Virus record (IMG/VR): IMGVR_UViG_3300042559_000579
Span: 1 to 53,818 of that record
From: a virus
DNA: 53,818 bases
Direction: 5' to 3' (one strand)
Under the pieces are notes generated by a model that searched no databases, was not told the origin of the DNA, and saw nothing but the letters and a program-made list of their open reading frames with translations. Made by a program: the position numbers and the translations under genes. Below, piece after piece: positions 1 to 53,818 of the stretch; the first letter of the stretch is position 1; each line of letters opens with the position of its first letter.

Positions 1-59
1 GTAGGCTGGAAGATGTTCCACTCACTCCTGACTTTCTGGCAACTGAAGAACCACCACCA

Positions 60-266
60 ATGAAAACAGTATCCGCATTCGAGACCACCGACGGTCAGCT
101 TTTCAACTCAGAACGCGCGGCGAGGCTGCATCAGACGTTTCTGAATGAGCAGTCGTCCATCGAGGAATTCCTCAACGACAAGGAGTTCCCGTACAAGTCG
201 GTTCCTCAGCGAGCCATCGCACGCAACACCATCACGATGTGGGAACTCTGGAGGGCAAAGAAGTGA
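60..266 (+). CDS. small conserved phage protein, unknown function
   Basis: A 68-aa protein with no recognised domain. It has a short aromatic N-terminus, an acidic middle and a C-terminal half rich in Arg and Lys ending in WRAKK, compatible with a small helical protein. The reading frame stays open upstream to the left edge of the window, and only a weak purine stretch (GAAGAA) precedes the ATG, so the true start could lie outside. A second frame ends with TGA at 61-63, overlapping this ATG as ATGA, which favours a start at 60 behind an upstream gene cut by the window edge. The next gene overlaps its stop. Confidence 0.6.
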   Translation: MKTVSAFETTDGQLFNSERAARLHQTFLNEQSSIEEFLNDKEFPYKSVPQRAIARNTITMWELWRAKK

Positions 267-478
267 TCGACGAAACCCTGGTCAAGAACGTCTTCTTCTA
301 CGTCAACGACAAGGACCCGAAGGGGGTCTATGCCGACGACGTGAACCTGCTCGACTTCGCTCAGAAGCTCGACGCCGTGCTCAGCATTGAGCACCGGAAG
401 AAGGAGCACGCCCGGTGCGTGGCGATCATCCGCCAGCATGATGTGAAGCTGGCGGATCTTCTGGAGAAGTCAGTCTAG
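263..478 (+). CDS. small hypothetical protein, GTG start
   Basis: A 71-aa acidic and basic mixed protein with no domain I recognise. GTG at 263 is chosen because GGAGGG at 250-255 sits seven bases upstream and the GTG overlaps the preceding stop as GTGA. An in-frame GTG at 239 is possible but has no Shine-Dalgarno sequence. The TAG stop lies in CTAG (475-478), whose other strand supplies the TAG of the convergent transglycosylase gene. In a circularly permuted genome this would be the last gene of the rightward early operon. Confidence 0.6.
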   Translation: MIDETLVKNVFFYVNDKDPKGVYADDVNLLDFAQKLDAVLSIEHRKKEHARCVAIIRQHDVKLADLLEKSV

Positions 479-2034
479 GGCCTCGACGCGAACCGCCTGT
501 CGCCCGTGCGGTAGAACGTCACCGGGCGGCTGGCCCTCTCCTCTTCCTCTGGCGTCAGCGGCCGGGTGTCAGCCGGGAACCGCCGGGCGTTCTCAGCCAT
601 GCGCTCGCGGAACGCCTGGGCCAGAGGAGCGCCTACGGCCACCGGCAGAGCGGCCGGGGTGAAGGCGCTCGCCACCGCAGCGGTGCCGCCCAGGCCCCTG
701 AGCGCCGCCTCCAGGTAGTCGGGCTGTTCCCGCTGCATGGCCTGCTTTGCGCCGATGAGCTCACCGGCACCCTGAGCCATGGCCAAGGGAGGCGCGACGT
801 ACCGCATCGCCCGGCCAGCCATGCCGAGCCCGGTGTCCGCCATGCGCTTGAACGTCTGCGTGACCTGCTCCAAGGCTCCGGCCGGAGGCGGGGTCGTGGG
901 AACCGGGGCGCGAGGTGGCAAAGCCTGCAGCCCGCCGGCAGTCGAAACGTAGCTCGCCCGGGGACCGCCTCCAACCCCTTGCTCCGGGGTCATAAGGCCA
1001 CCAAACATGGGATTCTCAACGAACCCGCCGCCCATCTGGGCAACCCGACCTCGGCCCTCCTGGGCCTTGTTGATCAGGTCCCAGACGCCGCCCTCTTGCT
1101 TCGTCATGCCCGTAGCCTGGGCGGCCTCGATCGGCGTCAGCCCGAAAGCCCGGCCGGTGTTGACCACGCCTTGCCCAGGCCCGACCGCCCGCGGGAACGC
1201 CTGCGGCGCCCCAGGCTGCGAAGCAAACGGCGGCGGCCGTGTGCCCCCAGGAGTCAGCGGAGCACCCCCGGGCGGAGCCATGCCGGGAGCGCCCGATCCT
1301 CCGGGAGCCCCAGGAAGGCCCGCAGGAGCCCCGCCAGGGGCCGCTGCCGCTGCCGCCTGAGCCATCCCCTGTCCGAATGCCTTGCCGGCTCCCTGCGCCC
1401 CTTTGGCGCCCAAGTCCACACCAGCACGAGCACCGGCCAATCCAGTCCCGCCGGCCAGACCCACAAGCTGCGCCATGCGGCGCTCTTGAGCGTTTGCCCC
1501 CTCTTCAACCTGCCGCTGGAGAGCCGCAAAGTCGACTCCGCCCGGCTGAGACGCAGACTGAGCCGGAACCTCTGCAGCAGGCTGTGCAGCAGGTTGCTCG
1601 GCCGGAGGATTGAAGGCACCGTAGGCCTTCAGCGACCGGAGATAGGTTTCGGTCTCCTTCGGGAGATCACCGCCACGGTCGAAATCTGCCAGTCGGCCCG
1701 GCCCAGCGTTGTAGTAGATCACCGCCAGCCTGGGGTCACCGGTCTCGTTCAGCGCCTTCTTCAGGTAGCGCAGGCCGGCGTCGATGTTGGTTCCCGGGTC
1801 CTGCAGCTTGGTCGGGTCGACGCCGACTTCACGCGCGGCGATCGGCCGCACCTGCATGATGCCCATGGCCCCGGCTGGAGAACTGGCGCTGCGCGGGTTC
1901 AGCCGGCTCTCTTGATAGGCGACAGCCACCGCCAACTCTGGCGGGATGCCCATCTCTCGGGCCTTTGACCTGATGACCTCGGCGTACTGCCGCTGCTCAT
2001 CGGTCAACTCGGACATGAACGACAGATTGGCCAT
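475..2034 (-). CDS. virion-associated lytic transglycosylase (SLT domain)
   Basis: A 519-aa protein. Residues about 10-135 form a soluble lytic transglycosylase (goose-lysozyme-like) domain: the QES catalytic glutamate is E42, a GIMQV block lies near residue 60 and a YYNAG block near 107, matching the usual ES / GxMQ / YNAG pattern. The rest is Ala, Gly and Pro rich low-complexity sequence with a possible hydrophobic helix near residues 440-470. In podoviruses such proteins are packaged in the virion and open the peptidoglycan during DNA ejection. The gene is last in the leftward block, next to three other likely internal virion proteins, which supports that role over host lysis. A Met at residue 7 is an alternative start. 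Confidence 0.85.
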   Translation of the reverse strand: MANLSFMSELTDEQRQYAEVIRSKAREMGIPPELAVAVAYQESRLNPRSASSPAGAMGIMQVRPIAAREVGVDPTKLQDPGTNIDAGLRYLKKALNETGDPRLAVIYYNAGPGRLADFDRGGDLPKETETYLRSLKAYGAFNPPAEQPAAQPAAEVPAQSASQPGGVDFAALQRQVEEGANAQERRMAQLVGLAGGTGLAGARAGVDLGAKGAQGAGKAFGQGMAQAAAAAAPGGAPAGLPGAPGGSGAPGMAPPGGAPLTPGGTRPPPFASQPGAPQAFPRAVGPGQGVVNTGRAFGLTPIEAAQATGMTKQEGGVWDLINKAQEGRGRVAQMGGGFVENPMFGGLMTPEQGVGGGPRASYVSTAGGLQALPPRAPVPTTPPPAGALEQVTQTFKRMADTGLGMAGRAMRYVAPPLAMAQGAGELIGAKQAMQREQPDYLEAALRGLGGTAAVASAFTPAALPVAVGAPLAQAFRERMAENARRFPADTRPLTPEEEERASRPVTFYRTGDRRFASRP

Positions 2035-2036
2035 GA

Positions 2037-3677
2037 TTACCTCCCGAGACCCATACTGTCAAGTCTGACTGCCGCACCCGGGAACAGCGTCGCTGCTCCA
2101 GAACCCTGCGGCGCCGTCGGGCCTGGAGGCCGAGGAATAGCGGCGGGCGTTCCCGTTGGAGGACGAGTTGGCGCTGTCTGCGCAGGACCAGCGCCTGCCG
2201 GCCGAGGAACGGCAGCCTGACCTCCGAACTGGCGCGCCAAGTCGTCGTTGTACTTCTTGGTCATCTCTCGGTACTCAGGAGACCGCTCAAACTGCAGATA
2301 CGTCAACTTGGGGTTGGCGTCCTTCATGGCATAGAACTTGTCAGCCACGTTCATGTCATGCTGAGACCGGGCGGCCAGCAGTTGCGACTTCTTGATCAAC
2401 ACATCGGCGCTGTTGCTGATACTGCCGCCGAGTTGTCGAACAATTGCCCGCTCGCCTTCAGTGATCGCGCCCTGCTTGGCCATATAAAGTTGCGTGTACG
2501 CAAGCTCAATTTCAGCCAACTCGCTTGCAATCAGCGAAACTCTGTCAAGGTCTTCCTTCTTCACGCCCGGCAGGACTTGACGAAGAGCGCCCTCAATGTC
2601 TCCGAGTCCGACGGACGTGTTGCCGACTCGAATTGAGTCCTTGAGAAGAGTGCCAATGGCACTCATCACGTTGGCATTCTGCAAGATGCCAAGAGCCTGC
2701 GGGCTCTGCTTGGCGAGGTCAATGATGCGAGTGGCGCTGCCAAAAGCCCGTTGCGCGGCCTGATTGCGCTGCTCAAGAAGAGCCTCCTTCTCCGCCGCCT
2801 TCTTGGCCATCTCCGCGGCGTAGGTCTTGGCCTCTTCCTGCTGAATCTCCGACTCTTGTTTCGACTTCGGAGGCTCGCCCGTCGGGCCGGCGAGGAACTC
2901 CCTCACCATCTTGTTGTAGCCCTCACGGTCGCCAGACAGAAGAGCGGCGTCCAGCCGGAAAGCAACACCGGCCGGCATGGTGTACGTCGACTGACCGACC
3001 TTCCTCTCAACCTCAGAGACGTTGGGGTTGGGATAGAACATCCCCGTGGCCCGGTTCAGCGTGCCAACGTCTCGGACCTCTTCGTTTTGCTTGCGCAGGT
3101 CTTCCCACGCCTTCATCGCGTCCGTGAGCGGCTTTCCGTCCAGCATCTGCCTGCGCAGGAACTGCTCCCGCGTCGGGAACTTGGGGTCTCCCGGCGAGAC
3201 ACGAATCCCCTGCGGTGCAGCGGCGCCAGCAGCGGGCTGGCCGCCAGCCGGGACAGCGCCCGGGGCACCGGTAGGAGCAGCGCCTGCCGGGCCGCCCGGC
3301 GTAGGCATGGCCGCAGCCTCGGCGGGGCCACCGATCTCCTGCATGAAGGCCCGCTCCCGCGCCCTCTGCCGCTCCAACTCCAGCCCCTTGCCGGCCAGCC
3401 CCAGGCGGGCCTCTGCGAGCTTCTGGTCCTGCTCCGCCTGACGCTCCTGGGCTTGACGCAAGCTGCCCGCGGCGTAGCCCAGGCTCTCGCCGAAGGAACC
3501 AGTCTTCGTCGGTGTCAGGAACCCCTCGGCAAGCGCGAGAAGCTGAGGGTCGAACATGCGGTTCTTGCGCGAGTCAAGAGCCGCAAGCATCTTCTCCAGC
3601 GCGTCTTGGTACTCGGCGTTGGCCTTGGCCGTTCCAGGGTCTTCCCCGGAGAGGTAAGAGACAGATTGAGTCGCCAT
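2037..3677 (-). CDS. probable internal virion protein, 546 aa
   Basis: No catalytic domain is recognised. Residues 70-120 are rich in Gln, Arg, Glu and Leu and look coiled-coil, followed by a Pro/Ala/Gly linker (about 120-165). A long, mostly helical region (about 270-450) has charged heptad-like stretches, and the C-terminus is Pro/Thr-rich. The gene is two bases from the transglycosylase gene and three from the upstream structural gene, so it is probably co-translated with them. Position and composition suggest an ejection or core protein; this is inference from synteny, not from a named family. Confidence 0.6.
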   Translation of the reverse strand: MATQSVSYLSGEDPGTAKANAEYQDALEKMLAALDSRKNRMFDPQLLALAEGFLTPTKTGSFGESLGYAAGSLRQAQERQAEQDQKLAEARLGLAGKGLELERQRARERAFMQEIGGPAEAAAMPTPGGPAGAAPTGAPGAVPAGGQPAAGAAAPQGIRVSPGDPKFPTREQFLRRQMLDGKPLTDAMKAWEDLRKQNEEVRDVGTLNRATGMFYPNPNVSEVERKVGQSTYTMPAGVAFRLDAALLSGDREGYNKMVREFLAGPTGEPPKSKQESEIQQEEAKTYAAEMAKKAAEKEALLEQRNQAAQRAFGSATRIIDLAKQSPQALGILQNANVMSAIGTLLKDSIRVGNTSVGLGDIEGALRQVLPGVKKEDLDRVSLIASELAEIELAYTQLYMAKQGAITEGERAIVRQLGGSISNSADVLIKKSQLLAARSQHDMNVADKFYAMKDANPKLTYLQFERSPEYREMTKKYNDDLARQFGGQAAVPRPAGAGPAQTAPTRPPTGTPAAIPRPPGPTAPQGSGAATLFPGAAVRLDSMGLGR

Positions 3678-3680
3678 GGT

Positions 3681-4694
3681 TTAGAGGCCCCCACCGTAAT
3701 CGGACGTGTCAATCTGGCGATACGGTATGTCTTCCGCCCTAGAAGAGTCGCTATATGCGTTTGAAATTGTGTCTGATGAGGATGAGCCGCCGCTCAAAAT
3801 TCCGGACCAGTCAATTCCCCTGATCAAGTCGGTCGCGCCGCCGATCAAATTGGCGCCCGGAGAGCCTTCCTTCATCGCGCCAAGAATTGACAAAATGCCC
3901 AAGACATTGGAGAGATCAGACTGCGAATAGGCGCCAGCGAGCGGGCCGACGCGCTTCTCAGACTGAGTCATCGGCATCTGCAAGCCACGCATCAGGCCCG
4001 AGGCGGCCGTGGCCATCTTCATCGGGTAGTCGAGCTTCGCCTGCTCGTACGCCTGCTTCTCAGCACCGGCCTTCGTCAGCGCACCCGCCTCCGTCAGGCC
4101 CATCGCCTGCGCCTTCTCGGCCATGCCAAGCTGCGTCTTTGCCGCTTCGTTCTGCAGCGACATCTCGTCCATGGCGGCCTTCAGCGCCTCGCTGTAGCCC
4201 TTGCTGAGCGCTCCGTACTGCTGACCCGTCAGATTGGCCTGGACGTCCGCCAGAGACTGCCCCAGGGCCCCGGCGTACCGCTGGCTGCCCAGGTTCCCAG
4301 AACCCACGAAGCCAGCCTTCAGCGACGGGAGGACGTTGCGCTGGATGTTCTGCTGCGACAGCCGCGCCATCTCGTCGACGACGTTCGTCCGGTACGGATC
4401 CATCAGCGCAGAGATCCGCGCCGCGTCAAGACCCGCAGCCGGCTTGGACACCGACGTCTCGGCGTCTTTCAGGTAGTCTTCGTACGCTGAGGCACCAGAC
4501 GCCACCATCCCGTACCCCTGCGTCTGCATAGGGTCGTAGCCGGCGATCCCAGTCGCCGCAGTGCTTTCCGCCGCCGTCTTGCCGGCGTTGGCAAGGCTCT
4601 TCAGGTAGTTGGTGTAGTAGTCTGGTGCCGTGTCCGCCTTCGTCGTGGTGACGGTGACGTCAGGCAACGGGCTGCCCTGTGTGATACCCATCAT
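3681..4694 (-). CDS. probable internal virion protein, 337 aa
   Basis: A 337-aa Ala-rich protein, probably mostly helical. The segment about 85-200 has long amphipathic helices and a Gly-rich turn (GFVGSGNLGS). I know similar proteins only as unnamed structural proteins beside large tail or core proteins in environmental podoviruses. The start overlaps the stop of the giant upstream gene as ATGA (4691-4694); two consecutive ATG codons make the exact first residue uncertain by one. It lies between the giant repeat protein and the 546-aa protein in the presumed ejection block. Confidence 0.6.
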   Translation of the reverse strand: MMGITQGSPLPDVTVTTTKADTAPDYYTNYLKSLANAGKTAAESTAATGIAGYDPMQTQGYGMVASGASAYEDYLKDAETSVSKPAAGLDAARISALMDPYRTNVVDEMARLSQQNIQRNVLPSLKAGFVGSGNLGSQRYAGALGQSLADVQANLTGQQYGALSKGYSEALKAAMDEMSLQNEAAKTQLGMAEKAQAMGLTEAGALTKAGAEKQAYEQAKLDYPMKMATAASGLMRGLQMPMTQSEKRVGPLAGAYSQSDLSNVLGILSILGAMKEGSPGANLIGGATDLIRGIDWSGILSGGSSSSDTISNAYSDSSRAEDIPYRQIDTSDYGGGL

Positions 4695-7600
4695 GCGCTC
4701 CTGCCCTTGCGGGACTTGATGTACTCCAGCGGCGCCTTTGCGGGCGGCGGCAAATCCTTGGGGCCCGCAGACCGATGATGCCGCCTGATGTTGTGCATCA
4801 TCTCGTACAGTTTATCGGACCCCGCCTTCGTTGACCCGTTGCCTAGCGCCGCCACAACGTCCGCCGGGATCACAAATTCGCCATCAGCCAACATCGCCGG
4901 GATGTCGTCAGACTGCCCATCGCCGATGCCCGTGACCGCATCACCCTGGCGATAGTCGACGCGGTGCTTGCCGGAGTGCTCCAGCACGTTCAGCGCCCCG
5001 TGGGCGTTGTGGCCGTACCGCGTCCCACCCTGCGCCATGAATGGAACCATGCCGCCGGCTCGGAAGCCGAACAGACCGGTGTACTCCTGCTCGGGCTGGT
5101 ACAGGTCAAGCGGGTTGGGAGAAACCGCAGTCCCCCCGAAATACTGATCTCCTGTCATCGGCTCATCCTCTCTGAGTTCGGTGGATTGCTGCTGCGGCTT
5201 GTCCGGCAGGAAGTCCCCAGTTGTGGCCTCCTTCAAGAAGCCAGACAGCGCCCCCTCGAACTTCTCCGGGGCTTTGCCTCCGACGATGAACGGAGATAAG
5301 AAGGTCGCCTTGTACGGATCGCTGACGCCGCTTCCAGCCCCCTGAGAGGCATACGATGACGCCAGCGTCATGAGTTGCTGACGGCGGCTCTGATCAGCCT
5401 GAGCCTCCGCCGCAGCCGCATCACGCTGCGCCTGGGCCGCCGCTGCAGCCGCATCGCGTTGCGCCTGAGCCTCTGCCGCGGCCGCATCACGCTGCGCCTG
5501 GGCCGCCGCCGCTGCGTTGGCACGTTCGGCAGCCGCTTCCTGTGCCGCCTCAAGCCTCAGCAGGTACTCAAGCGTCGCCATGTCAGACGACGCCTGCCTC
5601 TCGTAGTTCTGACGCGTGATCTCTTCTATCTGAGACTGAATGTCAAGACCAAGCCCGCTGATAGACGACTGAGTCTGCTCAGCCAGACTGGAAACCGAGC
5701 CTGACACCTCCGCAATCGCCAGATTCGTCGCCTCTTGCCAGTCCAGGCCCTGCTGCATCAGATCGTTGATTCGGTCGCCCAGGCGCGTCTCCACCGAACC
5801 AATCGCCGTTTGCGTCCGCTCGGACTCCTGCTGCTGCTGCTCAGCCAGCGTCCCAAGGCTGCCCGTGACTTCCTTCAGCGCTTGGTTGGTCGCCGTCTGG
5901 AAGTCGACACCTTGATCGACGAGATCCTCAATCCTGCTGTTGAGGCGCTCTTCCACGCCGCCGATCTGGCCGGTCAGGCTCGACTGCACCTCGCCAAGCT
6001 GGCCCGCAAACTGACTCCTCAGACCTTGCTCCGTGGCGCCAAGCTGGGAGAGCAATTGGTCAGTGGTGGTGCCCAGCCTGTTGGCCAGCGTATCAAGCCC
6101 AGCCTGCAGTGCAGCGTCCCCTTGGAGACCGGCGCGGCGGGCGCTGTCAATCGAGGCCTGAAGGTCCTGGCTCAACTGACCAACCTGCGTCTGCACCTCT
6201 CCAATCTGCGCACCAAACTGGGACCGAAGCGCCGACTCGGTAGTCCCAAGCTGGGACAGCAACTGATCGGTCGTCGTGCCGAGCCTGTTGGCCAGAGTGT
6301 CCAGCCCAGCTTGGAGCGCCGCGTCTCCCTGCAACCCGGCGGCCCGGGCAGACTCAATCGCACTGCTCAGATCAGATCCAAGCTGCGTGACCTGGGACTG
6401 CACGCCGCCCAGTTGCGATGCGAAGTCCGAGCGCAGCGCCTGCTCTGTCGTGCCAAGCTGACTCAAAAGCTCAGACCGAGTCGTGCCAAGGCTGCCGGCC
6501 AGCGTGTCAAGCCCAGCCTGCAGCGCGGCATCGCCCTGCAACCCGCTGCGGCGAGCGCTGTCAATCGCATCCTGGAGGTCTTGACCCAGTTGCCCGACTT
6601 GCGTCCGCACCTCGCCAATCTGAGACCCGAACTGAGAGCGCAGCGCCGCCTCGGTTGTCCCAAGCTGGGACAACAGGTTGGCCTGAGTTGTCCCCAGATC
6701 GGCCGCCAGACTGTCCAGCCCGGCCCGCAGCGCCTCATCGCCCTGCAAGCCAACCGAGTACGCGGCGTTGATCTTGTCCAACAGCAGGGTCTGGACGTTG
6801 CTGATCTGAGAACTCACACCCCCCAGTTGAGAAGCGAAGTCTGACCGGAGAGACTGCTCGGTCGCGCCCAAGGTGGCCAGCAGATCATCTCGCGTTGTGC
6901 CCAACCTGCCGGCCAGGGACTCCAGACCGACCTGCAGCGCCTCGTCACCCTGCAGGCCGGCGCTGCGGGCGTCTGCAATCGCAGACTGCAGGCTCTGCCC
7001 CAACTCGGTCATCTGAGTCTGCACGCCGCCGATCTGCGACGCAAACTCCGACCGCAGAGCCGACTCGGTCACGCCCAGGCTGTCCATCAAGCCCTTACGC
7101 GTCGTGCCCAGTTCGCCCGCCAAGGCCTCTAGGCTTGCGTTCAGGGCGGCGTCGCCCTTCAGGCCACTGGCCTGCGCGTCAGCGATCAGTTGCGTCAGGT
7201 CAGCCCTGACGGCCTCTAAGCCGCGGCCGAGCCCCGACACGTCCTCGCTGGTGGCGTACCCCGCCAACGCGCCGCGAACAGTCGACTCAACGTCCTGCGG
7301 GGTGGCGAAGGCCGGCAGCCGGCTCAACTGCTCACCCACCAGAGACGTCACCTCGGCGGCCGATAGGCCGGGGTTCTGCCGCATGTAGTCGGTGATGACG
7401 TCCGTGACATCAGCGCGGCTGATGCCCGCCGGGAACTGAATCCCAGCAATCGCCTCCTGCACGTCACTGCGCGTCGCAACGTCCGCCATCGCTCCGCGGA
7501 TTGAGGCGTTCACATCGTCCGGCGTGGCGTATGCCGGAAGTCGGCTCAACTGTTGGCCAACCAGAGACGTCACCTCGTCCGCAGACAGGCCCGGGTTGTC

Positions 7601-10600
7601 GCGCATGTATTGCGTGATGGCGTCGGTCACATCTGCGCGGCTGATCCCTGTGGGGAACTGAATCCCCTGAATCGCCTTCTCAACGTCCGCTCGGGTGGCC
7701 ACGTTGGTCATGGCCCCTTGGATGGCCGACTCAACGTCCGCAGGCGTCGCGTAGGCCGGAAGCGTCTTCAGTTGGTCAGCAACCTGAGCAGCAACGTCCT
7801 GGGCCGATAGGCCAGGGTTCTGCTGCATGTAGGTTGAGATGGCCTGGGTGACGTCCTCCTGCGTGATGCCCTCTGGGAACTGGATGCCCTCAATGGCCCG
7901 GCGCACGTCTGCGGTGGTCGCTACGCCCTCCATGACGCCGCGGATCGCGTTGTCAACGTCAGCCGGCGTCGCGTACGCAGGGAGCGTCTTCAGTTGCGCC
8001 GCGACCTGCGTAGAGACGTCTTGAGCGGACAGCCCCGGGTTCTGCCGCATGTAGTCGGAGACGGCCCGGGTGACATCAGCCTCGGTGATGCCAGCAGGGA
8101 ACTGGATCCCCTCAATCGCTCGACGGACGTCCTCCGACGTGGCCACGCCACGCATTGCGCCTTGGATGGCGCTGTTGACATCGTCCGGGGTCGCGTACGC
8201 CGGGAGCCGACTGAGTTGCCCGGCGACCTCAGACGCGACGTCTTGAGCAGACAACCCGGGGTTCTGCTGCATGTACTGCGAGATCGCCCGGGTGACATCG
8301 CTCTGACTGATACCGGCCGGGAACTGGATGTTCCTGATCGCCGCCTCGACATCAGACCTCGTGGCCACGTTCGCCATCGCGCCGCTGATCGCAGCATTGA
8401 CGTCCGCAGGCGTGGCGTATGCAGGCAACCGGCTGAGTTGCCCGGCAACCTCCCCGGCAACGTCTTGCGCAGACAAGCCCGGGTTCTGCCGCATGTAGTC
8501 AGAAATCGCCCGAGTGACGTCCGCCTCGCTGATCCCAGCCGGGAACTGAATGTCCCGAATCGCGGCCTGAACGTCAGACTTCGTGGCAACGTTCGACATG
8601 GCGCCATTGATGGCGGCATTCACATCGGCCGGAGTCGCATACGCCGGCAGCTTGCTGAGTTGCCCCGAGACCTCAGAAGCGATATCGGCGGCAGACAGGC
8701 CAGGGTTCTGGCGCATGTAGTCAGAGATCGCGCGAGTGACGTCAGCTTCACTGATGCCGGCCGGGAACTGGATATCTCGGATCGCAGCTTGAACGTCAGC
8801 CCTTGTGGCGACGTTCGACATCGCACTGCTGATCGCCGTGTTGACATCCGCCGGGGTGGCGTAAGCAGGCAACTTGGCCAACTGACCGGACACCTGAGCA
8901 GCAACGTCCTGGGCAGACAGGCCCGGGTTCTGTTGCATGTACTGCGAGATCGCAGAGGTGACGTCCTGCTGAGTGATGCCCGGCGGGAACTGGATGCCGG
9001 CGATGGCGTCTCGGACGTCCTGCTGCGTCGCCACGTTCGTCATGGCCCGGCCAATGGCGGCGTCGATGTCTTGCCGAGTAGGCGCTTGCGGCAGACGGGC
9101 AATTGCGTCATTGACCGCCGTAGTGACGTCTTGCTGAGTCAGGCCAGGAGGAATGGAGTTGATGGCGCTATCAACAATACTCTGAACCTGTTGCGTCGTT
9201 ACCCCAGGATTGTTCCTCAAAGCGTCAGCAACAATCTGCTGAACCTGATCAGAGGTTATTTGATTTGTGGGTTGAACTGTCGTGGCGTCAGAACTCAACG
9301 CCCGAAAACGATCTCGCCACGATTGCGCAGTTGACTGGACGCTGGAGCCTGATCCGACGCCAGACTCAGCGGTGCCAGTAGAGCCCGTGGCTGCTGAGGC
9401 CGAACCAGCCTGCGCCCCATCAACACGAGCCGGGTCAGTAACCGCTTGGCGAAGCTCTTCTTGCCGATCCTGCGCAATCTTGGCCAACTCTTGATCGATC
9501 TGATCAAACACAGACTGGCCAGAATCGACCGTCGTGTTGACGTCAGTAGAAGGCAGAGTCACCGGCGAATTGACCTGATAGAGCTCCTCCTCCATCAGGT
9601 CCCGCTCTGCCTGCCTCAACAATTCGTCGGACTGCTCTTGCGTGAGGCCATCAGTAGCCGGAACATCTTCATCCACCTCTGGAACCATGTACCGGTTGTC
9701 GCCTCCACCAGACCCATTACCGCCTTCGAACAGGCCTTGAACGTAGGGATTTGATAGAAAATCCTTGACACCCGCGGAAGTAGAGTAGATATTTCCTGAT
9801 TTCGACCCGAATACGGTGTCAACAGAACCGAGCACCGAGCCATCAGATGTGAACCGATGCGTGATCCCACGGTCGGGATCCTCCACCTCCAACACGCCGC
9901 CAGGGCCGACCTCAAAACCCTTCACTCCGTTGGCGGCCTGATTGCGGATGTAGTCGGCAACCTGCGTCTTCTGCTCTGCCCTGTTGGGCGCCGAGAAGTC
10001 CATCGCGTCCATCGGCCCGGCCAAGAGTGTGCCGCCGCCGCTCGGCGTGCCAAGGATGTCTTCAAGCTCCGCCACCACGTCCGTCGTGCGCGACGGGTCG
10101 TCATACGACGCGCCAATCGACGACCCCGTCTGACTCGTGCCAGACGTCCTTCCAAGGCTGGTCGCTGCATTGATCAGGGCAGATGGAGTCACCGTCCCAG
10201 TCGTAGCCAGTTGCAGAGCGCCCTGCAAAAGCGCAGGAGGCACGCCAGTGGCCCCAGGCAAGGAAGACGTCAGGCTGCCGAGTGCGGCGGCCCCAGGGTC
10301 GCCTTGGCCGCTGATGGCGGACATGGTCGCGCTTGTGATTGCCCTTTCGGCCACCTTCTCCAAGGCACCCAAGGAGCCAGGAACAGCCGCATTGACAGCA
10401 GGAGCAACCGCGTTGCCCACAAGGCCGGTGATGCCGGCGCGGATCACGTCCTCCGCGTCACCGCCGCCGAGCGCAGACAGGCCAGACTGGATGGCGGCCT
10501 GCCCGACAGCAGACGTCACCGCAGCCGCAGAGACCGAGAGGCCAGTGCTGGCCAAAGCGGTATTGATGGCAGTGCTGGCCGCAGCGGCAGCAGAAGCCGG

Positions 10601-11470
10601 CAGAACCGTGGATCCGATCGTCTGCGCCAAGGCCCCGCCGACCCCCGGCACGCCGAGCATCATTGACGCAATCGGCAGAAGAGACATGCCAAAGTCTCTT
10701 ACGCTCTGATCATCTCTGACTGAATACTGACCCTGGATACTTCCATCCGGCAGACGGAATCCGTATCTTTGATTGAAGTTGACGATGTTGTCAGCGTGCT
10801 GGACGAATCCGTATCCCTGCTCGTGAGCCTTGTCTACAAAAGCCTTAAATTCAGGCGAAATCCCATACCCAACAGAGAAAGTTTGATTGCCGTTCTCATC
10901 GTATCCTGACGGCACCGATTGTTCAATATACGTTGGGCCATTAAAGCCAACAGACGACGCGATTTGAGCCCACTGTCCATAGTCAGGGCCGCCGTCCTCG
11001 GTTGTCCCTATCCACTGGAATTTTTGCGCTGGAGCGTATGTGCCCATCAAAGGAGAGACTGCCGCCTTCCAAGCATTCAGGCCTTTGTCGCTGAACTGCG
11101 TCTTCGCGTTCTGCCCGGCCTCCAGGATCTGCATCGCATACTTCAAGCGATCAGAATCAGAAGCTTTGGAAGGATCAACCGGTACGCTGTCGGCCGCGTC
11201 GCTGAAGTCTCTCAAGACATACTGATGCGACCCTTTGGAGTTGGACGTTCCCCACAGGCCGAGCACAGTGTCTACGGCAGACTTGACTTCAGGAGCAACC
11301 TTCTCCTCTTCTGCTGGAGGCGCCGCGGTGTAGCCGCCAGATGTGCTGTCGTAGACCAACCGATCTGCAGGGATAGCCGGACCCATCATCTCGTCGGCCG
11401 GGCTGTACGGCAAAAATGGCCCCATGGCCATCATTTCATCAAGAGCTTCGGGGCTAAAAGTGATTGCCAT
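4691..11470 (-). CDS. giant repeat-containing virion protein, 2259 aa
   Basis: The largest gene here. Residues 1-500 are an Ala/Gly-rich mixed domain with hydrophobic stretches near 265-400. Residues 829-1420 hold eight tandem 74-aa repeats (signature NPGLSAQDV...LPAYATP...VAT..DV), preceded by one partial copy. Residues 1436-1849 hold six 69-aa repeats (GLQGDAALQAGL...LGTT...LRSQF). Two weaker repeats of about 54 aa follow, then 11-aa Ala/Gln/Arg/Asp repeats at about 1985-2023. The C-terminus has the DGEFVIPADVV motif (about 2184-2206), known from the ends of many phage tail or core proteins, and ends in a basic KSRKGRSA tail. ATG at 11470 is preferred to an upstream in-frame TTG (11476). 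Long-fibre, tape-measure-like or ejection roles are all possible. Confidence 0.75.
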   Translation of the reverse strand: MAITFSPEALDEMMAMGPFLPYSPADEMMGPAIPADRLVYDSTSGGYTAAPPAEEEKVAPEVKSAVDTVLGLWGTSNSKGSHQYVLRDFSDAADSVPVDPSKASDSDRLKYAMQILEAGQNAKTQFSDKGLNAWKAAVSPLMGTYAPAQKFQWIGTTEDGGPDYGQWAQIASSVGFNGPTYIEQSVPSGYDENGNQTFSVGYGISPEFKAFVDKAHEQGYGFVQHADNIVNFNQRYGFRLPDGSIQGQYSVRDDQSVRDFGMSLLPIASMMLGVPGVGGALAQTIGSTVLPASAAAAASTAINTALASTGLSVSAAAVTSAVGQAAIQSGLSALGGGDAEDVIRAGITGLVGNAVAPAVNAAVPGSLGALEKVAERAITSATMSAISGQGDPGAAALGSLTSSLPGATGVPPALLQGALQLATTGTVTPSALINAATSLGRTSGTSQTGSSIGASYDDPSRTTDVVAELEDILGTPSGGGTLLAGPMDAMDFSAPNRAEQKTQVADYIRNQAANGVKGFEVGPGGVLEVEDPDRGITHRFTSDGSVLGSVDTVFGSKSGNIYSTSAGVKDFLSNPYVQGLFEGGNGSGGGDNRYMVPEVDEDVPATDGLTQEQSDELLRQAERDLMEEELYQVNSPVTLPSTDVNTTVDSGQSVFDQIDQELAKIAQDRQEELRQAVTDPARVDGAQAGSASAATGSTGTAESGVGSGSSVQSTAQSWRDRFRALSSDATTVQPTNQITSDQVQQIVADALRNNPGVTTQQVQSIVDSAINSIPPGLTQQDVTTAVNDAIARLPQAPTRQDIDAAIGRAMTNVATQQDVRDAIAGIQFPPGITQQDVTSAISQYMQQNPGLSAQDVAAQVSGQLAKLPAYATPADVNTAISSAMSNVATRADVQAAIRDIQFPAGISEADVTRAISDYMRQNPGLSAADIASEVSGQLSKLPAYATPADVNAAINGAMSNVATKSDVQAAIRDIQFPAGISEADVTRAISDYMRQNPGLSAQDVAGEVAGQLSRLPAYATPADVNAAISGAMANVATRSDVEAAIRNIQFPAGISQSDVTRAISQYMQQNPGLSAQDVASEVAGQLSRLPAYATPDDVNSAIQGAMRGVATSEDVRRAIEGIQFPAGITEADVTRAVSDYMRQNPGLSAQDVSTQVAAQLKTLPAYATPADVDNAIRGVMEGVATTADVRRAIEGIQFPEGITQEDVTQAISTYMQQNPGLSAQDVAAQVADQLKTLPAYATPADVESAIQGAMTNVATRADVEKAIQGIQFPTGISRADVTDAITQYMRDNPGLSADEVTSLVGQQLSRLPAYATPDDVNASIRGAMADVATRSDVQEAIAGIQFPAGISRADVTDVITDYMRQNPGLSAAEVTSLVGEQLSRLPAFATPQDVESTVRGALAGYATSEDVSGLGRGLEAVRADLTQLIADAQASGLKGDAALNASLEALAGELGTTRKGLMDSLGVTESALRSEFASQIGGVQTQMTELGQSLQSAIADARSAGLQGDEALQVGLESLAGRLGTTRDDLLATLGATEQSLRSDFASQLGGVSSQISNVQTLLLDKINAAYSVGLQGDEALRAGLDSLAADLGTTQANLLSQLGTTEAALRSQFGSQIGEVRTQVGQLGQDLQDAIDSARRSGLQGDAALQAGLDTLAGSLGTTRSELLSQLGTTEQALRSDFASQLGGVQSQVTQLGSDLSSAIESARAAGLQGDAALQAGLDTLANRLGTTTDQLLSQLGTTESALRSQFGAQIGEVQTQVGQLSQDLQASIDSARRAGLQGDAALQAGLDTLANRLGTTTDQLLSQLGATEQGLRSQFAGQLGEVQSSLTGQIGGVEERLNSRIEDLVDQGVDFQTATNQALKEVTGSLGTLAEQQQQESERTQTAIGSVETRLGDRINDLMQQGLDWQEATNLAIAEVSGSVSSLAEQTQSSISGLGLDIQSQIEEITRQNYERQASSDMATLEYLLRLEAAQEAAAERANAAAAAQAQRDAAAAEAQAQRDAAAAAAQAQRDAAAAEAQADQSRRQQLMTLASSYASQGAGSGVSDPYKATFLSPFIVGGKAPEKFEGALSGFLKEATTGDFLPDKPQQQSTELREDEPMTGDQYFGGTAVSPNPLDLYQPEQEYTGLFGFRAGGMVPFMAQGGTRYGHNAHGALNVLEHSGKHRVDYRQGDAVTGIGDGQSDDIPAMLADGEFVIPADVVAALGNGSTKAGSDKLYEMMHNIRRHHRSAGPKDLPPPAKAPLEYIKSRKGRSA
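5402..5518 (-). repeat. 33-bp Ala-rich coding repeats
   Basis: Three to four tandem copies of a 33-bp unit encode AQAQRDAAAAE-type 11-aa repeats. They form a continuous, strongly helical, alternately charged segment between the 69-aa repeat region and the C-terminal domain of the giant protein. The regular 11-residue period fits a coiled coil or single-helix rod. Confidence 0.8.
5924..7165 (-). repeat. six 207-bp coding repeats (69 aa each)
   Basis: Six head-to-tail copies with a 207-bp period; for example, the first two GLxGD codons start at 7165 and 6958. The consensus opens GLQGDAALQAGLDTLA and contains LGTT and LRSxF. Copy 2 diverges in its second half and copy 6 passes into the next repeat type. 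The copies have diverged at synonymous sites, so the array is not a recent slippage product. The predicted structure is a long helical rod. Confidence 0.9.
7211..8986 (-). repeat. eight 222-bp coding repeats (74 aa each)
   Basis: Eight head-to-tail copies with an exact 222-bp period (first residues at 8986 and 8764, and so on). The consensus contains NPGLSAQDVA, LPAYATPADV and IQFPAGIS. The last copy degenerates after its LPAFATP block, and a partial copy precedes the array at about 9000-9150. Each unit reads as short helices separated by conserved Pro/Gly turns, as expected of a solenoid or fibre shaft. Confidence 0.9.
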
Positions 11471-11500
11471 TCTCAAGTCCAGACGTTGCGCATCCAGCGC

Positions 11501-11737
11501 TCACAGGCCCGCGTTGACCGAATTGACCAGCGCCGCAGCCCAGTCATCCCACCGCTCAAAGTTCGACGTTCCGGGGATCGCCTCGCTGGAGAAGACGTCG
11601 ATCGCCTTGAGGCCCTCGCCCCACTTCCTCCAGTCCGTCTGGGCAGTGGGTATCTCCAACTGCTGAGCAGCGTACAACTCAACCATCAGCGACGCCCAGG
11701 ACTCAAACGTGTGGAACCTGGGGTCGTAGATGATCAT
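11501..11737 (-). CDS. small hypothetical protein, 78 aa
   Basis: A Trp-rich 78-aa protein (DPRFHTFESWASLMVE at the N-terminus, later WRKWGEGL and WDDWAAALV) with a mainly helical look. It has no signal peptide or transmembrane segment and no family I can name. Its ATG overlaps the stop of the gp10-like hub gene as TGATG, and it ends about 30 bp before the giant repeat protein. The position suggests a small structural or chaperone partner of one of these two, which is inference. Confidence 0.7.
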   Translation of the reverse strand: MIIYDPRFHTFESWASLMVELYAAQQLEIPTAQTDWRKWGEGLKAIDVFSSEAIPGTSNFERWDDWAAALVNSVNAGL

Positions 11738-13965
11738 CAGTAGCCCCGCACGTCGCCCATGTCAGCGTTGACGATGATCTTACCGAACTGGTAGTCCCCG
11801 CCGGCCACATTGCTGCGGAATTTCAGACGAAGCTCGCGCCGCTGCTCGCGCATGTCGATCTTGTTCGTGTCCTGGTCGAAGACGTACGGCGCCGAGGTGT
11901 CGTCCTCAGACTGCGCGTACGGGCGCCCGGTGACGTAGAGCTCCATCTCGCCAGACATGATGAAGTCCGGCTCCACCCGCTCCAGCCTCAACCACCGGTT
12001 GGGCCCCTCTGGCGCCGGCTGCGACGGTCCTCCGGCCACCCACCCCAGGTCGTTCGTCTCAACGTAGCTCTCAATGGCCAGCACCTGCGCACCGTCGATC
12101 GCGTCGCGGCCGATCTCGTGCTGGTACAGCTTGATGAGCCCAGGGACCGTGCTGAACGTCACCGTCGCCGCAGTCGTGCTCAAGGCGTTCTCAGACAGTT
12201 CGATCATCTGAGCGTACAGCGCCGTCACCGGCACGGAGAAGCCAACCCCACCACCACCACCCAGGCTTGCGTCAGTGGCGCTCAGCACGTCGCCAACCTG
12301 ATACCCGGCCCCGACGAGGGTGATGATCACAGAGGTGACAGAGCCACCAGCAACCGTGATGTTTGCCCTGGCCAGCAGGCCAGAGCCGCCCGTCAGCAAT
12401 ACGTTGCCGTACGAACCGTTGGCGTACCCAGAGCCGCCCGTGATCGCCCCCAGCGTCTTGACCCCGCTGGACTGGACAGCCGTCACAAGAGTGCCCGCCG
12501 GCAACGCGACAGACTCTGCAAGCTGGCCAGTCTCAATCAGCGAGTTGTAGGCGTTCAAGAGTAGCCACGGGCTGCCAGACGTCACCGTCGTCGAAACGCT
12601 CGTCACGAGCGTCTCAACCGTCGTCTCCCAGTCAGCCTGTATCGGATAGGCGAACACCTGCGAGAAGTACCCAGCAGACCGGCGAGCGCCGATCGCCTGC
12701 CCGGCGTCGTACCAGCAGTTCTCGCGCACGTTGTAGATCACCGCGTCGTTGCACTCAATTGAGTCGCCGCGGGGGTAGAACCACCAGATCTCTCCGAACC
12801 GCGGAACCTTGCTCACCCAGACCTTCTGGCGCTGGTTGTAGTTCAGGTTGTCGAAGAACCAGTTCTGGTTCATCTGATTCGGGATTTCCTTGACAACGCC
12901 GTTGTACAAGAGGAAGCGGTCAACCCCGCACCAGTAGTAGATGCCGTCGTACTCAATCACGCTGGACGACGACATGATCGACGTCTGACTGCTGATCACG
13001 TCGTACCGCCAGAACGTCGGCGCGGCAAAGTTGGGCGTGCCGGCCACACCCAGGCTCTGCGGGGCATAGGACACGCGTATGAGGCTGTCAAGGCTCCAGA
13101 ACAGGCCAGACGGGCTGTTGGAGCCACCGCGCACCGGCAGGCCCTTGACGATCTTCCCAGAGGCGACGTTCGTCGCGTTTGCGTCCGCGGATACCCAGTC
13201 GTTCGGATCCCCCGCAGAGCAGTTCTGGATCAGCCCGTCGTTGCCGTACACGAACACATAGGGGTGCAGCACCACCACCCCACCAGACACCGAGATGTTG
13301 TTGTTGAAGGTCGCCGTGACCGTGCCAGAGCCCGTGGCAGCCTGGGAAAGCGTCACCGCCGTACCGACGACAGACGCCACCGTCGTGCCGGCCGGGATGT
13401 TGGTGCCAGTGACCGTCTGCCCGGCGCCGATCAGGATGTTCGCCACCGCAAGAGTGGCAGAGGTCGTGCCGTTCAGCGTCAGCGAGTCGGTGAAGACCCC
13501 GATCTGCGACATGCTTGACCCGGCGATGTTCCCAATCAGCACAGGCGTGTTCACCGTGCTGTCGATGGCTTCCAGGTTCTGCCCAGGGTGTGCCACAAGC
13601 GACGCCACGCCGCCGGTGGCGTTGTAGAAGCCGTCAAACTGCCACAGGTTCAGCCTGTTGGGGGTGAACTGCGACAGCGTGAACGTGACGAGGCCGGCGC
13701 CCACGCCGCTGTCGTCAATCGTCACCTCCTCAAGGCCAGAGGCATACCCGCTGAAGACGTAGTTGAAGCCGTTCAGGGCGTTGACCCAGATCCCCCGTGA
13801 CGGCCCGCTGAGTTGGTCGGTGATTCGCCTGAAGCCGAACATCTTGCGCGGCCGGCCGCGTTGAAATCGAACCCACCGTCCGTCCGTGTAGAACTGCCGA
13901 TCGAAGATCGTTCCATCCCGCTGAACACCGGGCTGGGTGTCAAGAGCGAAGACCTTCTGAGTCAT
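11737..13965 (-). CDS. P22 gp10-like tail hub / DNA-stabilisation protein
   Basis: A 742-aa beta-rich protein. The N-terminus (GVQRDGTIFD, FYTDGRWVRFQRGRPRKM) and the region about 275-430 (conserved W/Y motifs such as YYWCGVDRFLLYNG and GEIWWFYPRGDS) resemble the packaged-DNA-stabilisation or tail-hub proteins of P22-type podoviruses, which form part of the connector between portal and fibres. It is longer than P22 gp10 (472 aa). The extra length is in two Gly/Thr-rich inserts, near 150-225 and 495-575, the second with GxGYxxGD-type motifs. Start and stop are coupled to both neighbours by TGATG. The assignment rests on motif pattern and context. Confidence 0.55.
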   Translation of the reverse strand: MTQKVFALDTQPGVQRDGTIFDRQFYTDGRWVRFQRGRPRKMFGFRRITDQLSGPSRGIWVNALNGFNYVFSGYASGLEEVTIDDSGVGAGLVTFTLSQFTPNRLNLWQFDGFYNATGGVASLVAHPGQNLEAIDSTVNTPVLIGNIAGSSMSQIGVFTDSLTLNGTTSATLAVANILIGAGQTVTGTNIPAGTTVASVVGTAVTLSQAATGSGTVTATFNNNISVSGGVVVLHPYVFVYGNDGLIQNCSAGDPNDWVSADANATNVASGKIVKGLPVRGGSNSPSGLFWSLDSLIRVSYAPQSLGVAGTPNFAAPTFWRYDVISSQTSIMSSSSVIEYDGIYYWCGVDRFLLYNGVVKEIPNQMNQNWFFDNLNYNQRQKVWVSKVPRFGEIWWFYPRGDSIECNDAVIYNVRENCWYDAGQAIGARRSAGYFSQVFAYPIQADWETTVETLVTSVSTTVTSGSPWLLLNAYNSLIETGQLAESVALPAGTLVTAVQSSGVKTLGAITGGSGYANGSYGNVLLTGGSGLLARANITVAGGSVTSVIITLVGAGYQVGDVLSATDASLGGGGGVGFSVPVTALYAQMIELSENALSTTAATVTFSTVPGLIKLYQHEIGRDAIDGAQVLAIESYVETNDLGWVAGGPSQPAPEGPNRWLRLERVEPDFIMSGEMELYVTGRPYAQSEDDTSAPYVFDQDTNKIDMREQRRELRLKFRSNVAGGDYQFGKIIVNADMGDVRGY

Positions 13966-15206
13966 CAGAACGCTCCGCCAGCGACGCCGGATGTCGCTTT
14001 CAAATACCCGTTGACAGTGATTCCAGACGCCTGCAGAAGTAGCAACTGAAGGCCAAGAATTGAAAACCCAAGCTCTCCAGACGCCGGCCTGTACATGCCG
14101 GTATTCGTCTCAAGCGCGAAGTTCAAAGGAGGCGTTCCGACGCTGCCGTTTGCCAAAGAAATTGTTGACGCCCCGGCAGCAATGGTCGATGCGTTGTACA
14201 AATTCACTGAGTCGCAGATCAATATGACCTGTTGCCCGGCCGGGACGGTGGCAACCGCGCTCCCTGGCGCCCCCGTAGTCAGCGTGACCGTGTAGCCAGA
14301 GGGGGTGCCGTCAGTCTGGTTGGTGATGTAGTACACCGCGATGGTTTGCGGGACAACAACAGTGACGTTTGACGACAGGACGCCGGTGAACTTCTGAATC
14401 GGATTTGCGGCCTCGGACGCTGTCAGGGTGTAAGACCCCGATGACACCGCCTTGGTGTTCTGCGTGAAACTGAAGTCGATGTTCCTGCCGATGCCGACAG
14501 TGAAGAAGGCAGAACCAGAGCAGCAGACGATGGCAGAGTCCGCGGGCTGAAGGATAAGCGACGCGTTGCCGTTGATCAGATCGCCGCCAGACGGAGACAC
14601 CGTCAGAGTGCCCGTGCCCCCATTTCGCAGCAGGATGAACCAGTTGTTGCCCAGGGTCGCGGACGCCGCAAGCGATATCGTTCCGGCCCCGGCCGTCCAC
14701 ACAAAGGCGCCGGCTCGATCTGCGACCCCAGCGGTGAACGGCGACGAGAACGTCTGCACCGGGTGCGCTGTGTTGAGCGTCGCCCCAATGACCGTCAGGC
14801 CGTAGCCCACGAGGCTCGTCGCGTCTGCAGTGGACGAACCGACGCCGAACGAGATGATGCCCCAGGTGCCAGCCTCGTCAGGGTTGTCCGTGATGTAGAT
14901 GTACTTCGCCTCGCCGGCCGCCACCACGATGATCGGGTTGCCGTCGTAGTCCGCCACCGTGAACGTGTTGGCGCCCACGTTGCGGATCAGCGCATCCTGG
15001 CCTACAGACGCCTGATTGGCGGGCGGCATGCGCATCGTCAGGCCGCCCGCCGTGGCCGTCACGTTCATGATCCGCGCCGCATAGTTGGGCGTGGCGTTGC
15101 CGTTGATCGGCCACTCCAAGACGATGTTGGCCGACAGCGTGATGCTGCGATACGAGACGTCCGTCGGGACGATGACGTTGCCGGTGAACGGACTGTTGAA
15201 GCTCAT
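13965..15206 (-). CDS. tail fibre-like protein, 413 aa
   Basis: A Ser/Thr/Gly/Ala-rich beta protein without charged domains. The C-terminal motif NTGMYRPASGELGFSILG corresponds to the DTGIYSPG...AFS signature common in phage fibre tips and fibre-like receptor-binding proteins. The middle consists of repeated beta strands. The ATG at 15206 is chosen because it overlaps the upstream adaptor gene as ATGA with GAGGG just before it; in-frame codons further upstream lie inside that gene. A fibre or appendage protein is likely, but which part of the virion it belongs to cannot be told. Confidence 0.65.
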   Translation of the reverse strand: MSFNSPFTGNVIVPTDVSYRSITLSANIVLEWPINGNATPNYAARIMNVTATAGGLTMRMPPANQASVGQDALIRNVGANTFTVADYDGNPIIVVAAGEAKYIYITDNPDEAGTWGIISFGVGSSTADATSLVGYGLTVIGATLNTAHPVQTFSSPFTAGVADRAGAFVWTAGAGTISLAASATLGNNWFILLRNGGTGTLTVSPSGGDLINGNASLILQPADSAIVCCSGSAFFTVGIGRNIDFSFTQNTKAVSSGSYTLTASEAANPIQKFTGVLSSNVTVVVPQTIAVYYITNQTDGTPSGYTVTLTTGAPGSAVATVPAGQQVILICDSVNLYNASTIAAGASTISLANGSVGTPPLNFALETNTGMYRPASGELGFSILGLQLLLLQASGITVNGYLKATSGVAGGAF

Positions 15207-15835
15207 GCATCCCTCGCAATCGTTTGCCGGTCGCCGATCCGAGCCACGTCCTCGGTCTTCAGCACCTGCATCACTTGGTCGTACTGGGCCTTCCACAGCG
15301 GCACACGCTCGTCATTCTTGAGGAACGGCATGGCCTGCAGCAGAGCCCCGTACAGAAGCGCCTGGGGCGCGTATTGGGTGAACCAGTTCGACTGGTTGGA
15401 GGAGTCCAGCGGCTGCGAGCGCTCGTAGTACAGCACCTCGTAGTTGTACGCCGCGGCAGGCGTCGGCGCAACCAGCCAGTGCGTGTAGTCGTAGTCGCAG
15501 TAGTACAGCGGCGTGTCCGTCAAAGCGGGATCGGGCCAATACTCCCGCAGGTACTCGTACTTGCGCAGCAGCACCGGCCGGCGCTCTCCGGCCACCGTGA
15601 CGTTGATGGAGACCGTCTTCCGCCACCGGGCCGGCTTGTCGATCGTCGCCTGACCCTGCGTCATCGTGCTCGTGGCCACCGTCAGGTTGCCCAGGAACTT
15701 GAGCTCCGAGGCGATCACCTGCTCCGCCAGCATGATGAAGGTCGGGATCTTCTCCAGCGTAGACGCGTCGGTGCGCTCCAGGTAGCTCCGGATGTCCAGC
15801 ACCAGACTGTCGTAGGTCATCACTACAGCAGACAT
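15203..15835 (-). CDS. head-tail adaptor-like protein
   Basis: A 210-aa helical protein. The N-terminal half (TYDSLVLDIRSYLERTD, FIMLAEQVIASELKFLG) and the C-terminal block (NWFTQYAPQALLYGALLQAMPF) look like the phage adaptor or connector proteins (P22 gp4-like group) that bind beneath the portal. It overlaps both neighbours (TGATG upstream, ATGA downstream), and ATG at 15835 is chosen for the first coupling. A second, larger protein of the same kind is encoded at 22335-23408, so the connector may have two stacked adaptor rings. Confidence 0.5.
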   Translation of the reverse strand: MSAVVMTYDSLVLDIRSYLERTDASTLEKIPTFIMLAEQVIASELKFLGNLTVATSTMTQGQATIDKPARWRKTVSINVTVAGERRPVLLRKYEYLREYWPDPALTDTPLYYCDYDYTHWLVAPTPAAAYNYEVLYYERSQPLDSSNQSNWFTQYAPQALLYGALLQAMPFLKNDERVPLWKAQYDQVMQVLKTEDVARIGDRQTIARDA

Positions 15836-16224
15836 CACCACACCTTCTTCTTGATGGAGTCAGGCTGCGGGACGTACTGCTGCCCGCGCTTGGTCCCTTC
15901 CCGCTTCGCCCGGGTTGTCGACGCGTACTCAGAAGGTGTCAGCTTCTCGCGTGCGGCCTTGGGCAAGTACCGTTCGCCGGTGGCCTCCGGCCCCTGCGTG
16001 GACGGTTTCCCCGAGCGCGTACCCCAGTCCTCACGCGTCCACCGCGCAAGGGCATTATCCGCCCTCTGGGGGCCTTTGTAGCCCCCGCCGCTACGTTGGT
16101 ATTGCTGAGTCGCCATTTGCGCCTTACGGGCGCTCCATTGGCCTGGAGAGCCCCCTTTGCCAGACGCCTTGACGTTGGCAACGATGCGCTTCCACTTGGC
16201 AGGATCGGTCTTGACTGCGCTCAT
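15835..16224 (-). CDS. DUF5872 family protein
   Basis: A 129-aa basic protein that matches DUF5872 along most of its length: KWKRIVANVKAS, GSPGQWSARKAQMA, the W-containing ARWTREDWGTRSGKPS block, GERYLPKAAREKLTPSEYA and a final KRGxQYVPQP. The family is known from phages and from large algal DNA viruses, with no established function. Its high Lys/Arg content and lack of a signal or membrane segment suggest binding to nucleic acid or DNA-associated virion protein. Its ATG overlaps the endolysin stop as ATGA; the adaptor gene follows. Confidence 0.75.
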   Translation of the reverse strand: MSAVKTDPAKWKRIVANVKASGKGGSPGQWSARKAQMATQQYQRSGGGYKGPQRADNALARWTREDWGTRSGKPSTQGPEATGERYLPKAAREKLTPSEYASTTRAKREGTKRGQQYVPQPDSIKKKVW

Positions 16225-16724
16225 CTCAGGAACAGCGCACGTTCATCCGTACGCCGCCTCACAAGCCCGGGAAGCTCCCGGCCGCCGGCCTTCGTCCACT
16301 GCATGAACGCGTCAGCCGCCCCTTCAATGTCGCCGCGGTTGGCCTTCATCCTGATCTGGCTGCGCTGCAGGTTGCCTAGACCGGCGTTGTACGCAAAAGA
16401 GACCAGAGCGTCAAACCGCCCTTGACGACCAGCACAGCCGGGAACCAGACGTAGAACACCTCGCTCAAAAGCAGCGACGTCAGCGTCGAAAAGCGCATCA
16501 ATCTCTTCCTTGGACCAGACACGGTTGTGCTCCGGACGTAGTGGGTAGTTCATGCGGATGAAGCCTTCATACCCCTCCTTGCGAACCATGGGAAGCTGAA
16601 TCTGGTCTTGGTACAGGACGTGCCCGTACCCGACCGTCCAGATGTGCGCAGGGCACAGGTAGGGCTTTGTCCTGTAGCCCTCGTACCGGTGCATCAGAGC
16701 AGCGCCCTCTGGGCTCAGCTTCAC
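16221..16724 (-). CDS. endolysin, T4-type lysozyme (GH24)
   Basis: A 167-aa muramidase cleaving the MurNAc-GlcNAc bond of peptidoglycan. The catalytic region reads E15-x8-C24-x5-T30 (YEGYRTKPYLCPAHIWTVGYGH split over 14-35), the usual E-x8-D/C-x5-T triad with Cys in place of Asp, a known variant. The VGYGH block and a C-terminal LVSFAYNAG block also fit. There is no signal peptide or transmembrane helix, so export depends on a holin. GTG at 16724 is chosen: it overlaps the holin-like gene stop as GTGA, and GGAG lies six bases upstream; a GTG 12 bases further upstream is possible. Confidence 0.9.
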   Translation of the reverse strand: MKLSPEGAALMHRYEGYRTKPYLCPAHIWTVGYGHVLYQDQIQLPMVRKEGYEGFIRMNYPLRPEHNRVWSKEEIDALFDADVAAFERGVLRLVPGCAGRQGRFDALVSFAYNAGLGNLQRSQIRMKANRGDIEGAADAFMQWTKAGGRELPGLVRRRTDERALFLR

Positions 16725-17224
16725 TTCTTGCTCCACTGCCGGCTGCCGAACCAGAACCCAATGATCCCGCCCAGCATCGCCATCTCGTCCTCGCTGAAGA
16801 TGATCGCCGTCACCCGGATCAGGTCATCCACCGACTGAATCAGGCCCGGATGTTTCCAGACGTACAGCGTCAGCGCAGCGTTGATCAGCACCAACTCAAT
16901 GATGAAGATGTAGGTCACCGTCGGCCGCACCGTGCCGACGTAGTTGGCAACCCAGCGGCTGGCCTTCTCCAGCACCTTCTCGTCGTGCCTGAGCGCCGCC
17001 TCGGTCATCTGCGCCTCGGTCTGCATCGCCACCTGCTCGACGCGGATCTCCTCCATCTTGGCCTGGGAGGCGTACCCCTGGGCCGCAAGCTGGAGCTCTC
17101 GCTCAGTCTGCAGACGCGCCAGGGCGATCTCATGCTTCTGATCGGACTTGTTCTGGAAAAACTCCAGCAGCTTGGGCAGGCCGCTGATCAGCAGACCGCC
17201 AAGAGTAGACAGAAGCGACAGCAT
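16721..17224 (-). CDS. holin-like protein, 3-TM (GTA holin type)
   Basis: A 167-aa protein with an N-terminal hydrophobic segment (about 1-23), a charged Gln/Glu-rich coiled region (about 25-85), a strong membrane span (about 103-122, TVTYIFIIELVLINAALTL) and a short C-terminal hydrophobic segment ending IIGFWFGSRQWSKK. The layout and the C-terminal GFWFGSR block fit the 3-TM holins described for gene-transfer-agent release. The start overlaps the preceding stop as TAATG, and the endolysin follows by GTGA. Its role would be to form the inner-membrane lesion releasing the endolysin. Confidence 0.65.
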   Translation of the reverse strand: MLSLLSTLGGLLISGLPKLLEFFQNKSDQKHEIALARLQTERELQLAAQGYASQAKMEEIRVEQVAMQTEAQMTEAALRHDEKVLEKASRWVANYVGTVRPTVTYIFIIELVLINAALTLYVWKHPGLIQSVDDLIRVTAIIFSEDEMAMLGGIIGFWFGSRQWSKK

Positions 17225-17499
17225 TACTTGGCCCCCTTTGTGAACTTCTCGCGCTCCTCAAGGAGCTTGACCTTGACTTGGAGGTCGTTGATGTGGAGCA
17301 TCAACTGCTCCTTCAGCGCGGCCCTGCGCTCGGCAGAAAGCGGGCTGTCGGTAGGAATCCCTTCCTTGGTGATCAGCGCCGGCATGTGGCCCTCAATCTT
17401 GGTCAACCGCTCAGAGAACGAGTTGACCTGCCCCAGAAGCCATGCAAGGCACATCACCACGATGGGGATGACCGCCTTGAGAACGTCAGTCCACGCCAT
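17224..17499 (-). CDS. small membrane-anchored protein, possible i-spanin
   Basis: A 91-aa protein with one N-terminal transmembrane helix (about 3-23, TDVLKAVIPIVVMCLAWLLG), then a charged region predicted to be coiled coil (about 27-90). This is the layout of an inner-membrane spanin subunit or of a holin partner. No overlapping lipoprotein gene (o-spanin) is visible, so the spanin reading is weak. ATG at 17499 has AGGGGG five bases upstream; GTG at 17505 overlaps the upstream stop as GTGA and is the alternative. It belongs to the lysis cassette. Confidence 0.5.
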   Translation of the reverse strand: MAWTDVLKAVIPIVVMCLAWLLGQVNSFSERLTKIEGHMPALITKEGIPTDSPLSAERRAALKEQLMLHINDLQVKVKLLEEREKFTKGAK

Positions 17500-17501
17500 G
17501 G

Positions 17502-17912
17502 TCACCCCCTGGTAGAGATGACGTCGTCACCGCGCTGCACGGTGACACGATCGCCTTCAACGTTGACCTTCATGGTCGGCTCTTGACGCTCAGGCTTGTC
17601 CAGCCGGCCGATCAACTCCTTGATGATCGTGATCTCCGGCTTCTCTTCCTTCTTGGTCTCGTTCACGATGCCGTTGACCATCTGGATCAGAGCCATCGTG
17701 GCAGTGGCTACCAAACCGATGACGGCAGGAAGCGCTTCGGTGTTCAGGAACGCCGACGACACAACACCTACCAATACCAGCAGGAAGATCCAGATGATGG
17801 CCGTCTTGCCGATGGCCTTGGCAGCGACCTCCTTGGCGGTGGCCTGAGCTTCCAGCCGCTTGAGTTCGACCGCGGCCTGAGCCTTCAGAGTGTTCAGGTC
17901 AATCGGGTCCAT
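17502..17912 (-). CDS. two-TM membrane protein of lysis cassette
   Basis: A 136-aa protein with an N-terminal amphipathic Ala/Glu/Lys helix (about 10-36), two transmembrane spans (about 39-60, TAIIWIFLLVLVGVVSSAFL, and about 64-88) and a charged C-terminus. A holin or antiholin role is plausible from topology and from sitting among three other membrane proteins before the endolysin; no named family is recognised. ATG at 17912 follows GGGAGAG and overlaps the class II holin gene by 14 bp. Confidence 0.55.
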   Translation of the reverse strand: MDPIDLNTLKAQAAVELKRLEAQATAKEVAAKAIGKTAIIWIFLLVLVGVVSSAFLNTEALPAVIGLVATATMALIQMVNGIVNETKKEEKPEITIIKELIGRLDKPERQEPTMKVNVEGDRVTVQRGDDVISTRG

Positions 17913-18117
17913 CACTCTCTCCCTTCTTGGCCGTGTGCATCTTGTGCCACCTGTACAGCAAGAACGCGATCTGCAGCACCACATAGACCAAGGTGGCCCA
18001 CAGGATCAGATCGTTCACCTGGATGCCGGCGACGGTCGCGCCAGCCACCGTGACCGGCGGGGCGGCCTTCATTGCCTCCGCTGTCAGATCAGCCTTCTGT
18101 TGCATGGTCAGACTCAT
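17899..18117 (-). CDS. T7-type class II holin candidate
   Basis: A 72-aa protein with an N-terminal amphipathic region (EAMKAAPPVTVAGATVAG), one transmembrane span (about 34-55, NDLILWATLVYVVLQIAFLL) and a short basic tail with YRWHKMH. The KAAPPV block followed by a single span matches small class II phage holins of the T7 gp17.5 group. It is first in the lysis cassette, directly after the large fibre gene. Two other membrane proteins here have holin-like topology, so which one forms the lethal lesion is open. Confidence 0.65.
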   Translation of the reverse strand: MSLTMQQKADLTAEAMKAAPPVTVAGATVAGIQVNDLILWATLVYVVLQIAFLLYRWHKMHTAKKGESDGPD

Positions 18118-18132
18118 TTTGACAACTTTGCC

Positions 18133-21100
18133 TCACAGGAACATGAAGAAGTTTGCCGAAGAAGGGGCGTTAACAAACAACCACCCAAAAGATGATGTGC
18201 CTGTAGAACTTGGGCCGGCGTACCAAGAATTTGATGGATAAGCGCTATTGCCAACTATATTAAGGTAATCAACATTGGCGGCAATACCAGCATCCATCTT
18301 CACCAAAGACCCACCAGATACGGTGAGCAAGTTCCCGGCATAACCCCTGGCCGTCCAACTTCCAAGTATGTACTGCGTCGTCCCGGACATAGATATTGTG
18401 TTTGCGACCAAAACGGAGCTTTGCATGTTTTTGAATTTGTTGTCGCCGGTAATTGACAACTGGCCAACTCCAGCCTGCTCTATGGACACATCGCCATAAA
18501 ACACCCCTCCGCCGGCAAATGTTTTAGGAGACGAACTGGTCATCCTAATAACGCCATCGCCAGAAACAAAACACTGATCTACCACACTCCAAGACGACCC
18601 GATACTCCACGCCCCAGAGCCAACTGCAATAGTTTTCGGCGCTGAAGAAGTCGCTGTAAATGACTCAGACAACAATACGTCGTTGCCATTTGCGTCTATC
18701 GTTACATCAGACGACGTAAGGCTAATTTGCTTGCCGGAAAAATTGTCTTGCAAAACGACGTATGTGTATGGGGCGGCTACTTTGATGATTTGCGGGAAGG
18801 TCTTGCCTGCGCTTGTTATCTGCTGCACAGACCTTCCGGCAAAACTAATACCATAGCCCGCAAAAAATTCTGCAACAGTTGACCCGGAGCCGTTTGTCCA
18901 ATTGCCGTAAACAAAAAGGTCAGAAGTACCGACAGTCCGAAGTGTCATTGTATTCGACGTTCTCCCAGACATATCAATTGAGCCGACCTGATAGCCCGTC
19001 TGCACATTAACAGTTGCCCCAGAATTTAGCCCAACTGACTCAAAAATGCATGTGTCTTGAGCAAGAGGAAAATTATTGAGCGCCGGAACCCCGCCACTTG
19101 ACGTCGCCCAAGCATTTGAATACCACTCGCCTCCCGCCGGAAGGTTCCAATACTTGTTTGCTGGCGGAGTAAATATGATGCCAACGTTTCCTTTGCAGTC
19201 GCCAATTCGAGACCCAGAAATAGGGGATGCAGCGCCATCTACAAAAATATCCCTAAAGTCAACATCGGCAATTGATGCGGCGGAGCATGTGATTGTTCGC
19301 GCTTGACCAATTTGGTCAGACGCAATCAACCTTCTTGCCGTCGCGTTTGAGCCAGCCTGACACAAAAGTGTTCCGGAGACGATTTGATTTGCAAAAATTG
19401 ACACCGCGCGCACGATCGTGCTGCTATGAGATTCAAAAATCAAATTATAGAAAGCATTGGCGCCCCTTATATCAAGAGACCCGCCCGCTGCGGAAGTGAC
19501 TATTACTTGATAAAAAGTTTTTCCGTTTCCACGGAACGTGGATGTTGTTCCAAAATATGCCCCCGACAGATAAATTTGCGAAGTTCCGGCGACGACTGTT
19601 AAATCTGCCGCCGAATTTTCCGAGTCGCCAAAAAGCAAACGGCCGCCGCTCAAGGTCGTAATGGCGGACCCAAAATCTATTGACCTAGACCCAATGTATT
19701 CGCTAACCAGATCTTGGCATGTGAGAGAGTTTGCGCCGCAAGAAATTGCGCCTCTACGCACATAAAGCGCGCGTTTTGTGTACAGACCGCTCCCAAGAGA
19801 CCACCCGCAATTTATCCCATCAACAAAAATTTCGCTATCAAACTGCCGCACGTTAGTAGAAATAGTCTTGCCGGAAGTAGAGCCGGACAACACAATATAG
19901 CCATTGTAAGTTATCGCGCCGGCAGACACGGGGAGAGTAAAGTCGCCATGAAGAATAAGATAGGAACCAGCCCCGGCCAAAGCGACGCCAGAATATAGAG
20001 TCAGCTTGTTGCACCTACTTGTGGTGTTTATTGTTAATGTGTAAGACGCAGGACCCGAATTCGCATCGAACACAACGTCGTCGAGGCTTGTTGGGATTGG
20101 CGCCCCACCAGGGCCGCCAGAAGACGTTGACCACCTAGACGTATTACTCCAGTTTCCAGTTCCACCAACCCAATAAAGAGTTCGAGGAGAAGGCGCGGCA
20201 GTGCGGAACACTGGAGCGCCAGCAGTTCCAGTGCTATTTGCGCCGGCGTAAAACTCTCCCGGAGAGCTTGACAACAGGCCAACAGATCCCATGTTCAAAT
20301 AATCAACACCTGACACAGCAGATCCGGAAATTGAATGGACGCCAACGCCAGTCAAGGACACAATGTTTCCCAAAGACCCGGAAACAGACCACTTGCCAAA
20401 AGTCTGGTAACCATCAAAATTGATCACATGAGCAACTGTTTTTGTGGAATCAATCTCCGCAAACGTATTTGAATCTTGAATTGTCAAGGTGCTTGATGCC
20501 GAAGCGCCGCCTATGGTTAATTTATTGTACGAAAAATTGGCGCCAACAAAAACTCTGCTGGACGTTGTATTATTGGACAAAAGAATGTTTGCGGAGTTTT
20601 TGTAAAAATTCAAATTTGTATTAGCCAAGTACCAACAAGTTCCGGAGCCTGTGATATTCCACAAGCCAGATCCCATTTTTAGGGTTCTATTGTAAATAGT
20701 ATTGAACGCCAAAACAGTTTCTACGGTCACATTGTAAGTGACCGCATCAAAAGTCCCGAGTTTAAGATACAACGACGATGCATTTAGGTTATCGCCAAGA
20801 GTAACAACTGCGCCTTCGCCTTCAATAACAATCTGCGGAAGAAGTTTTCCAGCAGTGACAATAACTCCTGTTCCGGCAATAACTATATTGCCAGATGTCC
20901 ATGTAAACGTCATTCCTGAAGAAAATGTGACGCTTCCATATATGTAAATGGAGGACGCTCCTAACATGGTCCCAGAAAATCCGGCGCAATTTAATGACTT
21001 GGCGCCAGTGTTCCCAAACGCAATTGTCACAGTTCCAGTTGAGTTGACGTCGAAAAACACATCATCATCACTGGTGGGCACGCTGGCGCCGCCCGCGCCC

Positions 21101-21177
21101 CCAGACGTGGTAGCCCACTTGGTGCCAGCAGTGCCGTCCCAAGATGCAGTCCCGCCAACCCAGTACCTATCGGCCAT
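18133..21177 (-). CDS. large tail fibre/spike built of three modules
   Basis: A 1014-aa beta-rich protein with almost no helix. A W-G-rich signature (RYWVGGTASWDGTAGTKWAT...PTSDDDVFFD) occurs at residues 4-45 and again, more diverged, near 335-385 and 675-715. The protein is thus three tandem modules of about 335 aa, each an entry motif followed by stacked beta strands resembling a beta-helix. This suits a receptor-binding spike or fibre. Base composition differs sharply from its neighbours: 20521-20580 is 37% G+C, whereas structural genes nearby are well above 55%. This suggests acquisition from another source. It precedes the holin gene by 15 bp. Confidence 0.65.
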   Translation of the reverse strand: MADRYWVGGTASWDGTAGTKWATTSGGAGGASVPTSDDDVFFDVNSTGTVTIAFGNTGAKSLNCAGFSGTMLGASSIYIYGSVTFSSGMTFTWTSGNIVIAGTGVIVTAGKLLPQIVIEGEGAVVTLGDNLNASSLYLKLGTFDAVTYNVTVETVLAFNTIYNRTLKMGSGLWNITGSGTCWYLANTNLNFYKNSANILLSNNTTSSRVFVGANFSYNKLTIGGASASSTLTIQDSNTFAEIDSTKTVAHVINFDGYQTFGKWSVSGSLGNIVSLTGVGVHSISGSAVSGVDYLNMGSVGLLSSSPGEFYAGANSTGTAGAPVFRTAAPSPRTLYWVGGTGNWSNTSRWSTSSGGPGGAPIPTSLDDVVFDANSGPASYTLTINTTSRCNKLTLYSGVALAGAGSYLILHGDFTLPVSAGAITYNGYIVLSGSTSGKTISTNVRQFDSEIFVDGINCGWSLGSGLYTKRALYVRRGAISCGANSLTCQDLVSEYIGSRSIDFGSAITTLSGGRLLFGDSENSAADLTVVAGTSQIYLSGAYFGTTSTFRGNGKTFYQVIVTSAAGGSLDIRGANAFYNLIFESHSSTIVRAVSIFANQIVSGTLLCQAGSNATARRLIASDQIGQARTITCSAASIADVDFRDIFVDGAASPISGSRIGDCKGNVGIIFTPPANKYWNLPAGGEWYSNAWATSSGGVPALNNFPLAQDTCIFESVGLNSGATVNVQTGYQVGSIDMSGRTSNTMTLRTVGTSDLFVYGNWTNGSGSTVAEFFAGYGISFAGRSVQQITSAGKTFPQIIKVAAPYTYVVLQDNFSGKQISLTSSDVTIDANGNDVLLSESFTATSSAPKTIAVGSGAWSIGSSWSVVDQCFVSGDGVIRMTSSSPKTFAGGGVFYGDVSIEQAGVGQLSITGDNKFKNMQSSVLVANTISMSGTTQYILGSWTARGYAGNLLTVSGGSLVKMDAGIAANVDYLNIVGNSAYPSNSWYAGPSSTGTSSFGWLFVNAPSSANFFMFL

Positions 21178-21191
21178 TCTTCAATCTCCGG

Positions 21192-22064
21192 TCAAGTTTG
21201 CGTGGTAACAGCCACAACGTCCCAGCGCAAAGTGGAGGCGTTATAGATGGCGCCGACATATGTTGTTTTGTTGGCAGACGTACTGCTGGGAAGCAAAACA
21301 CCTATCTCTTGAAATCCGTTTGAGACACCCGTGGCCCAAGTGATCGTCCGCGCAGTTCCGTTGTCCTTGAGCCTGAAAATAATCTTTTGGCCGTCCGTCG
21401 GGGCGCCGGAGTCTGCGTTGATGGTCAGCGACGAAGCCTGAGCCGTGGCAGCGTACTGATCGAAGTTGTTGCTGTTCCACGCCAGAGGCGATGTGATGCT
21501 TGCGACCGAACTGACACGGGACGTCATCCGCTTGTTGGTCAACGTCTGAGTCGCCGTCAGGGTGACCACCGTGTCGCTTGCGCCTGGGAACGCGAACGAC
21601 GTGCCGTCGGTGCCGGTGAACGTGAGGGTGTTGCTGAAGGTCAGCGTCTTGCCGTCACCCAGCGTCAGCGTGGCGCCCGTCAAGGGCTGCGTGATGGTAA
21701 TCCCGTTGACCGTCGTGGCCGTTAGGGTGGTGAACGCGCCTGTGTCGGGCGAAACGCCCCCTATAGGCCCTGAGAAGCCCGTAGACGTCAGGATGGACCC
21801 GTTCCACGTCAGATTCGCAGAACCGCCCAAAACGCCGTTGTTGTTGAACTGGACCTGGGTGTTCAAGCCGCCGATCGAGCCCGTGCCGGCAGTCGCCAAG
21901 ACCTTGACGACGCCGAGGTGGTCCTTGTAGAACAGCTTGCCGTCAGCCGCGTTGACAGCCAACTCAACGCCGTTGGCGCCCGTGGCGAGGTCAGCAGCAA
22001 GCGGCGTGTTGCCCGGCGTCGTCGACCCGTAGATCAGGATCGGCGTGAATCCACTCTGTGCCAT
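21192..22064 (-). CDS. tail fibre-like protein, 290 aa
   Basis: A Thr/Ser/Asn/Gly-rich 290-aa beta protein. It carries the GVSPDTGAFTTLTATTVNG motif near residues 103-121 and the VTLTATQTLTNKRM motif near 165-180, both recurrent in phage fibre shafts. The C-terminal part (DNGTARTITWATGVSNGF, ending in STLRWDVVAV) looks like the final beta domain found in many fibre-associated proteins. It lies beside the larger fibre gene, so the two may form one appendage. The normal high GC contrasts with the AT-rich neighbour. Confidence 0.7.
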   Translation of the reverse strand: MAQSGFTPILIYGSTTPGNTPLAADLATGANGVELAVNAADGKLFYKDHLGVVKVLATAGTGSIGGLNTQVQFNNNGVLGGSANLTWNGSILTSTGFSGPIGGVSPDTGAFTTLTATTVNGITITQPLTGATLTLGDGKTLTFSNTLTFTGTDGTSFAFPGASDTVVTLTATQTLTNKRMTSRVSSVASITSPLAWNSNNFDQYAATAQASSLTINADSGAPTDGQKIIFRLKDNGTARTITWATGVSNGFQEIGVLLPSSTSANKTTYVGAIYNASTLRWDVVAVTTQT

Positions 22065-22100
22065 GTCAGTCCTTCGGTATGAGCCTCCTCGGCCGCAACG

Positions 22101-22331
22101 TCAGTCTGTCAGGCTGACATCAGGGCGCGGGAACCTGATTGTGATCCTCTCGGTCTTCCGAGCCGGCAGCCGGTACGGATCCTTCTCGTCTGCACACCCC
22201 TGGCCGCACACCTGCAGTCCAGGGAAATTGGGGTCCGGCCGCAACTCGGCGTGAGCACGCTTCATCTTGCACCGGTCGCACACCGCTATGGCGATGTCCG
22301 ATAGGCCTCTGGTGTCAAGGAACACGGGCAT
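22101..22331 (-). CDS. small Cys-motif protein, 76 aa
   Basis: A 76-aa protein with CDRCKMK near residue 18 and CGQGCADEKDPYRLP near residue 42: two Cys pairs that could bind one zinc ion. Similar proteins with the ELRPDPNFPGL segment occur between connector and fibre genes in environmental phages, always without a known role. No membrane segment. It is three bases downstream of the adaptor gene. Confidence 0.7.
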   Translation of the reverse strand: MPVFLDTRGLSDIAIAVCDRCKMKRAHAELRPDPNFPGLQVCGQGCADEKDPYRLPARKTERITIRFPRPDVSLTD

Positions 22332-22334
22332 GCA

Positions 22335-23408
22335 TCACCTCGTGTAGCAAGCGATCGACGGCGCGAAGTAGATCGGCGACTTGTCGCGCTCCTCCTGCTC
22401 CGCCAGGGTCAAATACTTCTCAGCCTGCTGCTCCAGGTACTGAATCCTCGCCATGTCGACGCCAGGGAGCTCCATGGCCATCTGGTGCGCCAGCATGTTC
22501 TGCACCGCCAGATACCAGCGCTGCGGGATCTCAAGTTCGCCAGACAGTTGGCCCACGTCCATGATCTGGCGCGAGTACCAGAGCGTCATCTGCACGAAAG
22601 TGTCAGACGGCACCGGCCACAGGTACAGCTTCGCCTGGGGGATCGTGCGGTTGACCCAGAACTGAAACGGCTGGTTGGCCGTGAAGTTCTTGTTCGGCAG
22701 GTTCGTGTAGTCGTCCCGATTCAGCCGGGCCATCGTGATCTCGGTCGAGTTGTTGCCGAGATAGAACTCCCGCAGAGACAGCGTCGACCCGTTCCTGGCG
22801 CGGATCCGGTAGAACTGCACATCCTGGCCCGGGTCGATGTCGTACCACAGCCACTCGCCGTCCACCCAAGGCTGCACGCCAGGGTCGTACAGCGTGCTCC
22901 ACGTCAGGCCGTCAGGCGACCCTTCGAAGACGCAGTCGATGTCAGCCGACACCCCAGGCATCACGCCAATCGAGCCGATGTAGACCGGGTTGCCGTTGCC
23001 GTAGTTGACGGTGATGCTGCCGTTGGCGCTCGTCTGAGTGCAGACCGTGTCGATGTTGTTGTCGAACGCGAACGCCACGACGCCACCGGCGCTGGAGGTG
23101 TATCCGCCAGTGCTGTTGGGCGTCGGCCTGCTCATGCGCCGATACAGCGCCTGCAAGACGTCTACGCCGCCCACAGGCAGGTCGTAGATGTACTGGTTGG
23201 CGTTCAGGCCGATGACCTTCTTGCCGATCGCCCAATACTGGATCCCGATGTTGATCAGGTTCGACAGCAGGTAGAACAGCATCGTGCGCGACGCCTGCAC
23301 CTGCTCCGAGGTCAACTCCTCGGCCAGCTTGCCGCAGCGACGTGCGCCGTGGTCGATCAGCTTCTGGACCGATACGAGAGTCGTGCCAACAGTGCCTGAG
23401 TACGCCAT
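22335..23408 (-). CDS. head-tail adaptor with inserted beta-sandwich domain
   Basis: A 357-aa protein. Residues 1-95 and about 221-357 look like a gp4-type adaptor or tail-completion protein: helical N-terminus with IGLNANQYIYDLP, then ITMARLNRDDYTNLPNK, an LYLWPVP strand block and a helical C-terminus with QRWYLAVQNMLAHQMAMELPG. Between them, about 103-220, is a beta-rich domain resembling an F5/8 type C (galactose-binding-like) module: AFDNNIDTVCTQT, GSIGVMPG, FEGSPDGLTWSTL, FYRIRARNGS. ATG at 23408 overlaps the upstream stop as TGATG. It is the larger of the two adaptor-like genes. Confidence 0.55.
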   Translation of the reverse strand: MAYSGTVGTTLVSVQKLIDHGARRCGKLAEELTSEQVQASRTMLFYLLSNLINIGIQYWAIGKKVIGLNANQYIYDLPVGGVDVLQALYRRMSRPTPNSTGGYTSSAGGVVAFAFDNNIDTVCTQTSANGSITVNYGNGNPVYIGSIGVMPGVSADIDCVFEGSPDGLTWSTLYDPGVQPWVDGEWLWYDIDPGQDVQFYRIRARNGSTLSLREFYLGNNSTEITMARLNRDDYTNLPNKNFTANQPFQFWVNRTIPQAKLYLWPVPSDTFVQMTLWYSRQIMDVGQLSGELEIPQRWYLAVQNMLAHQMAMELPGVDMARIQYLEQQAEKYLTLAEQEERDKSPIYFAPSIACYTR

Positions 23409-23656
23409 CACCACCCCGGACAGTTCCAGCGCTTCATGGACGCACGAGACCGGCTTCCAGGCTCGCTCTTGCGGGCCACCGGGCCCATACGGGCGCAGAA
23501 TGAATCACGCCGCGGCCCACCCTCGGGCTGCGGAGCCTTGAGGTTCGACCCGGTCTCGCGGTTGTACTTCTCCCGGCCCTTCGCGGTCAAGCCCGCTCCG
23601 CGCTCAGCCGAGAGCTTCTCACCACGCCCAATGGCTAGACTGACGTTCTTGGCCAT
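23408..23656 (-). CDS. small basic protein, DUF6321-like
   Basis: An 82-aa Arg/Lys/Gly-rich protein containing GLTAKGREKYNRETGSNLK, then RRDSFCARMGPV and a basic tail ending RWNCPGW. These blocks resemble DUF6321, small basic proteins found in phages and large algal viruses with no known function. It pairs with the next small basic gene, and both lie between connector and decoration genes. A DNA-associated or capsid-associated role is inferred only from charge and context. Confidence 0.65.
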   Translation of the reverse strand: MAKNVSLAIGRGEKLSAERGAGLTAKGREKYNRETGSNLKAPQPEGGPRRDSFCARMGPVARKSEPGSRSRASMKRWNCPGW

Positions 23657-23659
23657 GGC

Positions 23660-23842
23660 TCACCAGCACGCCCCGCCGCCGGCCTTCTTGGCCTCCGGCA
23701 GCTTCTTGTACGCCCGCCCCCTCACGTTCCCAGACGTGAACTCGGCGGCCACGCTCGGCTTGATGCCGACCTTCTTGGCCACCTTGGGATCGTTCTCGGC
23801 CGCCTTCATCAGACGGAACTGAGCTTTGGACTTGGCAGGCAT
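23660..23842 (-). CDS. small basic protein MPAKSKAQ family
   Basis: A 60-aa protein starting MPAKSKAQFRLMKAA, with KKVGIKPSVAAEFTSGN in the middle and ending KKAGGGACW. Proteins with this N-terminal block occur widely as small basic phage proteins (DUF3008-like); none has an assigned role that I know. The ATG overlaps the preceding stop as TGATG, and the DUF6321-like gene follows after three bases. Confidence 0.65.
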   Translation of the reverse strand: MPAKSKAQFRLMKAAENDPKVAKKVGIKPSVAAEFTSGNVRGRAYKKLPEAKKAGGGACW

Positions 23843-24393
23843 CAGTCAGCCTTCAGGAGAATGATGGCCATGTTTCCGTCGCTGACGGTGATGGCTGTCC
23901 CGCCAGTGGCGCAGGCCGCCTGCACGATCAGGACATCGCCGGCCTCCGCGTGGACGAACGCAGACACAGCGATGAACATCGGGTCCGTTGAGTGCGAGTG
24001 CGACTTCACCAGCGTGTTGGGGTACGCGGTGGCCGTCGTCTCGTTGTAGCACCTGAACGAGAACGTCTTGTTGTTCGAATTGCTGAAGGTGATGAAGAAC
24101 TGGATCAGGTAGTCGCCAGCGACGTCCACTTGAACCCCATCACTGGCCGCAAGCGGCGTCATGTTGTTCGACAGGCCGTCAGTCGTGAACGCCGTCACCT
24201 TGTAGAAGGTGTTGGCCGTCGTCAGAGTCTGCGCCACGGCGCCGTCGGCAACGTAGATCTCCCCGTAGGTCGCGGCAGTGACCTGGAGAACCGAAGCCTT
24301 CTTGTTCAGCCCACCCTGGACGATTGGGACAACCTCATCGCCCGCCAAAGGCACGGCGGCCGTCCCCATCGCACTGATCTTGGTGTTTGCCAT
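23842..24393 (-). CDS. virion protein with TNF/C1q-like fold candidate
   Basis: A 183-aa protein. The N-terminus (MANTKISAMGTAAVPLAGDEVVPIV) resembles the anchor region of many small virion proteins and head fibres, and the C-terminal 110 residues form alternating beta strands (YLIQFFITFSNSNNKTFSF, MFIAVSAFVHAEAGDVLIV, NMAIILLKAD) like a C1q/TNF jelly roll. This suggests a trimeric decoration or head-fibre protein. TGATG couplings link it to both neighbours. Confidence 0.6.
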   Translation of the reverse strand: MANTKISAMGTAAVPLAGDEVVPIVQGGLNKKASVLQVTAATYGEIYVADGAVAQTLTTANTFYKVTAFTTDGLSNNMTPLAASDGVQVDVAGDYLIQFFITFSNSNNKTFSFRCYNETTATAYPNTLVKSHSHSTDPMFIAVSAFVHAEAGDVLIVQAACATGGTAITVSDGNMAIILLKAD

Positions 24394-24617
24394 CAGGAGA
24401 TCTCCAGCAAGACGCCGCCTGTCGTTTCCATCAGCACATGACCGCTGTCGTCCTCAAGCTCGATGAAGTACGTCGGCGGAAGAATGCCGCCCTGCACAAT
24501 CACCTCGCTGCCGCCAACAGCATTCCCCCACCCGCTGGCCGCGTTGGCCTGCACGCCCAAAGCCGTGCCAGGGTAGGTGTTGGCGAAGTCAGCGACGCCT
24601 GAGAACCCGACGCTCAT
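24393..24617 (-). CDS. small virion-region protein, 74 aa
   Basis: A 74-aa Gly/Ala-rich protein whose second half (FIELEDDSGHVLMETTGG, ending VLLEIS) is a beta hairpin of a type common at the ends of small virion proteins. No domain name can be given. It is tightly coupled to its neighbours (ATGA upstream, TGATG downstream) in a run of small probable decoration genes. Confidence 0.6.
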   Translation of the reverse strand: MSVGFSGVADFANTYPGTALGVQANAASGWGNAVGGSEVIVQGGILPPTYFIELEDDSGHVLMETTGGVLLEIS

Positions 24618-24919
24618 ACGATGCCGGCTTGAATCAGCTTCAGCGTAGCAGAACCACCGCCAGAGTTCACGGTCAGGCGGATGCCCGACACCGGGAAGGC
24701 GTAGTTGCCGTCAGCGTCAGCGATCTGCTCCGCGATCGTCGGGTGCGGGAACCACGTCGTGAACCCGACACCAGGGTCGTCGAACGTGTGCTCCACCGTG
24801 TAGTCAACCACCCCGTCTACGATGACGCCGAAGCCCACGTTGAACGGGTTGGTGTTGGTGTTCATGACCAGCGCCGCAGTCGAACCCGCGCCAGTCCTTG
24901 AGACGGTCTGAACCTTCAT
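24614..24919 (-). CDS. conserved virion-region protein, 101 aa
   Basis: A 101-aa beta-rich protein with VMNTNTNPFNVGFGVIVDG, VDYTVEHTFDDPG and GIRLTVNSGGGSATLKLIQ. I recognise the pattern (NPFNVGFGxxV...YTVEHTFDD) as that of an unnamed small protein seen between capsid and connector genes in many environmental phages. A head-decoration role is likely but unproven. A UUCG-loop hairpin at 24939-24956 lies just upstream of its start. Confidence 0.65.
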   Translation of the reverse strand: MKVQTVSRTGAGSTAALVMNTNTNPFNVGFGVIVDGVVDYTVEHTFDDPGVGFTTWFPHPTIAEQIADADGNYAFPVSGIRLTVNSGGGSATLKLIQAGIV

Positions 24920-24938
24920 GTTCTTGCCTCATGCAGGA

Positions 24939-24956
24939 CGGGGGCCGAAGCCCCCG
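24939..24956 (-). terminator. UUCG-loop hairpin, copy 1
   Basis: On the minus strand the sequence is CGGGGGC-TTCG-GCCCCCG: a perfect 7-bp GC stem with a cUUCGg tetraloop, between the stop of the 324-aa gene and the start of the 101-aa gene. No T-run follows, so it is more likely an RNA-stabilising or partial-attenuation hairpin than a full terminator. The same core occurs at 26590-26605 and 50387-50402. Confidence 0.7.
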
Positions 24957-24961
24957 CCAGT

Positions 24962-25936
24962 TCAACAGGCCCCGCCGCGCTTCTTCGGCACAGGCTCCAC
25001 CGTGACAGCCTTCTCCGTCTTGGTGACAGATCCAGGCGCCTTGTCGCGGTTGAACATGCGCTTCACCGCACTCGGGATCCCCGAGAGCATATCGCTGATC
25101 GACGGCTCGCCGCGCTTCTGCTGCTCCTCAAAGGCCTTGTAAGCCTTCTCGTTCTCAGCCTGCTGAAGCATCGACTTGGCCTCCTTCGGGATGGCCATCG
25201 ACTTGATCTGGTCGTAGGCATCCACCTTCCCGCCGTCCTTGAACGTGCCGGACAGCCGGTCGATGCTCACCGGCTTGGAAGGAGACTTGCGGCCTTGCGG
25301 CATCGCCACGGGCGCACCAGAGTCAACACGACCCCCCGTGGCGTAGGCTTTTTTTGCGGCACCACCCGTCTTGTAGCCGCCGCCGTTCGCCTTGGCCACG
25401 CCACCGGTGGCGTACCCGCCGCCGTTGCCCAGCTTCACGCCGCCGGTCTTGGCAGGCGAGTTGTCGGGCGTGGCCGTGTCCACCTTCGTGGTACGCACGG
25501 AACCGCCCGTAGCGTAGCCGCCCTGGGCATTGGCCACACCACCCGTCTTCAGGCCCTTGTGGGCCTTGCTGGCGGGCTTGGCGGCGTGAGCAGACATCTT
25601 GTCGCCCAGGCCCTTGATGGCCTTCATCTCGGCCTTGTGGGCCGATTTGGACTCGCCACCCTCGGCCATCATGCGGCCAGCACGCCCCACAGGGCCCGCA
25701 GGAGCCGCCGCAGCGGGCAGAGCCTGCATCGCCCTACGGCGAGCCGCCAGAGACGGCTTGGCGGGGCTCATGGCGGCCATGGAGCCACCGCGAGCCGGCA
25801 TGCCCGGCATGGCCGCTGCAGGACGCATCGGGGCAGCGCCGCCCATCTGCATCTTGACCTCGCCGCCCTTCTTGAGCTTGAGCTCGACGGATGGCTCCGT
25901 CGTCTCCATCTTCACCATCGGCTTGAATTGGCCCAT
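24962..25936 (-). CDS. Gly/Lys-rich repeat protein, 324 aa
   Basis: A basic low-complexity protein. The N-terminal third is Met/Pro/Ala rich, residues about 135-215 carry four GGYATGG-type motifs with Lys spacers, and the C-terminal third is a charged helical region ending VPKKRGGAC. There is no enzymatic motif. Similar Gly/Lys proteins sit beside capsid genes in environmental phages; a DNA-binding or capsid-interior role is plausible from charge. The gene is two bases from the upstream decoration-like gene. Confidence 0.6.
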   Translation of the reverse strand: MGQFKPMVKMETTEPSVELKLKKGGEVKMQMGGAAPMRPAAAMPGMPARGGSMAAMSPAKPSLAARRRAMQALPAAAAPAGPVGRAGRMMAEGGESKSAHKAEMKAIKGLGDKMSAHAAKPASKAHKGLKTGGVANAQGGYATGGSVRTTKVDTATPDNSPAKTGGVKLGNGGGYATGGVAKANGGGYKTGGAAKKAYATGGRVDSGAPVAMPQGRKSPSKPVSIDRLSGTFKDGGKVDAYDQIKSMAIPKEAKSMLQQAENEKAYKAFEEQQKRGEPSISDMLSGIPSAVKRMFNRDKAPGSVTKTEKAVTVEPVPKKRGGAC

Positions 25937-25938
25937 GT

Positions 25939-26568
25939 TCAGCGCTCCTTCACAGCGAGGAAGTAGTCAACGCTCAGCGTGGCCGCGCCTGGAATTGCAA
26001 TCACCCCAAGCAAGGGGGGCACGGCCGAAGGCGGAAGGGTGCCGGAGGCAACAGTCACAAACTGACCGTTGACAAACACACGAACAACGCCTGACTCGTC
26101 CACAGATGCACCGAGGACGATATAGGTGTCGTCCTCAAGCGGAAGGCTGAGCGAATTCAATGTCGTGCCAACGTAGAACCCGAGGGCGGGCACCGGGCTC
26201 TTGACAAACGCGAAAATTGAAGACTGAGTCGCAATGCTGCCGAAGCCAACAATGAACCCTTGGTCGACATCGTTGAGCTTGAGGCGACACTCCATCCAGA
26301 GCCTCTTGCCGGCCTCAAACTGGAAAGACTTGCCGACCTTTGAAATGGAGGACGTTCCGCCACCGCTATTGGCAATGTCAAGAACTCCGCCGTCCGCGTC
26401 AGCCAGACTTGCGTCCGACGCTTGGTCGCTCCAGTCCGCCTCGGTGTAGTAGTCGAAGTCCTCCCAGTAGGTGTGGTACTGGGTTGGGCTCAACTGCCGA
26501 AGGTCGGCGAACATGGAGACTTCGCTGACGTTGGTGACGCCATCGGGGAATCGAGTGGTACTCGACAT
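25939..26568 (-). CDS. probable head decoration protein, 209 aa
   Basis: A 209-aa beta-rich protein beginning MSSTTRFPDGVTNVSEVS, an N-terminus I recognise from proteins encoded directly after the capsid gene in marine and freshwater phages. The body (FDYYTEADWSDQ, KRLWMECRLKLNDVDQGF, FYVGTTLNSLSLPLEDD, VRVFVNGQF) resembles a concanavalin/LamG-like jelly roll. A capsid-surface decoration role is inferred from position and fold. The UUCG hairpin at 26590-26605 separates it from the capsid gene, and AAGGAG precedes its ATG. Confidence 0.6.
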   Translation of the reverse strand: MSSTTRFPDGVTNVSEVSMFADLRQLSPTQYHTYWEDFDYYTEADWSDQASDASLADADGGVLDIANSGGGTSSISKVGKSFQFEAGKRLWMECRLKLNDVDQGFIVGFGSIATQSSIFAFVKSPVPALGFYVGTTLNSLSLPLEDDTYIVLGASVDESGVVRVFVNGQFVTVASGTLPPSAVPPLLGVIAIPGAATLSVDYFLAVKER

Positions 26569-26589
26569 CAGATTCTCCTTGAAGAGATC

Positions 26590-26605
26590 GGGGGCCGAAG
26601 CCCCC
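26590..26605 (-). terminator. UUCG-loop hairpin, copy 2
   Basis: Minus-strand GGGGGC-TTCG-GCCCCC between the major capsid gene stop and the ribosome-binding site of the next gene. No T-run follows. Position after the capsid gene suggests it protects the 3' end of capsid mRNA or lowers read-through. Confidence 0.7.
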
Positions 26606-26622
26606 TTGGTCTCAGGTTGACG

Positions 26623-27537
26623 TCAGACGCCCGGCGTGCCGTACATCGCCCGCGGGTCGGTGAAGCCGACGTCGTACCGCTCGGTGGCCTTGTAGCGCAT
26701 CGAATCGGTCTCGAAATCGCCTTCCATGGTCTTCTCCAGCTTCCGGCGCATCAGGAGCTTCATGCCCTCCGGCGCGTCGGTCTGAACCCACCATGCGGTC
26801 GCCGAGGTCAGACGCGACAGAACCGCCGCGCCCTCGTCCAGCAGACCGATCGACTTGATCGGGTTGATGTCGTTGTTGGCGTTGCCAGAGCGCAGCACGC
26901 TCTTCAGCAGCACCTCAGCCTGGAAGACGTTGCCCGGGGCCACCACCAGTTGGCGGGGCACCAGACGGATCTTCTTGCCGTTGTTGTCCACCGCCTGACG
27001 GATCTGGATCAGCATCTGCTCCAGCGACGTCTGCGAGAGGTTCGCGGCCGTCGTGAGCAGGTTGCTGAACGTCCCGTTGACGATGGGATGGGCGTTGCTG
27101 TTCAGCGCCACGCCGTCGCCGCCAGGGTAGGACGAGTTGAAGGCGCGGTTCAGCACGTTGGCCGACAGCGTCTCCTTCGTCTCGATCAGGCTCTGCGCGA
27201 GGTGACGCGCATACACCTGCCCGATGCGGATGTGGTCGCCGTCCTCAACGAGCACCTTGGTCAGCGCGAACGCCAGACCGTACACGTTGTAGACGTAGCG
27301 CTTCAGGAACAGCACACCGCCCTGCTGGTACGACACAGGCATGCCGTCCGGCAGTTGCGGCGCCGCGCCGAACCCGTAGAGCACGGGCTCTTCGTGGTAG
27401 TTGCGCGGGATGCCCTGCTGTTCGCGGAAGACCCGCGACCACTCGTCGGTGCGCTGGTCATAGACGCCATCGAAGCATTCGTTCAGGATCGGTTCGACGA
27501 TTGAACGAAAGTCGGTACTTCTCATCGGAGCTGCCAT
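26623..27537 (-). CDS. major capsid protein (HK97-fold candidate)
   Basis: A 304-aa protein with the features of a phage major capsid protein: an N-terminal helical arm (FRSIVEPILNECFDGVYDQ), an E-loop-like segment rich in Gly/Pro (about 50-72), a long spine-helix region (about 95-125), and a P-domain/A-domain part containing LVPRQLVVAPGNVFQAEVLLKS and a late AWWVQTDAPEGMKLLMRR strand pair. The order around it is scaffold, unknown, decoration-like, capsid, decoration. ATG at 27537 has GGAGG upstream. No protease gene is recognised nearby, so scaffold-dependent assembly without maturation protease is likely. Confidence 0.8.
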   Translation of the reverse strand: MAAPMRSTDFRSIVEPILNECFDGVYDQRTDEWSRVFREQQGIPRNYHEEPVLYGFGAAPQLPDGMPVSYQQGGVLFLKRYVYNVYGLAFALTKVLVEDGDHIRIGQVYARHLAQSLIETKETLSANVLNRAFNSSYPGGDGVALNSNAHPIVNGTFSNLLTTAANLSQTSLEQMLIQIRQAVDNNGKKIRLVPRQLVVAPGNVFQAEVLLKSVLRSGNANNDINPIKSIGLLDEGAAVLSRLTSATAWWVQTDAPEGMKLLMRRKLEKTMEGDFETDSMRYKATERYDVGFTDPRAMYGTPGV

Positions 27538-27555
27538 GATTTAGCCCTCCTGGCT

Positions 27556-28161
27556 TCAGTTGGTAGCACTGTTGTACTTGTAACCCGGGAACGAAAGCGT
27601 TCCACGGACGATCGGGTACTGATCGTCGATAGCATTGTCCGGGTACGGAGCAATGTACCTGACGAAGAAGCCGCCGGCCTGACCAAACGCTGGCGCCGTG
27701 TTGTCCAGGGAGCAGGTGGACAGTCCAGTACCCGGGGATCCCGCCAACTTGTCCGCAAAGTTGTATTGCTTGACAAGATTGCCAGATGCGATGGGGCCAT
27801 TCATCTGGATCTCATAGATGATGTTGGGATCATCGTAGGCGTACACCACCACAGAGCCCACCACGAACTGCTGACCACCCGGCCAATAGTTGGACACGCG
27901 GCGTCGACCAGTGCTGTCGGTCCACTCGACACCAGCAAAGGCGCCGACGTTGGGGCCCGTCCCATCAGCCGGGAGGATATAGCCGTACCCATCAACCGTG
28001 ACAGGCTGGCCCTTGTAGATGTTTTCCGGGTATCCGGTGGCGACGTTGTCGACGACCGACTCGGTATCGTAGAGAATCCCGTTGAAGTATGCGCTCGCGC
28101 GGTCCAGCCCACTCGGGTGGTACACAGGGCGCATGCCGAACGGAGCAAACGTAGCAGACAT
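27556..28161 (-). CDS. capsid-associated structural protein, 201 aa
   Basis: A 201-aa beta-rich protein beginning MSATFAPFGMRPVYHPSG. The APFGMRPV block marks a family of virion proteins encoded next to capsid genes in many environmental phages. Other conserved pieces are PENIYKGQPVTVDGYGYILP and GAFAGVEWTDSTGRRRVSNY. The likely role is capsid cement or decoration. It lies 18 bp upstream of the capsid gene in the direction of transcription. Confidence 0.65.
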   Translation of the reverse strand: MSATFAPFGMRPVYHPSGLDRASAYFNGILYDTESVVDNVATGYPENIYKGQPVTVDGYGYILPADGTGPNVGAFAGVEWTDSTGRRRVSNYWPGGQQFVVGSVVVYAYDDPNIIYEIQMNGPIASGNLVKQYNFADKLAGSPGTGLSTCSLDNTAPAFGQAGGFFVRYIAPYPDNAIDDQYPIVRGTLSFPGYKYNSATN

Positions 28162-28176
28162 TTGTCACTCCTTGTC

Positions 28177-28719
28177 TTACCCGACGAAAATCGGGGTTTT
28201 GACGTTTCGATCCATTTCGCCGAAGCCCTCGCCCTCGACCTGCCCGAGGCTCTTGCCCCGGCTGTCACGCGCACCCTGCAGGTTCTCCACTTGGACGCGG
28301 ATCTTCTCCGACTCTTCCATGGGCCTGTCGTGGTGCATCTGCAACATGACGTCCTGGTAAATCTCCATGGGGAGCTTGTACAGGCGCATCTCGTTGCATG
28401 CGATGAAACCGACGTCTTCGCCAGCCTTGACCTTGTAGTTCTCAAACCCAGGCAACTCATCCGCGCGAACGGGAACGTAGCCGAGTCGGATCCGCTTGTC
28501 GATGCTGTCGTAGCTGTTGGTTGTCGATAGCCAGCAAAGGTGCCATCCCGGCATTTCCGGGACCTTCGGCAGCGCTGATTGTGTCCACTCGTCACTCCAC
28601 ATCCTGCGACGTTCCTGTGCCGAGTGAAACTGTTCCTCCGGGCCCTGCCGTACAACGTCCTCGCTTGCGCGAGTTTCGCGTCCGCCAGCGGACAGAGATT
28701 TCTTGAGACGACCGTCCAT
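28177..28719 (-). CDS. conserved phage protein of unknown function, 180 aa
   Basis: A 180-aa mixed-charge protein. Its conserved core is PGWHLCWLSTTNSYDSIDK then RIRLGYVPVRADELPGF and CNEMRLYKLPMEIYQ, which I know only as an unnamed protein between scaffold and capsid genes of podovirus-like environmental phages. The acidic and basic C-terminal region is probably flexible. A role in head assembly is inferred from the constant position. Confidence 0.65.
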   Translation of the reverse strand: MDGRLKKSLSAGGRETRASEDVVRQGPEEQFHSAQERRRMWSDEWTQSALPKVPEMPGWHLCWLSTTNSYDSIDKRIRLGYVPVRADELPGFENYKVKAGEDVGFIACNEMRLYKLPMEIYQDVMLQMHHDRPMEESEKIRVQVENLQGARDSRGKSLGQVEGEGFGEMDRNVKTPIFVG

Positions 28720-28721
28720 CT

Positions 28722-29660
28722 TCAGTTGCTCCTGCTTCGTGCTTCTTGCGCGTACCGCTTGATCATGTTGGCCCGTTTCTGTGGGTCATCCCACAGTCCG
28801 GCGTCTTTCATCGCCCTCACCTGTTCAGGTGACAGCACGAAAGTCGAACGGCTTGCGCCGCCACCGACCTCGCGTCCCGATCCAGTTACCACGCTGCGGG
28901 GCCTACTCCTTCGAGAATGGTCATCAACAGAGTCAGTATAGCGATGCGGCAGACGCTTTTGCAAACGCCGGTCGAGCTCCTCCCAGTAGTCCTGAGACGC
29001 AGGATCCCAACCGTCTTCAGTGAGTTTGCGGTCAATCACCTTGGCGATCGCCGTGTCCTCGTCACTGCCCGACGGGTCATACCAGTCGTTGCGCTCCATC
29101 CAGGAATTCGCCAACCGGGTCACCTGCGGATTGACCGCGCCCTGCTGCTTGGTAGCCTGGGCAGCACGGTCCTTCAGGCTCTTCATCGCCTCGATCTTGC
29201 GGCGGGCCTCGTACCACATCTCCTGCGCACGGCCGAACGCCTCCCCGTCAGATGCCGACGTGGCGTCCTTCATCTTCTGCGCAGCGTAGCGGTAGCGGAG
29301 CTCCTCCTCCTCAATCGCCTTGTCCAGGCGAGCAAGGTCCGAAGAGTGCGTCTTGCGCTCGACCACAGACAGGCGCTCCATGAGCTCCTGGTTCTGGCGC
29401 TGCAGCATCTGCAGGCGCTGGTCCTTCTCTTCACTGGTGCGGCGCACGAGGTCCTTCTTCGCACGCCTGCGGGCCCTACGAGCCTCCCGAACGGCGTCGG
29501 AGTCCCCTGGCCTGTCCACGTCACCGCCGTCGTCTCCTGCGGCCTCCTGGGCCGTTTCTTGGGCGTCCGGCGGTGCTACGTCACCGGGGAGTTCGACGAC
29601 AGCGCTGCCGTCCCTCTCCTCGACCACGTCGATCTGTTCGTCTTGCTTCTCGGTGCTCAT
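28722..29660 (-). CDS. scaffold-like protein
   Basis: A 312-aa highly charged, mostly helical protein. The acidic N-terminal 55 residues are followed by an Arg/Lys-rich stretch (EARRARRRAKKDLVRR), a coiled-coil region (about 75-170) and a C-terminal part with WMERNDWYDPSGSDEDTAI and DYWEELDRRLQKRLPHRY. The composition, the size and the position directly upstream of the capsid group are those of a phage scaffolding protein. The ATG overlaps the GroES-like gene as TGATG. Confidence 0.65.
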   Translation of the reverse strand: MSTEKQDEQIDVVEERDGSAVVELPGDVAPPDAQETAQEAAGDDGGDVDRPGDSDAVREARRARRRAKKDLVRRTSEEKDQRLQMLQRQNQELMERLSVVERKTHSSDLARLDKAIEEEELRYRYAAQKMKDATSASDGEAFGRAQEMWYEARRKIEAMKSLKDRAAQATKQQGAVNPQVTRLANSWMERNDWYDPSGSDEDTAIAKVIDRKLTEDGWDPASQDYWEELDRRLQKRLPHRYTDSVDDHSRRSRPRSVVTGSGREVGGGASRSTFVLSPEQVRAMKDAGLWDDPQKRANMIKRYAQEARSRSN

Positions 29661-30094
29661 CAGAGGAACGCCTTCATTTCAAGAGGGTTGCCGGTGACCT
29701 TGGCGATCACCTCGTGGTCGTTCAGGATCATGAACAGCGCCGGGTCTTCGAGGTCATCCTCGCCCGGAACCTTCACCTCCCAACGGTCGCCGCCCCACTT
29801 GGGCACACGGATGTAGTCGCCGGCTTCACACCAGCTTCCCTCCGGCCAGGGCTCCATCGAATCCCGCTTGCGGAACGCCAGCGGCCCGATCTCAATGACC
29901 TTGGCCACCATGTTCTGCCACTTCTCGGTCTCCTTGGTCTCCGCGACCAAGATGATTCCCGACTTCGTCGCCTTCTTCTTGGCCCGCCGCAGTTGCACCA
30001 GGATGCGGCCACCAAGGGGTTTCGCGCCAGGGTCCACGCTCGGGAATGCCCAAGCCATCTCGGCGCTGTCAAGCGCCACGCCCATCTCGCTCAT
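29660..30094 (-). CDS. GroES-like co-chaperonin (Cpn10 family)
   Basis: A 144-aa protein with the Cpn10 pattern: PLGGRILVQLRRAKKKATKS followed by GIILVAETK (about 26-53, strand, then the flexible mobile loop that contacts GroEL), MVAKVIEIGPLA (62-73), CEAGDYIRVPKWGGDRWEV (89-107, the AGDxVxxxxxxG block) and ALFMILNDHEVIAKV (119-133). It has N- and C-terminal extensions compared with the roughly 95-aa bacterial GroES. Phage co-chaperonins such as T4 gp31 let the host GroEL chamber fold the capsid protein; its position between portal and scaffold genes supports such a role here. It overlaps the upstream small gene by 26 bp. Confidence 0.75.
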   Translation of the reverse strand: MSEMGVALDSAEMAWAFPSVDPGAKPLGGRILVQLRRAKKKATKSGIILVAETKETEKWQNMVAKVIEIGPLAFRKRDSMEPWPEGSWCEAGDYIRVPKWGGDRWEVKVPGEDDLEDPALFMILNDHEVIAKVTGNPLEMKAFL

Positions 30095-30266
30095 CGTCGT
30101 CTTCCATCAGTTTGTTCAGGATCGCCAGGGCTTCTCCGAGCCCGGCGTACTGTCCGATCATGCGCTGGTACGACTCCCAGTTCGCTGCATTTCCCACAGC
30201 GAGGGACGAGGCTATCTCAGCCTGCCTAGCCGTAATCGCGCCGATCAGGTCTCCGATCGTCCTCAC
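30069..30266 (-). CDS. small conserved helical protein, 65 aa, GTG start
   Basis: A 65-aa helical protein (IGDLIGAITARQAEIASSLA, YQRMIGQYAGLGEALAIL, acidic end). Similar small proteins lie between portal and scaffold genes in other phages without known function. GTG at 30266 overlaps the stop of the preceding 53-aa gene as GTGA, and its end overlaps the GroES-like gene. Confidence 0.65.
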   Translation of the reverse strand: MRTIGDLIGAITARQAEIASSLAVGNAANWESYQRMIGQYAGLGEALAILNKLMEDDDERDGRGA

Positions 30267-30424
30267 TTCTTCTTGCTCGCCTGCGACAGCCCTCCTTGCG
30301 CCGGCTTGCCATTGCCGGACTCACCCTTCGCTTGCATCGACTGGCCGTCGAGCTTGGCGCCCATCGCCATGCGCTTGTGCTGGGGCACAAGAACGCTCTT
30401 CTGCTCTTGATCACTGGTAGCCAC
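30263..30424 (-). CDS. 53-aa polar protein, GTG start
   Basis: A short gene read directly from the sequence: GTG at 30424, TGA at 30263. The product begins MATSDQEQKSVLVPQHKRM and ends in a Gly/Gln-rich tail with SQASKKK; it is polar, probably unstructured. Support comes from AAAGGAG a few bases before the GTG (inside the portal gene end), a 14-bp overlap with the portal gene and a GTGA overlap with the next gene. Function unknown; position suggests a minor virion or assembly protein. Confidence 0.6.
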   Translation of the reverse strand: MATSDQEQKSVLVPQHKRMAMGAKLDGQSMQAKGESGNGKPAQGGLSQASKKK

Positions 30425-32960
30425 TTGGTGCTCCTTTCATCGAGTAGTCAATGACGGTCTTGTCCTGGTCATGCCTCAACCGGGCCGCATCCCGCATCAA
30501 ACGGGCCGTCTCGATGCGCTCCTTCGTTTCCTGGTCACCCTGAGCGATGGCCAGCTTCAACTGCAGTTCCTCAATGGCGAGGTCCTTGTCGTCCATCTGC
30601 TTCTGGGCAGCCAGTTGCAGCTTGGCCTGATTGTCAGCCGCTTTCAGTTGCATCTCGGCCTGATCACGCGCCTGCCTGCGCTGCGTCTCAGCCATGCTCG
30701 TCTGCAGCAGCACCTGACCGTCCGGCGTCAACTCAGGCTTCGGCTTGAACTGCTCCAGCGTCTTGACCATCTGCTGGATCACCGGCATCGTCTGAGCAAG
30801 CGTCTGCTCAGCGTCCATCGCCACATGACCGGCCGCCGCACCGTACAGCTTGTCGATCTCGGCCGGGTCCTCTGCCTCGGCATAGTCATCAGCCTTGCGA
30901 CCCAGCGACCGCGTCACATACCCGTTCATGCGGCCCAGATACCACAGCGCGAAGTGCTGCTTGATGTGCTCCATCATCTTCGGCAGCACGTTGGGCGCGA
31001 TCATCGGGTTGCCACCGAACACCGGGTCCGAGGCGTACTTCAGATGAGTCACGATGTGCGAGAAGTGATCCTGCTCCAGGTACGCAAACGCCGACTGACC
31101 GATCGTCATCGCCACGTTCTCGTTGGCCGCGTCCAGCTTCTCAGGCGCAGGCGTGTCCGTCATCAGTTCGTTGACGCCCGGCACCTTGATCTGCTTCAGG
31201 AAGCGCATGACCACCGCACGGCGGTTGAACAGGTCCGGGTGCTTCTCCATCATGGCCATGACCGACTGGGTCTGGGCCATCCGCTGCGTCTCGCTGAAGA
31301 TGTGCGGGTCCGACACCGGGATCACGTCCGTCACCCGGGCAAAGTCCTCCCGGCGAACCTCTAGGTCTTCAACCACCTCGCCGCGGCGCATGTCGTCCAA
31401 GTACCACCGGTTGATCCGGCTCAGCACCTTGAGCACGCGAGACTGCGATTCGTGCAGTCGGGCATGGATCGCCGAGAAAACCGCCGCGCCCTGCTCAATC
31501 AGAGCCTGGGTAGTGCCCACCGGCGTGTTCGCATTGACGTCGGCGATCTTCTCCTCGGCCGTCGTCACCACCCCCTTGGCCGCACCGGTGAGCCAGCCCA
31601 GCAACTGGAACAACACCGGGCTCGGCGGGTTGAACGGCATCGGCATCGCCAGCTTGCGGACGTCGTCAACCCCAGGCGCGGCCTCAATTTCGGCCACCTG
31701 GGTCACTTCGACCTGCTGAGACTGCCCCGAAACCTTCGCCCCCTTGAGCTTCAGGAGCGTCGCAGCGTTGTTGATGTGCGCAGAGTCCAGCAAGGCCCTC
31801 AAAGCGCCTGTAAGGGCCGCTGAGAGGCCTCCAATGAGGTGCGGCAGGCCCACGGCATACGCCCCGCGCCACGGGATGAACTTGAACTCGACCACCCAGT
31901 CGAGTTTCGTCATCGTTTCGTCGCCTTCCTCCCAGTTCCGGTACAGCCCGATGACCTCAGACTCCAAGTCGTCGATCATCAGGACGTAGGGAGCCATCTG
32001 CCCCTTCGAAAACTTGTCGTTTTCGAGTTCCAGCCATGTGTAGATGTGGTAAACGCGACGAACACCGTCTTCGTTGTCGTTTTCCGACCGCCCTTCGATC
32101 TTGTCGTTGGCCTTTTGGGCCGCAGTCTGCTCCGGATCCATCGTGGCACGGATAAAAGTGCCATCTCGGTACAGTTTTGAGGCCACACGGCGCTCAAATT
32201 CGTGCCTTGAGAGGTCATGAACCTCCGTTGCACGCGGAGCAGTGTAGAAATTCGACGCCGCGAATGGCAAAAGCACGTTGTCGATGGGCAAAAACTCGGC
32301 ACAAGGACGTTTTTTGTCCTCGTCGTACCAGAGCTTGAGGTATTGCGATCCACCAAGAGGCAATTGAGTGAACAATTGCTCCTGCTCGTCGCGGAATTCC
32401 TCGATTTGCTCGGTCAACTGCCAATTCATGAAGTCGCGTTTGCGCTCCGCGATGTCAGTTTTCTCCTGATTGACGTCACCGAGGATCTTCGTGCGCGTCG
32501 GCCCGTCAGCCGGGAACAGTTCGCGGATGGCGCGGGACGCAAAGTCGATGCACGCCTCGGCCATCACCGGGTGTACGACCTTGCTGGCACCCGCAAACGA
32601 GGCGCCACCAGGGGCGTCGTTGCCCATCCCGGTGCGGCGGATGCCGTCCTCGTACTGCTTGTCCCGCTGCTTGCGAGCCTCGCGGTCCTTCTCCACCAGT
32701 TGGATGTACTTCAGGGCCATCGAGTTCAGGTCGATGGAGTCCAGCACGTCGCTGTCGGCGAGGTTCTGGTAGAAGTCCTCGTTGTCCATCGGCCCGTTGG
32801 TGTCCAGCGTCACCACCGCAGAGCCGTCAGGAAGCTCCTGGATGTCCGACTCGGACAGTTCAAGGTCCACCTCCACCCCAGGCGTCTCGCCATCGGCGTC
32901 GTCGGGCATGCCCTCCACGAAGCGGTTGAACTCTGGGTCGATCGGGAACTCGGTTGCCAT
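30411..32960 (-). CDS. portal protein, 849 aa
   Basis: The dodecameric channel at the packaging vertex. Residues 1-60 are an acidic leader; 95-190 (KQYEDGIRRTGMG, KVVHPVMAEACIDFASRAIRELFP, DFMNWQLTEQIEEF) and 360-520 (IPWRGAYAVGLPHLIGGL, EEKIADVNANTPVGTT, SAIHARLHESQSRVLKVLSR) match the podovirus-type portal pattern. Residues about 740-830 are a Gln/Lys/Glu/Ala coiled coil forming a barrel-like C-terminus. The length is typical of large podovirus portals (P22: 725). It lies just downstream of the 1491-aa protein and terminase genes, as expected for a packaging module. Confidence 0.85.
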   Translation of the reverse strand: MATEFPIDPEFNRFVEGMPDDADGETPGVEVDLELSESDIQELPDGSAVVTLDTNGPMDNEDFYQNLADSDVLDSIDLNSMALKYIQLVEKDREARKQRDKQYEDGIRRTGMGNDAPGGASFAGASKVVHPVMAEACIDFASRAIRELFPADGPTRTKILGDVNQEKTDIAERKRDFMNWQLTEQIEEFRDEQEQLFTQLPLGGSQYLKLWYDEDKKRPCAEFLPIDNVLLPFAASNFYTAPRATEVHDLSRHEFERRVASKLYRDGTFIRATMDPEQTAAQKANDKIEGRSENDNEDGVRRVYHIYTWLELENDKFSKGQMAPYVLMIDDLESEVIGLYRNWEEGDETMTKLDWVVEFKFIPWRGAYAVGLPHLIGGLSAALTGALRALLDSAHINNAATLLKLKGAKVSGQSQQVEVTQVAEIEAAPGVDDVRKLAMPMPFNPPSPVLFQLLGWLTGAAKGVVTTAEEKIADVNANTPVGTTQALIEQGAAVFSAIHARLHESQSRVLKVLSRINRWYLDDMRRGEVVEDLEVRREDFARVTDVIPVSDPHIFSETQRMAQTQSVMAMMEKHPDLFNRRAVVMRFLKQIKVPGVNELMTDTPAPEKLDAANENVAMTIGQSAFAYLEQDHFSHIVTHLKYASDPVFGGNPMIAPNVLPKMMEHIKQHFALWYLGRMNGYVTRSLGRKADDYAEAEDPAEIDKLYGAAAGHVAMDAEQTLAQTMPVIQQMVKTLEQFKPKPELTPDGQVLLQTSMAETQRRQARDQAEMQLKAADNQAKLQLAAQKQMDDKDLAIEELQLKLAIAQGDQETKERIETARLMRDAARLRHDQDKTVIDYSMKGAPSGYQ

Positions 32961-32986
32961 CTTCGTGTGCCTTGTTTCAGTCGTTA

Positions 32987-35900
32987 TTACACCAGAGCAC
33001 CGCGTCCCTTACGAGACTTCTTTGCGGCGCTAAGTGCCCCATGAGCCTCCGACGTGACCTCGCCGCCTTCCTTCTTCACCGTGCGAACATCAGGCATGGG
33101 GGAGCCCTTGAACCAAGGCATCAGAACGCCTTCGCCCGTCTCAATCATGTTGAGGATGTAGTCCCGCACCGCTTTGGGGGTCGGATTGATACCCATGCCC
33201 TGCATCGTGTACGCCGCCTGCTTCTCCAGCAGATCCAGCGCATCGCCGCGCGGCGACTTCAGGCCCGTCAACTCGCCGCCCCCAAACCAGCGGCCGGCCT
33301 GCGCCATGCCACCAGGAATGCCCATCTCTTTGGCGATGTCCAGCATCTTGCTCTCAGCCAACCCATACTCTGTCGGGCCGAAGCCACCCTGCTCGGTGAA
33401 GTAGGGGTGATACCGGCTTCCCTGCGTTTCTCCGGCTGCCTCATGCACGTCCAGCACAACGCTCTTGCCGAAGTCTCCGGCCTTCTGCGTGCCATACGTC
33501 GGAATCTTGTAGTTGGTCGGGATGTCCGCCTTCACCATATCCCGCATGTTCAAACCGCCTTCAATGACGTTCTGAACCCCCTGGCGGTGGATCGGCATCA
33601 GCGGCAAACCAATGCCGTACTTCTCCTTGAACTTGGCCATTTCAGCCGTGACCGTGGCTTCATCCAACGGGAGGCCCCGAGCTTTCATGTCGCGCATGAA
33701 CTGGCCGACGGCCATCTCATTCATGATGGAGTTGCGAGCACTTGCCGGCGCCGTCTGATAGATGAACTGGTCAAACTTCTCGGCAGGGATGCCCCTCTCC
33801 AGCGCCGCCACCTTCACTGGGTACAGCGAACCGTAGAAACTCTCCCCGCCCAGCGGGAGGCCGCGAGTGATCTGCTGCTTGATCAGTGATCGGTTCTTCG
33901 GGTCGTCGTAGATTTCGTTGATGTAGTCGACGTTGGCGCGCGGAGACTCGTACCGCGGGAAGCGTGTCTGCTCAATGCCCGGGAACCCCTCCAGCGCATC
34001 CTTGATCAGCGAGCGCTCAAACGCCTGCTTTTCTTGAGGAGGAGGCGCCCAAGGCTCGGTCGGCTTCGCCAAGAACGCCCGCGCATTTTCCGCGCGCTGC
34101 GCCACAACCTCGGGCGTGTTGCGCATCCGCCGAGGGGCCGACATGTCATATGACGACGGAGCCAGTTCGCCATATTGCGACTGCAACTCCGGCCGCGTCT
34201 CACGCTCCCACTTCAGGCGCTGCAGCACTTGCCGCTGAGCACGACTGGCAACATCTTCCTCCTTGAGCTTCGGCGCGCTCTTGGCGATATCAACCGCCTC
34301 CTCAATGATCATCCGCCGCACAGTGTCAGGCTTGGCATACGGGCGCGATCGGCCCTCTGCGAGCGTTTTGTTCGCTTGCTCAATGGCCTGCGTCAGCGAT
34401 GTCGGCGGCGCAGCAGCAAGGGCTTTCTGAGCCGCCTCTTTCGCCGCCTTCTCGGCCAGCCTTGCCTCGGCCCTGGCCGCCGCACCAGCGGTCAGTCTCT
34501 TCGCCGCACCGCCCACTTGCATCCTAGGCTCACGCCGCTGCTCCAGCGCACGGATCTTCGAATCCACCGCCGGCCGATCGGCTTGGTTCAGCCCGCTGAT
34601 GTAGTCCTCCATCTCCTTGAGCCGCTGCCGGTTCTCAACCGAGATCGACGGGTGCTCCCGCAGCTTCGGCGTGGCCAGCGCCCGGCTCACAGCACGAGCC
34701 GCCTGCGGCAGACGAGAGGCCGGTAGCAGCGCAGCCTCGGGGTACACGCCCTCAATCGCATCACGCCCGGGCTGAGCAATGGCCCGCTGAGCCGCTGCAG
34801 CGCCCTCCAGAGCCCTCGACGGGTCTTGGTAGGGGTCAGCCTGCACCGGCGCCACATTCGCGCCCTGAGCGCCTCTGGCGGCCGGCATAGCCGCCGACGG
34901 GCCACGCCCCTTGTCAGCGTTCAGCAGGTCGCGCAGCGTCATCTTCTCGCCGAACCGGCGGCGGAAGTCAGCGAGCTCCTCAGCGCTCACCATCACCTTG
35001 CCGTTGACCACCGGCCGGTTCGGCATCGGGCCATCCCAGGTCTTGCGCATCCGCACCGGCTCAGGCTTGAACAGCGACTGCTCGGCGGACCGGCGCATGC
35101 GGTACTGGCGCTCCACCTCACCCTGAGCATCTCCGCCGTCCGCCATCAGCACAGCACCACCAGCCTTCATCCGCGCGTCAGACATCCGCAGCGCCGTCAT
35201 GAACGCTTGGTCAGGATCCATGCCCTGGCGCATCAGCTTGTCAGCAATGGTGTCGGCCGCAGTGGTGTAGCTCATGTTGTTTCCTCCGACGGCGCCGCCG
35301 TCAGCAAAAGGTTGAACCGCGGTCGGCCCGTACATGATCGCCGTGGGTTTGCTCAGCTTGGGATTGACCATCCCCTCGTACCCATACTCTTTGACCATCC
35401 GCTCGACATCAGTGATGGCTTGCTCGGGATTTTGTATGCCGGGGTTGTACTTGGCCGAGAACGGCGTACGACTCGATTCGGCCGCCAAGGTGCGCAACTC
35501 CAGAGGATCAGCGCTTACGTCATACAACTGCCCCGACCGCGCACGATACCTGTATGGCCCAAGGCCCGGCTCCGGCGTCACAGCGCCCGGCTCTCCAGCA
35601 TAGAAATATGTGCGCTCCTTGACCGCCCCAGGCGCATATGACAAACGCTCCGCCTCTTCGCCCTTGATGCCCTGCCCATACCTTCTCGGATCAGTCTGCG
35701 TCAACCCAGGCGCATTGCTGAAGTGAACAAGCTCAGAACCCGCCGTTGTTCCGGCTCCAGGCCGAATTAAGGGCTGGATGTAGTCAGGCATTCCGCCCGA
35801 GAACTGCACGTCAACAAACTCGGGCGGCAACAGAAGCCCTTTCTGAGGCGCAAACTGGAACGAGTTCCACGCATCTTTCTTGGCGGCCTGCACGTCTCGC

Positions 35901-37462
35901 ACAGTGGCAACATCTTTGCGGCGCTTGGCCTCGTACTCAATCTCGTCGAGCTTGGAGATCCTGGCCTTCAGCGCAGCATTCAGCGGCGTGTAGTTCACTA
36001 CGCTGTTCTGACCTCGCGTCTCAGTCGCCATTGCCAAACGCGCCAGCGGCGAGAACATTTGTCCATGCGCGGCGTAAGCAATCTCCTCACCCTTGGGCCC
36101 GAACTGATTCCCATGAATAGCATGGCCATAAAAGTCATGCACCGCCCTAAACATCTCATTGCTGTTCAATCCAGTTACGGGGTCAATTTCATTAAGAAAC
36201 GGATGCGGCTCCCCGCCCTGGAAGACATATAAATGGCGATTGCCATATACATCCTTCAACATGTCGCCGCTGGACAAGTAATTTCCCTCGCCCGCGCGAT
36301 GGAAAGACATGTTGACAGGCAAACTTTCGAATTGCTGCTTTGCCTCTTTTGCAAACTGCCTATATGCGGCGTCCACCAGTTGGTCGTAGTTCTTCGCCCC
36401 CGCCTGCTCAATCAGTTTAGGAAATTGACGACCATAACTTTCAAAAACAGCGGATTTATATGCCGGATCATCCGTTGCGCCCAACTGGAAAACACGTCCA
36501 ATGGGCGACTGCTTGACAAGAGAGGATTCCGGGATTATGGGCAACGTGTAGCTTTGCCCGGATTTATCCATGGCGTACCTGTTGGCCGCCTGCATCACGA
36601 AGTTGCTTGGATCGGCTAACGTTTGCCGGATCGACTCATCCGATACTGGTTGCGGAAACTGGCCTCCAATTCCTCTTGGGGACGCTTCGGCACTTTCCCC
36701 AGACGCTTCTCTAGTGCCTCGATGCGCGAATCGAGCGAGCTCAGGATCTGAGGGCGCGACTCGGTAGAACGGTCCCTCTTGCCTTGTTGCATAACCAACT
36801 CCTTCAGTGATTGATGGCGCCATGCCAGACCGGCGCATGTACGCCTCGGCCATCTCCGCCGCCTTCGGGCCCAGGCTCTGCCCCGTGGCCTTGCCCGCCT
36901 TCCCAGCCTGCCGGGCACCAGCCGCAGCCGCACGCGCAACAGGCTTGGCAGTAGCACCGATCCCCAGCAGGTTCAGGGGGTCAGCCAGCAACTCCGCACC
37001 GGTGGCCAGCAGCGGAGAGCCCGTCGCCCTCAGCGTGACGTCACCGGCAGCCTGGGCCGGCGCACCCAACGGCGACAGCGCCTTGAGAATGCCCAGCAAG
37101 GCCTTGTCGCCGCCCTCAGTCTGCGGGTCAATGGTCAGGTAGTCCTGCACCCGCCCGATCGTCTTGGCGGCCCCTTCAGGCCCTTGGAAAGGCAGCACCG
37201 CCGCACCAGCCAGCCCAGCAGGCACACTGCCAAGGATCGTCGAGCCAAGAGCCTCCAGCGCCTCACCGCCGCCACGCTGCTCCGGACGCCGCCGGCCAGA
37301 GCTCGGCATCCTGAACGACGGCTGCGACGCCGCAGCCCTCTCCGTCGCCGTCGGACCACGATCGCGCACTCGCAGGCGGGCAAGCTCTCTCGCCATCGAG
37401 TCCGTCGGGGCATCAACCGACCCAGACAGCACCCGGCGCAGTTCGTCGTCCATCAAGTCCAT
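32987..37462 (-). CDS. 1491-aa multidomain virion-associated protein
   Basis: A polyvalent-type protein between terminase and portal. Residues 40-200 are Ala/Gly-rich and hydrophobic. About 265-500 is a domain with VHDFYGHA (H442) and FSPLARLAMATETRGQNS. About 576-710 has a possible ADP-ribosyltransferase-like domain: VHFSNAPG (H580), TYFYAGEPG and EYGYEGMV (E696). A charged low-complexity linker follows, with ADGG motifs. About 1145-1460 resembles DUF7178-like phage domains, with VVLDVHEAA (D1338, H1340) and GRWFGGGELTGL. The protein ends KSRKGRGALV, sharing KSRKGR with the giant protein. ATG at 37462 has GGGGTGA upstream, eight bases after the previous stop. The segment 36150-36660 is AT-richer. 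It is probably packaged and injected; domain names are inference. Confidence 0.6.
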   Translation of the reverse strand: MDLMDDELRRVLSGSVDAPTDSMARELARLRVRDRGPTATERAAASQPSFRMPSSGRRRPEQRGGGEALEALGSTILGSVPAGLAGAAVLPFQGPEGAAKTIGRVQDYLTIDPQTEGGDKALLGILKALSPLGAPAQAAGDVTLRATGSPLLATGAELLADPLNLLGIGATAKPVARAAAAGARQAGKAGKATGQSLGPKAAEMAEAYMRRSGMAPSITEGVGYATRQEGPFYRVAPSDPELARFAHRGTREASGESAEASPRGIGGQFPQPVSDESIRQTLADPSNFVMQAANRYAMDKSGQSYTLPIIPESSLVKQSPIGRVFQLGATDDPAYKSAVFESYGRQFPKLIEQAGAKNYDQLVDAAYRQFAKEAKQQFESLPVNMSFHRAGEGNYLSSGDMLKDVYGNRHLYVFQGGEPHPFLNEIDPVTGLNSNEMFRAVHDFYGHAIHGNQFGPKGEEIAYAAHGQMFSPLARLAMATETRGQNSVVNYTPLNAALKARISKLDEIEYEAKRRKDVATVRDVQAAKKDAWNSFQFAPQKGLLLPPEFVDVQFSGGMPDYIQPLIRPGAGTTAGSELVHFSNAPGLTQTDPRRYGQGIKGEEAERLSYAPGAVKERTYFYAGEPGAVTPEPGLGPYRYRARSGQLYDVSADPLELRTLAAESSRTPFSAKYNPGIQNPEQAITDVERMVKEYGYEGMVNPKLSKPTAIMYGPTAVQPFADGGAVGGNNMSYTTAADTIADKLMRQGMDPDQAFMTALRMSDARMKAGGAVLMADGGDAQGEVERQYRMRRSAEQSLFKPEPVRMRKTWDGPMPNRPVVNGKVMVSAEELADFRRRFGEKMTLRDLLNADKGRGPSAAMPAARGAQGANVAPVQADPYQDPSRALEGAAAAQRAIAQPGRDAIEGVYPEAALLPASRLPQAARAVSRALATPKLREHPSISVENRQRLKEMEDYISGLNQADRPAVDSKIRALEQRREPRMQVGGAAKRLTAGAAARAEARLAEKAAKEAAQKALAAAPPTSLTQAIEQANKTLAEGRSRPYAKPDTVRRMIIEEAVDIAKSAPKLKEEDVASRAQRQVLQRLKWERETRPELQSQYGELAPSSYDMSAPRRMRNTPEVVAQRAENARAFLAKPTEPWAPPPQEKQAFERSLIKDALEGFPGIEQTRFPRYESPRANVDYINEIYDDPKNRSLIKQQITRGLPLGGESFYGSLYPVKVAALERGIPAEKFDQFIYQTAPASARNSIMNEMAVGQFMRDMKARGLPLDEATVTAEMAKFKEKYGIGLPLMPIHRQGVQNVIEGGLNMRDMVKADIPTNYKIPTYGTQKAGDFGKSVVLDVHEAAGETQGSRYHPYFTEQGGFGPTEYGLAESKMLDIAKEMGIPGGMAQAGRWFGGGELTGLKSPRGDALDLLEKQAAYTMQGMGINPTPKAVRDYILNMIETGEGVLMPWFKGSPMPDVRTVKKEGGEVTSEAHGALSAAKKSRKGRGALV

Positions 37463-37470
37463 CGTCACCC

Positions 37471-37641
37471 CTAATGCGGCTCGTGGTGAATCCACACCTC
37501 GTTGCCAGTCTCCGGGTCCACAAACTCCAACCTCGGGAAACACCAGCACTGCGGCGTAGGCAGATGTTCCACCACCTCCACCTCCCTGTCCAGCATCTCG
37601 TGCCGCTCCAACACGGCCACCACCGGCGACTCACGCGGCAT
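37471..37641 (-). CDS. small hypothetical protein, 56 aa
   Basis: Begins MPRESPVVAVLERHEM and contains CWCFPRLEFVDPETGNEVWIH, a beta-hairpin-like end with two Cys. ATG at 37641 is supported by GGGAGA eight bases upstream and an 11-bp overlap with the large terminase gene. Upstream in-frame codons lie inside the terminase gene and look non-coding. No family recognised. Confidence 0.65.
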   Translation of the reverse strand: MPRESPVVAVLERHEMLDREVEVVEHLPTPQCWCFPRLEFVDPETGNEVWIHHEPH

Positions 37642-39055
37642 AAGGATTCTCCCTCTTCGGCCGACCAGTGTCTGCGTAGTCGTCCTCGTCCCAATCATCC
37701 TGCGGCGGAGGATCAACCTCCAGCCACCCAGAATCACGCAGGAATCGCAGCGCCTGCGTCAGCGTATCAACGAGGTCATCATGCGTCGTCTGCGGGAATG
37801 CACACACCTGCGACACCAGCGGCTCCGCCCAGTCTCGCACATACCCCGGCCGCTGCGTCGACTCAGGAATCCACACCCGGCCCCGCGCAATGATGTGCGA
37901 CACGATGTTCAGCCGCTGCACCTTGTCCGCCTTCCCGGGGTTGTACGCCCTCACCGGCAGATGCGCCCGCTGCAGATCCTGGATCAGCGAGATGCCCGCA
38001 GACTTGTCTTCAATCAGGATCAGGTCGACCCGCTTGCGATCCCGGCCGTCCGTGCCCGACTCGAATACCGTCTCGTACTCGTCGACCACCTTTGGCCGCA
38101 GGTCAGGGTACTGCAGCCGGTCCTGCCAGCAGTCGATCAGCATCGCGCTCATCGGCCCGTCCTCCGGCTTGAACACGCCCCAGGTGCTCGACGCCGTCGG
38201 GTCATTCTGGGTCTTCTCGGACGTCGCGCAGTCGTAGCTCTGCAGGATGTACTCGAACCGCGGGAACGCCTTCTGCGCCGGCCACAGCTTGAAGCTGTCC
38301 CGCTTGACGATGCCGCCCTCTTCGGGGTCGATGATCTCGGCGTGGATCTCCTGGCGGCCGAGCGTCGTGCCCTCGTACTGCATGATCTGCCGGCGGAAGT
38401 TGTCCGACAGGTTGCCCAGGTTCGCATACGTCGACGCCCGGGTGACCACGACGTCGTCGCCCTCCCGGGCCAGCAGTTCGATGATCAGGTCCTTGGGCTT
38501 CGGCGTCGTCGTGATGATCGTCCGGGTCTTCGCCCCTAGGCGCACGCCGAACTGGATCTGGTCCCAGCTTTCCTGCAGGTAGTCCCAGGCGGCGAGCTCG
38601 TCGCACCATGCCCCGTGGAACTGCGGGCCTCGGAAGCGCTCGGGCTCGCTCGCCGGGATCCCCTTGATCAGGCTGCCGTTGGTCAGCCGGAGCTCGTGCA
38701 GCGCCTTGTTGTAATCGTCGATCAGCGGCGCCGGGATGACGGACATCAGCCCTGAGTCGCCCTCGAAGCACGTCGACCGCACGTCAGACGACGTCGGGGC
38801 GGCCACCAGCCAGCGCGTGCCCGGGTTCTCCCAGGCCCACCAGCCGATCTGCTCGGCGGCCGTCCGGGTCTTGCCGGCGCCCCGGCCTGCCAGCATCAGC
38901 CAGATCGACCACCAGTCCCCCGACGGCAGCACCTGATGCGCGTGCGCCGTCTGCAGCCACCGCAGCCGCCAGAGGTACGCCAGCCGCTTCTCCGGCGGCA
39001 GGGCCTTCAGCGCCGCCTGTACGTCCGGCGCTTCCAGCGACTCAGCGAGGTCCAC
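37631..39055 (-). CDS. terminase large subunit
   Basis: The DNA-packaging motor ATPase and nuclease, 474 aa. The ATPase has Walker A AGRGAGKT (56-63) and Walker B WCDE (150-153). The RNase H-like nuclease has D275 (SYDCATSE), E349/D350 (DLILIEDKSAG) and D427/D430 (HDDLVDTL). The size is near the usual 450-550 aa for HK97-type terminases. A GTG start at 39055 is used: GAAGG precedes it by six bases and it overlaps the upstream HTH gene by 14 bp. It works with the small subunit (39615-40115) and the portal. Confidence 0.92.
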   Translation of the reverse strand: MDLAESLEAPDVQAALKALPPEKRLAYLWRLRWLQTAHAHQVLPSGDWWSIWLMLAGRGAGKTRTAAEQIGWWAWENPGTRWLVAAPTSSDVRSTCFEGDSGLMSVIPAPLIDDYNKALHELRLTNGSLIKGIPASEPERFRGPQFHGAWCDELAAWDYLQESWDQIQFGVRLGAKTRTIITTTPKPKDLIIELLAREGDDVVVTRASTYANLGNLSDNFRRQIMQYEGTTLGRQEIHAEIIDPEEGGIVKRDSFKLWPAQKAFPRFEYILQSYDCATSEKTQNDPTASSTWGVFKPEDGPMSAMLIDCWQDRLQYPDLRPKVVDEYETVFESGTDGRDRKRVDLILIEDKSAGISLIQDLQRAHLPVRAYNPGKADKVQRLNIVSHIIARGRVWIPESTQRPGYVRDWAEPLVSQVCAFPQTTHDDLVDTLTQALRFLRDSGWLEVDPPPQDDWDEDDYADTGRPKRENPYAA

Positions 39056-39251
39056 TGCATGCCTTCAGGAGGGCGCAGGGCGGCGTTCTGGACTCCGACC
39101 GTAGGGCACCCTCCCAGCGCTCACGTTCGCGCCTCTGAGCCTCGTCTACGAGCCTGCGCGTGCGGCCGACAAACGACTCGGGGTCGCCTGACATCCTGGC
39201 CGTCGTCTCCCGGCTCCAGCCCATGAACTGCGCGATCTCGTCGTCGGTCAC
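39042..39251 (-). CDS. small HTH protein, GTG start
   Basis: A 69-aa protein beginning TDDEIAQFMGWSRETTARMS, which reads as a helix-turn-helix of the DeeIxxxTGxS type seen beside packaging genes; the rest is Arg/Glu-rich. GTG at 39251 overlaps the preceding stop as GTGA with GGAGG eight bases upstream. It may bind DNA as a packaging accessory or late regulator; this is inference from the HTH and context. Confidence 0.55.
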   Translation of the reverse strand: MTDDEIAQFMGWSRETTARMSGDPESFVGRTRRLVDEAQRRERERWEGALRSESRTPPCALLKACSGPR

Positions 39252-39526
39252 GCTGCGCACCTCCGGGCGTACTCCCAGACGCTGGCAGCCTGGATCGACT
39301 GCCGCGGCGCCTCATGCCGGGGCACCTCCAGCCCGGGCACTGCGCGGTACAGACCGCCCCGCAGCGTCAGGATGTTGAGCCTGACCATGTTGTTCAGGAT
39401 CTGCGGCGTCGTGCCGGGCGCAGCCTCGATCAGTTCAGCCGCGGTCATCGGCTCGGCCGCCAGCTTCCAGGCCAGCCGATGGTTCGTGCTCAGGGATTCT
39501 CGTGATCGCATGCCAGTCAGCCGCAT
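39248..39526 (-). CDS. winged-helix-like DNA-binding protein
   Basis: A 92-aa protein whose middle (PMTAAELIEAAPGTTPQILN then MVRLNILTLRGGLYRAV) reads as a winged helix: a helix pair with a turn followed by a beta wing. It may regulate the late block or act in packaging. ATG at 39526 lacks a clear ribosome-binding site, and a second ATG at 39511 is possible. The 88 bp between this gene and the small terminase hold no gene and no convincing promoter. Confidence 0.55.
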   Translation of the reverse strand: MRLTGMRSRESLSTNHRLAWKLAAEPMTAAELIEAAPGTTPQILNNMVRLNILTLRGGLYRAVPGLEVPRHEAPRQSIQAASVWEYARRCAA

Positions 39527-39614
39527 TGCTGCGGCGCATCATTGGTATTGCCTATGGGCCGCCGGTCTCAGCCCGGGATTTTCGACACTCGGCGCCCGGC
39601 GTCATAGCCTACGC

Positions 39615-40115
39615 TTATGAGCCGGCGGCCTGCCGCGTCAGTTGGGCGTGCTCCAGGATGGTCTTGAAGAGCTTCTCAGCGTTGAGCTCGGCGTCCACCT
39701 TCAGCGGCGAGTCGGCGTCGCCGGCCACCGCCACCCTCTCCCCGTACTTCTTCGGGTTCCACTTGGCCAAGAGCTTGAGGCGCGTCTCGATCCGCAGCTT
39801 GCTGCGCTGGACGTGCTCGGCGTTCAGCTTCCGTCCGTGCTCCGTCTCCATCCAGTCGTTGGCGGCGTCGTCGGCAATGCGCAGGCAGTCCTCCGCCATA
39901 GCGTCATAGCCAATCTCACGCGCACGCGCGATGGATGCAGACAGGCCGGCGCCCCCGCCAGCAGCGACGGCCTGATCATCCTTCACCATCCAGTCGTAGA
40001 TGGTGCGCCATTCGGGCATGCCGTTCTGTCTGCAGATTTCCCGCAGTGGGACGCCTTCAGCCAATTGGCGGCAGATCTCTCTGGCGATCTCGACGGTGTA
40101 CTTGCTGGCGGGCAT
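39615..40115 (-). CDS. terminase small subunit
   Basis: A 166-aa protein. The N-terminal half holds an HTH (EIARE, LAEGVPLREICRQNGMPEWR, TIYDWMVKD), then a helical oligomerisation region (IARAREIGYDAMAEDCLRIA) and RSKLRIETRLKLLAKWNPKK with YGERVAV, the standard pattern of phage small terminases that recognise DNA for packaging. AGGAGAG precedes ATG at 40115. The large subunit lies downstream, separated by two HTH genes. Confidence 0.85.
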   Translation of the reverse strand: MPASKYTVEIAREICRQLAEGVPLREICRQNGMPEWRTIYDWMVKDDQAVAAGGGAGLSASIARAREIGYDAMAEDCLRIADDAANDWMETEHGRKLNAEHVQRSKLRIETRLKLLAKWNPKKYGERVAVAGDADSPLKVDAELNAEKLFKTILEHAQLTRQAAGS

Positions 40116-40142
40116 GATGCTCTCTCCTGGTGGGTGAGGGTA

Positions 40143-40559
40143 TCAGAACGCTTTGCCGCCGGGTTGCCTGCGGTTCTCGGGCTTGTGGTCTGCTCGCTGG
40201 GCGTTGTAGGCGAGCTTCTCGGCGATTGCGCCACCCAGGTCGAGGTTGAGGCCGCCGGCCATGTCGAAGATCCTGATGACGGCGTCGGCGAGTTCTACCT
40301 CCAACATGGGGCGATGCGGGAGCTTGTCGTCCATCAAGCCCTTCCTAGCGCCTTCCATGGCCTCGCTGATCTCACTGTGGATCAGGCAGAGCATCTCTCC
40401 GATGTTGCGGCCGTGGGGGTAGCTGAACTCCGGCTTGTAGGTGTGGGCTTGGTTGTTGCCGGCGCCGTCCGTCCACCAGCCGCAGTCCCTGGCCAGACCG
40501 TGGCAGGTGCGCTGCAGGCAGTAGGAGGCGGCGCGGATCTCAATGTCGGTGCTGTCCAT
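40143..40559 (-). CDS. MazG-like nucleotide pyrophosphohydrolase
   Basis: A 138-aa all-alpha NTP pyrophosphohydrolase. The metal-binding signature is E63-I-S-E66 and E89-L-A-D92, the EXXE...EXXD motif of this superfamily, within LIHSEISEAMEGARKG and MLEVELADAVIRIFDMAG. Such phage enzymes hydrolyse dNTPs or signalling nucleotides such as (p)ppGpp during infection; the substrate here is unknown. It lies between the small terminase and a group of small unknown genes. Confidence 0.75.
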   Translation of the reverse strand: MDSTDIEIRAASYCLQRTCHGLARDCGWWTDGAGNNQAHTYKPEFSYPHGRNIGEMLCLIHSEISEAMEGARKGLMDDKLPHRPMLEVELADAVIRIFDMAGGLNLDLGGAIAEKLAYNAQRADHKPENRRQPGGKAF

Positions 40560-40566
40560 GGTGCTC

Positions 40567-40830
40567 TCAGAACAGGCCGGCTTGCTGTTTGCCGGCGTTG
40601 GTGGCCGCCTCGATGGCCCGGCGGATCATGGGCTCCCAACTCGGCGGGTAGGTGGCGAAGCAGTGCGAGCCCGACCCGTTGGTCTTAGGGCGGAGCTCTT
40701 TGGGCGGCAGGCTGCCGAACCGCTTCTCGTACTCGGTCGACATGACCGACCCGATGGACCACGCCTCTCGGCTGCCCAGAGTGGCTCCGATCGCTCGGGC
40801 CACCTCCTGGACTGTGATCCGCCGGCTCAT
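40567..40830 (-). CDS. hypothetical protein, 87 aa
   Basis: An 87-aa protein beginning MSRRITVQEVARAIGATLG, HTH-like in appearance, with a polar end containing CFATYPPSWEPMIRRAIEAA. The ATG at 40830 overlaps the preceding stop as TGATG; the longer open frame upstream is Arg-rich non-coding shadow of the previous gene. Function unknown. Confidence 0.6.
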   Translation of the reverse strand: MSRRITVQEVARAIGATLGSREAWSIGSVMSTEYEKRFGSLPPKELRPKTNGSGSHCFATYPPSWEPMIRRAIEAATNAGKQQAGLF

Positions 40831-41090
40831 CACGCAGCCAGGGTGACGACGTTGCCGGCGTTGTCGACGCTGACCTGCGGCTCGGGCTCGAACAGATCCG
40901 GCTCGGCGATCGACGACTCGACCTGGACGCCCTCCTTCAAGAGCTTGATCAGGTCCTGCTGGCTGGCCCTGCGCACGGCGTAGGTGGTGCGGGCGGCGTA
41001 TGCCAGAGCCTGCGTGCTCTGCGTTGCCTCGATCAGCCGGGTCGGGAGGCACTCGGCCTCGGCCTCAAGGACGTAAACGATGCGTGCCAT
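40830..41090 (-). CDS. hypothetical protein, 86 aa
   Basis: An 86-aa protein with a beta start (ARIVYVLEAEAECLPTRLIE), a helical middle (AYAARTTYAVRRASQQDLIK) and an acidic end. It looks like a small phage protein of unknown role. It has GAAGAGGAA before the ATG and a promoter-like site (41167-41196) upstream, with a leader of about 70 bases that contains the AACCC hairpin at 41108-41120. Confidence 0.6.
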   Translation of the reverse strand: MARIVYVLEAEAECLPTRLIEATQSTQALAYAARTTYAVRRASQQDLIKLLKEGVQVESSIAEPDLFEPEPQVSVDNAGNVVTLAA

Positions 41091-41107
41091 TTCCTCTTCT
41101 CCTCAGA

Positions 41108-41120
41108 AACCCGCTGGGTT
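41108..41120 (-). promoter_or_regulatory. AACCC-AGC-GGGTT leader hairpin, copy 1
   Basis: Minus-strand AACCCAGCGGGTT followed by TTCTGAGGAG, in the leader of the 86-aa gene, with a 5-bp stem and 3-base loop. The same 13-mer occurs at 43175-43187, right after another gene. It could be a weak terminator or a leader hairpin. Confidence 0.45.
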
Positions 41121-41161
41121 ATCTGACCATGCGGAACTGCATGGCCTAGATGCAGCGGACA

Positions 41162-41386
41162 CTACGATTGTATCGGTTTTGACTGCGTTTTTGCACGGTC
41201 GGACTTACATTGTCTCTGGTCTGACAGCGCCTTCGCCATGGCCTTGACGGCCGCATGATCGTCTGGGTGGACGTAGAGCTCCAGGCGTGTCAGGCCGGCC
41301 GCGGCTCGACGCTGACGCATGGCGGCCACGCGCTGGGCTATCTGCGACTGCCTGCGCAAGATGGCGATGGCGGTATCCCGGGTCAT
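41162..41386 (-). CDS. small RHH-like protein, 74 aa
   Basis: Begins MTRDTAIAILRRQSQIAQRV; the second half LTRLELYVHPDDHAAVKAMAKAL has a beta strand and two helices like a ribbon-helix-helix DNA-binding domain, then a basic tail. ATG at 41386 has AAAGGA upstream; the upstream in-frame extension is Arg/Pro-rich and unlikely. A possible transcription regulator, unproven. Confidence 0.55.
   Translation of the reverse strand: MTRDTAIAILRRQSQIAQRVAAMRQRRAAAGLTRLELYVHPDDHAAVKAMAKALSDQRQCKSDRAKTQSKPIQS
41167..41196 (-). promoter_or_regulatory. leftward promoter candidate P6
   Basis: Minus strand: GTGCAA, 18-bp spacer, TACAAT (five of six to TATAAT). It lies over the end of the 41162 gene and would drive the 40830-41090 and 40567-40830 genes. 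The -35 is weak but resembles the other sites in this region. Confidence 0.45.
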
Positions 41387-41451
41387 GGTGATCCTTTCGG
41401 TGACACTGGCCAACCTCGGGGCTGGCCGCTGCCACCGGACAGCGGGACGGG

Positions 41452-41715
41452 TCAGCGGCGAATCCACTTGTTGACGCGACCGAATTGGGTCGCGCCGTGC
41501 TGAACGCTGACCCGCTTGTGGGTCTCGGACTTCTTGTCCCAGGCGGCCTGCACCGCAGTGTCGACAGCAGCGAAGAACTCGGCAGCACCAACCTGCTTAC
41601 CCGACAGGAAGAACTTCTGCGCGTCGTCGTGGTTGACGAAGTTGCGCGCTTCGTGGGCGCTGCTGGACTCGACGGCGTAGCCATTGCTGTAGGTGGTGGC
41701 GTAACGCTTGGTCAT
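41452..41715 (-). CDS. hypothetical protein, 87 aa
   Basis: Begins MTKRYATTYSNGYAVESSSA; polar with a helical centre (NFVNHDDAQKFFLSGK, AAEFFAAVDTAVQAAWDKK) and a basic end. No domain recognised. ATG at 41715 follows GGAG. A promoter-like site at 41750-41778 directly upstream gives a leader of about 25-30 bases. Confidence 0.6.
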   Translation of the reverse strand: MTKRYATTYSNGYAVESSSAHEARNFVNHDDAQKFFLSGKQVGAAEFFAAVDTAVQAAWDKKSETHKRVSVQHGATQFGRVNKWIRR

Positions 41716-41749
41716 GTTGCTGCTCCGGGTTGCGTGTTGCGATGGGTGA

Positions 41750-41778
41750 ACTGTAGTCTTGTTTCCGGTAACGCACAA
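41750..41778 (-). promoter_or_regulatory. leftward promoter candidate P5
   Basis: Minus strand: TTGTGC, 17-bp spacer, TACAGT. It precedes the 87-aa gene. The leader (CATCGCAACACGCA) shares the CAACACGCA block with the leaders at 43.1 and 43.9 kb. Confidence 0.6.
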
Positions 41779-41798
41779 GGGGGTCTTGAATGCCCCCT
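41778..41798 (-). terminator. hairpin upstream of promoter P5
   Basis: Minus strand AGGGGG, 9-base loop, CCCCCT followed by TGTG. It lies after the 41807-42148 gene and directly before the P5 -35, so it may insulate the downstream promoter from read-through. Confidence 0.45.
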
Positions 41799-41806
41799 CG
41801 GTCTAC

Positions 41807-42148
41807 TCAGGCATTGCAGCACCCGCAGCAGGGAGCGTCTTCGCACAAGCCGCGGCGGTTGCGGTAGAACTCCTTGCCCGAGGCGCTGCGCCAGACGTCG
41901 CTGACCCCACGCTCCAGGCTGCGGCGCAGGTAGCGGCCGGCGGCGATCGTGGCCTCGTCCTGCGGGTCCAGCGTCTCGTCGACCGAGGCGCCCAGCACCC
42001 CGTCAGGATTCAGCGCCTCATCAGAGGCCGCAGAAGCGGCGCGAGACACGAGGTAGTACCTACCCCTGCCCGCGCTGGCGATCGTGTCTCCTGGGGCGAT
42101 CTGAGCCCCCGTGCGGGCGCAGCGGCCCGGGTAGCGTGCTGCGAACAT
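41807..42148 (-). CDS. Cys-rich small protein, 113 aa
   Basis: A 113-aa basic protein with CARTGAQIAPGDTIASAGRG near the N-terminus and a Cys cluster at the end (CEDAPCCGCCNA). It suggests metal binding or a zinc-ribbon-like fold, unnamed. TGAGGAGG precedes the ATG. Its upstream neighbour is a 45-aa gene eight bases away. Confidence 0.6.
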   Translation of the reverse strand: MFAARYPGRCARTGAQIAPGDTIASAGRGRYYLVSRAASAASDEALNPDGVLGASVDETLDPQDEATIAAGRYLRRSLERGVSDVWRSASGKEFYRNRRGLCEDAPCCGCCNA

Positions 42149-42157
42149 GGTGCCTCC

Positions 42158-42295
42158 TCAGTGCAGGGACTTCAGGACGGACTGCTCGACGCAGTCATCG
42201 TGACCGGCCTGCAGTTCCTCTTGATCGCGCAGCAGGCGCTCAATGGCCCACTGCTCCAGTTGCTCGGCCGTGGCCTGGGCGTAGTCGTAGCCCAT
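42158..42295 (-). CDS. small helical protein, 45 aa
   Basis: A 45-aa acidic helical protein beginning MGYDYAQATAEQLEQWAIER. Its ATG at 42295 overlaps the stop of the preceding gene as TGATG, and the next gene's ribosome-binding site follows its stop. The upstream in-frame extension looks non-coding. Function unknown. Confidence 0.55.
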   Translation of the reverse strand: MGYDYAQATAEQLEQWAIERLLRDQEELQAGHDDCVEQSVLKSLH

Positions 42296-42552
42296 CACTG
42301 ACCCCTGATCTCGGCCAAGAACCGCGCCTCGTCGTTGTACGCGACGGAGTGGTCCAGCTTGGCCTCCAGCCAGGGCGCTGGGTAGCCGCGGCGGTCCAGG
42401 ATGTCGAACGTGAAGCACGTCTGCGGGCGGGCCCAGCCGTCGCTGGTATCGGTGTGGAGCTCGATCACCCCCACAAAACACGGGATGCCCGCCACGGTGG
42501 ACGGGTGAAGGATTTCGTACTGGCGCTCGGCGCGGAGAAGTTGCTTGGTCAT
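42295..42552 (-). CDS. hypothetical protein, 85 aa
   Basis: Beta-rich with GIPCFVGVIELHTDTSDGWA, CFTFDILDRRGYPAPWLEAK and a helical end. No family named. The promoter-like unit at 42595-42624 and its long conserved leader lie directly upstream. Confidence 0.6.
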   Translation of the reverse strand: MTKQLLRAERQYEILHPSTVAGIPCFVGVIELHTDTSDGWARPQTCFTFDILDRRGYPAPWLEAKLDHSVAYNDEARFLAEIRGQ

Positions 42553-42594
42553 GATTCGCTTTCTTTTCGCTGTCCTGCGTGATGCAGTAGTGCA

Positions 42595-42624
42595 AGTGTA
42601 GGTTACATCTTGAAGGGGCGTAAG
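42595..42624 (-). promoter_or_regulatory. leftward promoter-like unit P1 (weak -35)
   Basis: Minus strand TACACT at 42600-42595 with a weak -35 (CTTACG). Its leader carries CACGCAGGACAGCG, shared with the units at 43136 and 43894. The -35 is weak because it falls in a small GC hairpin (42615-42628) after the previous gene. Confidence 0.45.
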
Positions 42625-42628
42625 CCCC
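42615..42628 (-). terminator. GC hairpin after DnaJ-type zinc gene
   Basis: Minus strand GGGGC-TTAC-GCCCC followed by TTC, eight bases past the stop of the 152-aa gene. No strong T-run. It overlaps the presumed -35 of the next promoter-like unit. Confidence 0.45.
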
Positions 42629-42634
42629 CTCAGA

Positions 42635-43093
42635 TCACTTGGCTTTCTTGGAGACCTTACCCGCCTTGGTCAGCGTCGCCTGATAGGCAACTGCCTCGGC
42701 CTTCTTGGCATCGAGGTCGGCTTGCGACACGACGGACGTGACGTCGCTGATCAACCACTGCCCACAGGTCATTCCCCGCCCGGACTTGATGGATTTCAGG
42801 TCGATGTACACCATGCCGGGATTCAGCGCGTCTTCCCTGATGGCCTCAACGATGCACCACACATCGCGGCCACCGAGAACGACCCAGGTCTTGACGAACT
42901 CCCCAACCTTCAAGTCGGCGACTTTGCGCTGCAGCAACGACGTGAAGTGAGCGTTGGCGGCCTTGCCCCGCGCGGTGAACTGATGCCCAGTACCGCCGCA
43001 ACCGTAGCAGCGATCGCCGTGCATCATGTTGAAGGAGAACTTGCCGCTGCCGGCGCACCGCGTGCAAGTCTGGGTCTCGAAGGGCTGGCTCAT
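42635..43093 (-). CDS. DnaJ-type zinc-finger protein, 152 aa
   Basis: The N-terminus has two CxxCxGxG motifs (CTRCAGSGKF and CYGCGGTGHQF), the zinc-binding repeat of DnaJ-like central domains, followed by a mixed domain with WCIVEAIREDALNPGMVYID and a Lys-rich end. No J-domain is present, so it is not a full co-chaperone. ATG at 43093 follows AGGAGCG. A strong promoter-like site precedes it. Confidence 0.65.
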   Translation of the reverse strand: MSQPFETQTCTRCAGSGKFSFNMMHGDRCYGCGGTGHQFTARGKAANAHFTSLLQRKVADLKVGEFVKTWVVLGGRDVWCIVEAIREDALNPGMVYIDLKSIKSGRGMTCGQWLISDVTSVVSQADLDAKKAEAVAYQATLTKAGKVSKKAK

Positions 43094-43135
43094 GATTCGC
43101 TCCTGGTTCGCTGTCCTGCGTGCTGCAGTGATGAC

Positions 43136-43165
43136 AGTGTAACCAGAACTTAGATCATGATGCAA
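43136..43165 (-). promoter_or_regulatory. leftward promoter candidate P2
   Basis: Minus strand: TTGCAT, 18-bp spacer, TACACT. The leader of about 40 bases contains CACGCAGGACAGCG and leads to the DnaJ-type zinc gene at 43093. Confidence 0.6.
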
Positions 43166-43174
43166 TACCCAAAG

Positions 43175-43187
43175 AACCCGCTGGGTT
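43175..43187 (-). terminator. AACCC-AGC-GGGTT hairpin, copy 2
   Basis: Minus strand AACCCAGCGGGTT followed by CTTT, overlapping the TAA stop of the 58-aa gene. A short terminator-like hairpin directly before promoter P2. It repeats the 13-mer found at 41108-41120. Confidence 0.5.
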
Positions 43188-43362
43188 ATTCGGCGCCGAG
43201 CACCTTCTCAGCGAAGTCCCTGGCCTGCTGCGCGTCGAGGAACACCCGACGACCGATTTCAGCGCCGGAGTCCTCATCGCGGAAGACCACCTCGTAGATG
43301 GTCGCCTGCATTGGGGTGATGGTGACGGACAGACCGTCGGCCGTGTTTTCAAGCTTGATCAT
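43186..43362 (-). CDS. hypothetical protein, 58 aa
   Basis: Begins MIKLENTADGLSVTITP; beta strands (ATIYEVVFRDEDSGAEIGRR) then a helix (DAQQARDFAEKVLG). GGAAG precedes ATG at 43362. Unknown function; it looks like a small regulator or inhibitor fold. Confidence 0.6.
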   Translation of the reverse strand: MIKLENTADGLSVTITPMQATIYEVVFRDEDSGAEIGRRVFLDAQQARDFAEKVLGAE

Positions 43363-43372
43363 GACGCTTCCT

Positions 43373-43591
43373 TCAGAAACGCAGTGCCTCAACGTGGGCG
43401 ACCTCGGCCAAGACATACCGGAAGGTCGTTTCACCGTCGACCCGGTCCCAGGTCTTGTGCGACCCGGCGGGCATGAACTCCGGGCGGTCGATCGACTGCA
43501 GGTCGGCGTCCCATGGGAAATTGGGGGCCAGCAAGCTAAGGCTGATGTTTTGCCCCGTCAGGGCCATCTTGAAGTTGGCATTCAGCAGCAT
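43373..43591 (-). CDS. hypothetical protein, 72 aa
   Basis: Beta-rich with NISLSLLAPNFPWDADLQSI and a late YVLAEVAHVEAL strand. It is ten bases from both neighbours. No family recognised. Confidence 0.55.
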   Translation of the reverse strand: MLLNANFKMALTGQNISLSLLAPNFPWDADLQSIDRPEFMPAGSHKTWDRVDGETTFRYVLAEVAHVEALRF

Positions 43592-43601
43592 GGCAGTCTC
43601 C

Positions 43602-43853
43602 TCAGACGTTAATCAGGTCAAGGCGGGCGAGGCGGGCTTCGACCGCATCCCAGGCTTGGGACTCGGCGGCGACGAGGTCAATGCCGTCGACGTGGGTGAC
43701 CGGCACCCAGCCGCGGCCGTCGTTGGCCTCGTAAACCTCGACGCTGGCCGGGCTGCCCGGGGCGCTGAAGGTGTCGCGGGTGGCGCGGTGGTAGGCAGCG
43801 CGGATCTGCACTTCGCTGTCGTCGTCGCGGGTGTAGGTGAAGGTGACGTTCAT
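43602..43853 (-). CDS. hypothetical protein, 83 aa
   Basis: A beta-rich start (MNVTFTYTRDDDSEVQIRAA), a central VEVYEANDGRGWVPVTHVDG hairpin and a helical end (AAESQAWDAVEARLARLDL). No family named. A promoter-like unit at 43894-43923 lies directly upstream. Confidence 0.6.
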   Translation of the reverse strand: MNVTFTYTRDDDSEVQIRAAYHRATRDTFSAPGSPASVEVYEANDGRGWVPVTHVDGIDLVAAESQAWDAVEARLARLDLINV

Positions 43854-43893
43854 TTCGCTTTCCTTTCGCTGTCCTGCGTGTTGCAGTGATGCT

Positions 43894-43923
43894 AGTGTAA
43901 GCCCAACTTTGACTTTGACACAA
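43894..43923 (-). promoter_or_regulatory. leftward promoter candidate P3
   Basis: Minus strand: TTGTGT, 18-bp spacer, TACACT, leader with CAACACGCAGGACAGCG. It precedes the 83-aa gene. Confidence 0.6.
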
Positions 43924-43934
43924 GCCCCTTCAAT

Positions 43935-44147
43935 TCAGTCGGCTTTATGGTCACCAGCCTGTAGCGCCCTCTTGCCGGCAGCGGTGATCTTCCAGGCGAT
44001 GCCGCGATCAGGCGCGTGCTTGATCAGGCCGAGATCACGCAGGGTTCCCTGGTGACGGCCAATGAGTGCGAGGGCGCGATCGGTGAGACCCTGCACGCTG
44101 CGGTTGCGTTCGATCAGGGTCAGGGCGATGAGCTCTTGCTCGTGCAT
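43935..44147 (-). CDS. small winged-helix-like protein, 70 aa
   Basis: A 70-aa helical protein: ELIALTLIERNRSVQGLTDR, GTLRDLGLIKHAPDRGIAWK and ITAAGKRAL fit a compact winged-helix fold with a small beta wing. A candidate regulator, or a small phage protein without DNA binding. GAGGA precedes the ATG. The region upstream (44148-44336) holds the hairpin chain described as a candidate RNA. Confidence 0.55.
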   Translation of the reverse strand: MHEQELIALTLIERNRSVQGLTDRALALIGRHQGTLRDLGLIKHAPDRGIAWKITAAGKRALQAGDHKAD

Positions 44148-44205
44148 GGTGTCCTCCTCAGAACAGGGCGGGTACGTCGGTTAGATCTGGTGGAGGCACG
44201 GGTCG

Positions 44206-44337
44206 GCTGTAGTTCAACAGCGTCGGCGGGAAGGGCCAGTTGGGTAGACTGGGATTCAGCGGCCTCGCAACAGCAGGGTCTGTCTCCCCCTGATGAGGCC
44301 GCTTTGCCCGCCCGGGGGGATCTGGGCGGACTTTTTT
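44206..44337 (+). ncRNA. candidate structured RNA with terminator
   Basis: Four consecutive hairpins on the plus strand: GCTGT-6-ACAGC (44206-44221), CCAGT-7-ACTGG (44236-44252), a 9-bp AGCGGCCTC/GAGGCCGCT stem with 28-base loop (44258-44303), then CCGCCC-10-GGGCGG (44308-44329) followed by AC and six T (332-337). The last is a standard intrinsic terminator, reading opposite to the flanking genes. The nearly 190-bp space between coding genes is unusual here. No clear plus-strand promoter was found, so an element acting in the minus transcript remains possible. No Rfam family is recognised. Confidence 0.5.
44308..44337 (+). terminator. intrinsic terminator, plus strand
   Basis: Stem CCGCCC/GGGCGG (44308-44313 with 44324-44329), loop of 10, then AC and six T (44332-44337). 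It faces against the surrounding leftward genes and would end rightward or antisense transcription at this point. Confidence 0.6.
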
Positions 44338-44633
44338 CACAGCGCGGCGACCTTGACCGAGTAGACGGCCGTGGTCTTCGTTGCCTTGGCGATCGCCTCG
44401 GCGGGGATGGCGTACTGCTTGGCGATGGCCTTCCAGTCGACCGTCGAGCGGTTGCTCTCGACGTAGGTCGCCCGGAACAGGGCGCCGTCGAAGTGGTGCT
44501 GGCCGGACAGGCTCGCCTCTTCCTTGAGGGCCTTCTTGATCTCCTCGGCACGCGCCTCCAGCACGGCGATGTTCGCCAAGATGACGCCCAGCGTGTCGAT
44601 GTCGGCGGCGGCGGTGTTGATCGTGGTGTTCAT
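44337..44633 (-). CDS. conserved phage protein, 98 aa
   Basis: Helical, with IDTLGVILANIAVLEARAEE then IKKALKEEASLSG, followed by GALFRATYVESNRSTVDWKA, the latter a block I have seen in small phage proteins without assigned role. It ends in a short beta segment. It is driven by the P4 promoter-like unit upstream (44678-44707). Confidence 0.65.
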   Translation of the reverse strand: MNTTINTAAADIDTLGVILANIAVLEARAEEIKKALKEEASLSGQHHFDGALFRATYVESNRSTVDWKAIAKQYAIPAEAIAKATKTTAVYSVKVAAL

Positions 44634-44677
44634 TTCGCTGTCCTTCGCTGTAGTTGCTGCTTGATCGCAGTGACGCT

Positions 44678-44707
44678 AGTGTAAGCCCAACTTACACAGT
44701 CATGCAA
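44678..44707 (-). promoter_or_regulatory. leftward promoter candidate P4
   Basis: Minus strand: TTGCAT, 18-bp spacer, TACACT. The leader of about 40 bases is a diverged relative of the P1-P3 leaders, ending in GGACAGCGAA before ATG at 44633. Confidence 0.6.
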
Positions 44708-44714
44708 TACCAGA

Positions 44715-45014
44715 CTATGTCCTGGGGTCTTTGACCAGGGCCCGGACGTCGGCCAGCAGGTCCGCCTCACTGAACCCGTGGTGGCGCAGGAACCCCCGAG
44801 TCCCCAAGCCGTGGACGCCGGTGCGGCCTCGGTGGTGCTCGGGGCACAGTGGGATGACGTCCCAGTCGCTGGACCGCAGGCCCATGCCGGTGCCCACGCG
44901 CGGGTGGTGGAGTTCAGCCGGCCCGGGGTCGTGCGGGCCATGTATGCGCCGGCAGGCGATGCACCCCAAGGAAGCCACCTCGCCCATGTACCGACGCACC
45001 TGATGGGGCCTCAC
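44715..45014 (-). CDS. Ref-like HNH nuclease
   Basis: A 99-aa HNH-type protein: C18/C21 (LGCIACRRIHG), H36/H37 (ELHHPRVGTG), C57/H60/H61 (LCPEHHRG) and GVHGLGTRGF. The size and the order match the RecA-dependent Ref family known from phage P1 and other phages. It is part of a recombination module with the RuvC-like resolvase. Confidence 0.7.
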   Translation of the reverse strand: MRPHQVRRYMGEVASLGCIACRRIHGPHDPGPAELHHPRVGTGMGLRSSDWDVIPLCPEHHRGRTGVHGLGTRGFLRHHGFSEADLLADVRALVKDPRT

Positions 45015-45358
45015 AGGACGGCCTTGACTTCCTGCCGCGCAGACGCCTCTTGGCTGCGCCAGACGTCGATCCTGGCCTGCGCAGCCACCAGCCCCCAGCG
45101 GAGTTCCTCTTCAATTGCTACGGCCTGCTGCAGGCCCTTTAGGAGCTCGACGTAGTCGTCATGTGCGTACGCCTCGCGCTCCTGAGCGGCGGCCGTCCGG
45201 TTGCCGAACGTCTCTGCCTCCTTCATGAGGATGGCCTTCTTGGACTTCCGATATTCCTCCAGGAAGATCCGATCGGCTTTCGCCTGAGCGTACTTTTTGC
45301 CATGGCGAAAGATGAACTCGATCGCATCATTCGGATCCGTCGTCTTCTCCGGCCTCAT
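45011..45358 (-). CDS. helical protein of recombination module, 115 aa
   Basis: A helical, charged protein (MRPEKTTDPNDAIEFIFRHG, KYAQAKADRIFLEEYRKSKK, LKGLQQAVAIEEELRWGLVA). Proteins of this pattern lie beside Ref and RuvC genes in other phages, unnamed. ATG at 45358 has GGAG six bases before it; another ATG is two codons upstream. It overlaps the Ref-like gene as well as the preceding gene. Confidence 0.6.
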   Translation of the reverse strand: MRPEKTTDPNDAIEFIFRHGKKYAQAKADRIFLEEYRKSKKAILMKEAETFGNRTAAAQEREAYAHDDYVELLKGLQQAVAIEEELRWGLVAAQARIDVWRSQEASARQEVKAVL

Positions 45359-45758
45359 CGTCATCTCCTCTGTCCTCTGCAAAAACGTCGTACGGCGCAT
45401 CGAAGAGCCCGGCGCTCTTTGCCCATTGATACCGCACGCGGAACACCCGGCGCTGATCAGGCCGGAACGTTGACCCCTCGCCGTCCTCATACGCCGCCCG
45501 CACGAGGTTCTTGCGCAGGTCGGACACCGAGATTTCCAGCAGTTCGGCGTACCAGTCCAGGGCCGGCGAGTCGCAGAACAGCCAACGCAGCGCCTGGATC
45601 TGGTCCCTCAGCCGGTTGGCCTTGAACCGCGCTTCGGCCCGCGTCGGCGGCCGACAGCAGTCCTCAATCGCCACGCAGATGATGGCCTGGAGCAGGCGGC
45701 GGTCGGGGCCAAAGGCGTCGAATCGTTGCCTGCCGTCGTCCGCTCTCCAGCCGTCCAT
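45327..45758 (-). CDS. hypothetical protein, 143 aa
   Basis: A mostly helical 143-aa protein (RRLLQAIICVAIEDCCRPPT, FKANRLRDQIQALRWLFCDS, acidic end DDDEAGEDDGSE). The acidic tail resembles those of DNA-binding partners. ATG at 45758 overlaps the RuvC-like stop as TGATG with GGAGG upstream. It is a member of the recombination module; no family recognised. Confidence 0.6.
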   Translation of the reverse strand: MDGWRADDGRQRFDAFGPDRRLLQAIICVAIEDCCRPPTRAEARFKANRLRDQIQALRWLFCDSPALDWYAELLEISVSDLRKNLVRAAYEDGEGSTFRPDQRRVFRVRYQWAKSAGLFDAPYDVFAEDRGDDDEAGEDDGSE

Positions 45759-46210
45759 CAGCGCTGCCTCCTCAGCCACTCGGCCAACAAGAGCGCCTCA
45801 GCCGCCCCGTGATCCTTGACCCTCTTCAGTGGTGCCTCGGGCCATAGGCTGCGGGCGGCCAGCAGCGACGACGCCTTGTCCGCGGTCAGGCCCATCGTCC
45901 GCTTCCAGACCCTCGGCTCGGCCAGGGTGACCGGCCACGGCAGTAGGTCGAGAAGGCCCTGTATGGCCCCCACAGCGCGTCCAAAGGCGAAAGTCGAGGC
46001 CACCCCCTGTCCAGGCATGCTGTGGACGCTCTCAAGGGCCGCAACGCAATCGTCTCGGCCGACTGCCTGCAGCAGGTCCTCGCGCCAGCGGCGGACGGTA
46101 ATCCGGCGATCGGCGTTCGGGATTGGCCCGCACGCCCGGAAGGCGCCGTGGTGGTCGATCAGCCCCCAGGCGCCGGACACGAGCCCAGGGTCAACGCCCA
46201 AGATCACCAC
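45758..46210 (-). CDS. ruvC-like: RuvC-like Holliday-junction resolvase
   Basis: A 150-aa RNase H-fold nuclease. Catalytic acidic residues are visible: D7 in ILGVDPGLVSGAWG, E60 in AALESVHSMPGQGV, and D133 with H134 and E138 near the end (VKDHGAAEALLLAEW). It resolves branched DNA, usually for packaging or recombination. The first codon is GTG at 46210 or 46207; the latter overlaps the stop of the 46204 frame as GTGA, with GGGGGA upstream. Confidence 0.85.
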   Translation of the reverse strand: MVILGVDPGLVSGAWGLIDHHGAFRACGPIPNADRRITVRRWREDLLQAVGRDDCVAALESVHSMPGQGVASTFAFGRAVGAIQGLLDLLPWPVTLAEPRVWKRTMGLTADKASSLLAARSLWPEAPLKRVKDHGAAEALLLAEWLRRQR

Positions 46211-46433
46211 GCCAGTCCCCCTTCGCTCCCCGGTTGCCCAGGGCCCACTGTTGCCGGACGTCGCGCTCCAGCGTACTGCCCGGGTGGCGGCGCTGCCATT
46301 CCTGCAGCCACTGCATCGCGCGAGCGCGGTCGGCGATCCGCATCGAAATCAGCCATCTCACCAAGCAGCGATGCCGATGCTCGTCGGAATGCGTCGAGAG
46401 AATAGGGGTGGCAGAGTCGCTCGATGATGACAT
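46191..46433 (-). CDS. helical protein, DUF7696-like (overlapping frame)
   Basis: The frame gives SDEHRHRCLVRWLISMRIAD, then MQWLQEWQRRHPGSTLERDV, helical with Arg/Trp spacing like DUF7696 phage proteins. Third positions of its codons are mostly G or C over 46200-46400, which fits this genome better than the alternative frame. Only weak GAG before the ATG. It overlaps the 46204-46503 frame by about 230 bp, so only one is probably translated throughout. Confidence 0.5.
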   Translation of the reverse strand: MSSSSDSATPILSTHSDEHRHRCLVRWLISMRIADRARAMQWLQEWQRRHPGSTLERDVRQQWALGNRGAKGDWRGDLGR

Positions 46434-46503
46434 TGGACTCGACGTGGTAGTACGCGCACGACTCGCGCATCATGCACCAGCCTCCCATGCATGCGACTGT
46501 CAT
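46204..46503 (-). CDS. small Cys-motif protein (frame unresolved)
   Basis: Begins MTVACMGGWCMMRESCAYYH, then SNVIIERLC, the signature of a short phage protein with C/H residues for metal binding. ATG at 46503 overlaps the preceding stop as ATGA, strong support for this start. The later part (after about residue 40) has third positions unlike coding DNA here and is shadowed by the DUF7696-like frame. The true protein is probably shorter or frameshifted; see findings. Confidence 0.5.
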   Translation of the reverse strand: MTVACMGGWCMMRESCAYYHVESNVIIERLCHPYSLDAFRRASASLLGEMADFDADRRPRSRDAVAAGMAAPPPGQYAGARRPATVGPGQPGSEGGLAW

Positions 46504-46928
46504 CGCGCAGTCCTCAGCAGTTTGGCCAGCAGATCCTCGGCCGCGTACGCCCAGCGCCGGTACGTCCGGGCCGGCTCGCGCTTGCCGTTGCGGTGGACGC
46601 AATCAGCCGGGTCCATGTCGTAACCGTGCGGCTGCAGCCTCGCCCAGGCCTCGGCCATCCGCTGGGCATCATCGCCCGGCAGGCCGGAGCCGAAATACCG
46701 GCGGGCCCCGAGCACCTCGCCCGTCAGCGGTCCGTACTGGCGCAGCATCGCGTCGGTGATGCCCGGCCACTGCACCGGGTTGACGCCGTCATGGTGCCGA
46801 CAGAACCCAGGCGCCCCGCCACCGGCGGACATCGCCGCGGGGAACGGGCACCCATGCGCCCGGCAGCCCGTGGCCGCTGGCGCGTCTTCCTGCTCGTGGA
46901 TCTTCTTGAGAGTCGCTGCGTAGCCCAT
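46500..46928 (-). CDS. small protein with zinc-like CxxxxC..CxxHH, 142 aa
   Basis: A 142-aa protein with CRAHGCPFPAAMSAGGG followed by APGFCRHHDGV, a likely zinc site, and a helical C-terminal half (YRRWAYAAEDLLAKLLR). It resembles unnamed phage proteins beside the replication gene. ATG at 46928 follows AAGGAGAAGTGAC. Function unknown; a loader or replication partner is possible from context. Confidence 0.6.
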   Translation of the reverse strand: MGYAATLKKIHEQEDAPAATGCRAHGCPFPAAMSAGGGAPGFCRHHDGVNPVQWPGITDAMLRQYGPLTGEVLGARRYFGSGLPGDDAQRMAEAWARLQPHGYDMDPADCVHRNGKREPARTYRRWAYAAEDLLAKLLRTAR

Positions 46929-46929
46929 G

Positions 46930-47817
46930 TCACTTCTCCTTGCTGTACCGGCCTTCGGCCACCTTGACGAAATTGCTCGGCAGCATCAGCCACTCAAGGT
47001 CTGCCTGCCACTGTCGATCGCTCTTTGCCCGGCCGGTCAGGAAGTCGCTGCGGTTGACCGACTCGAAGAACTCCCGGAACCAGACCACGCCGCCAGCCCG
47101 GTCCCACTTCAGGTCAGCCCAGACCTCGCGCCACCGGCTGCGCATCAGCGCCTGCCGCTTCGGGCTCAGCACCATGACCCTGGCGAGAGTCGGGCAGCAC
47201 TCGTGGTAGAGCTCAACGATCTCAGCGTGCGGGCAGTCAGGTGCCGCAGGCGCTCTTTGGATCGCATGCTCCAAAGTTTTTGGCACATCCTGCAGCCGAT
47301 TTGGTGCTCCAGGCTTGCCCTGGGGCACAAGCTCCGAAGGAGCTATGTTCTTCTCTTGGTTCTTGGTTATTGGTTCTTGGTTCTTGGTTGGCATACGCCC
47401 CCCCATCGCCTCCCCATTGGCCTCCCCATTAGGGGGGCTATAGGGGGGGCATAGGGGGGCTATAGGGGGGGCATCCGTTTGTGCGGGTTTACCCTTGCTC
47501 CAGCGGTTCTCTGCGCCTGCTCGGCCACCAGCGCTCATGCGTCGGTACTTGGCGAGCTCCTCTTCGCAGCGCTTGTGCGTCCAGCCGGCGTCGGTGAGGG
47601 TGAAGAACTCGGTTAGAACAGCCCGGGCGGCCGATCGCTCCTCGGGGCTGCAGGCCATGATGCGGCGGCAGACGCGCTCAAGGTCGATGGAAAGCGGGGA
47701 TTCGGTCTCGTAGTAGAGCTCGATCAGGTCGCGGTAGATCGACCTCTCAAGCCGAGACAAGTGCCGCGTCGCGGCGTTGAAGTCGCCGATGTGGTGCGGG
47801 TAGTAGTGCATAGCCAT
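46930..47817 (-). CDS. DUF1376 (YdaU-like) replication protein, 295 aa
   Basis: Residues about 1-110 are a DUF1376 domain: HYYPHHIGDFNAATRHLSR, LERSIYRDLIELYYETESPL and RMSAGGRAGAENRW. This winged-helix-like domain opens many phage replication-initiation proteins. The middle (about 110-160) is Pro/Asn/Gln low complexity encoded by tandem DNA repeats at 47356-47473. The C-terminal part (WFREFFESVNRSDFLTGR, WQADLEWLMLPSNFVKV) is a common C-terminal block of such proteins. It probably binds the origin, as lambda O does. ATG at 47817 or the ATG two codons on. Confidence 0.75.
   Translation of the reverse strand: MAMHYYPHHIGDFNAATRHLSRLERSIYRDLIELYYETESPLSIDLERVCRRIMACSPEERSAARAVLTEFFTLTDAGWTHKRCEEELAKYRRMSAGGRAGAENRWSKGKPAQTDAPPIAPLCPPYSPPNGEANGEAMGGRMPTKNQEPITKNQEKNIAPSELVPQGKPGAPNRLQDVPKTLEHAIQRAPAAPDCPHAEIVELYHECCPTLARVMVLSPKRQALMRSRWREVWADLKWDRAGGVVWFREFFESVNRSDFLTGRAKSDRQWQADLEWLMLPSNFVKVAEGRYSKEK
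47356..47473. repeat. tandem repeats in replication gene, possible origin
   Basis: Five TTGGTT motifs at exact 7-bp intervals (47356, 363, 370, 377, 384), two GCCTCCCCATT copies 12 bp apart (47408 and 47420), and a 22-bp unit (beginning TAGGGGGGC) repeated twice in tandem (47430-47451 and 47452-47473). All lie inside the DUF1376 gene, as iterons lie in the O gene of lambdoid phages. An origin role is inference. Confidence 0.55.
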
Positions 47818-47909
47818 CCTCTTCCACCCTCAGAGGAGAGCACCGGCAGGCGGAGGAGGAACGCTTTTCGGGCGGGTAGCTACTCCCCCCCTAGCCGGGT
47901 CTCGCAACA

Positions 47910-48224
47910 TCATACCCGCCGAGGTCGACCTCCGCGAGCGCCATTGATGGCCGCCACCTTCCTGCGGCGTTGCAGGCGTTCCACCTCGGCCTGCAGTTCG
48001 TGCTGGGTGTACCCGGCGTCAGTCACGTCGAAGAACTGCTCCAGCACCGGTGAGATGCAGTCCCAGTCCAGCCGGATCAGGTCCTGCAGCAGCTTGCGAT
48101 CGCGCGGTAGCGGGCCCTCGCGCTTGAAATACGCGTCGATCATGCGGCGCAGCGCCAGATCCTCCGCGTCCGGCATGGAGGCCATCACGGGCCCCCAGGC
48201 GTCGAGGTTGAAGACGTAGTTCAC
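47910..48224 (-). CDS. short DUF1376-like protein, 104 aa
   Basis: WGPVMASMPDAEDLALRRMI, YFKREGPLPRDRKLLQDLIR, FFDVTDAGYTQHELQAEVER and AAINGARGGRPRR match the N-terminal domain of the downstream 295-aa replication protein in outline, so this looks like a stand-alone paralog. It could act as a partner or a modulator of the initiator. It overlaps the YdaS-like gene by four bases (ATGA-type). Confidence 0.6.
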   Translation of the reverse strand: MNYVFNLDAWGPVMASMPDAEDLALRRMIDAYFKREGPLPRDRKLLQDLIRLDWDCISPVLEQFFDVTDAGYTQHELQAEVERLQRRRKVAAINGARGGRPRRV

Positions 48225-48430
48225 GACGCGCTGCCGAACAAATCCGGCCGCAGGTCTTCCTTGCGGACGGCGCCGTTGGTCATCTTGCTGATGGCCACAG
48301 CGAGGTACGGGGAGCAGGTCTCCCGCCCGCTGATGATGCCCGACATCCAGGTGCGAGTGATGCCCAGCCTACGGGCCATGATGGCCTTGGAGCCGTGCGG
48401 CTGAGAGTCAAACCATTCTTTGAGAGTCAT
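48221..48430 (-). CDS. YdaS/Cro-like HTH regulator
   Basis: A 69-aa protein with an HTH: SKAIMARRLGITRTWMSGII then SGRETCSPYLAVAI, typical of YdaS/Cro-like repressors. It faces the early promoter region and probably binds it. ATG at 48430 has GAGG upstream; a longer start at 48457 is possible. No second repressor or integrase is visible, so lysogeny cannot be claimed. Confidence 0.7.
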   Translation of the reverse strand: MTLKEWFDSQPHGSKAIMARRLGITRTWMSGIISGRETCSPYLAVAISKMTNGAVRKEDLRPDLFGSAS

Positions 48431-48452
48431 ATCGGCCTCGTTGTGTGAGTGC

Positions 48453-48481
48453 ATCATACACGATGGCTTTGTTTTTTTATC
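48453..48481 (-). promoter_or_regulatory. leftward early promoter candidate PL
   Basis: Minus strand TATGAT (48458-48453, five of six to TATAAT) with a weak -35 (GATAAA) 17 bp upstream. It would drive the YdaS-like gene and the replication/recombination genes. Confidence 0.45.
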
Positions 48482-48486
48482 TAGTG

Positions 48487-48516
48487 TTGCAATCTGCGCT
48501 TACATCATGCTACAGT
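48487..48516 (+). promoter_or_regulatory. rightward early promoter candidate PR
   Basis: TTGCAA, 18-bp spacer, TACAGT with a TG before the -10 (TGCTACAGT). The start of transcription would be near 48523, about 22 bases before ATG at 48545. Two TGCAATCT octamers (48488 and 48516) flank the site and may be operators. Confidence 0.6.
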
Positions 48517-48544
48517 GCAATCTCATCAACAGCGAAGGGCGGAC

Positions 48545-48811
48545 ATGCTCACATCACAGGATCCATACAAACGCTACACAAACGCGGTGTCGACCGACGT
48601 GGCCGCCACGATCGCCCGCGAATGGGAAAGGCTGGGCCAGAACCCGCCGGACCTTGACACGAGAGTTCACCGCAATCGTCTCCGAGCGCATGGGTTCGAC
48701 AGCGCGATGGAGGCACGCGACGCAGAGATGCGCCGCATTCTTGACCGCGTCGAACAAGGCGCGGCACAACCCGGCGACATGCTCGCCATCCGAAGCTACA
48801 TGGGACTTTGA
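48545..48811 (+). CDS. small hypothetical protein, 88 aa
   Basis: First gene of the rightward operon. Helical (VAATIAREWERLGQNPP, then AEMRRILDRVEQGAAQPGDM), polar, unnamed. ATG at 48545 has GGGCGGAC before it. A role next to the single-strand-binding gene is inferred only from position. Confidence 0.6.
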   Translation: MLTSQDPYKRYTNAVSTDVAATIAREWERLGQNPPDLDTRVHRNRLRAHGFDSAMEARDAEMRRILDRVEQGAAQPGDMLAIRSYMGL

Positions 48812-48812
48812 T

Positions 48813-49472
48813 ATGGGACTGACAGCACGACAAACGGGAGGCGGCGGCGACTTCAAGCCCGTCCCCCCGGGAATGCACCTCGCACGGTGCTACCGAATCA
48901 TCGACCTCGGTTCGCAAAAGGGCGAATGGAAAGGCCAGCAGAAGATCTCTCCGAAGGTCATGATCCAGTGGGAAGTCCACAGCGAGGACGACGCCGGCAA
49001 GCCTCTGGTCACCGACAAGGGTGAACCGCTGACGATCAGCAAGAACTACACCGTGTCGCTCAGCGAGAACGCCCGCCTGCGCGTTGACCTCAAGTCCTGG
49101 CGCGGCAGGGATTTCACGCAGGAAGAGCTCAACGGCTTCCATCTGCGCAACGTGCTCGGCGCGTGGTGCATGCTGACCGTCATGAAGACCACCGGCCAGG
49201 ACAACAAGGAGTATTCCAACGTCACGGCCGTCAGCCCGGTGCCGGCCAATCTGCGCCGCATGGGGCTGCCCGAGGGCCACAACAAGACGGCCTTCTTCGA
49301 TCTCGACAACCCCGACATGGCGCTGTTCGACAGCCTGGGCGATAGGCTCAAGGCCAAGATTCAGTCCGCCCCCGAATGGCCGAAGAACTCTCCGGCCGAG
49401 CAGTACCAGCGCGAGCAGAACGCATCTGCGAAGTCGCTGGAGGAAATGGACGACGACATCCCTTTTAACTAG
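48813..49472 (+). CDS. DUF669-like single-strand DNA-binding protein
   Basis: A 219-aa beta-rich protein: GDFKPVPPGMHLARCYRIID, MIQWEVHSEDDAGKPLVTDK, ISKNYTVSLSENARLRVDL, and an acidic end with DDDIPF, the type of tail used by single-strand-binding proteins to recruit partners. Similar proteins stand beside replication and exonuclease genes in other phages. ATG at 48813 overlaps the previous stop by one base region (TGATATG). Confidence 0.7.
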   Translation: MGLTARQTGGGGDFKPVPPGMHLARCYRIIDLGSQKGEWKGQQKISPKVMIQWEVHSEDDAGKPLVTDKGEPLTISKNYTVSLSENARLRVDLKSWRGRDFTQEELNGFHLRNVLGAWCMLTVMKTTGQDNKEYSNVTAVSPVPANLRRMGLPEGHNKTAFFDLDNPDMALFDSLGDRLKAKIQSAPEWPKNSPAEQYQREQNASAKSLEEMDDDIPFN

Positions 49473-49516
49473 AACCGACCTACAATGGTCAGACCTCATA
49501 GCACAGGAGCTCTGAC

Positions 49517-49945
49517 GTGGTCGGTTCTAAGGAGTGTTTCAAGTGCAAGGCCGTCAAACCACTGGAAGGTTTCTACAAACACCCAGAAATGGCGGACGGC
49601 CATCTCAACAAATGCAAGGAGTGCGCAAAACAAGACATCGCAAACAACAGATCAAAAAACCTTGAGCGCATACGCCAATATGACCGGGAAAGATCAAAAA
49701 ACAAAGATCGACTTCGGGCATCAGCCGAAATCTCAAAAGCCTGGAGAGCCCAGGATCTCAGGAGATCAAAGGCGCATAGCGCAGTTGCAAGGGCAATTCG
49801 TTCTGGAGCGTTGGCTCGACAACCTTGTTCTTCGTGCGGAGCCGAAAAGTCTGTGGCGCATCACGAGGATTACGACCAGCCTCTGCAGGTGACTTGGCTA
49901 TGTCAACCGTGCCATGTCGCTCTTCATCGGAAGAACCGTCTCTAG
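49517..49945 (+). CDS. HNH endonuclease-like zinc protein, 142 aa
   Basis: Two zinc-binding regions: C7/C10/C33/C36 at the N-terminus and C104/C107 with C129/C132 near the end (CSSCGAEKSVAHHEDYD, WLCQPCHVALHR), containing the HH (115-116) and HxxxH (133/137) of an HNH fold. The middle is a basic helix. Base composition is lower in GC than the neighbours (43% over 49621-49680). It may be a mobile homing-type nuclease inserted in the early operon. GTG start at 49517 with CAGGAG upstream. Confidence 0.65.
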   Translation: MVGSKECFKCKAVKPLEGFYKHPEMADGHLNKCKECAKQDIANNRSKNLERIRQYDRERSKNKDRLRASAEISKAWRAQDLRRSKAHSAVARAIRSGALARQPCSSCGAEKSVAHHEDYDQPLQVTWLCQPCHVALHRKNRL

Positions 49946-49955
49946 GAGATACATG

Positions 49956-50375
49956 ATGGACTTTTCTCTCGCACTCACCCTGCTCAAGCAGGGGTACTCG
50001 GTCAGCCGCGAAGGCTGGAACGGCAAGGGCCTGTCTCTGCATCTGCAGCGCCCCGACGCCAACAGCAAGATGACGCTGCCGTACATCTACCTGGAATACC
50101 CGGCCGGCAGCGCCCGGGTGCCCTGGCTCGCCTCGCAGACCGACATGCTGTCTGACGACTGGACGGTGATCGCTCCCCAAGCCACCGCCAAGGCCCCGCA
50201 AACGGCCCAGGAGGCGCCGAAGCGCCGCGGACGACCCAAGGGTGCAGCCAGGGAGAAAACGCCCGTACAGCGCGATCCTGACGCCCCGTACGGCCGGAAG
50301 AAGGACGGCACGCCCAAGGCACCCCCCGGCCGCAAGAAGGCGGAGCCGTCAGCGCCGGCAGCACCGGCGGCCTGA
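49956..50375 (+). CDS. tad2-like: DUF2829 / Tad2-like anti-defence protein with basic tail
   Basis: A 139-aa protein. Residues 1-72 match DUF2829, the family shown to include the anti-Thoeris protein Tad2, which sequesters signalling nucleotides: FSLALTLLKQGYSVSREGWN (3-22), PYIYLEYP, and PWLASQTDMLSDDW (56-69). Residues 73-139 form a Lys/Pro/Gly tail with three basic motifs: RRGRPKG (90-96, AT-hook type), GRKKDG (113-118) and PPGRKK (123-128). Tad2 proteins I know lack such a tail. ATG at 49956 has AGGAG seven bases upstream; an ATG three bases earlier is possible. It may also act on another nucleotide signal. Confidence 0.75.
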   Translation: MDFSLALTLLKQGYSVSREGWNGKGLSLHLQRPDANSKMTLPYIYLEYPAGSARVPWLASQTDMLSDDWTVIAPQATAKAPQTAQEAPKRRGRPKGAAREKTPVQRDPDAPYGRKKDGTPKAPPGRKKAEPSAPAAPAA

Positions 50376-50386
50376 GTCGTGACACG

Positions 50387-50406
50387 GGGGGCTTCGGCCC
50401 CCTTTT
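50387..50406 (+). terminator. UUCG-loop hairpin, copy 3, with T-run
   Basis: GGGGGC-TTCG-GCCCCC followed by four T. The same core as the two leftward copies, here with a T-run, so a better candidate terminator. It lies between the Tad2-like gene and the 83-aa gene. Confidence 0.75.
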
Positions 50407-50423
50407 GCTGAGGAGTACAGCGA

Positions 50424-50675
50424 ATGGACAAAGACTTCTGCAAGCCGTCAACGACGGGAGAACACGAATGGAAGCCGTGGTTTTCGGGCGGCCACAAATG
50501 CATTTACTGCAGGCAGGAGTGGCTCCCCGCTGAGCCCTGCGTCGATCCCGACGAGATCGAAGCGCACCGGTTTGTCGAGCCTGAGCCTGAGCCGCTGTGG
50601 CCCAAGGTTGTGGGCGTGGTCATTGCGATCATCCTGATTGGTCTGGTGTTCGGTCCTGTGGGGGTGATCAAGTGA
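50424..50675 (+). CDS. small protein with zinc site and membrane span, 83 aa
   Basis: The N-terminal half contains CKPSTTGEHEWKPW and GHKCIYCRQEWLP, a likely zinc site. The C-terminal third is one transmembrane helix (LWPKVVGVVIAIILIGLVFG). GAGGAG precedes the ATG. Function unknown; its early timing suggests interaction with the host envelope. Confidence 0.65.
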   Translation: MDKDFCKPSTTGEHEWKPWFSGGHKCIYCRQEWLPAEPCVDPDEIEAHRFVEPEPEPLWPKVVGVVIAIILIGLVFGPVGVIK

Positions 50676-51112
50676 GCGCCATCACCATTGACCGCGCACT
50701 GCTGGAGCAGGCGCTGGAGGCGTTGGAGCCCATGCAAAACAATAGGGACGACACAGCCATCCAACGTGCCATCACCGCCCTCCGCGCCGCGCTGGCGCAG
50801 CAGGAGCAGGCAACTGGTAAGGATTCCTTACAAGTTGAGTTCAAAGGAGGGGGGCAGATTGCCACCCCCCTTCAACTGACTACCGATGATCTGGCGTGGC
50901 TTGAAACCCGCCGTCTTGTGCGGATTTGGAAGGAGCTTGGGCAGATACGGTGGACCGGCGCTGATCAAGGCTGGGACAGGGCAATTGAGGCTGTGCGTGC
51001 GCGGCTGGACAAGGAGTGCCAAGACGTCTTGGCATGGAAAGAGAAGGTGGAAGCCAGCGGACAAACCGCTGCGCAACTGTTGCAAAAACTGCAAGGGATG
51101 AAAGATGACTGA
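50672..51112 (+). CDS. hypothetical protein, 146 aa, GTG start
   Basis: Begins with an ALLEQALEALEPM helix and contains AITALRAALAQQEQ, a helix pair that occurs in the next gene as well through a 34-bp repeat. The later part is helical and acidic. GTG at 50672 overlaps the previous stop as GTGA. No function known. Confidence 0.55.
   Translation: MSAITIDRALLEQALEALEPMQNNRDDTAIQRAITALRAALAQQEQATGKDSLQVEFKGGGQIATPLQLTTDDLAWLETRRLVRIWKELGQIRWTGADQGWDRAIEAVRARLDKECQDVLAWKEKVEASGQTAAQLLQKLQGMKDD
50777..50810 (+). repeat. 34-bp direct repeat, copy A
   Basis: An identical 34-bp sequence encoding an ALRAALAQQEQ segment occurs here and at 51189-51222, in two adjacent genes in the same codon phase. 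It suggests a shared module exchanged or copied between the genes. Confidence 0.8.
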
Positions 51113-51500
51113 CCTGAGAGAAACCGCACAGCAGTTTGTGAGCGACTACGAGAACGGCGATCTGGGAGACCTGAAGCACTACGCCCGCGCCCTCCGCGCC
51201 GCGCTGGCGCAGCAGGAGCAGGAGCCGGTGGCGTGGGTAGATGAGGCGTCCATTGCGTGGTTGGCTGAACATCCTCGCGGGATCATCACTACGCGCCTTG
51301 TAAAGCAGAAATCGCCTGAGCGCCAGATGGCCATGTATGCCGAACCACCCCGCCGCGAGTGGCAGTCGTTGAGCGAGGAGGAGATCTGGAAAGACGACCG
51401 GATCATGGCCGAAAACGCACGCTGCGGATTGATGATGTCCGACCTGTCAGCACTGGCCCGCGCCATCGAGGTCAAGCTGAAGGAGAAGAACAATGGCTGA
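51105..51500 (+). CDS. hypothetical protein, 131 aa
   Basis: Helical start (TDLRETAQQFVSDYENG), then RALRAALAQQEQEPVAWVDE, whose first part is the shared repeat, then a mixed domain with WLAEHPRGIITTRLV. The family with ALRAALAQ...EPVAWV is common in phage small genes, unnamed. ATG overlaps the previous gene by eight bases. Confidence 0.55.
   Translation: MTDLRETAQQFVSDYENGDLGDLKHYARALRAALAQQEQEPVAWVDEASIAWLAEHPRGIITTRLVKQKSPERQMAMYAEPPRREWQSLSEEEIWKDDRIMAENARCGLMMSDLSALARAIEVKLKEKNNG
51189..51222 (+). repeat. 34-bp direct repeat, copy B
   Basis: Second copy of the repeat at 50777-50810, 412 bp downstream, preserving phase and encoded peptide. Confidence 0.8.
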
Positions 51501-51717
51501 CAAACCTACCGCCCTGCGGCTGGCTGACAGACTGCAATGCAATGTGAGCCGCGGCATTCACTGGGACGCCGCCTCCGAACTGCGCCGGCTGCACGCGGTG
51601 AATCAGGAACTGCTGGAGGCGTTGAAGGACTTGACCACTGCGCAGGATTTAAACGCATACGGTATGGCTTTGCATAACGCCCGCGCCGCCATCGCCAAAG
51701 CGAAGGGGCAAGCATGA
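51493..51717 (+). CDS. hypothetical protein, 74 aa
   Basis: A helical protein (ALRLADRLQCN, AASELRRLHAVNQELLEALK, AYGMALHNARAAIAKAKG). Related to common small early-phage proteins with ALRLAD...LRRLH motifs, with no assigned role. It overlaps the previous gene by eight bases and the next gene by ATGA. Confidence 0.55.
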   Translation: MADKPTALRLADRLQCNVSRGIHWDAASELRRLHAVNQELLEALKDLTTAQDLNAYGMALHNARAAIAKAKGQA

Positions 51718-51797
51718 AACTCCGCGCCTTTCTGCGCGGCTTCTCCAACGGACTAGCACTGCTGCCGCTGTGGCGGTGGATTAGGGGGAAGACATGA
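51714..51797 (+). CDS. tiny basic protein, 27 aa
   Basis: Begins MKLRAFLRGFSNGLALLPLW and ends in a short basic tail with RGKT; a hydrophobic/basic amphipathic peptide. ATGA junctions link it to both neighbours, supporting real translation. A small membrane-active or host-target peptide is possible. Confidence 0.45.
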   Translation: MKLRAFLRGFSNGLALLPLWRWIRGKT

Positions 51798-52018
51798 AAC
51801 TCACCCCGTGGTTCCCGCCTGATGTCAAGCCTGTGAGGGTGGGGGTGTATCAGAGCAAGGAACTATTTTTGTCGTGGTATCGCTACTGGGACGGCGAGTA
51901 CTGGCACTTCGGAGGTTCAACGCCTATTGAGGCAAAGAGTCATGCCAATACGCCCGGTAGTCGTTTGGAAGAAACGCCGCCAGAACCTTGGCGCGGACTA
52001 GCGGAGGAACCAAAATGA
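51794..52018 (+). CDS. small conserved phage protein, 74 aa
   Basis: Beta-rich: TPWFPPDVKPVRVGVYQSKE, LSWYRYWDGEYWHFGG. The pattern WFPPDxxPVRxGVY...YRYWDG is one I have seen in early phage genes without assigned function. ATGA coupled on both sides. Confidence 0.6.
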   Translation: MKLTPWFPPDVKPVRVGVYQSKELFLSWYRYWDGEYWHFGGSTPIEAKSHANTPGSRLEETPPEPWRGLAEEPK

Positions 52019-52257
52019 CCCGAGAAGACATCCTGCGCATGGCGAGGGAAGCTGCTACTGAAGATGGTTCAATCAGTCGTGACGACGGAAAAAACATTGT
52101 GCTATACGCAGTCAAAACGACGCAATTCCTAGAACGCTTCGCCGCCATCGTCGCCGCAGCAGAACGCGCTGCCTGCGCCGACATCTGCGACCAACACGCA
52201 AGCATTGAAGGCATTGCGCAGCGGTGCGCAGCGGAGATCAGGGCGAGGAACAAATGA
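52015..52257 (+). CDS. small conserved phage protein, 80 aa
   Basis: Begins MTREDILRMAREAATEDG; then FLERFAAIVAAAERAACADI with CDQHASIEGI and AAEIRARNK. This helical pattern (TREDIxRMAREA...LERFAxxVAAAER) is common among phages, without a known function. ATG at 52015 overlaps the previous stop as ATGA. Confidence 0.6.
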   Translation: MTREDILRMAREAATEDGSISRDDGKNIVLYAVKTTQFLERFAAIVAAAERAACADICDQHASIEGIAQRCAAEIRARNK

Positions 52258-52421
52258 GACGCCGCATTCGCAAGATCAAAAACCACCTGTATCCCTGGTA
52301 CGTCTACGCCGCAAGACAGCGCAGGAGGTGGGCATCTGTGCGGGCCAACATGAAGCGCATGAGTGACGCGATGAGAGAAGCATACGCCAAGGCGCGGGCT
52401 GGAATGGCGGGGTTGACATGA
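52254..52421 (+). CDS. small Arg-rich protein, 55 aa
   Basis: Highly basic (MRRRIRKIKNHLYPWYVYAA, later RQRRRWASVRANMKRMSD), helical. It could bind nucleic acid or membranes. ATGA coupled. Confidence 0.5.
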   Translation: MRRRIRKIKNHLYPWYVYAARQRRRWASVRANMKRMSDAMREAYAKARAGMAGLT

Positions 52422-52513
52422 CCACCATCCACTATTGGTGCCCGCTGCATCGGGCGTATGTGCAACGGACAGTGCCAACGGAGTTGGCGTTTAGATTGGC
52501 GGGGATGACATGA
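52418..52513 (+). CDS. tiny protein, 31 aa
   Basis: Begins MTTIHYWCPLHRAYVQRTVP and ends with AFRLAGMT; too short for any claim. ATGA at both ends is its main support. C and H residues are present but do not form a clear metal site. Confidence 0.45.
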   Translation: MTTIHYWCPLHRAYVQRTVPTELAFRLAGMT

Positions 52514-52701
52514 CCTACCTACCCAATGATGTGGCCCGTTGCGCCGGGGCACACAAGCCCGAGTGCGAGGACTGCCTGAGAAATATCAAGGTCAGCCCGC
52601 TGCACCCCGACGCATTCCGCTCTGTTTGGATTGGCCCGTGGGTGCTGGATACGCCTTGCGTATCGAGGATGACAGATGCCGCGCAGCAGCCGTCCTCGTA
52701 A
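52510..52701 (+). CDS. small Cys-rich protein, 63 aa
   Basis: Contains RCAGAHKPECEDCLR (three Cys with a His), then WIGPWVLDTPCVSRM. Similar CxGxxxxECxxCLR proteins occur in early phage operons, unnamed. ATGA coupled at its start. Confidence 0.55.
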   Translation: MTYLPNDVARCAGAHKPECEDCLRNIKVSPLHPDAFRSVWIGPWVLDTPCVSRMTDAAQQPSS

Positions 52702-53146
52702 GGCCTACCGCCCCCGGGGGGTGAACCCCCAGGCTCATGTGGTGGCGCTGACAGGCGCGGCCCTGCTGTCGCTTGACGACCGAACGGTGTGGGCGCTGGA
52801 GCTCGACGATGCGATCACGTCTGTCGGCCGCGGGAAAGCCACGCTGGAGCAGTGGGACGCCATCTTCGCCGCCGCTGCCCTGGCCGAGCAACTCGTGATC
52901 GACCGGCTGGCAAAAGACACCCAGGGCGTCATCAAGGCAGCGCATCAGGCGTGCGTCGACATCCTCACCCGCACCGGCACTCGGGCCGTCCGTGCCGGCG
53001 AACTCGCCGCCTTGCGCGACCTGCAGGCAAGCTGGGTAGACCTGCTGGCCGACCTCACCCACAGTCAGAAATTCCAAGCCGAGGAGCGCATAGCCATGCG
53101 CAAGAAGCTACCAACCAACCTCAAGGTGCCCCAACCATGTCCCTGA
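52676..53146 (+). CDS. hypothetical protein, 156 aa
   Basis: Helical, with a basic start (MPRSSRPRKAYRPRG) and a helical bundle (TLEQWDAIFAAAALAEQLVI, RLAKDTQGVIKAAHQACVDI, LRDLQASWVDLLADLTHSQK). Overlaps both neighbours. Located before the exonuclease gene, possibly a partner; this is inference. Confidence 0.55.
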   Translation: MPRSSRPRKAYRPRGVNPQAHVVALTGAALLSLDDRTVWALELDDAITSVGRGKATLEQWDAIFAAAALAEQLVIDRLAKDTQGVIKAAHQACVDILTRTGTRAVRAGELAALRDLQASWVDLLADLTHSQKFQAEERIAMRKKLPTNLKVPQPCP

Positions 53147-53818
53147 TTGCCTCCCACGCCGCAGAGTCCGGCCACTGGTACGCCCGCAACGGAGATCCGA
53201 CCTACAAGATGCTCGGAGCCAACGGCAAGCTCCGCCCAACGACGCTCAGAGACGCTCGGAAGCACAACCTCGTACCCTCGGTCACGACGATCATCAACGT
53301 CGCAGCCAAGCCCGGTCTAGACCGCTGGAAACAGGAGCAGGTGCTGCTGGCTGCCCTGACGCTTCCCAAGGTCGACGCCGAGGCCGACGACGAGTACATC
53401 TCCCGCATCCTGGACGACTCCAAGGATGCTGCCCGATCCGCCGCGGACGCCGGCACCGACATCCACGCGTCGATCGAGGCGTTCTACCGAGGCGAGCCCC
53501 GAGACAGGCACCAAGAGCACGTCCAGGGCTTCCACAAGGCGCTTGAAGGCCTCTTCGGCATGCAGCCCTGGGCGGCCGAGCGATCGTTCGCCCATGAGGC
53601 TGGATTCGGCGGGAAACTGGATCTGCACGCCCCCGGCTTCGTGGTCGACGTCAAGACCAAGGAGTTCACCGATCCGTCCAAGGTCGACGGGTACGACGAG
53701 CACCTGATGCAGCTTGCCGCCTACCGGGTCGGCATGGGCATGCCAGAGGCGAGATGCGCCAACGCGTTCGTCTCTCGATCAGTTCCCGGCCTGTGCGTCT
53801 TCAAGGAGTGGACGCAGG
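53137..53818 (+). CDS. RecB/Cas4-type PD-(D/E)XK exonuclease, cut by window edge
   Basis: The first 227 residues of a protein open at the right edge. The nuclease core is FGGKLDLHAPGF (GxxD), then VVDVKTKEF (DxK, with K after the strand), followed by MQLAAYRVG (QxxxY), the RecB-family order. It likely degrades DNA ends for recombination together with the single-strand-binding protein. An N-terminal SxxTTII-type region lies at about 45-60. It overlaps the previous gene by ten bases. Confidence 0.8.
   Translation, partial: MSLIASHAAESGHWYARNGDPTYKMLGANGKLRPTTLRDARKHNLVPSVTTIINVAAKPGLDRWKQEQVLLAALTLPKVDAEADDEYISRILDDSKDAARSAADAGTDIHASIEAFYRGEPRDRHQEHVQGFHKALEGLFGMQPWAAERSFAHEAGFGGKLDLHAPGFVVDVKTKEFTDPSKVDGYDEHLMQLAAYRVGMGMPEARCANAFVSRSVPGLCVFKEWTQ

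Follow-up and report, generated by a model that had tools for sequence, protein, structure and literature searches.

Does the open reading frame at 49956-50375 of this 53.8 kb virus record encode a Tad2-like anti-Thoeris protein that has acquired a nucleic-acid-binding tail, and what would such a tail contribute? The window is the whole stretch of DNA that was analysed (53,818 nucleotides). A preliminary description had proposed a DUF2829/Tad2-like core with a basic, AT-hook-like extension, and the motifs that it named (REGWNGKG, PWLASQTDML, RRGRPKG and two copies of GRKK) are all present in the plus-strand translation of this frame. The gene and its flanking signals are as follows.

49956-50375, plus strand: whole gene, 139 aa, Tad2-like core followed by a basic tail (translation; frame conserved in the related contigs L002 and L003)
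49944-49949, plus strand: Shine-Dalgarno-like AGGAGA, preceding the ATG at 49956
50386-50402, plus strand: terminator-like hairpin, GGGGGGCTTCGGCCCCC followed by TTTT, directly after the stop of the Tad2-like gene

The ATG at 49953 is also possible as a start. In both L002 and L003 the gene is preceded by AGGAGA/GGAGAT, similar to the Shine-Dalgarno-like site of the window, and a related hairpin sequence (GGGGGCTTCGGCCCCC) is retained in both.

The first part of the protein can be assigned with assurance.

49956-50171, plus strand: Tad2-like core (PF11195), residues 1-72 (Pfam, AlphaFold, Foldseek, invariant residues)

Residues 1-72 align with the complete Pfam profile PF11195 ("Tad2-like", formerly DUF2829) at E 9.1e-21, scoring 74.6 bits where the cut-off is 25, in agreement with the family first proposed. 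Matches in PHROGs were to phrog_1048 and phrog_872, both families of unknown function, whose profiles are longer and have the Tad2-like part at the C-terminal end. The nearest solved proteins by sequence are SptTad2, HgmTad2/AcrIIA7, SPO1 Tad2 and ModTad2; apart from single weak matches outside the core, the PDB sequence relatives are Tad2/AcrIIA7 chains throughout. An AlphaFold model built from 85 homologues gave a pLDDT of 91-98 for the core block. Foldseek gave 24 matches at E<=0.001, every one of them a Tad2/AcrIIA7 structure, SPO1, Hgm, Mod and Spt Tad2 included (TM-score to the target up to 0.85), so the expected Tad2 fold was recovered at a pLDDT above 90. R18, W21, G23, W57, D68 and W69 are invariant across the 85 homologues, and the GWNG, W-SQTD and DW motifs, which also occur in the solved sponges, are invariant or nearly so. 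The net charge of the core is about -1.4. Because the profile, the PDB relatives and the predicted fold agree, identification of the core as Tad2-like is secure.

It has been shown that SPO1 Tad2 is a tetramer holding two gcADPR molecules (PMC12043709) and that His-ADPR is bound by MoTad2/ModTad2 (PMC13299392). SPO1 Tad2 (gp34.65; PDB 8SME/8SMF/8SMG, 8WJE) has the same fold as the window protein (Foldseek TM up to 0.85, 31-39% identity) and the GWNGK, SQTD and DW motifs in common with it, but is tail-less and has a middle loop 12 residues longer. ModTad2, from a Myroides odoratus prophage (PDB 9EIB), agrees in fold and motifs, whereas its identity is low (about 30-35%), its middle loop is longer and a tail is lacking. 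The best PDB sequence matches, SptTad2 and HgmTad2/AcrIIA7 (PDB 8WJD, 8KBI-8KBM, 9KZR), also have the same fold, but with a longer beta-strand insert (24 additional residues in SptTad2) and without such a tail.

The core belongs to a compact, apparently uncharacterised "SKMTLPYIY" subgroup of Tad2, for which no characterised member was found. In alignments, the spacing from WNG to W.SQTD is 36 residues in the window protein, 48 in SPO1 Tad2 and 60 in SptTad2, the middle loop being shorter by 12 and 24 residues, respectively. The long insert between beta strands of the Hgm/Spt-type, cyclic-dinucleotide-binding Tad2 is missing. The SKM motif is common to 72 of the 85 sampled homologues. The spacing and the SKM motif would fit a Tad2-like fold put to another use, with the compact subgroup binding another nucleotide signal or targeting another system, as would the presence of AcrIIA7, which has the Tad2 fold and an anti-CRISPR name, among the solved relatives. 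Pocket differences arising from the compact middle loop could alter the ligand. However, every motif common to TIR-signal sponges is present, and the fold is the same despite the shorter loop; we consider a different job quite unlikely. Cyclic dinucleotides are reported to bind Tad2 at the insert region, separate from the gcADPR pocket (PMC12043709), and 3'3'-cGAMP is not bound by SPO1 Tad2 (PMC11722364). At the level of sequence, the compact middle loop argues against cyclic-dinucleotide binding. Given this short loop, and the insert as the reported cyclic-dinucleotide site, the ligand predicted for the window protein is a signal of the ADP-ribose type and not a cyclic dinucleotide.

The remainder of the protein contains three recognisable parts.

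50172-50219, plus strand: low-complexity Ala/Pro/Gln linker, residues 73-88 (pLDDT <50 at residues 77-86)
50220-50243, plus strand: AT-hook-like KRRGRPKG, residues 89-96 (sequence; identical in L002 and L003; shuffle test)
50283-50339, plus strand: copy of the module APYGxKKDGTPKxxPGRxxK, APYGRKKDGTPKAPPGRKK, residues 110-128 (IMG/VR scan, consensus)

The tail is Pro/Ala-rich and, as originally described, strongly basic (net charge about +9.8); its length is 67 residues (73-139) and not the 65 first given. The AT-hook-like core proposed for it was found as KRRGRPKG. When the tail sequence was shuffled with its composition preserved, this basic-flanked RGRP pattern ([KR][KR]RGRP[KR]) arose in 0.0125% of cases. 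An AT-hook of the HMGA type has the same basic-flanked RGRP core, but the tail is without a Pfam AT_hook call and its phage genome is GC-rich. Pfam returned no AT-hook or other domain on the tail at E<=10, such short models rarely passing the HMMER filters, and no match was obtained in NCBIfam. A pairing of Thoeris with an AT-hook was not found in the literature.

The segment at residues 110-128 fits the module consensus at each strongly conserved position, with A-P-[YW]-G-x-K-x-D-G-T-P-[KR]-x-x-P-G-R placed near the protein end. A scan of IMG/VR for K.DGTP...PGR gave at least 120 matches. Among the 120 matches listed, the module was located within 40 aa of the C-terminus in 66 and in the N-terminal leader of terminases (recognised by motif) in 48; one module-bearing leader was confirmed with PHROGs as that of a terminase large subunit. 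The consensus was taken from 58 unique C-terminal copies among the matches listed. In columns outside the search pattern, G is present at -2 in 54 of the 58, Y or W at -3 in 49 and A at -5 in 36, and K or P is the commonest residue after PGR. Carriers include a DUF3310 (PF11753) protein, an N4 gp49/Sf6 gene 66 (PF13876) protein and several unannotated families; L148, L149, L188, L136 and L211 are examples within the IMG/VR loci L121-L239. A fold prediction for the module by itself, made with 49 copies, gave a locally confident turn (block pLDDT 84-88).

Shuffled sequences contained no relaxed form of the motif. Across 918 kb of loci with Tad2 homologues it occurred only in L082 and L083, which duplicate the two tailed contigs. 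Two scans, allowing only some codons and spacings, revealed no independent fusions of a Tad2 core with the module, and L186, a close module copy on a contig cut at its end, has no Tad2 on that contig. Searches of annotated phages by tblastn with the tail or module peptide gave weak or no matches, low-complexity masking being the probable cause; no published name for the module was found in the literature. Because the same consensus recurs on unrelated small phage proteins and on terminases, the Tad2 tail, judging by sequence comparison, includes a portable phage module found on many unrelated proteins. Compared with these other carriers, the window protein adds a KRRGRPKG hook ahead of the module. 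Tethering to nucleic acid or DNA by the tail is plausible, given its AT-hook core, its charge and the fact that terminases carry the module too.

The distribution of the tail was followed in a viral set of 81 loci, of which 80 came from a scan and one (L001) is the copy in the window. The tailed form is present in the window, L002 and L003 only, a single phage lineage; in the other 78 the tail has no counterpart, and these proteins end no more than about 10 residues past the core. Among 21 homologue loci examined from a collection of 84,980 prokaryote genomes, none was tailed, and neither a search with the tail only nor two DNA pattern scans (core followed by RGRP) gave a further tailed member. 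The tail is thus no general feature of the family. Its absence from 78 of 81 viral and all 21 prokaryotic-genome homologues shows it to be a recent addition within one phage lineage. The pairing of core and tail, which the preliminary description had called new, was seen in only three phages; the tail itself is not unique, half of it being the recurrent module. Extensions beyond residue 72 in tblastn alignments (L015, L034, L040, L054, L080, L084, L066, L073 and L093) were stop-codon readthrough and not tails, and the pattern matches L106, L107, L109 and L110 had no RGRP tail in frame. Two other arrangements were observed in these loci: a tandem pair of Tad2-like genes in an alphaproteobacterial MAG (L089:6001-6736) and a duplicated C-terminal NGWLASQTDILSNDW stretch in a Tad2-like gene (L107:3124-3215, minus strand).

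L002 represents almost the same phage as the window (portal protein 99% identical). L003 represents a more distant phage, with DNA identity of about 75% across the region. The tail is conserved in both contigs, one being ~95% identical and the other ~73-76%. Between the window and L003, dN and dS (NG86) are 0.14 and 0.47 for the core and 0.20 and 0.46 for tail residues 73-130. The tail is translated and constrained to some extent, less strongly than the core. A sequencing artefact or frameshift as its origin is ruled out, a sequencing artefact being among the grounds for refutation that the first description had named: both relatives have the same frame and motifs, with dN below dS, and the tail is genuine coding sequence.

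Weaker constraint and absence from almost all homologues are also what would be expected if the core were a Tad2-family sponge and the tail a near-neutral, disordered extension, derived from a mobile phage module, that serves solubility or stability and has no DNA role. The tail consists mostly of Ala, Pro, Lys and Arg and is poorly ordered at residues 77-100 in the AlphaFold model. However, KRRGRPKG and GRKxDGTP..PPGR are kept in L003 despite a variable segment between them, and a module with a conserved consensus recurs on unrelated proteins. This explanation is possible but, in our estimate, somewhat unlikely.

The Tad2-like gene is located downstream of a phrog_862 gene, in a typical early-type region.

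48221-48457, minus strand: gene for a YdaS-type repressor-like protein, divergent from the tad2 operon

Just upstream of the Tad2-like gene, between it and the phrog_862 gene, the window has a 478-bp insertion (49466-49943) that is absent from L002 and L003. It carries an HNH/endonuclease VII-like ORF (49517-49945) and looks like a mobile endonuclease gene. By terminase, the closest annotated phage is the uncultured MW202545 (68%), followed by Caulobacter phages (45%). Elsewhere in the window, a protein of the RecA-dependent nuclease family (PF16786) is encoded at 44715-45014 on the minus strand. Beyond tad2, an LRAALAQQEQ segment is common to two small neighbouring genes at 50597-51500, which suggests duplication in this accessory region.

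This setting bears on the speculation that the tail attaches the sponge to phage DNA and thereby has it packaged, to enter the next host with the genome and protect before early expression. The presence of the module at the N-terminus of large terminases, which handle packaged DNA, lends itself to this idea. The early-type region, divergent from the YdaS/repressor-like gene, already suits early expression, though, and we regard packaging of the sponge as highly improbable.

The reading that we favour, with a probability of about 0.55, is a phage sponge of the Tad2 family that captures the TIR signal to counter Thoeris and has an accessory tail able to bind nucleic acid. Sponge function follows from membership of the Tad2 family; we infer the tetramer, the ligand, the anti-Thoeris activity and the DNA binding. 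The core (residues 1-72) would assemble like other Tad2 proteins and would hold a TIR-made signal of the ADP-ribose type, either gcADPR or a related molecule, for example His-ADPR. Capture of the signal would leave the host Thoeris effector off. The tail would act as a flexible basic extension joining the AT-hook-like KRRGRPKG to the module (APYGxKKDGTP...PGRK), and would most likely lend weak nucleic-acid affinity, keeping the sponge close to the nucleoid or to phage DNA during its replication.

Sponges of this kind are usually pictured as diffusing freely. A bolder proposal, which we think unlikely, is that a portable basic hook tethers the sponge to DNA or brings it in on the phage genome. 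If this is true, signal capture would be concentrated at the infecting genome by a hook that phages put on many proteins. If its tail does bind DNA, this natural sponge would offer a test of whether location affects the interception of immune signals by phages. The unnamed module, which terminases have in common with many small phage proteins whose function is unassigned, is a candidate general tether, and may be a more general lead than the tailed sponge.
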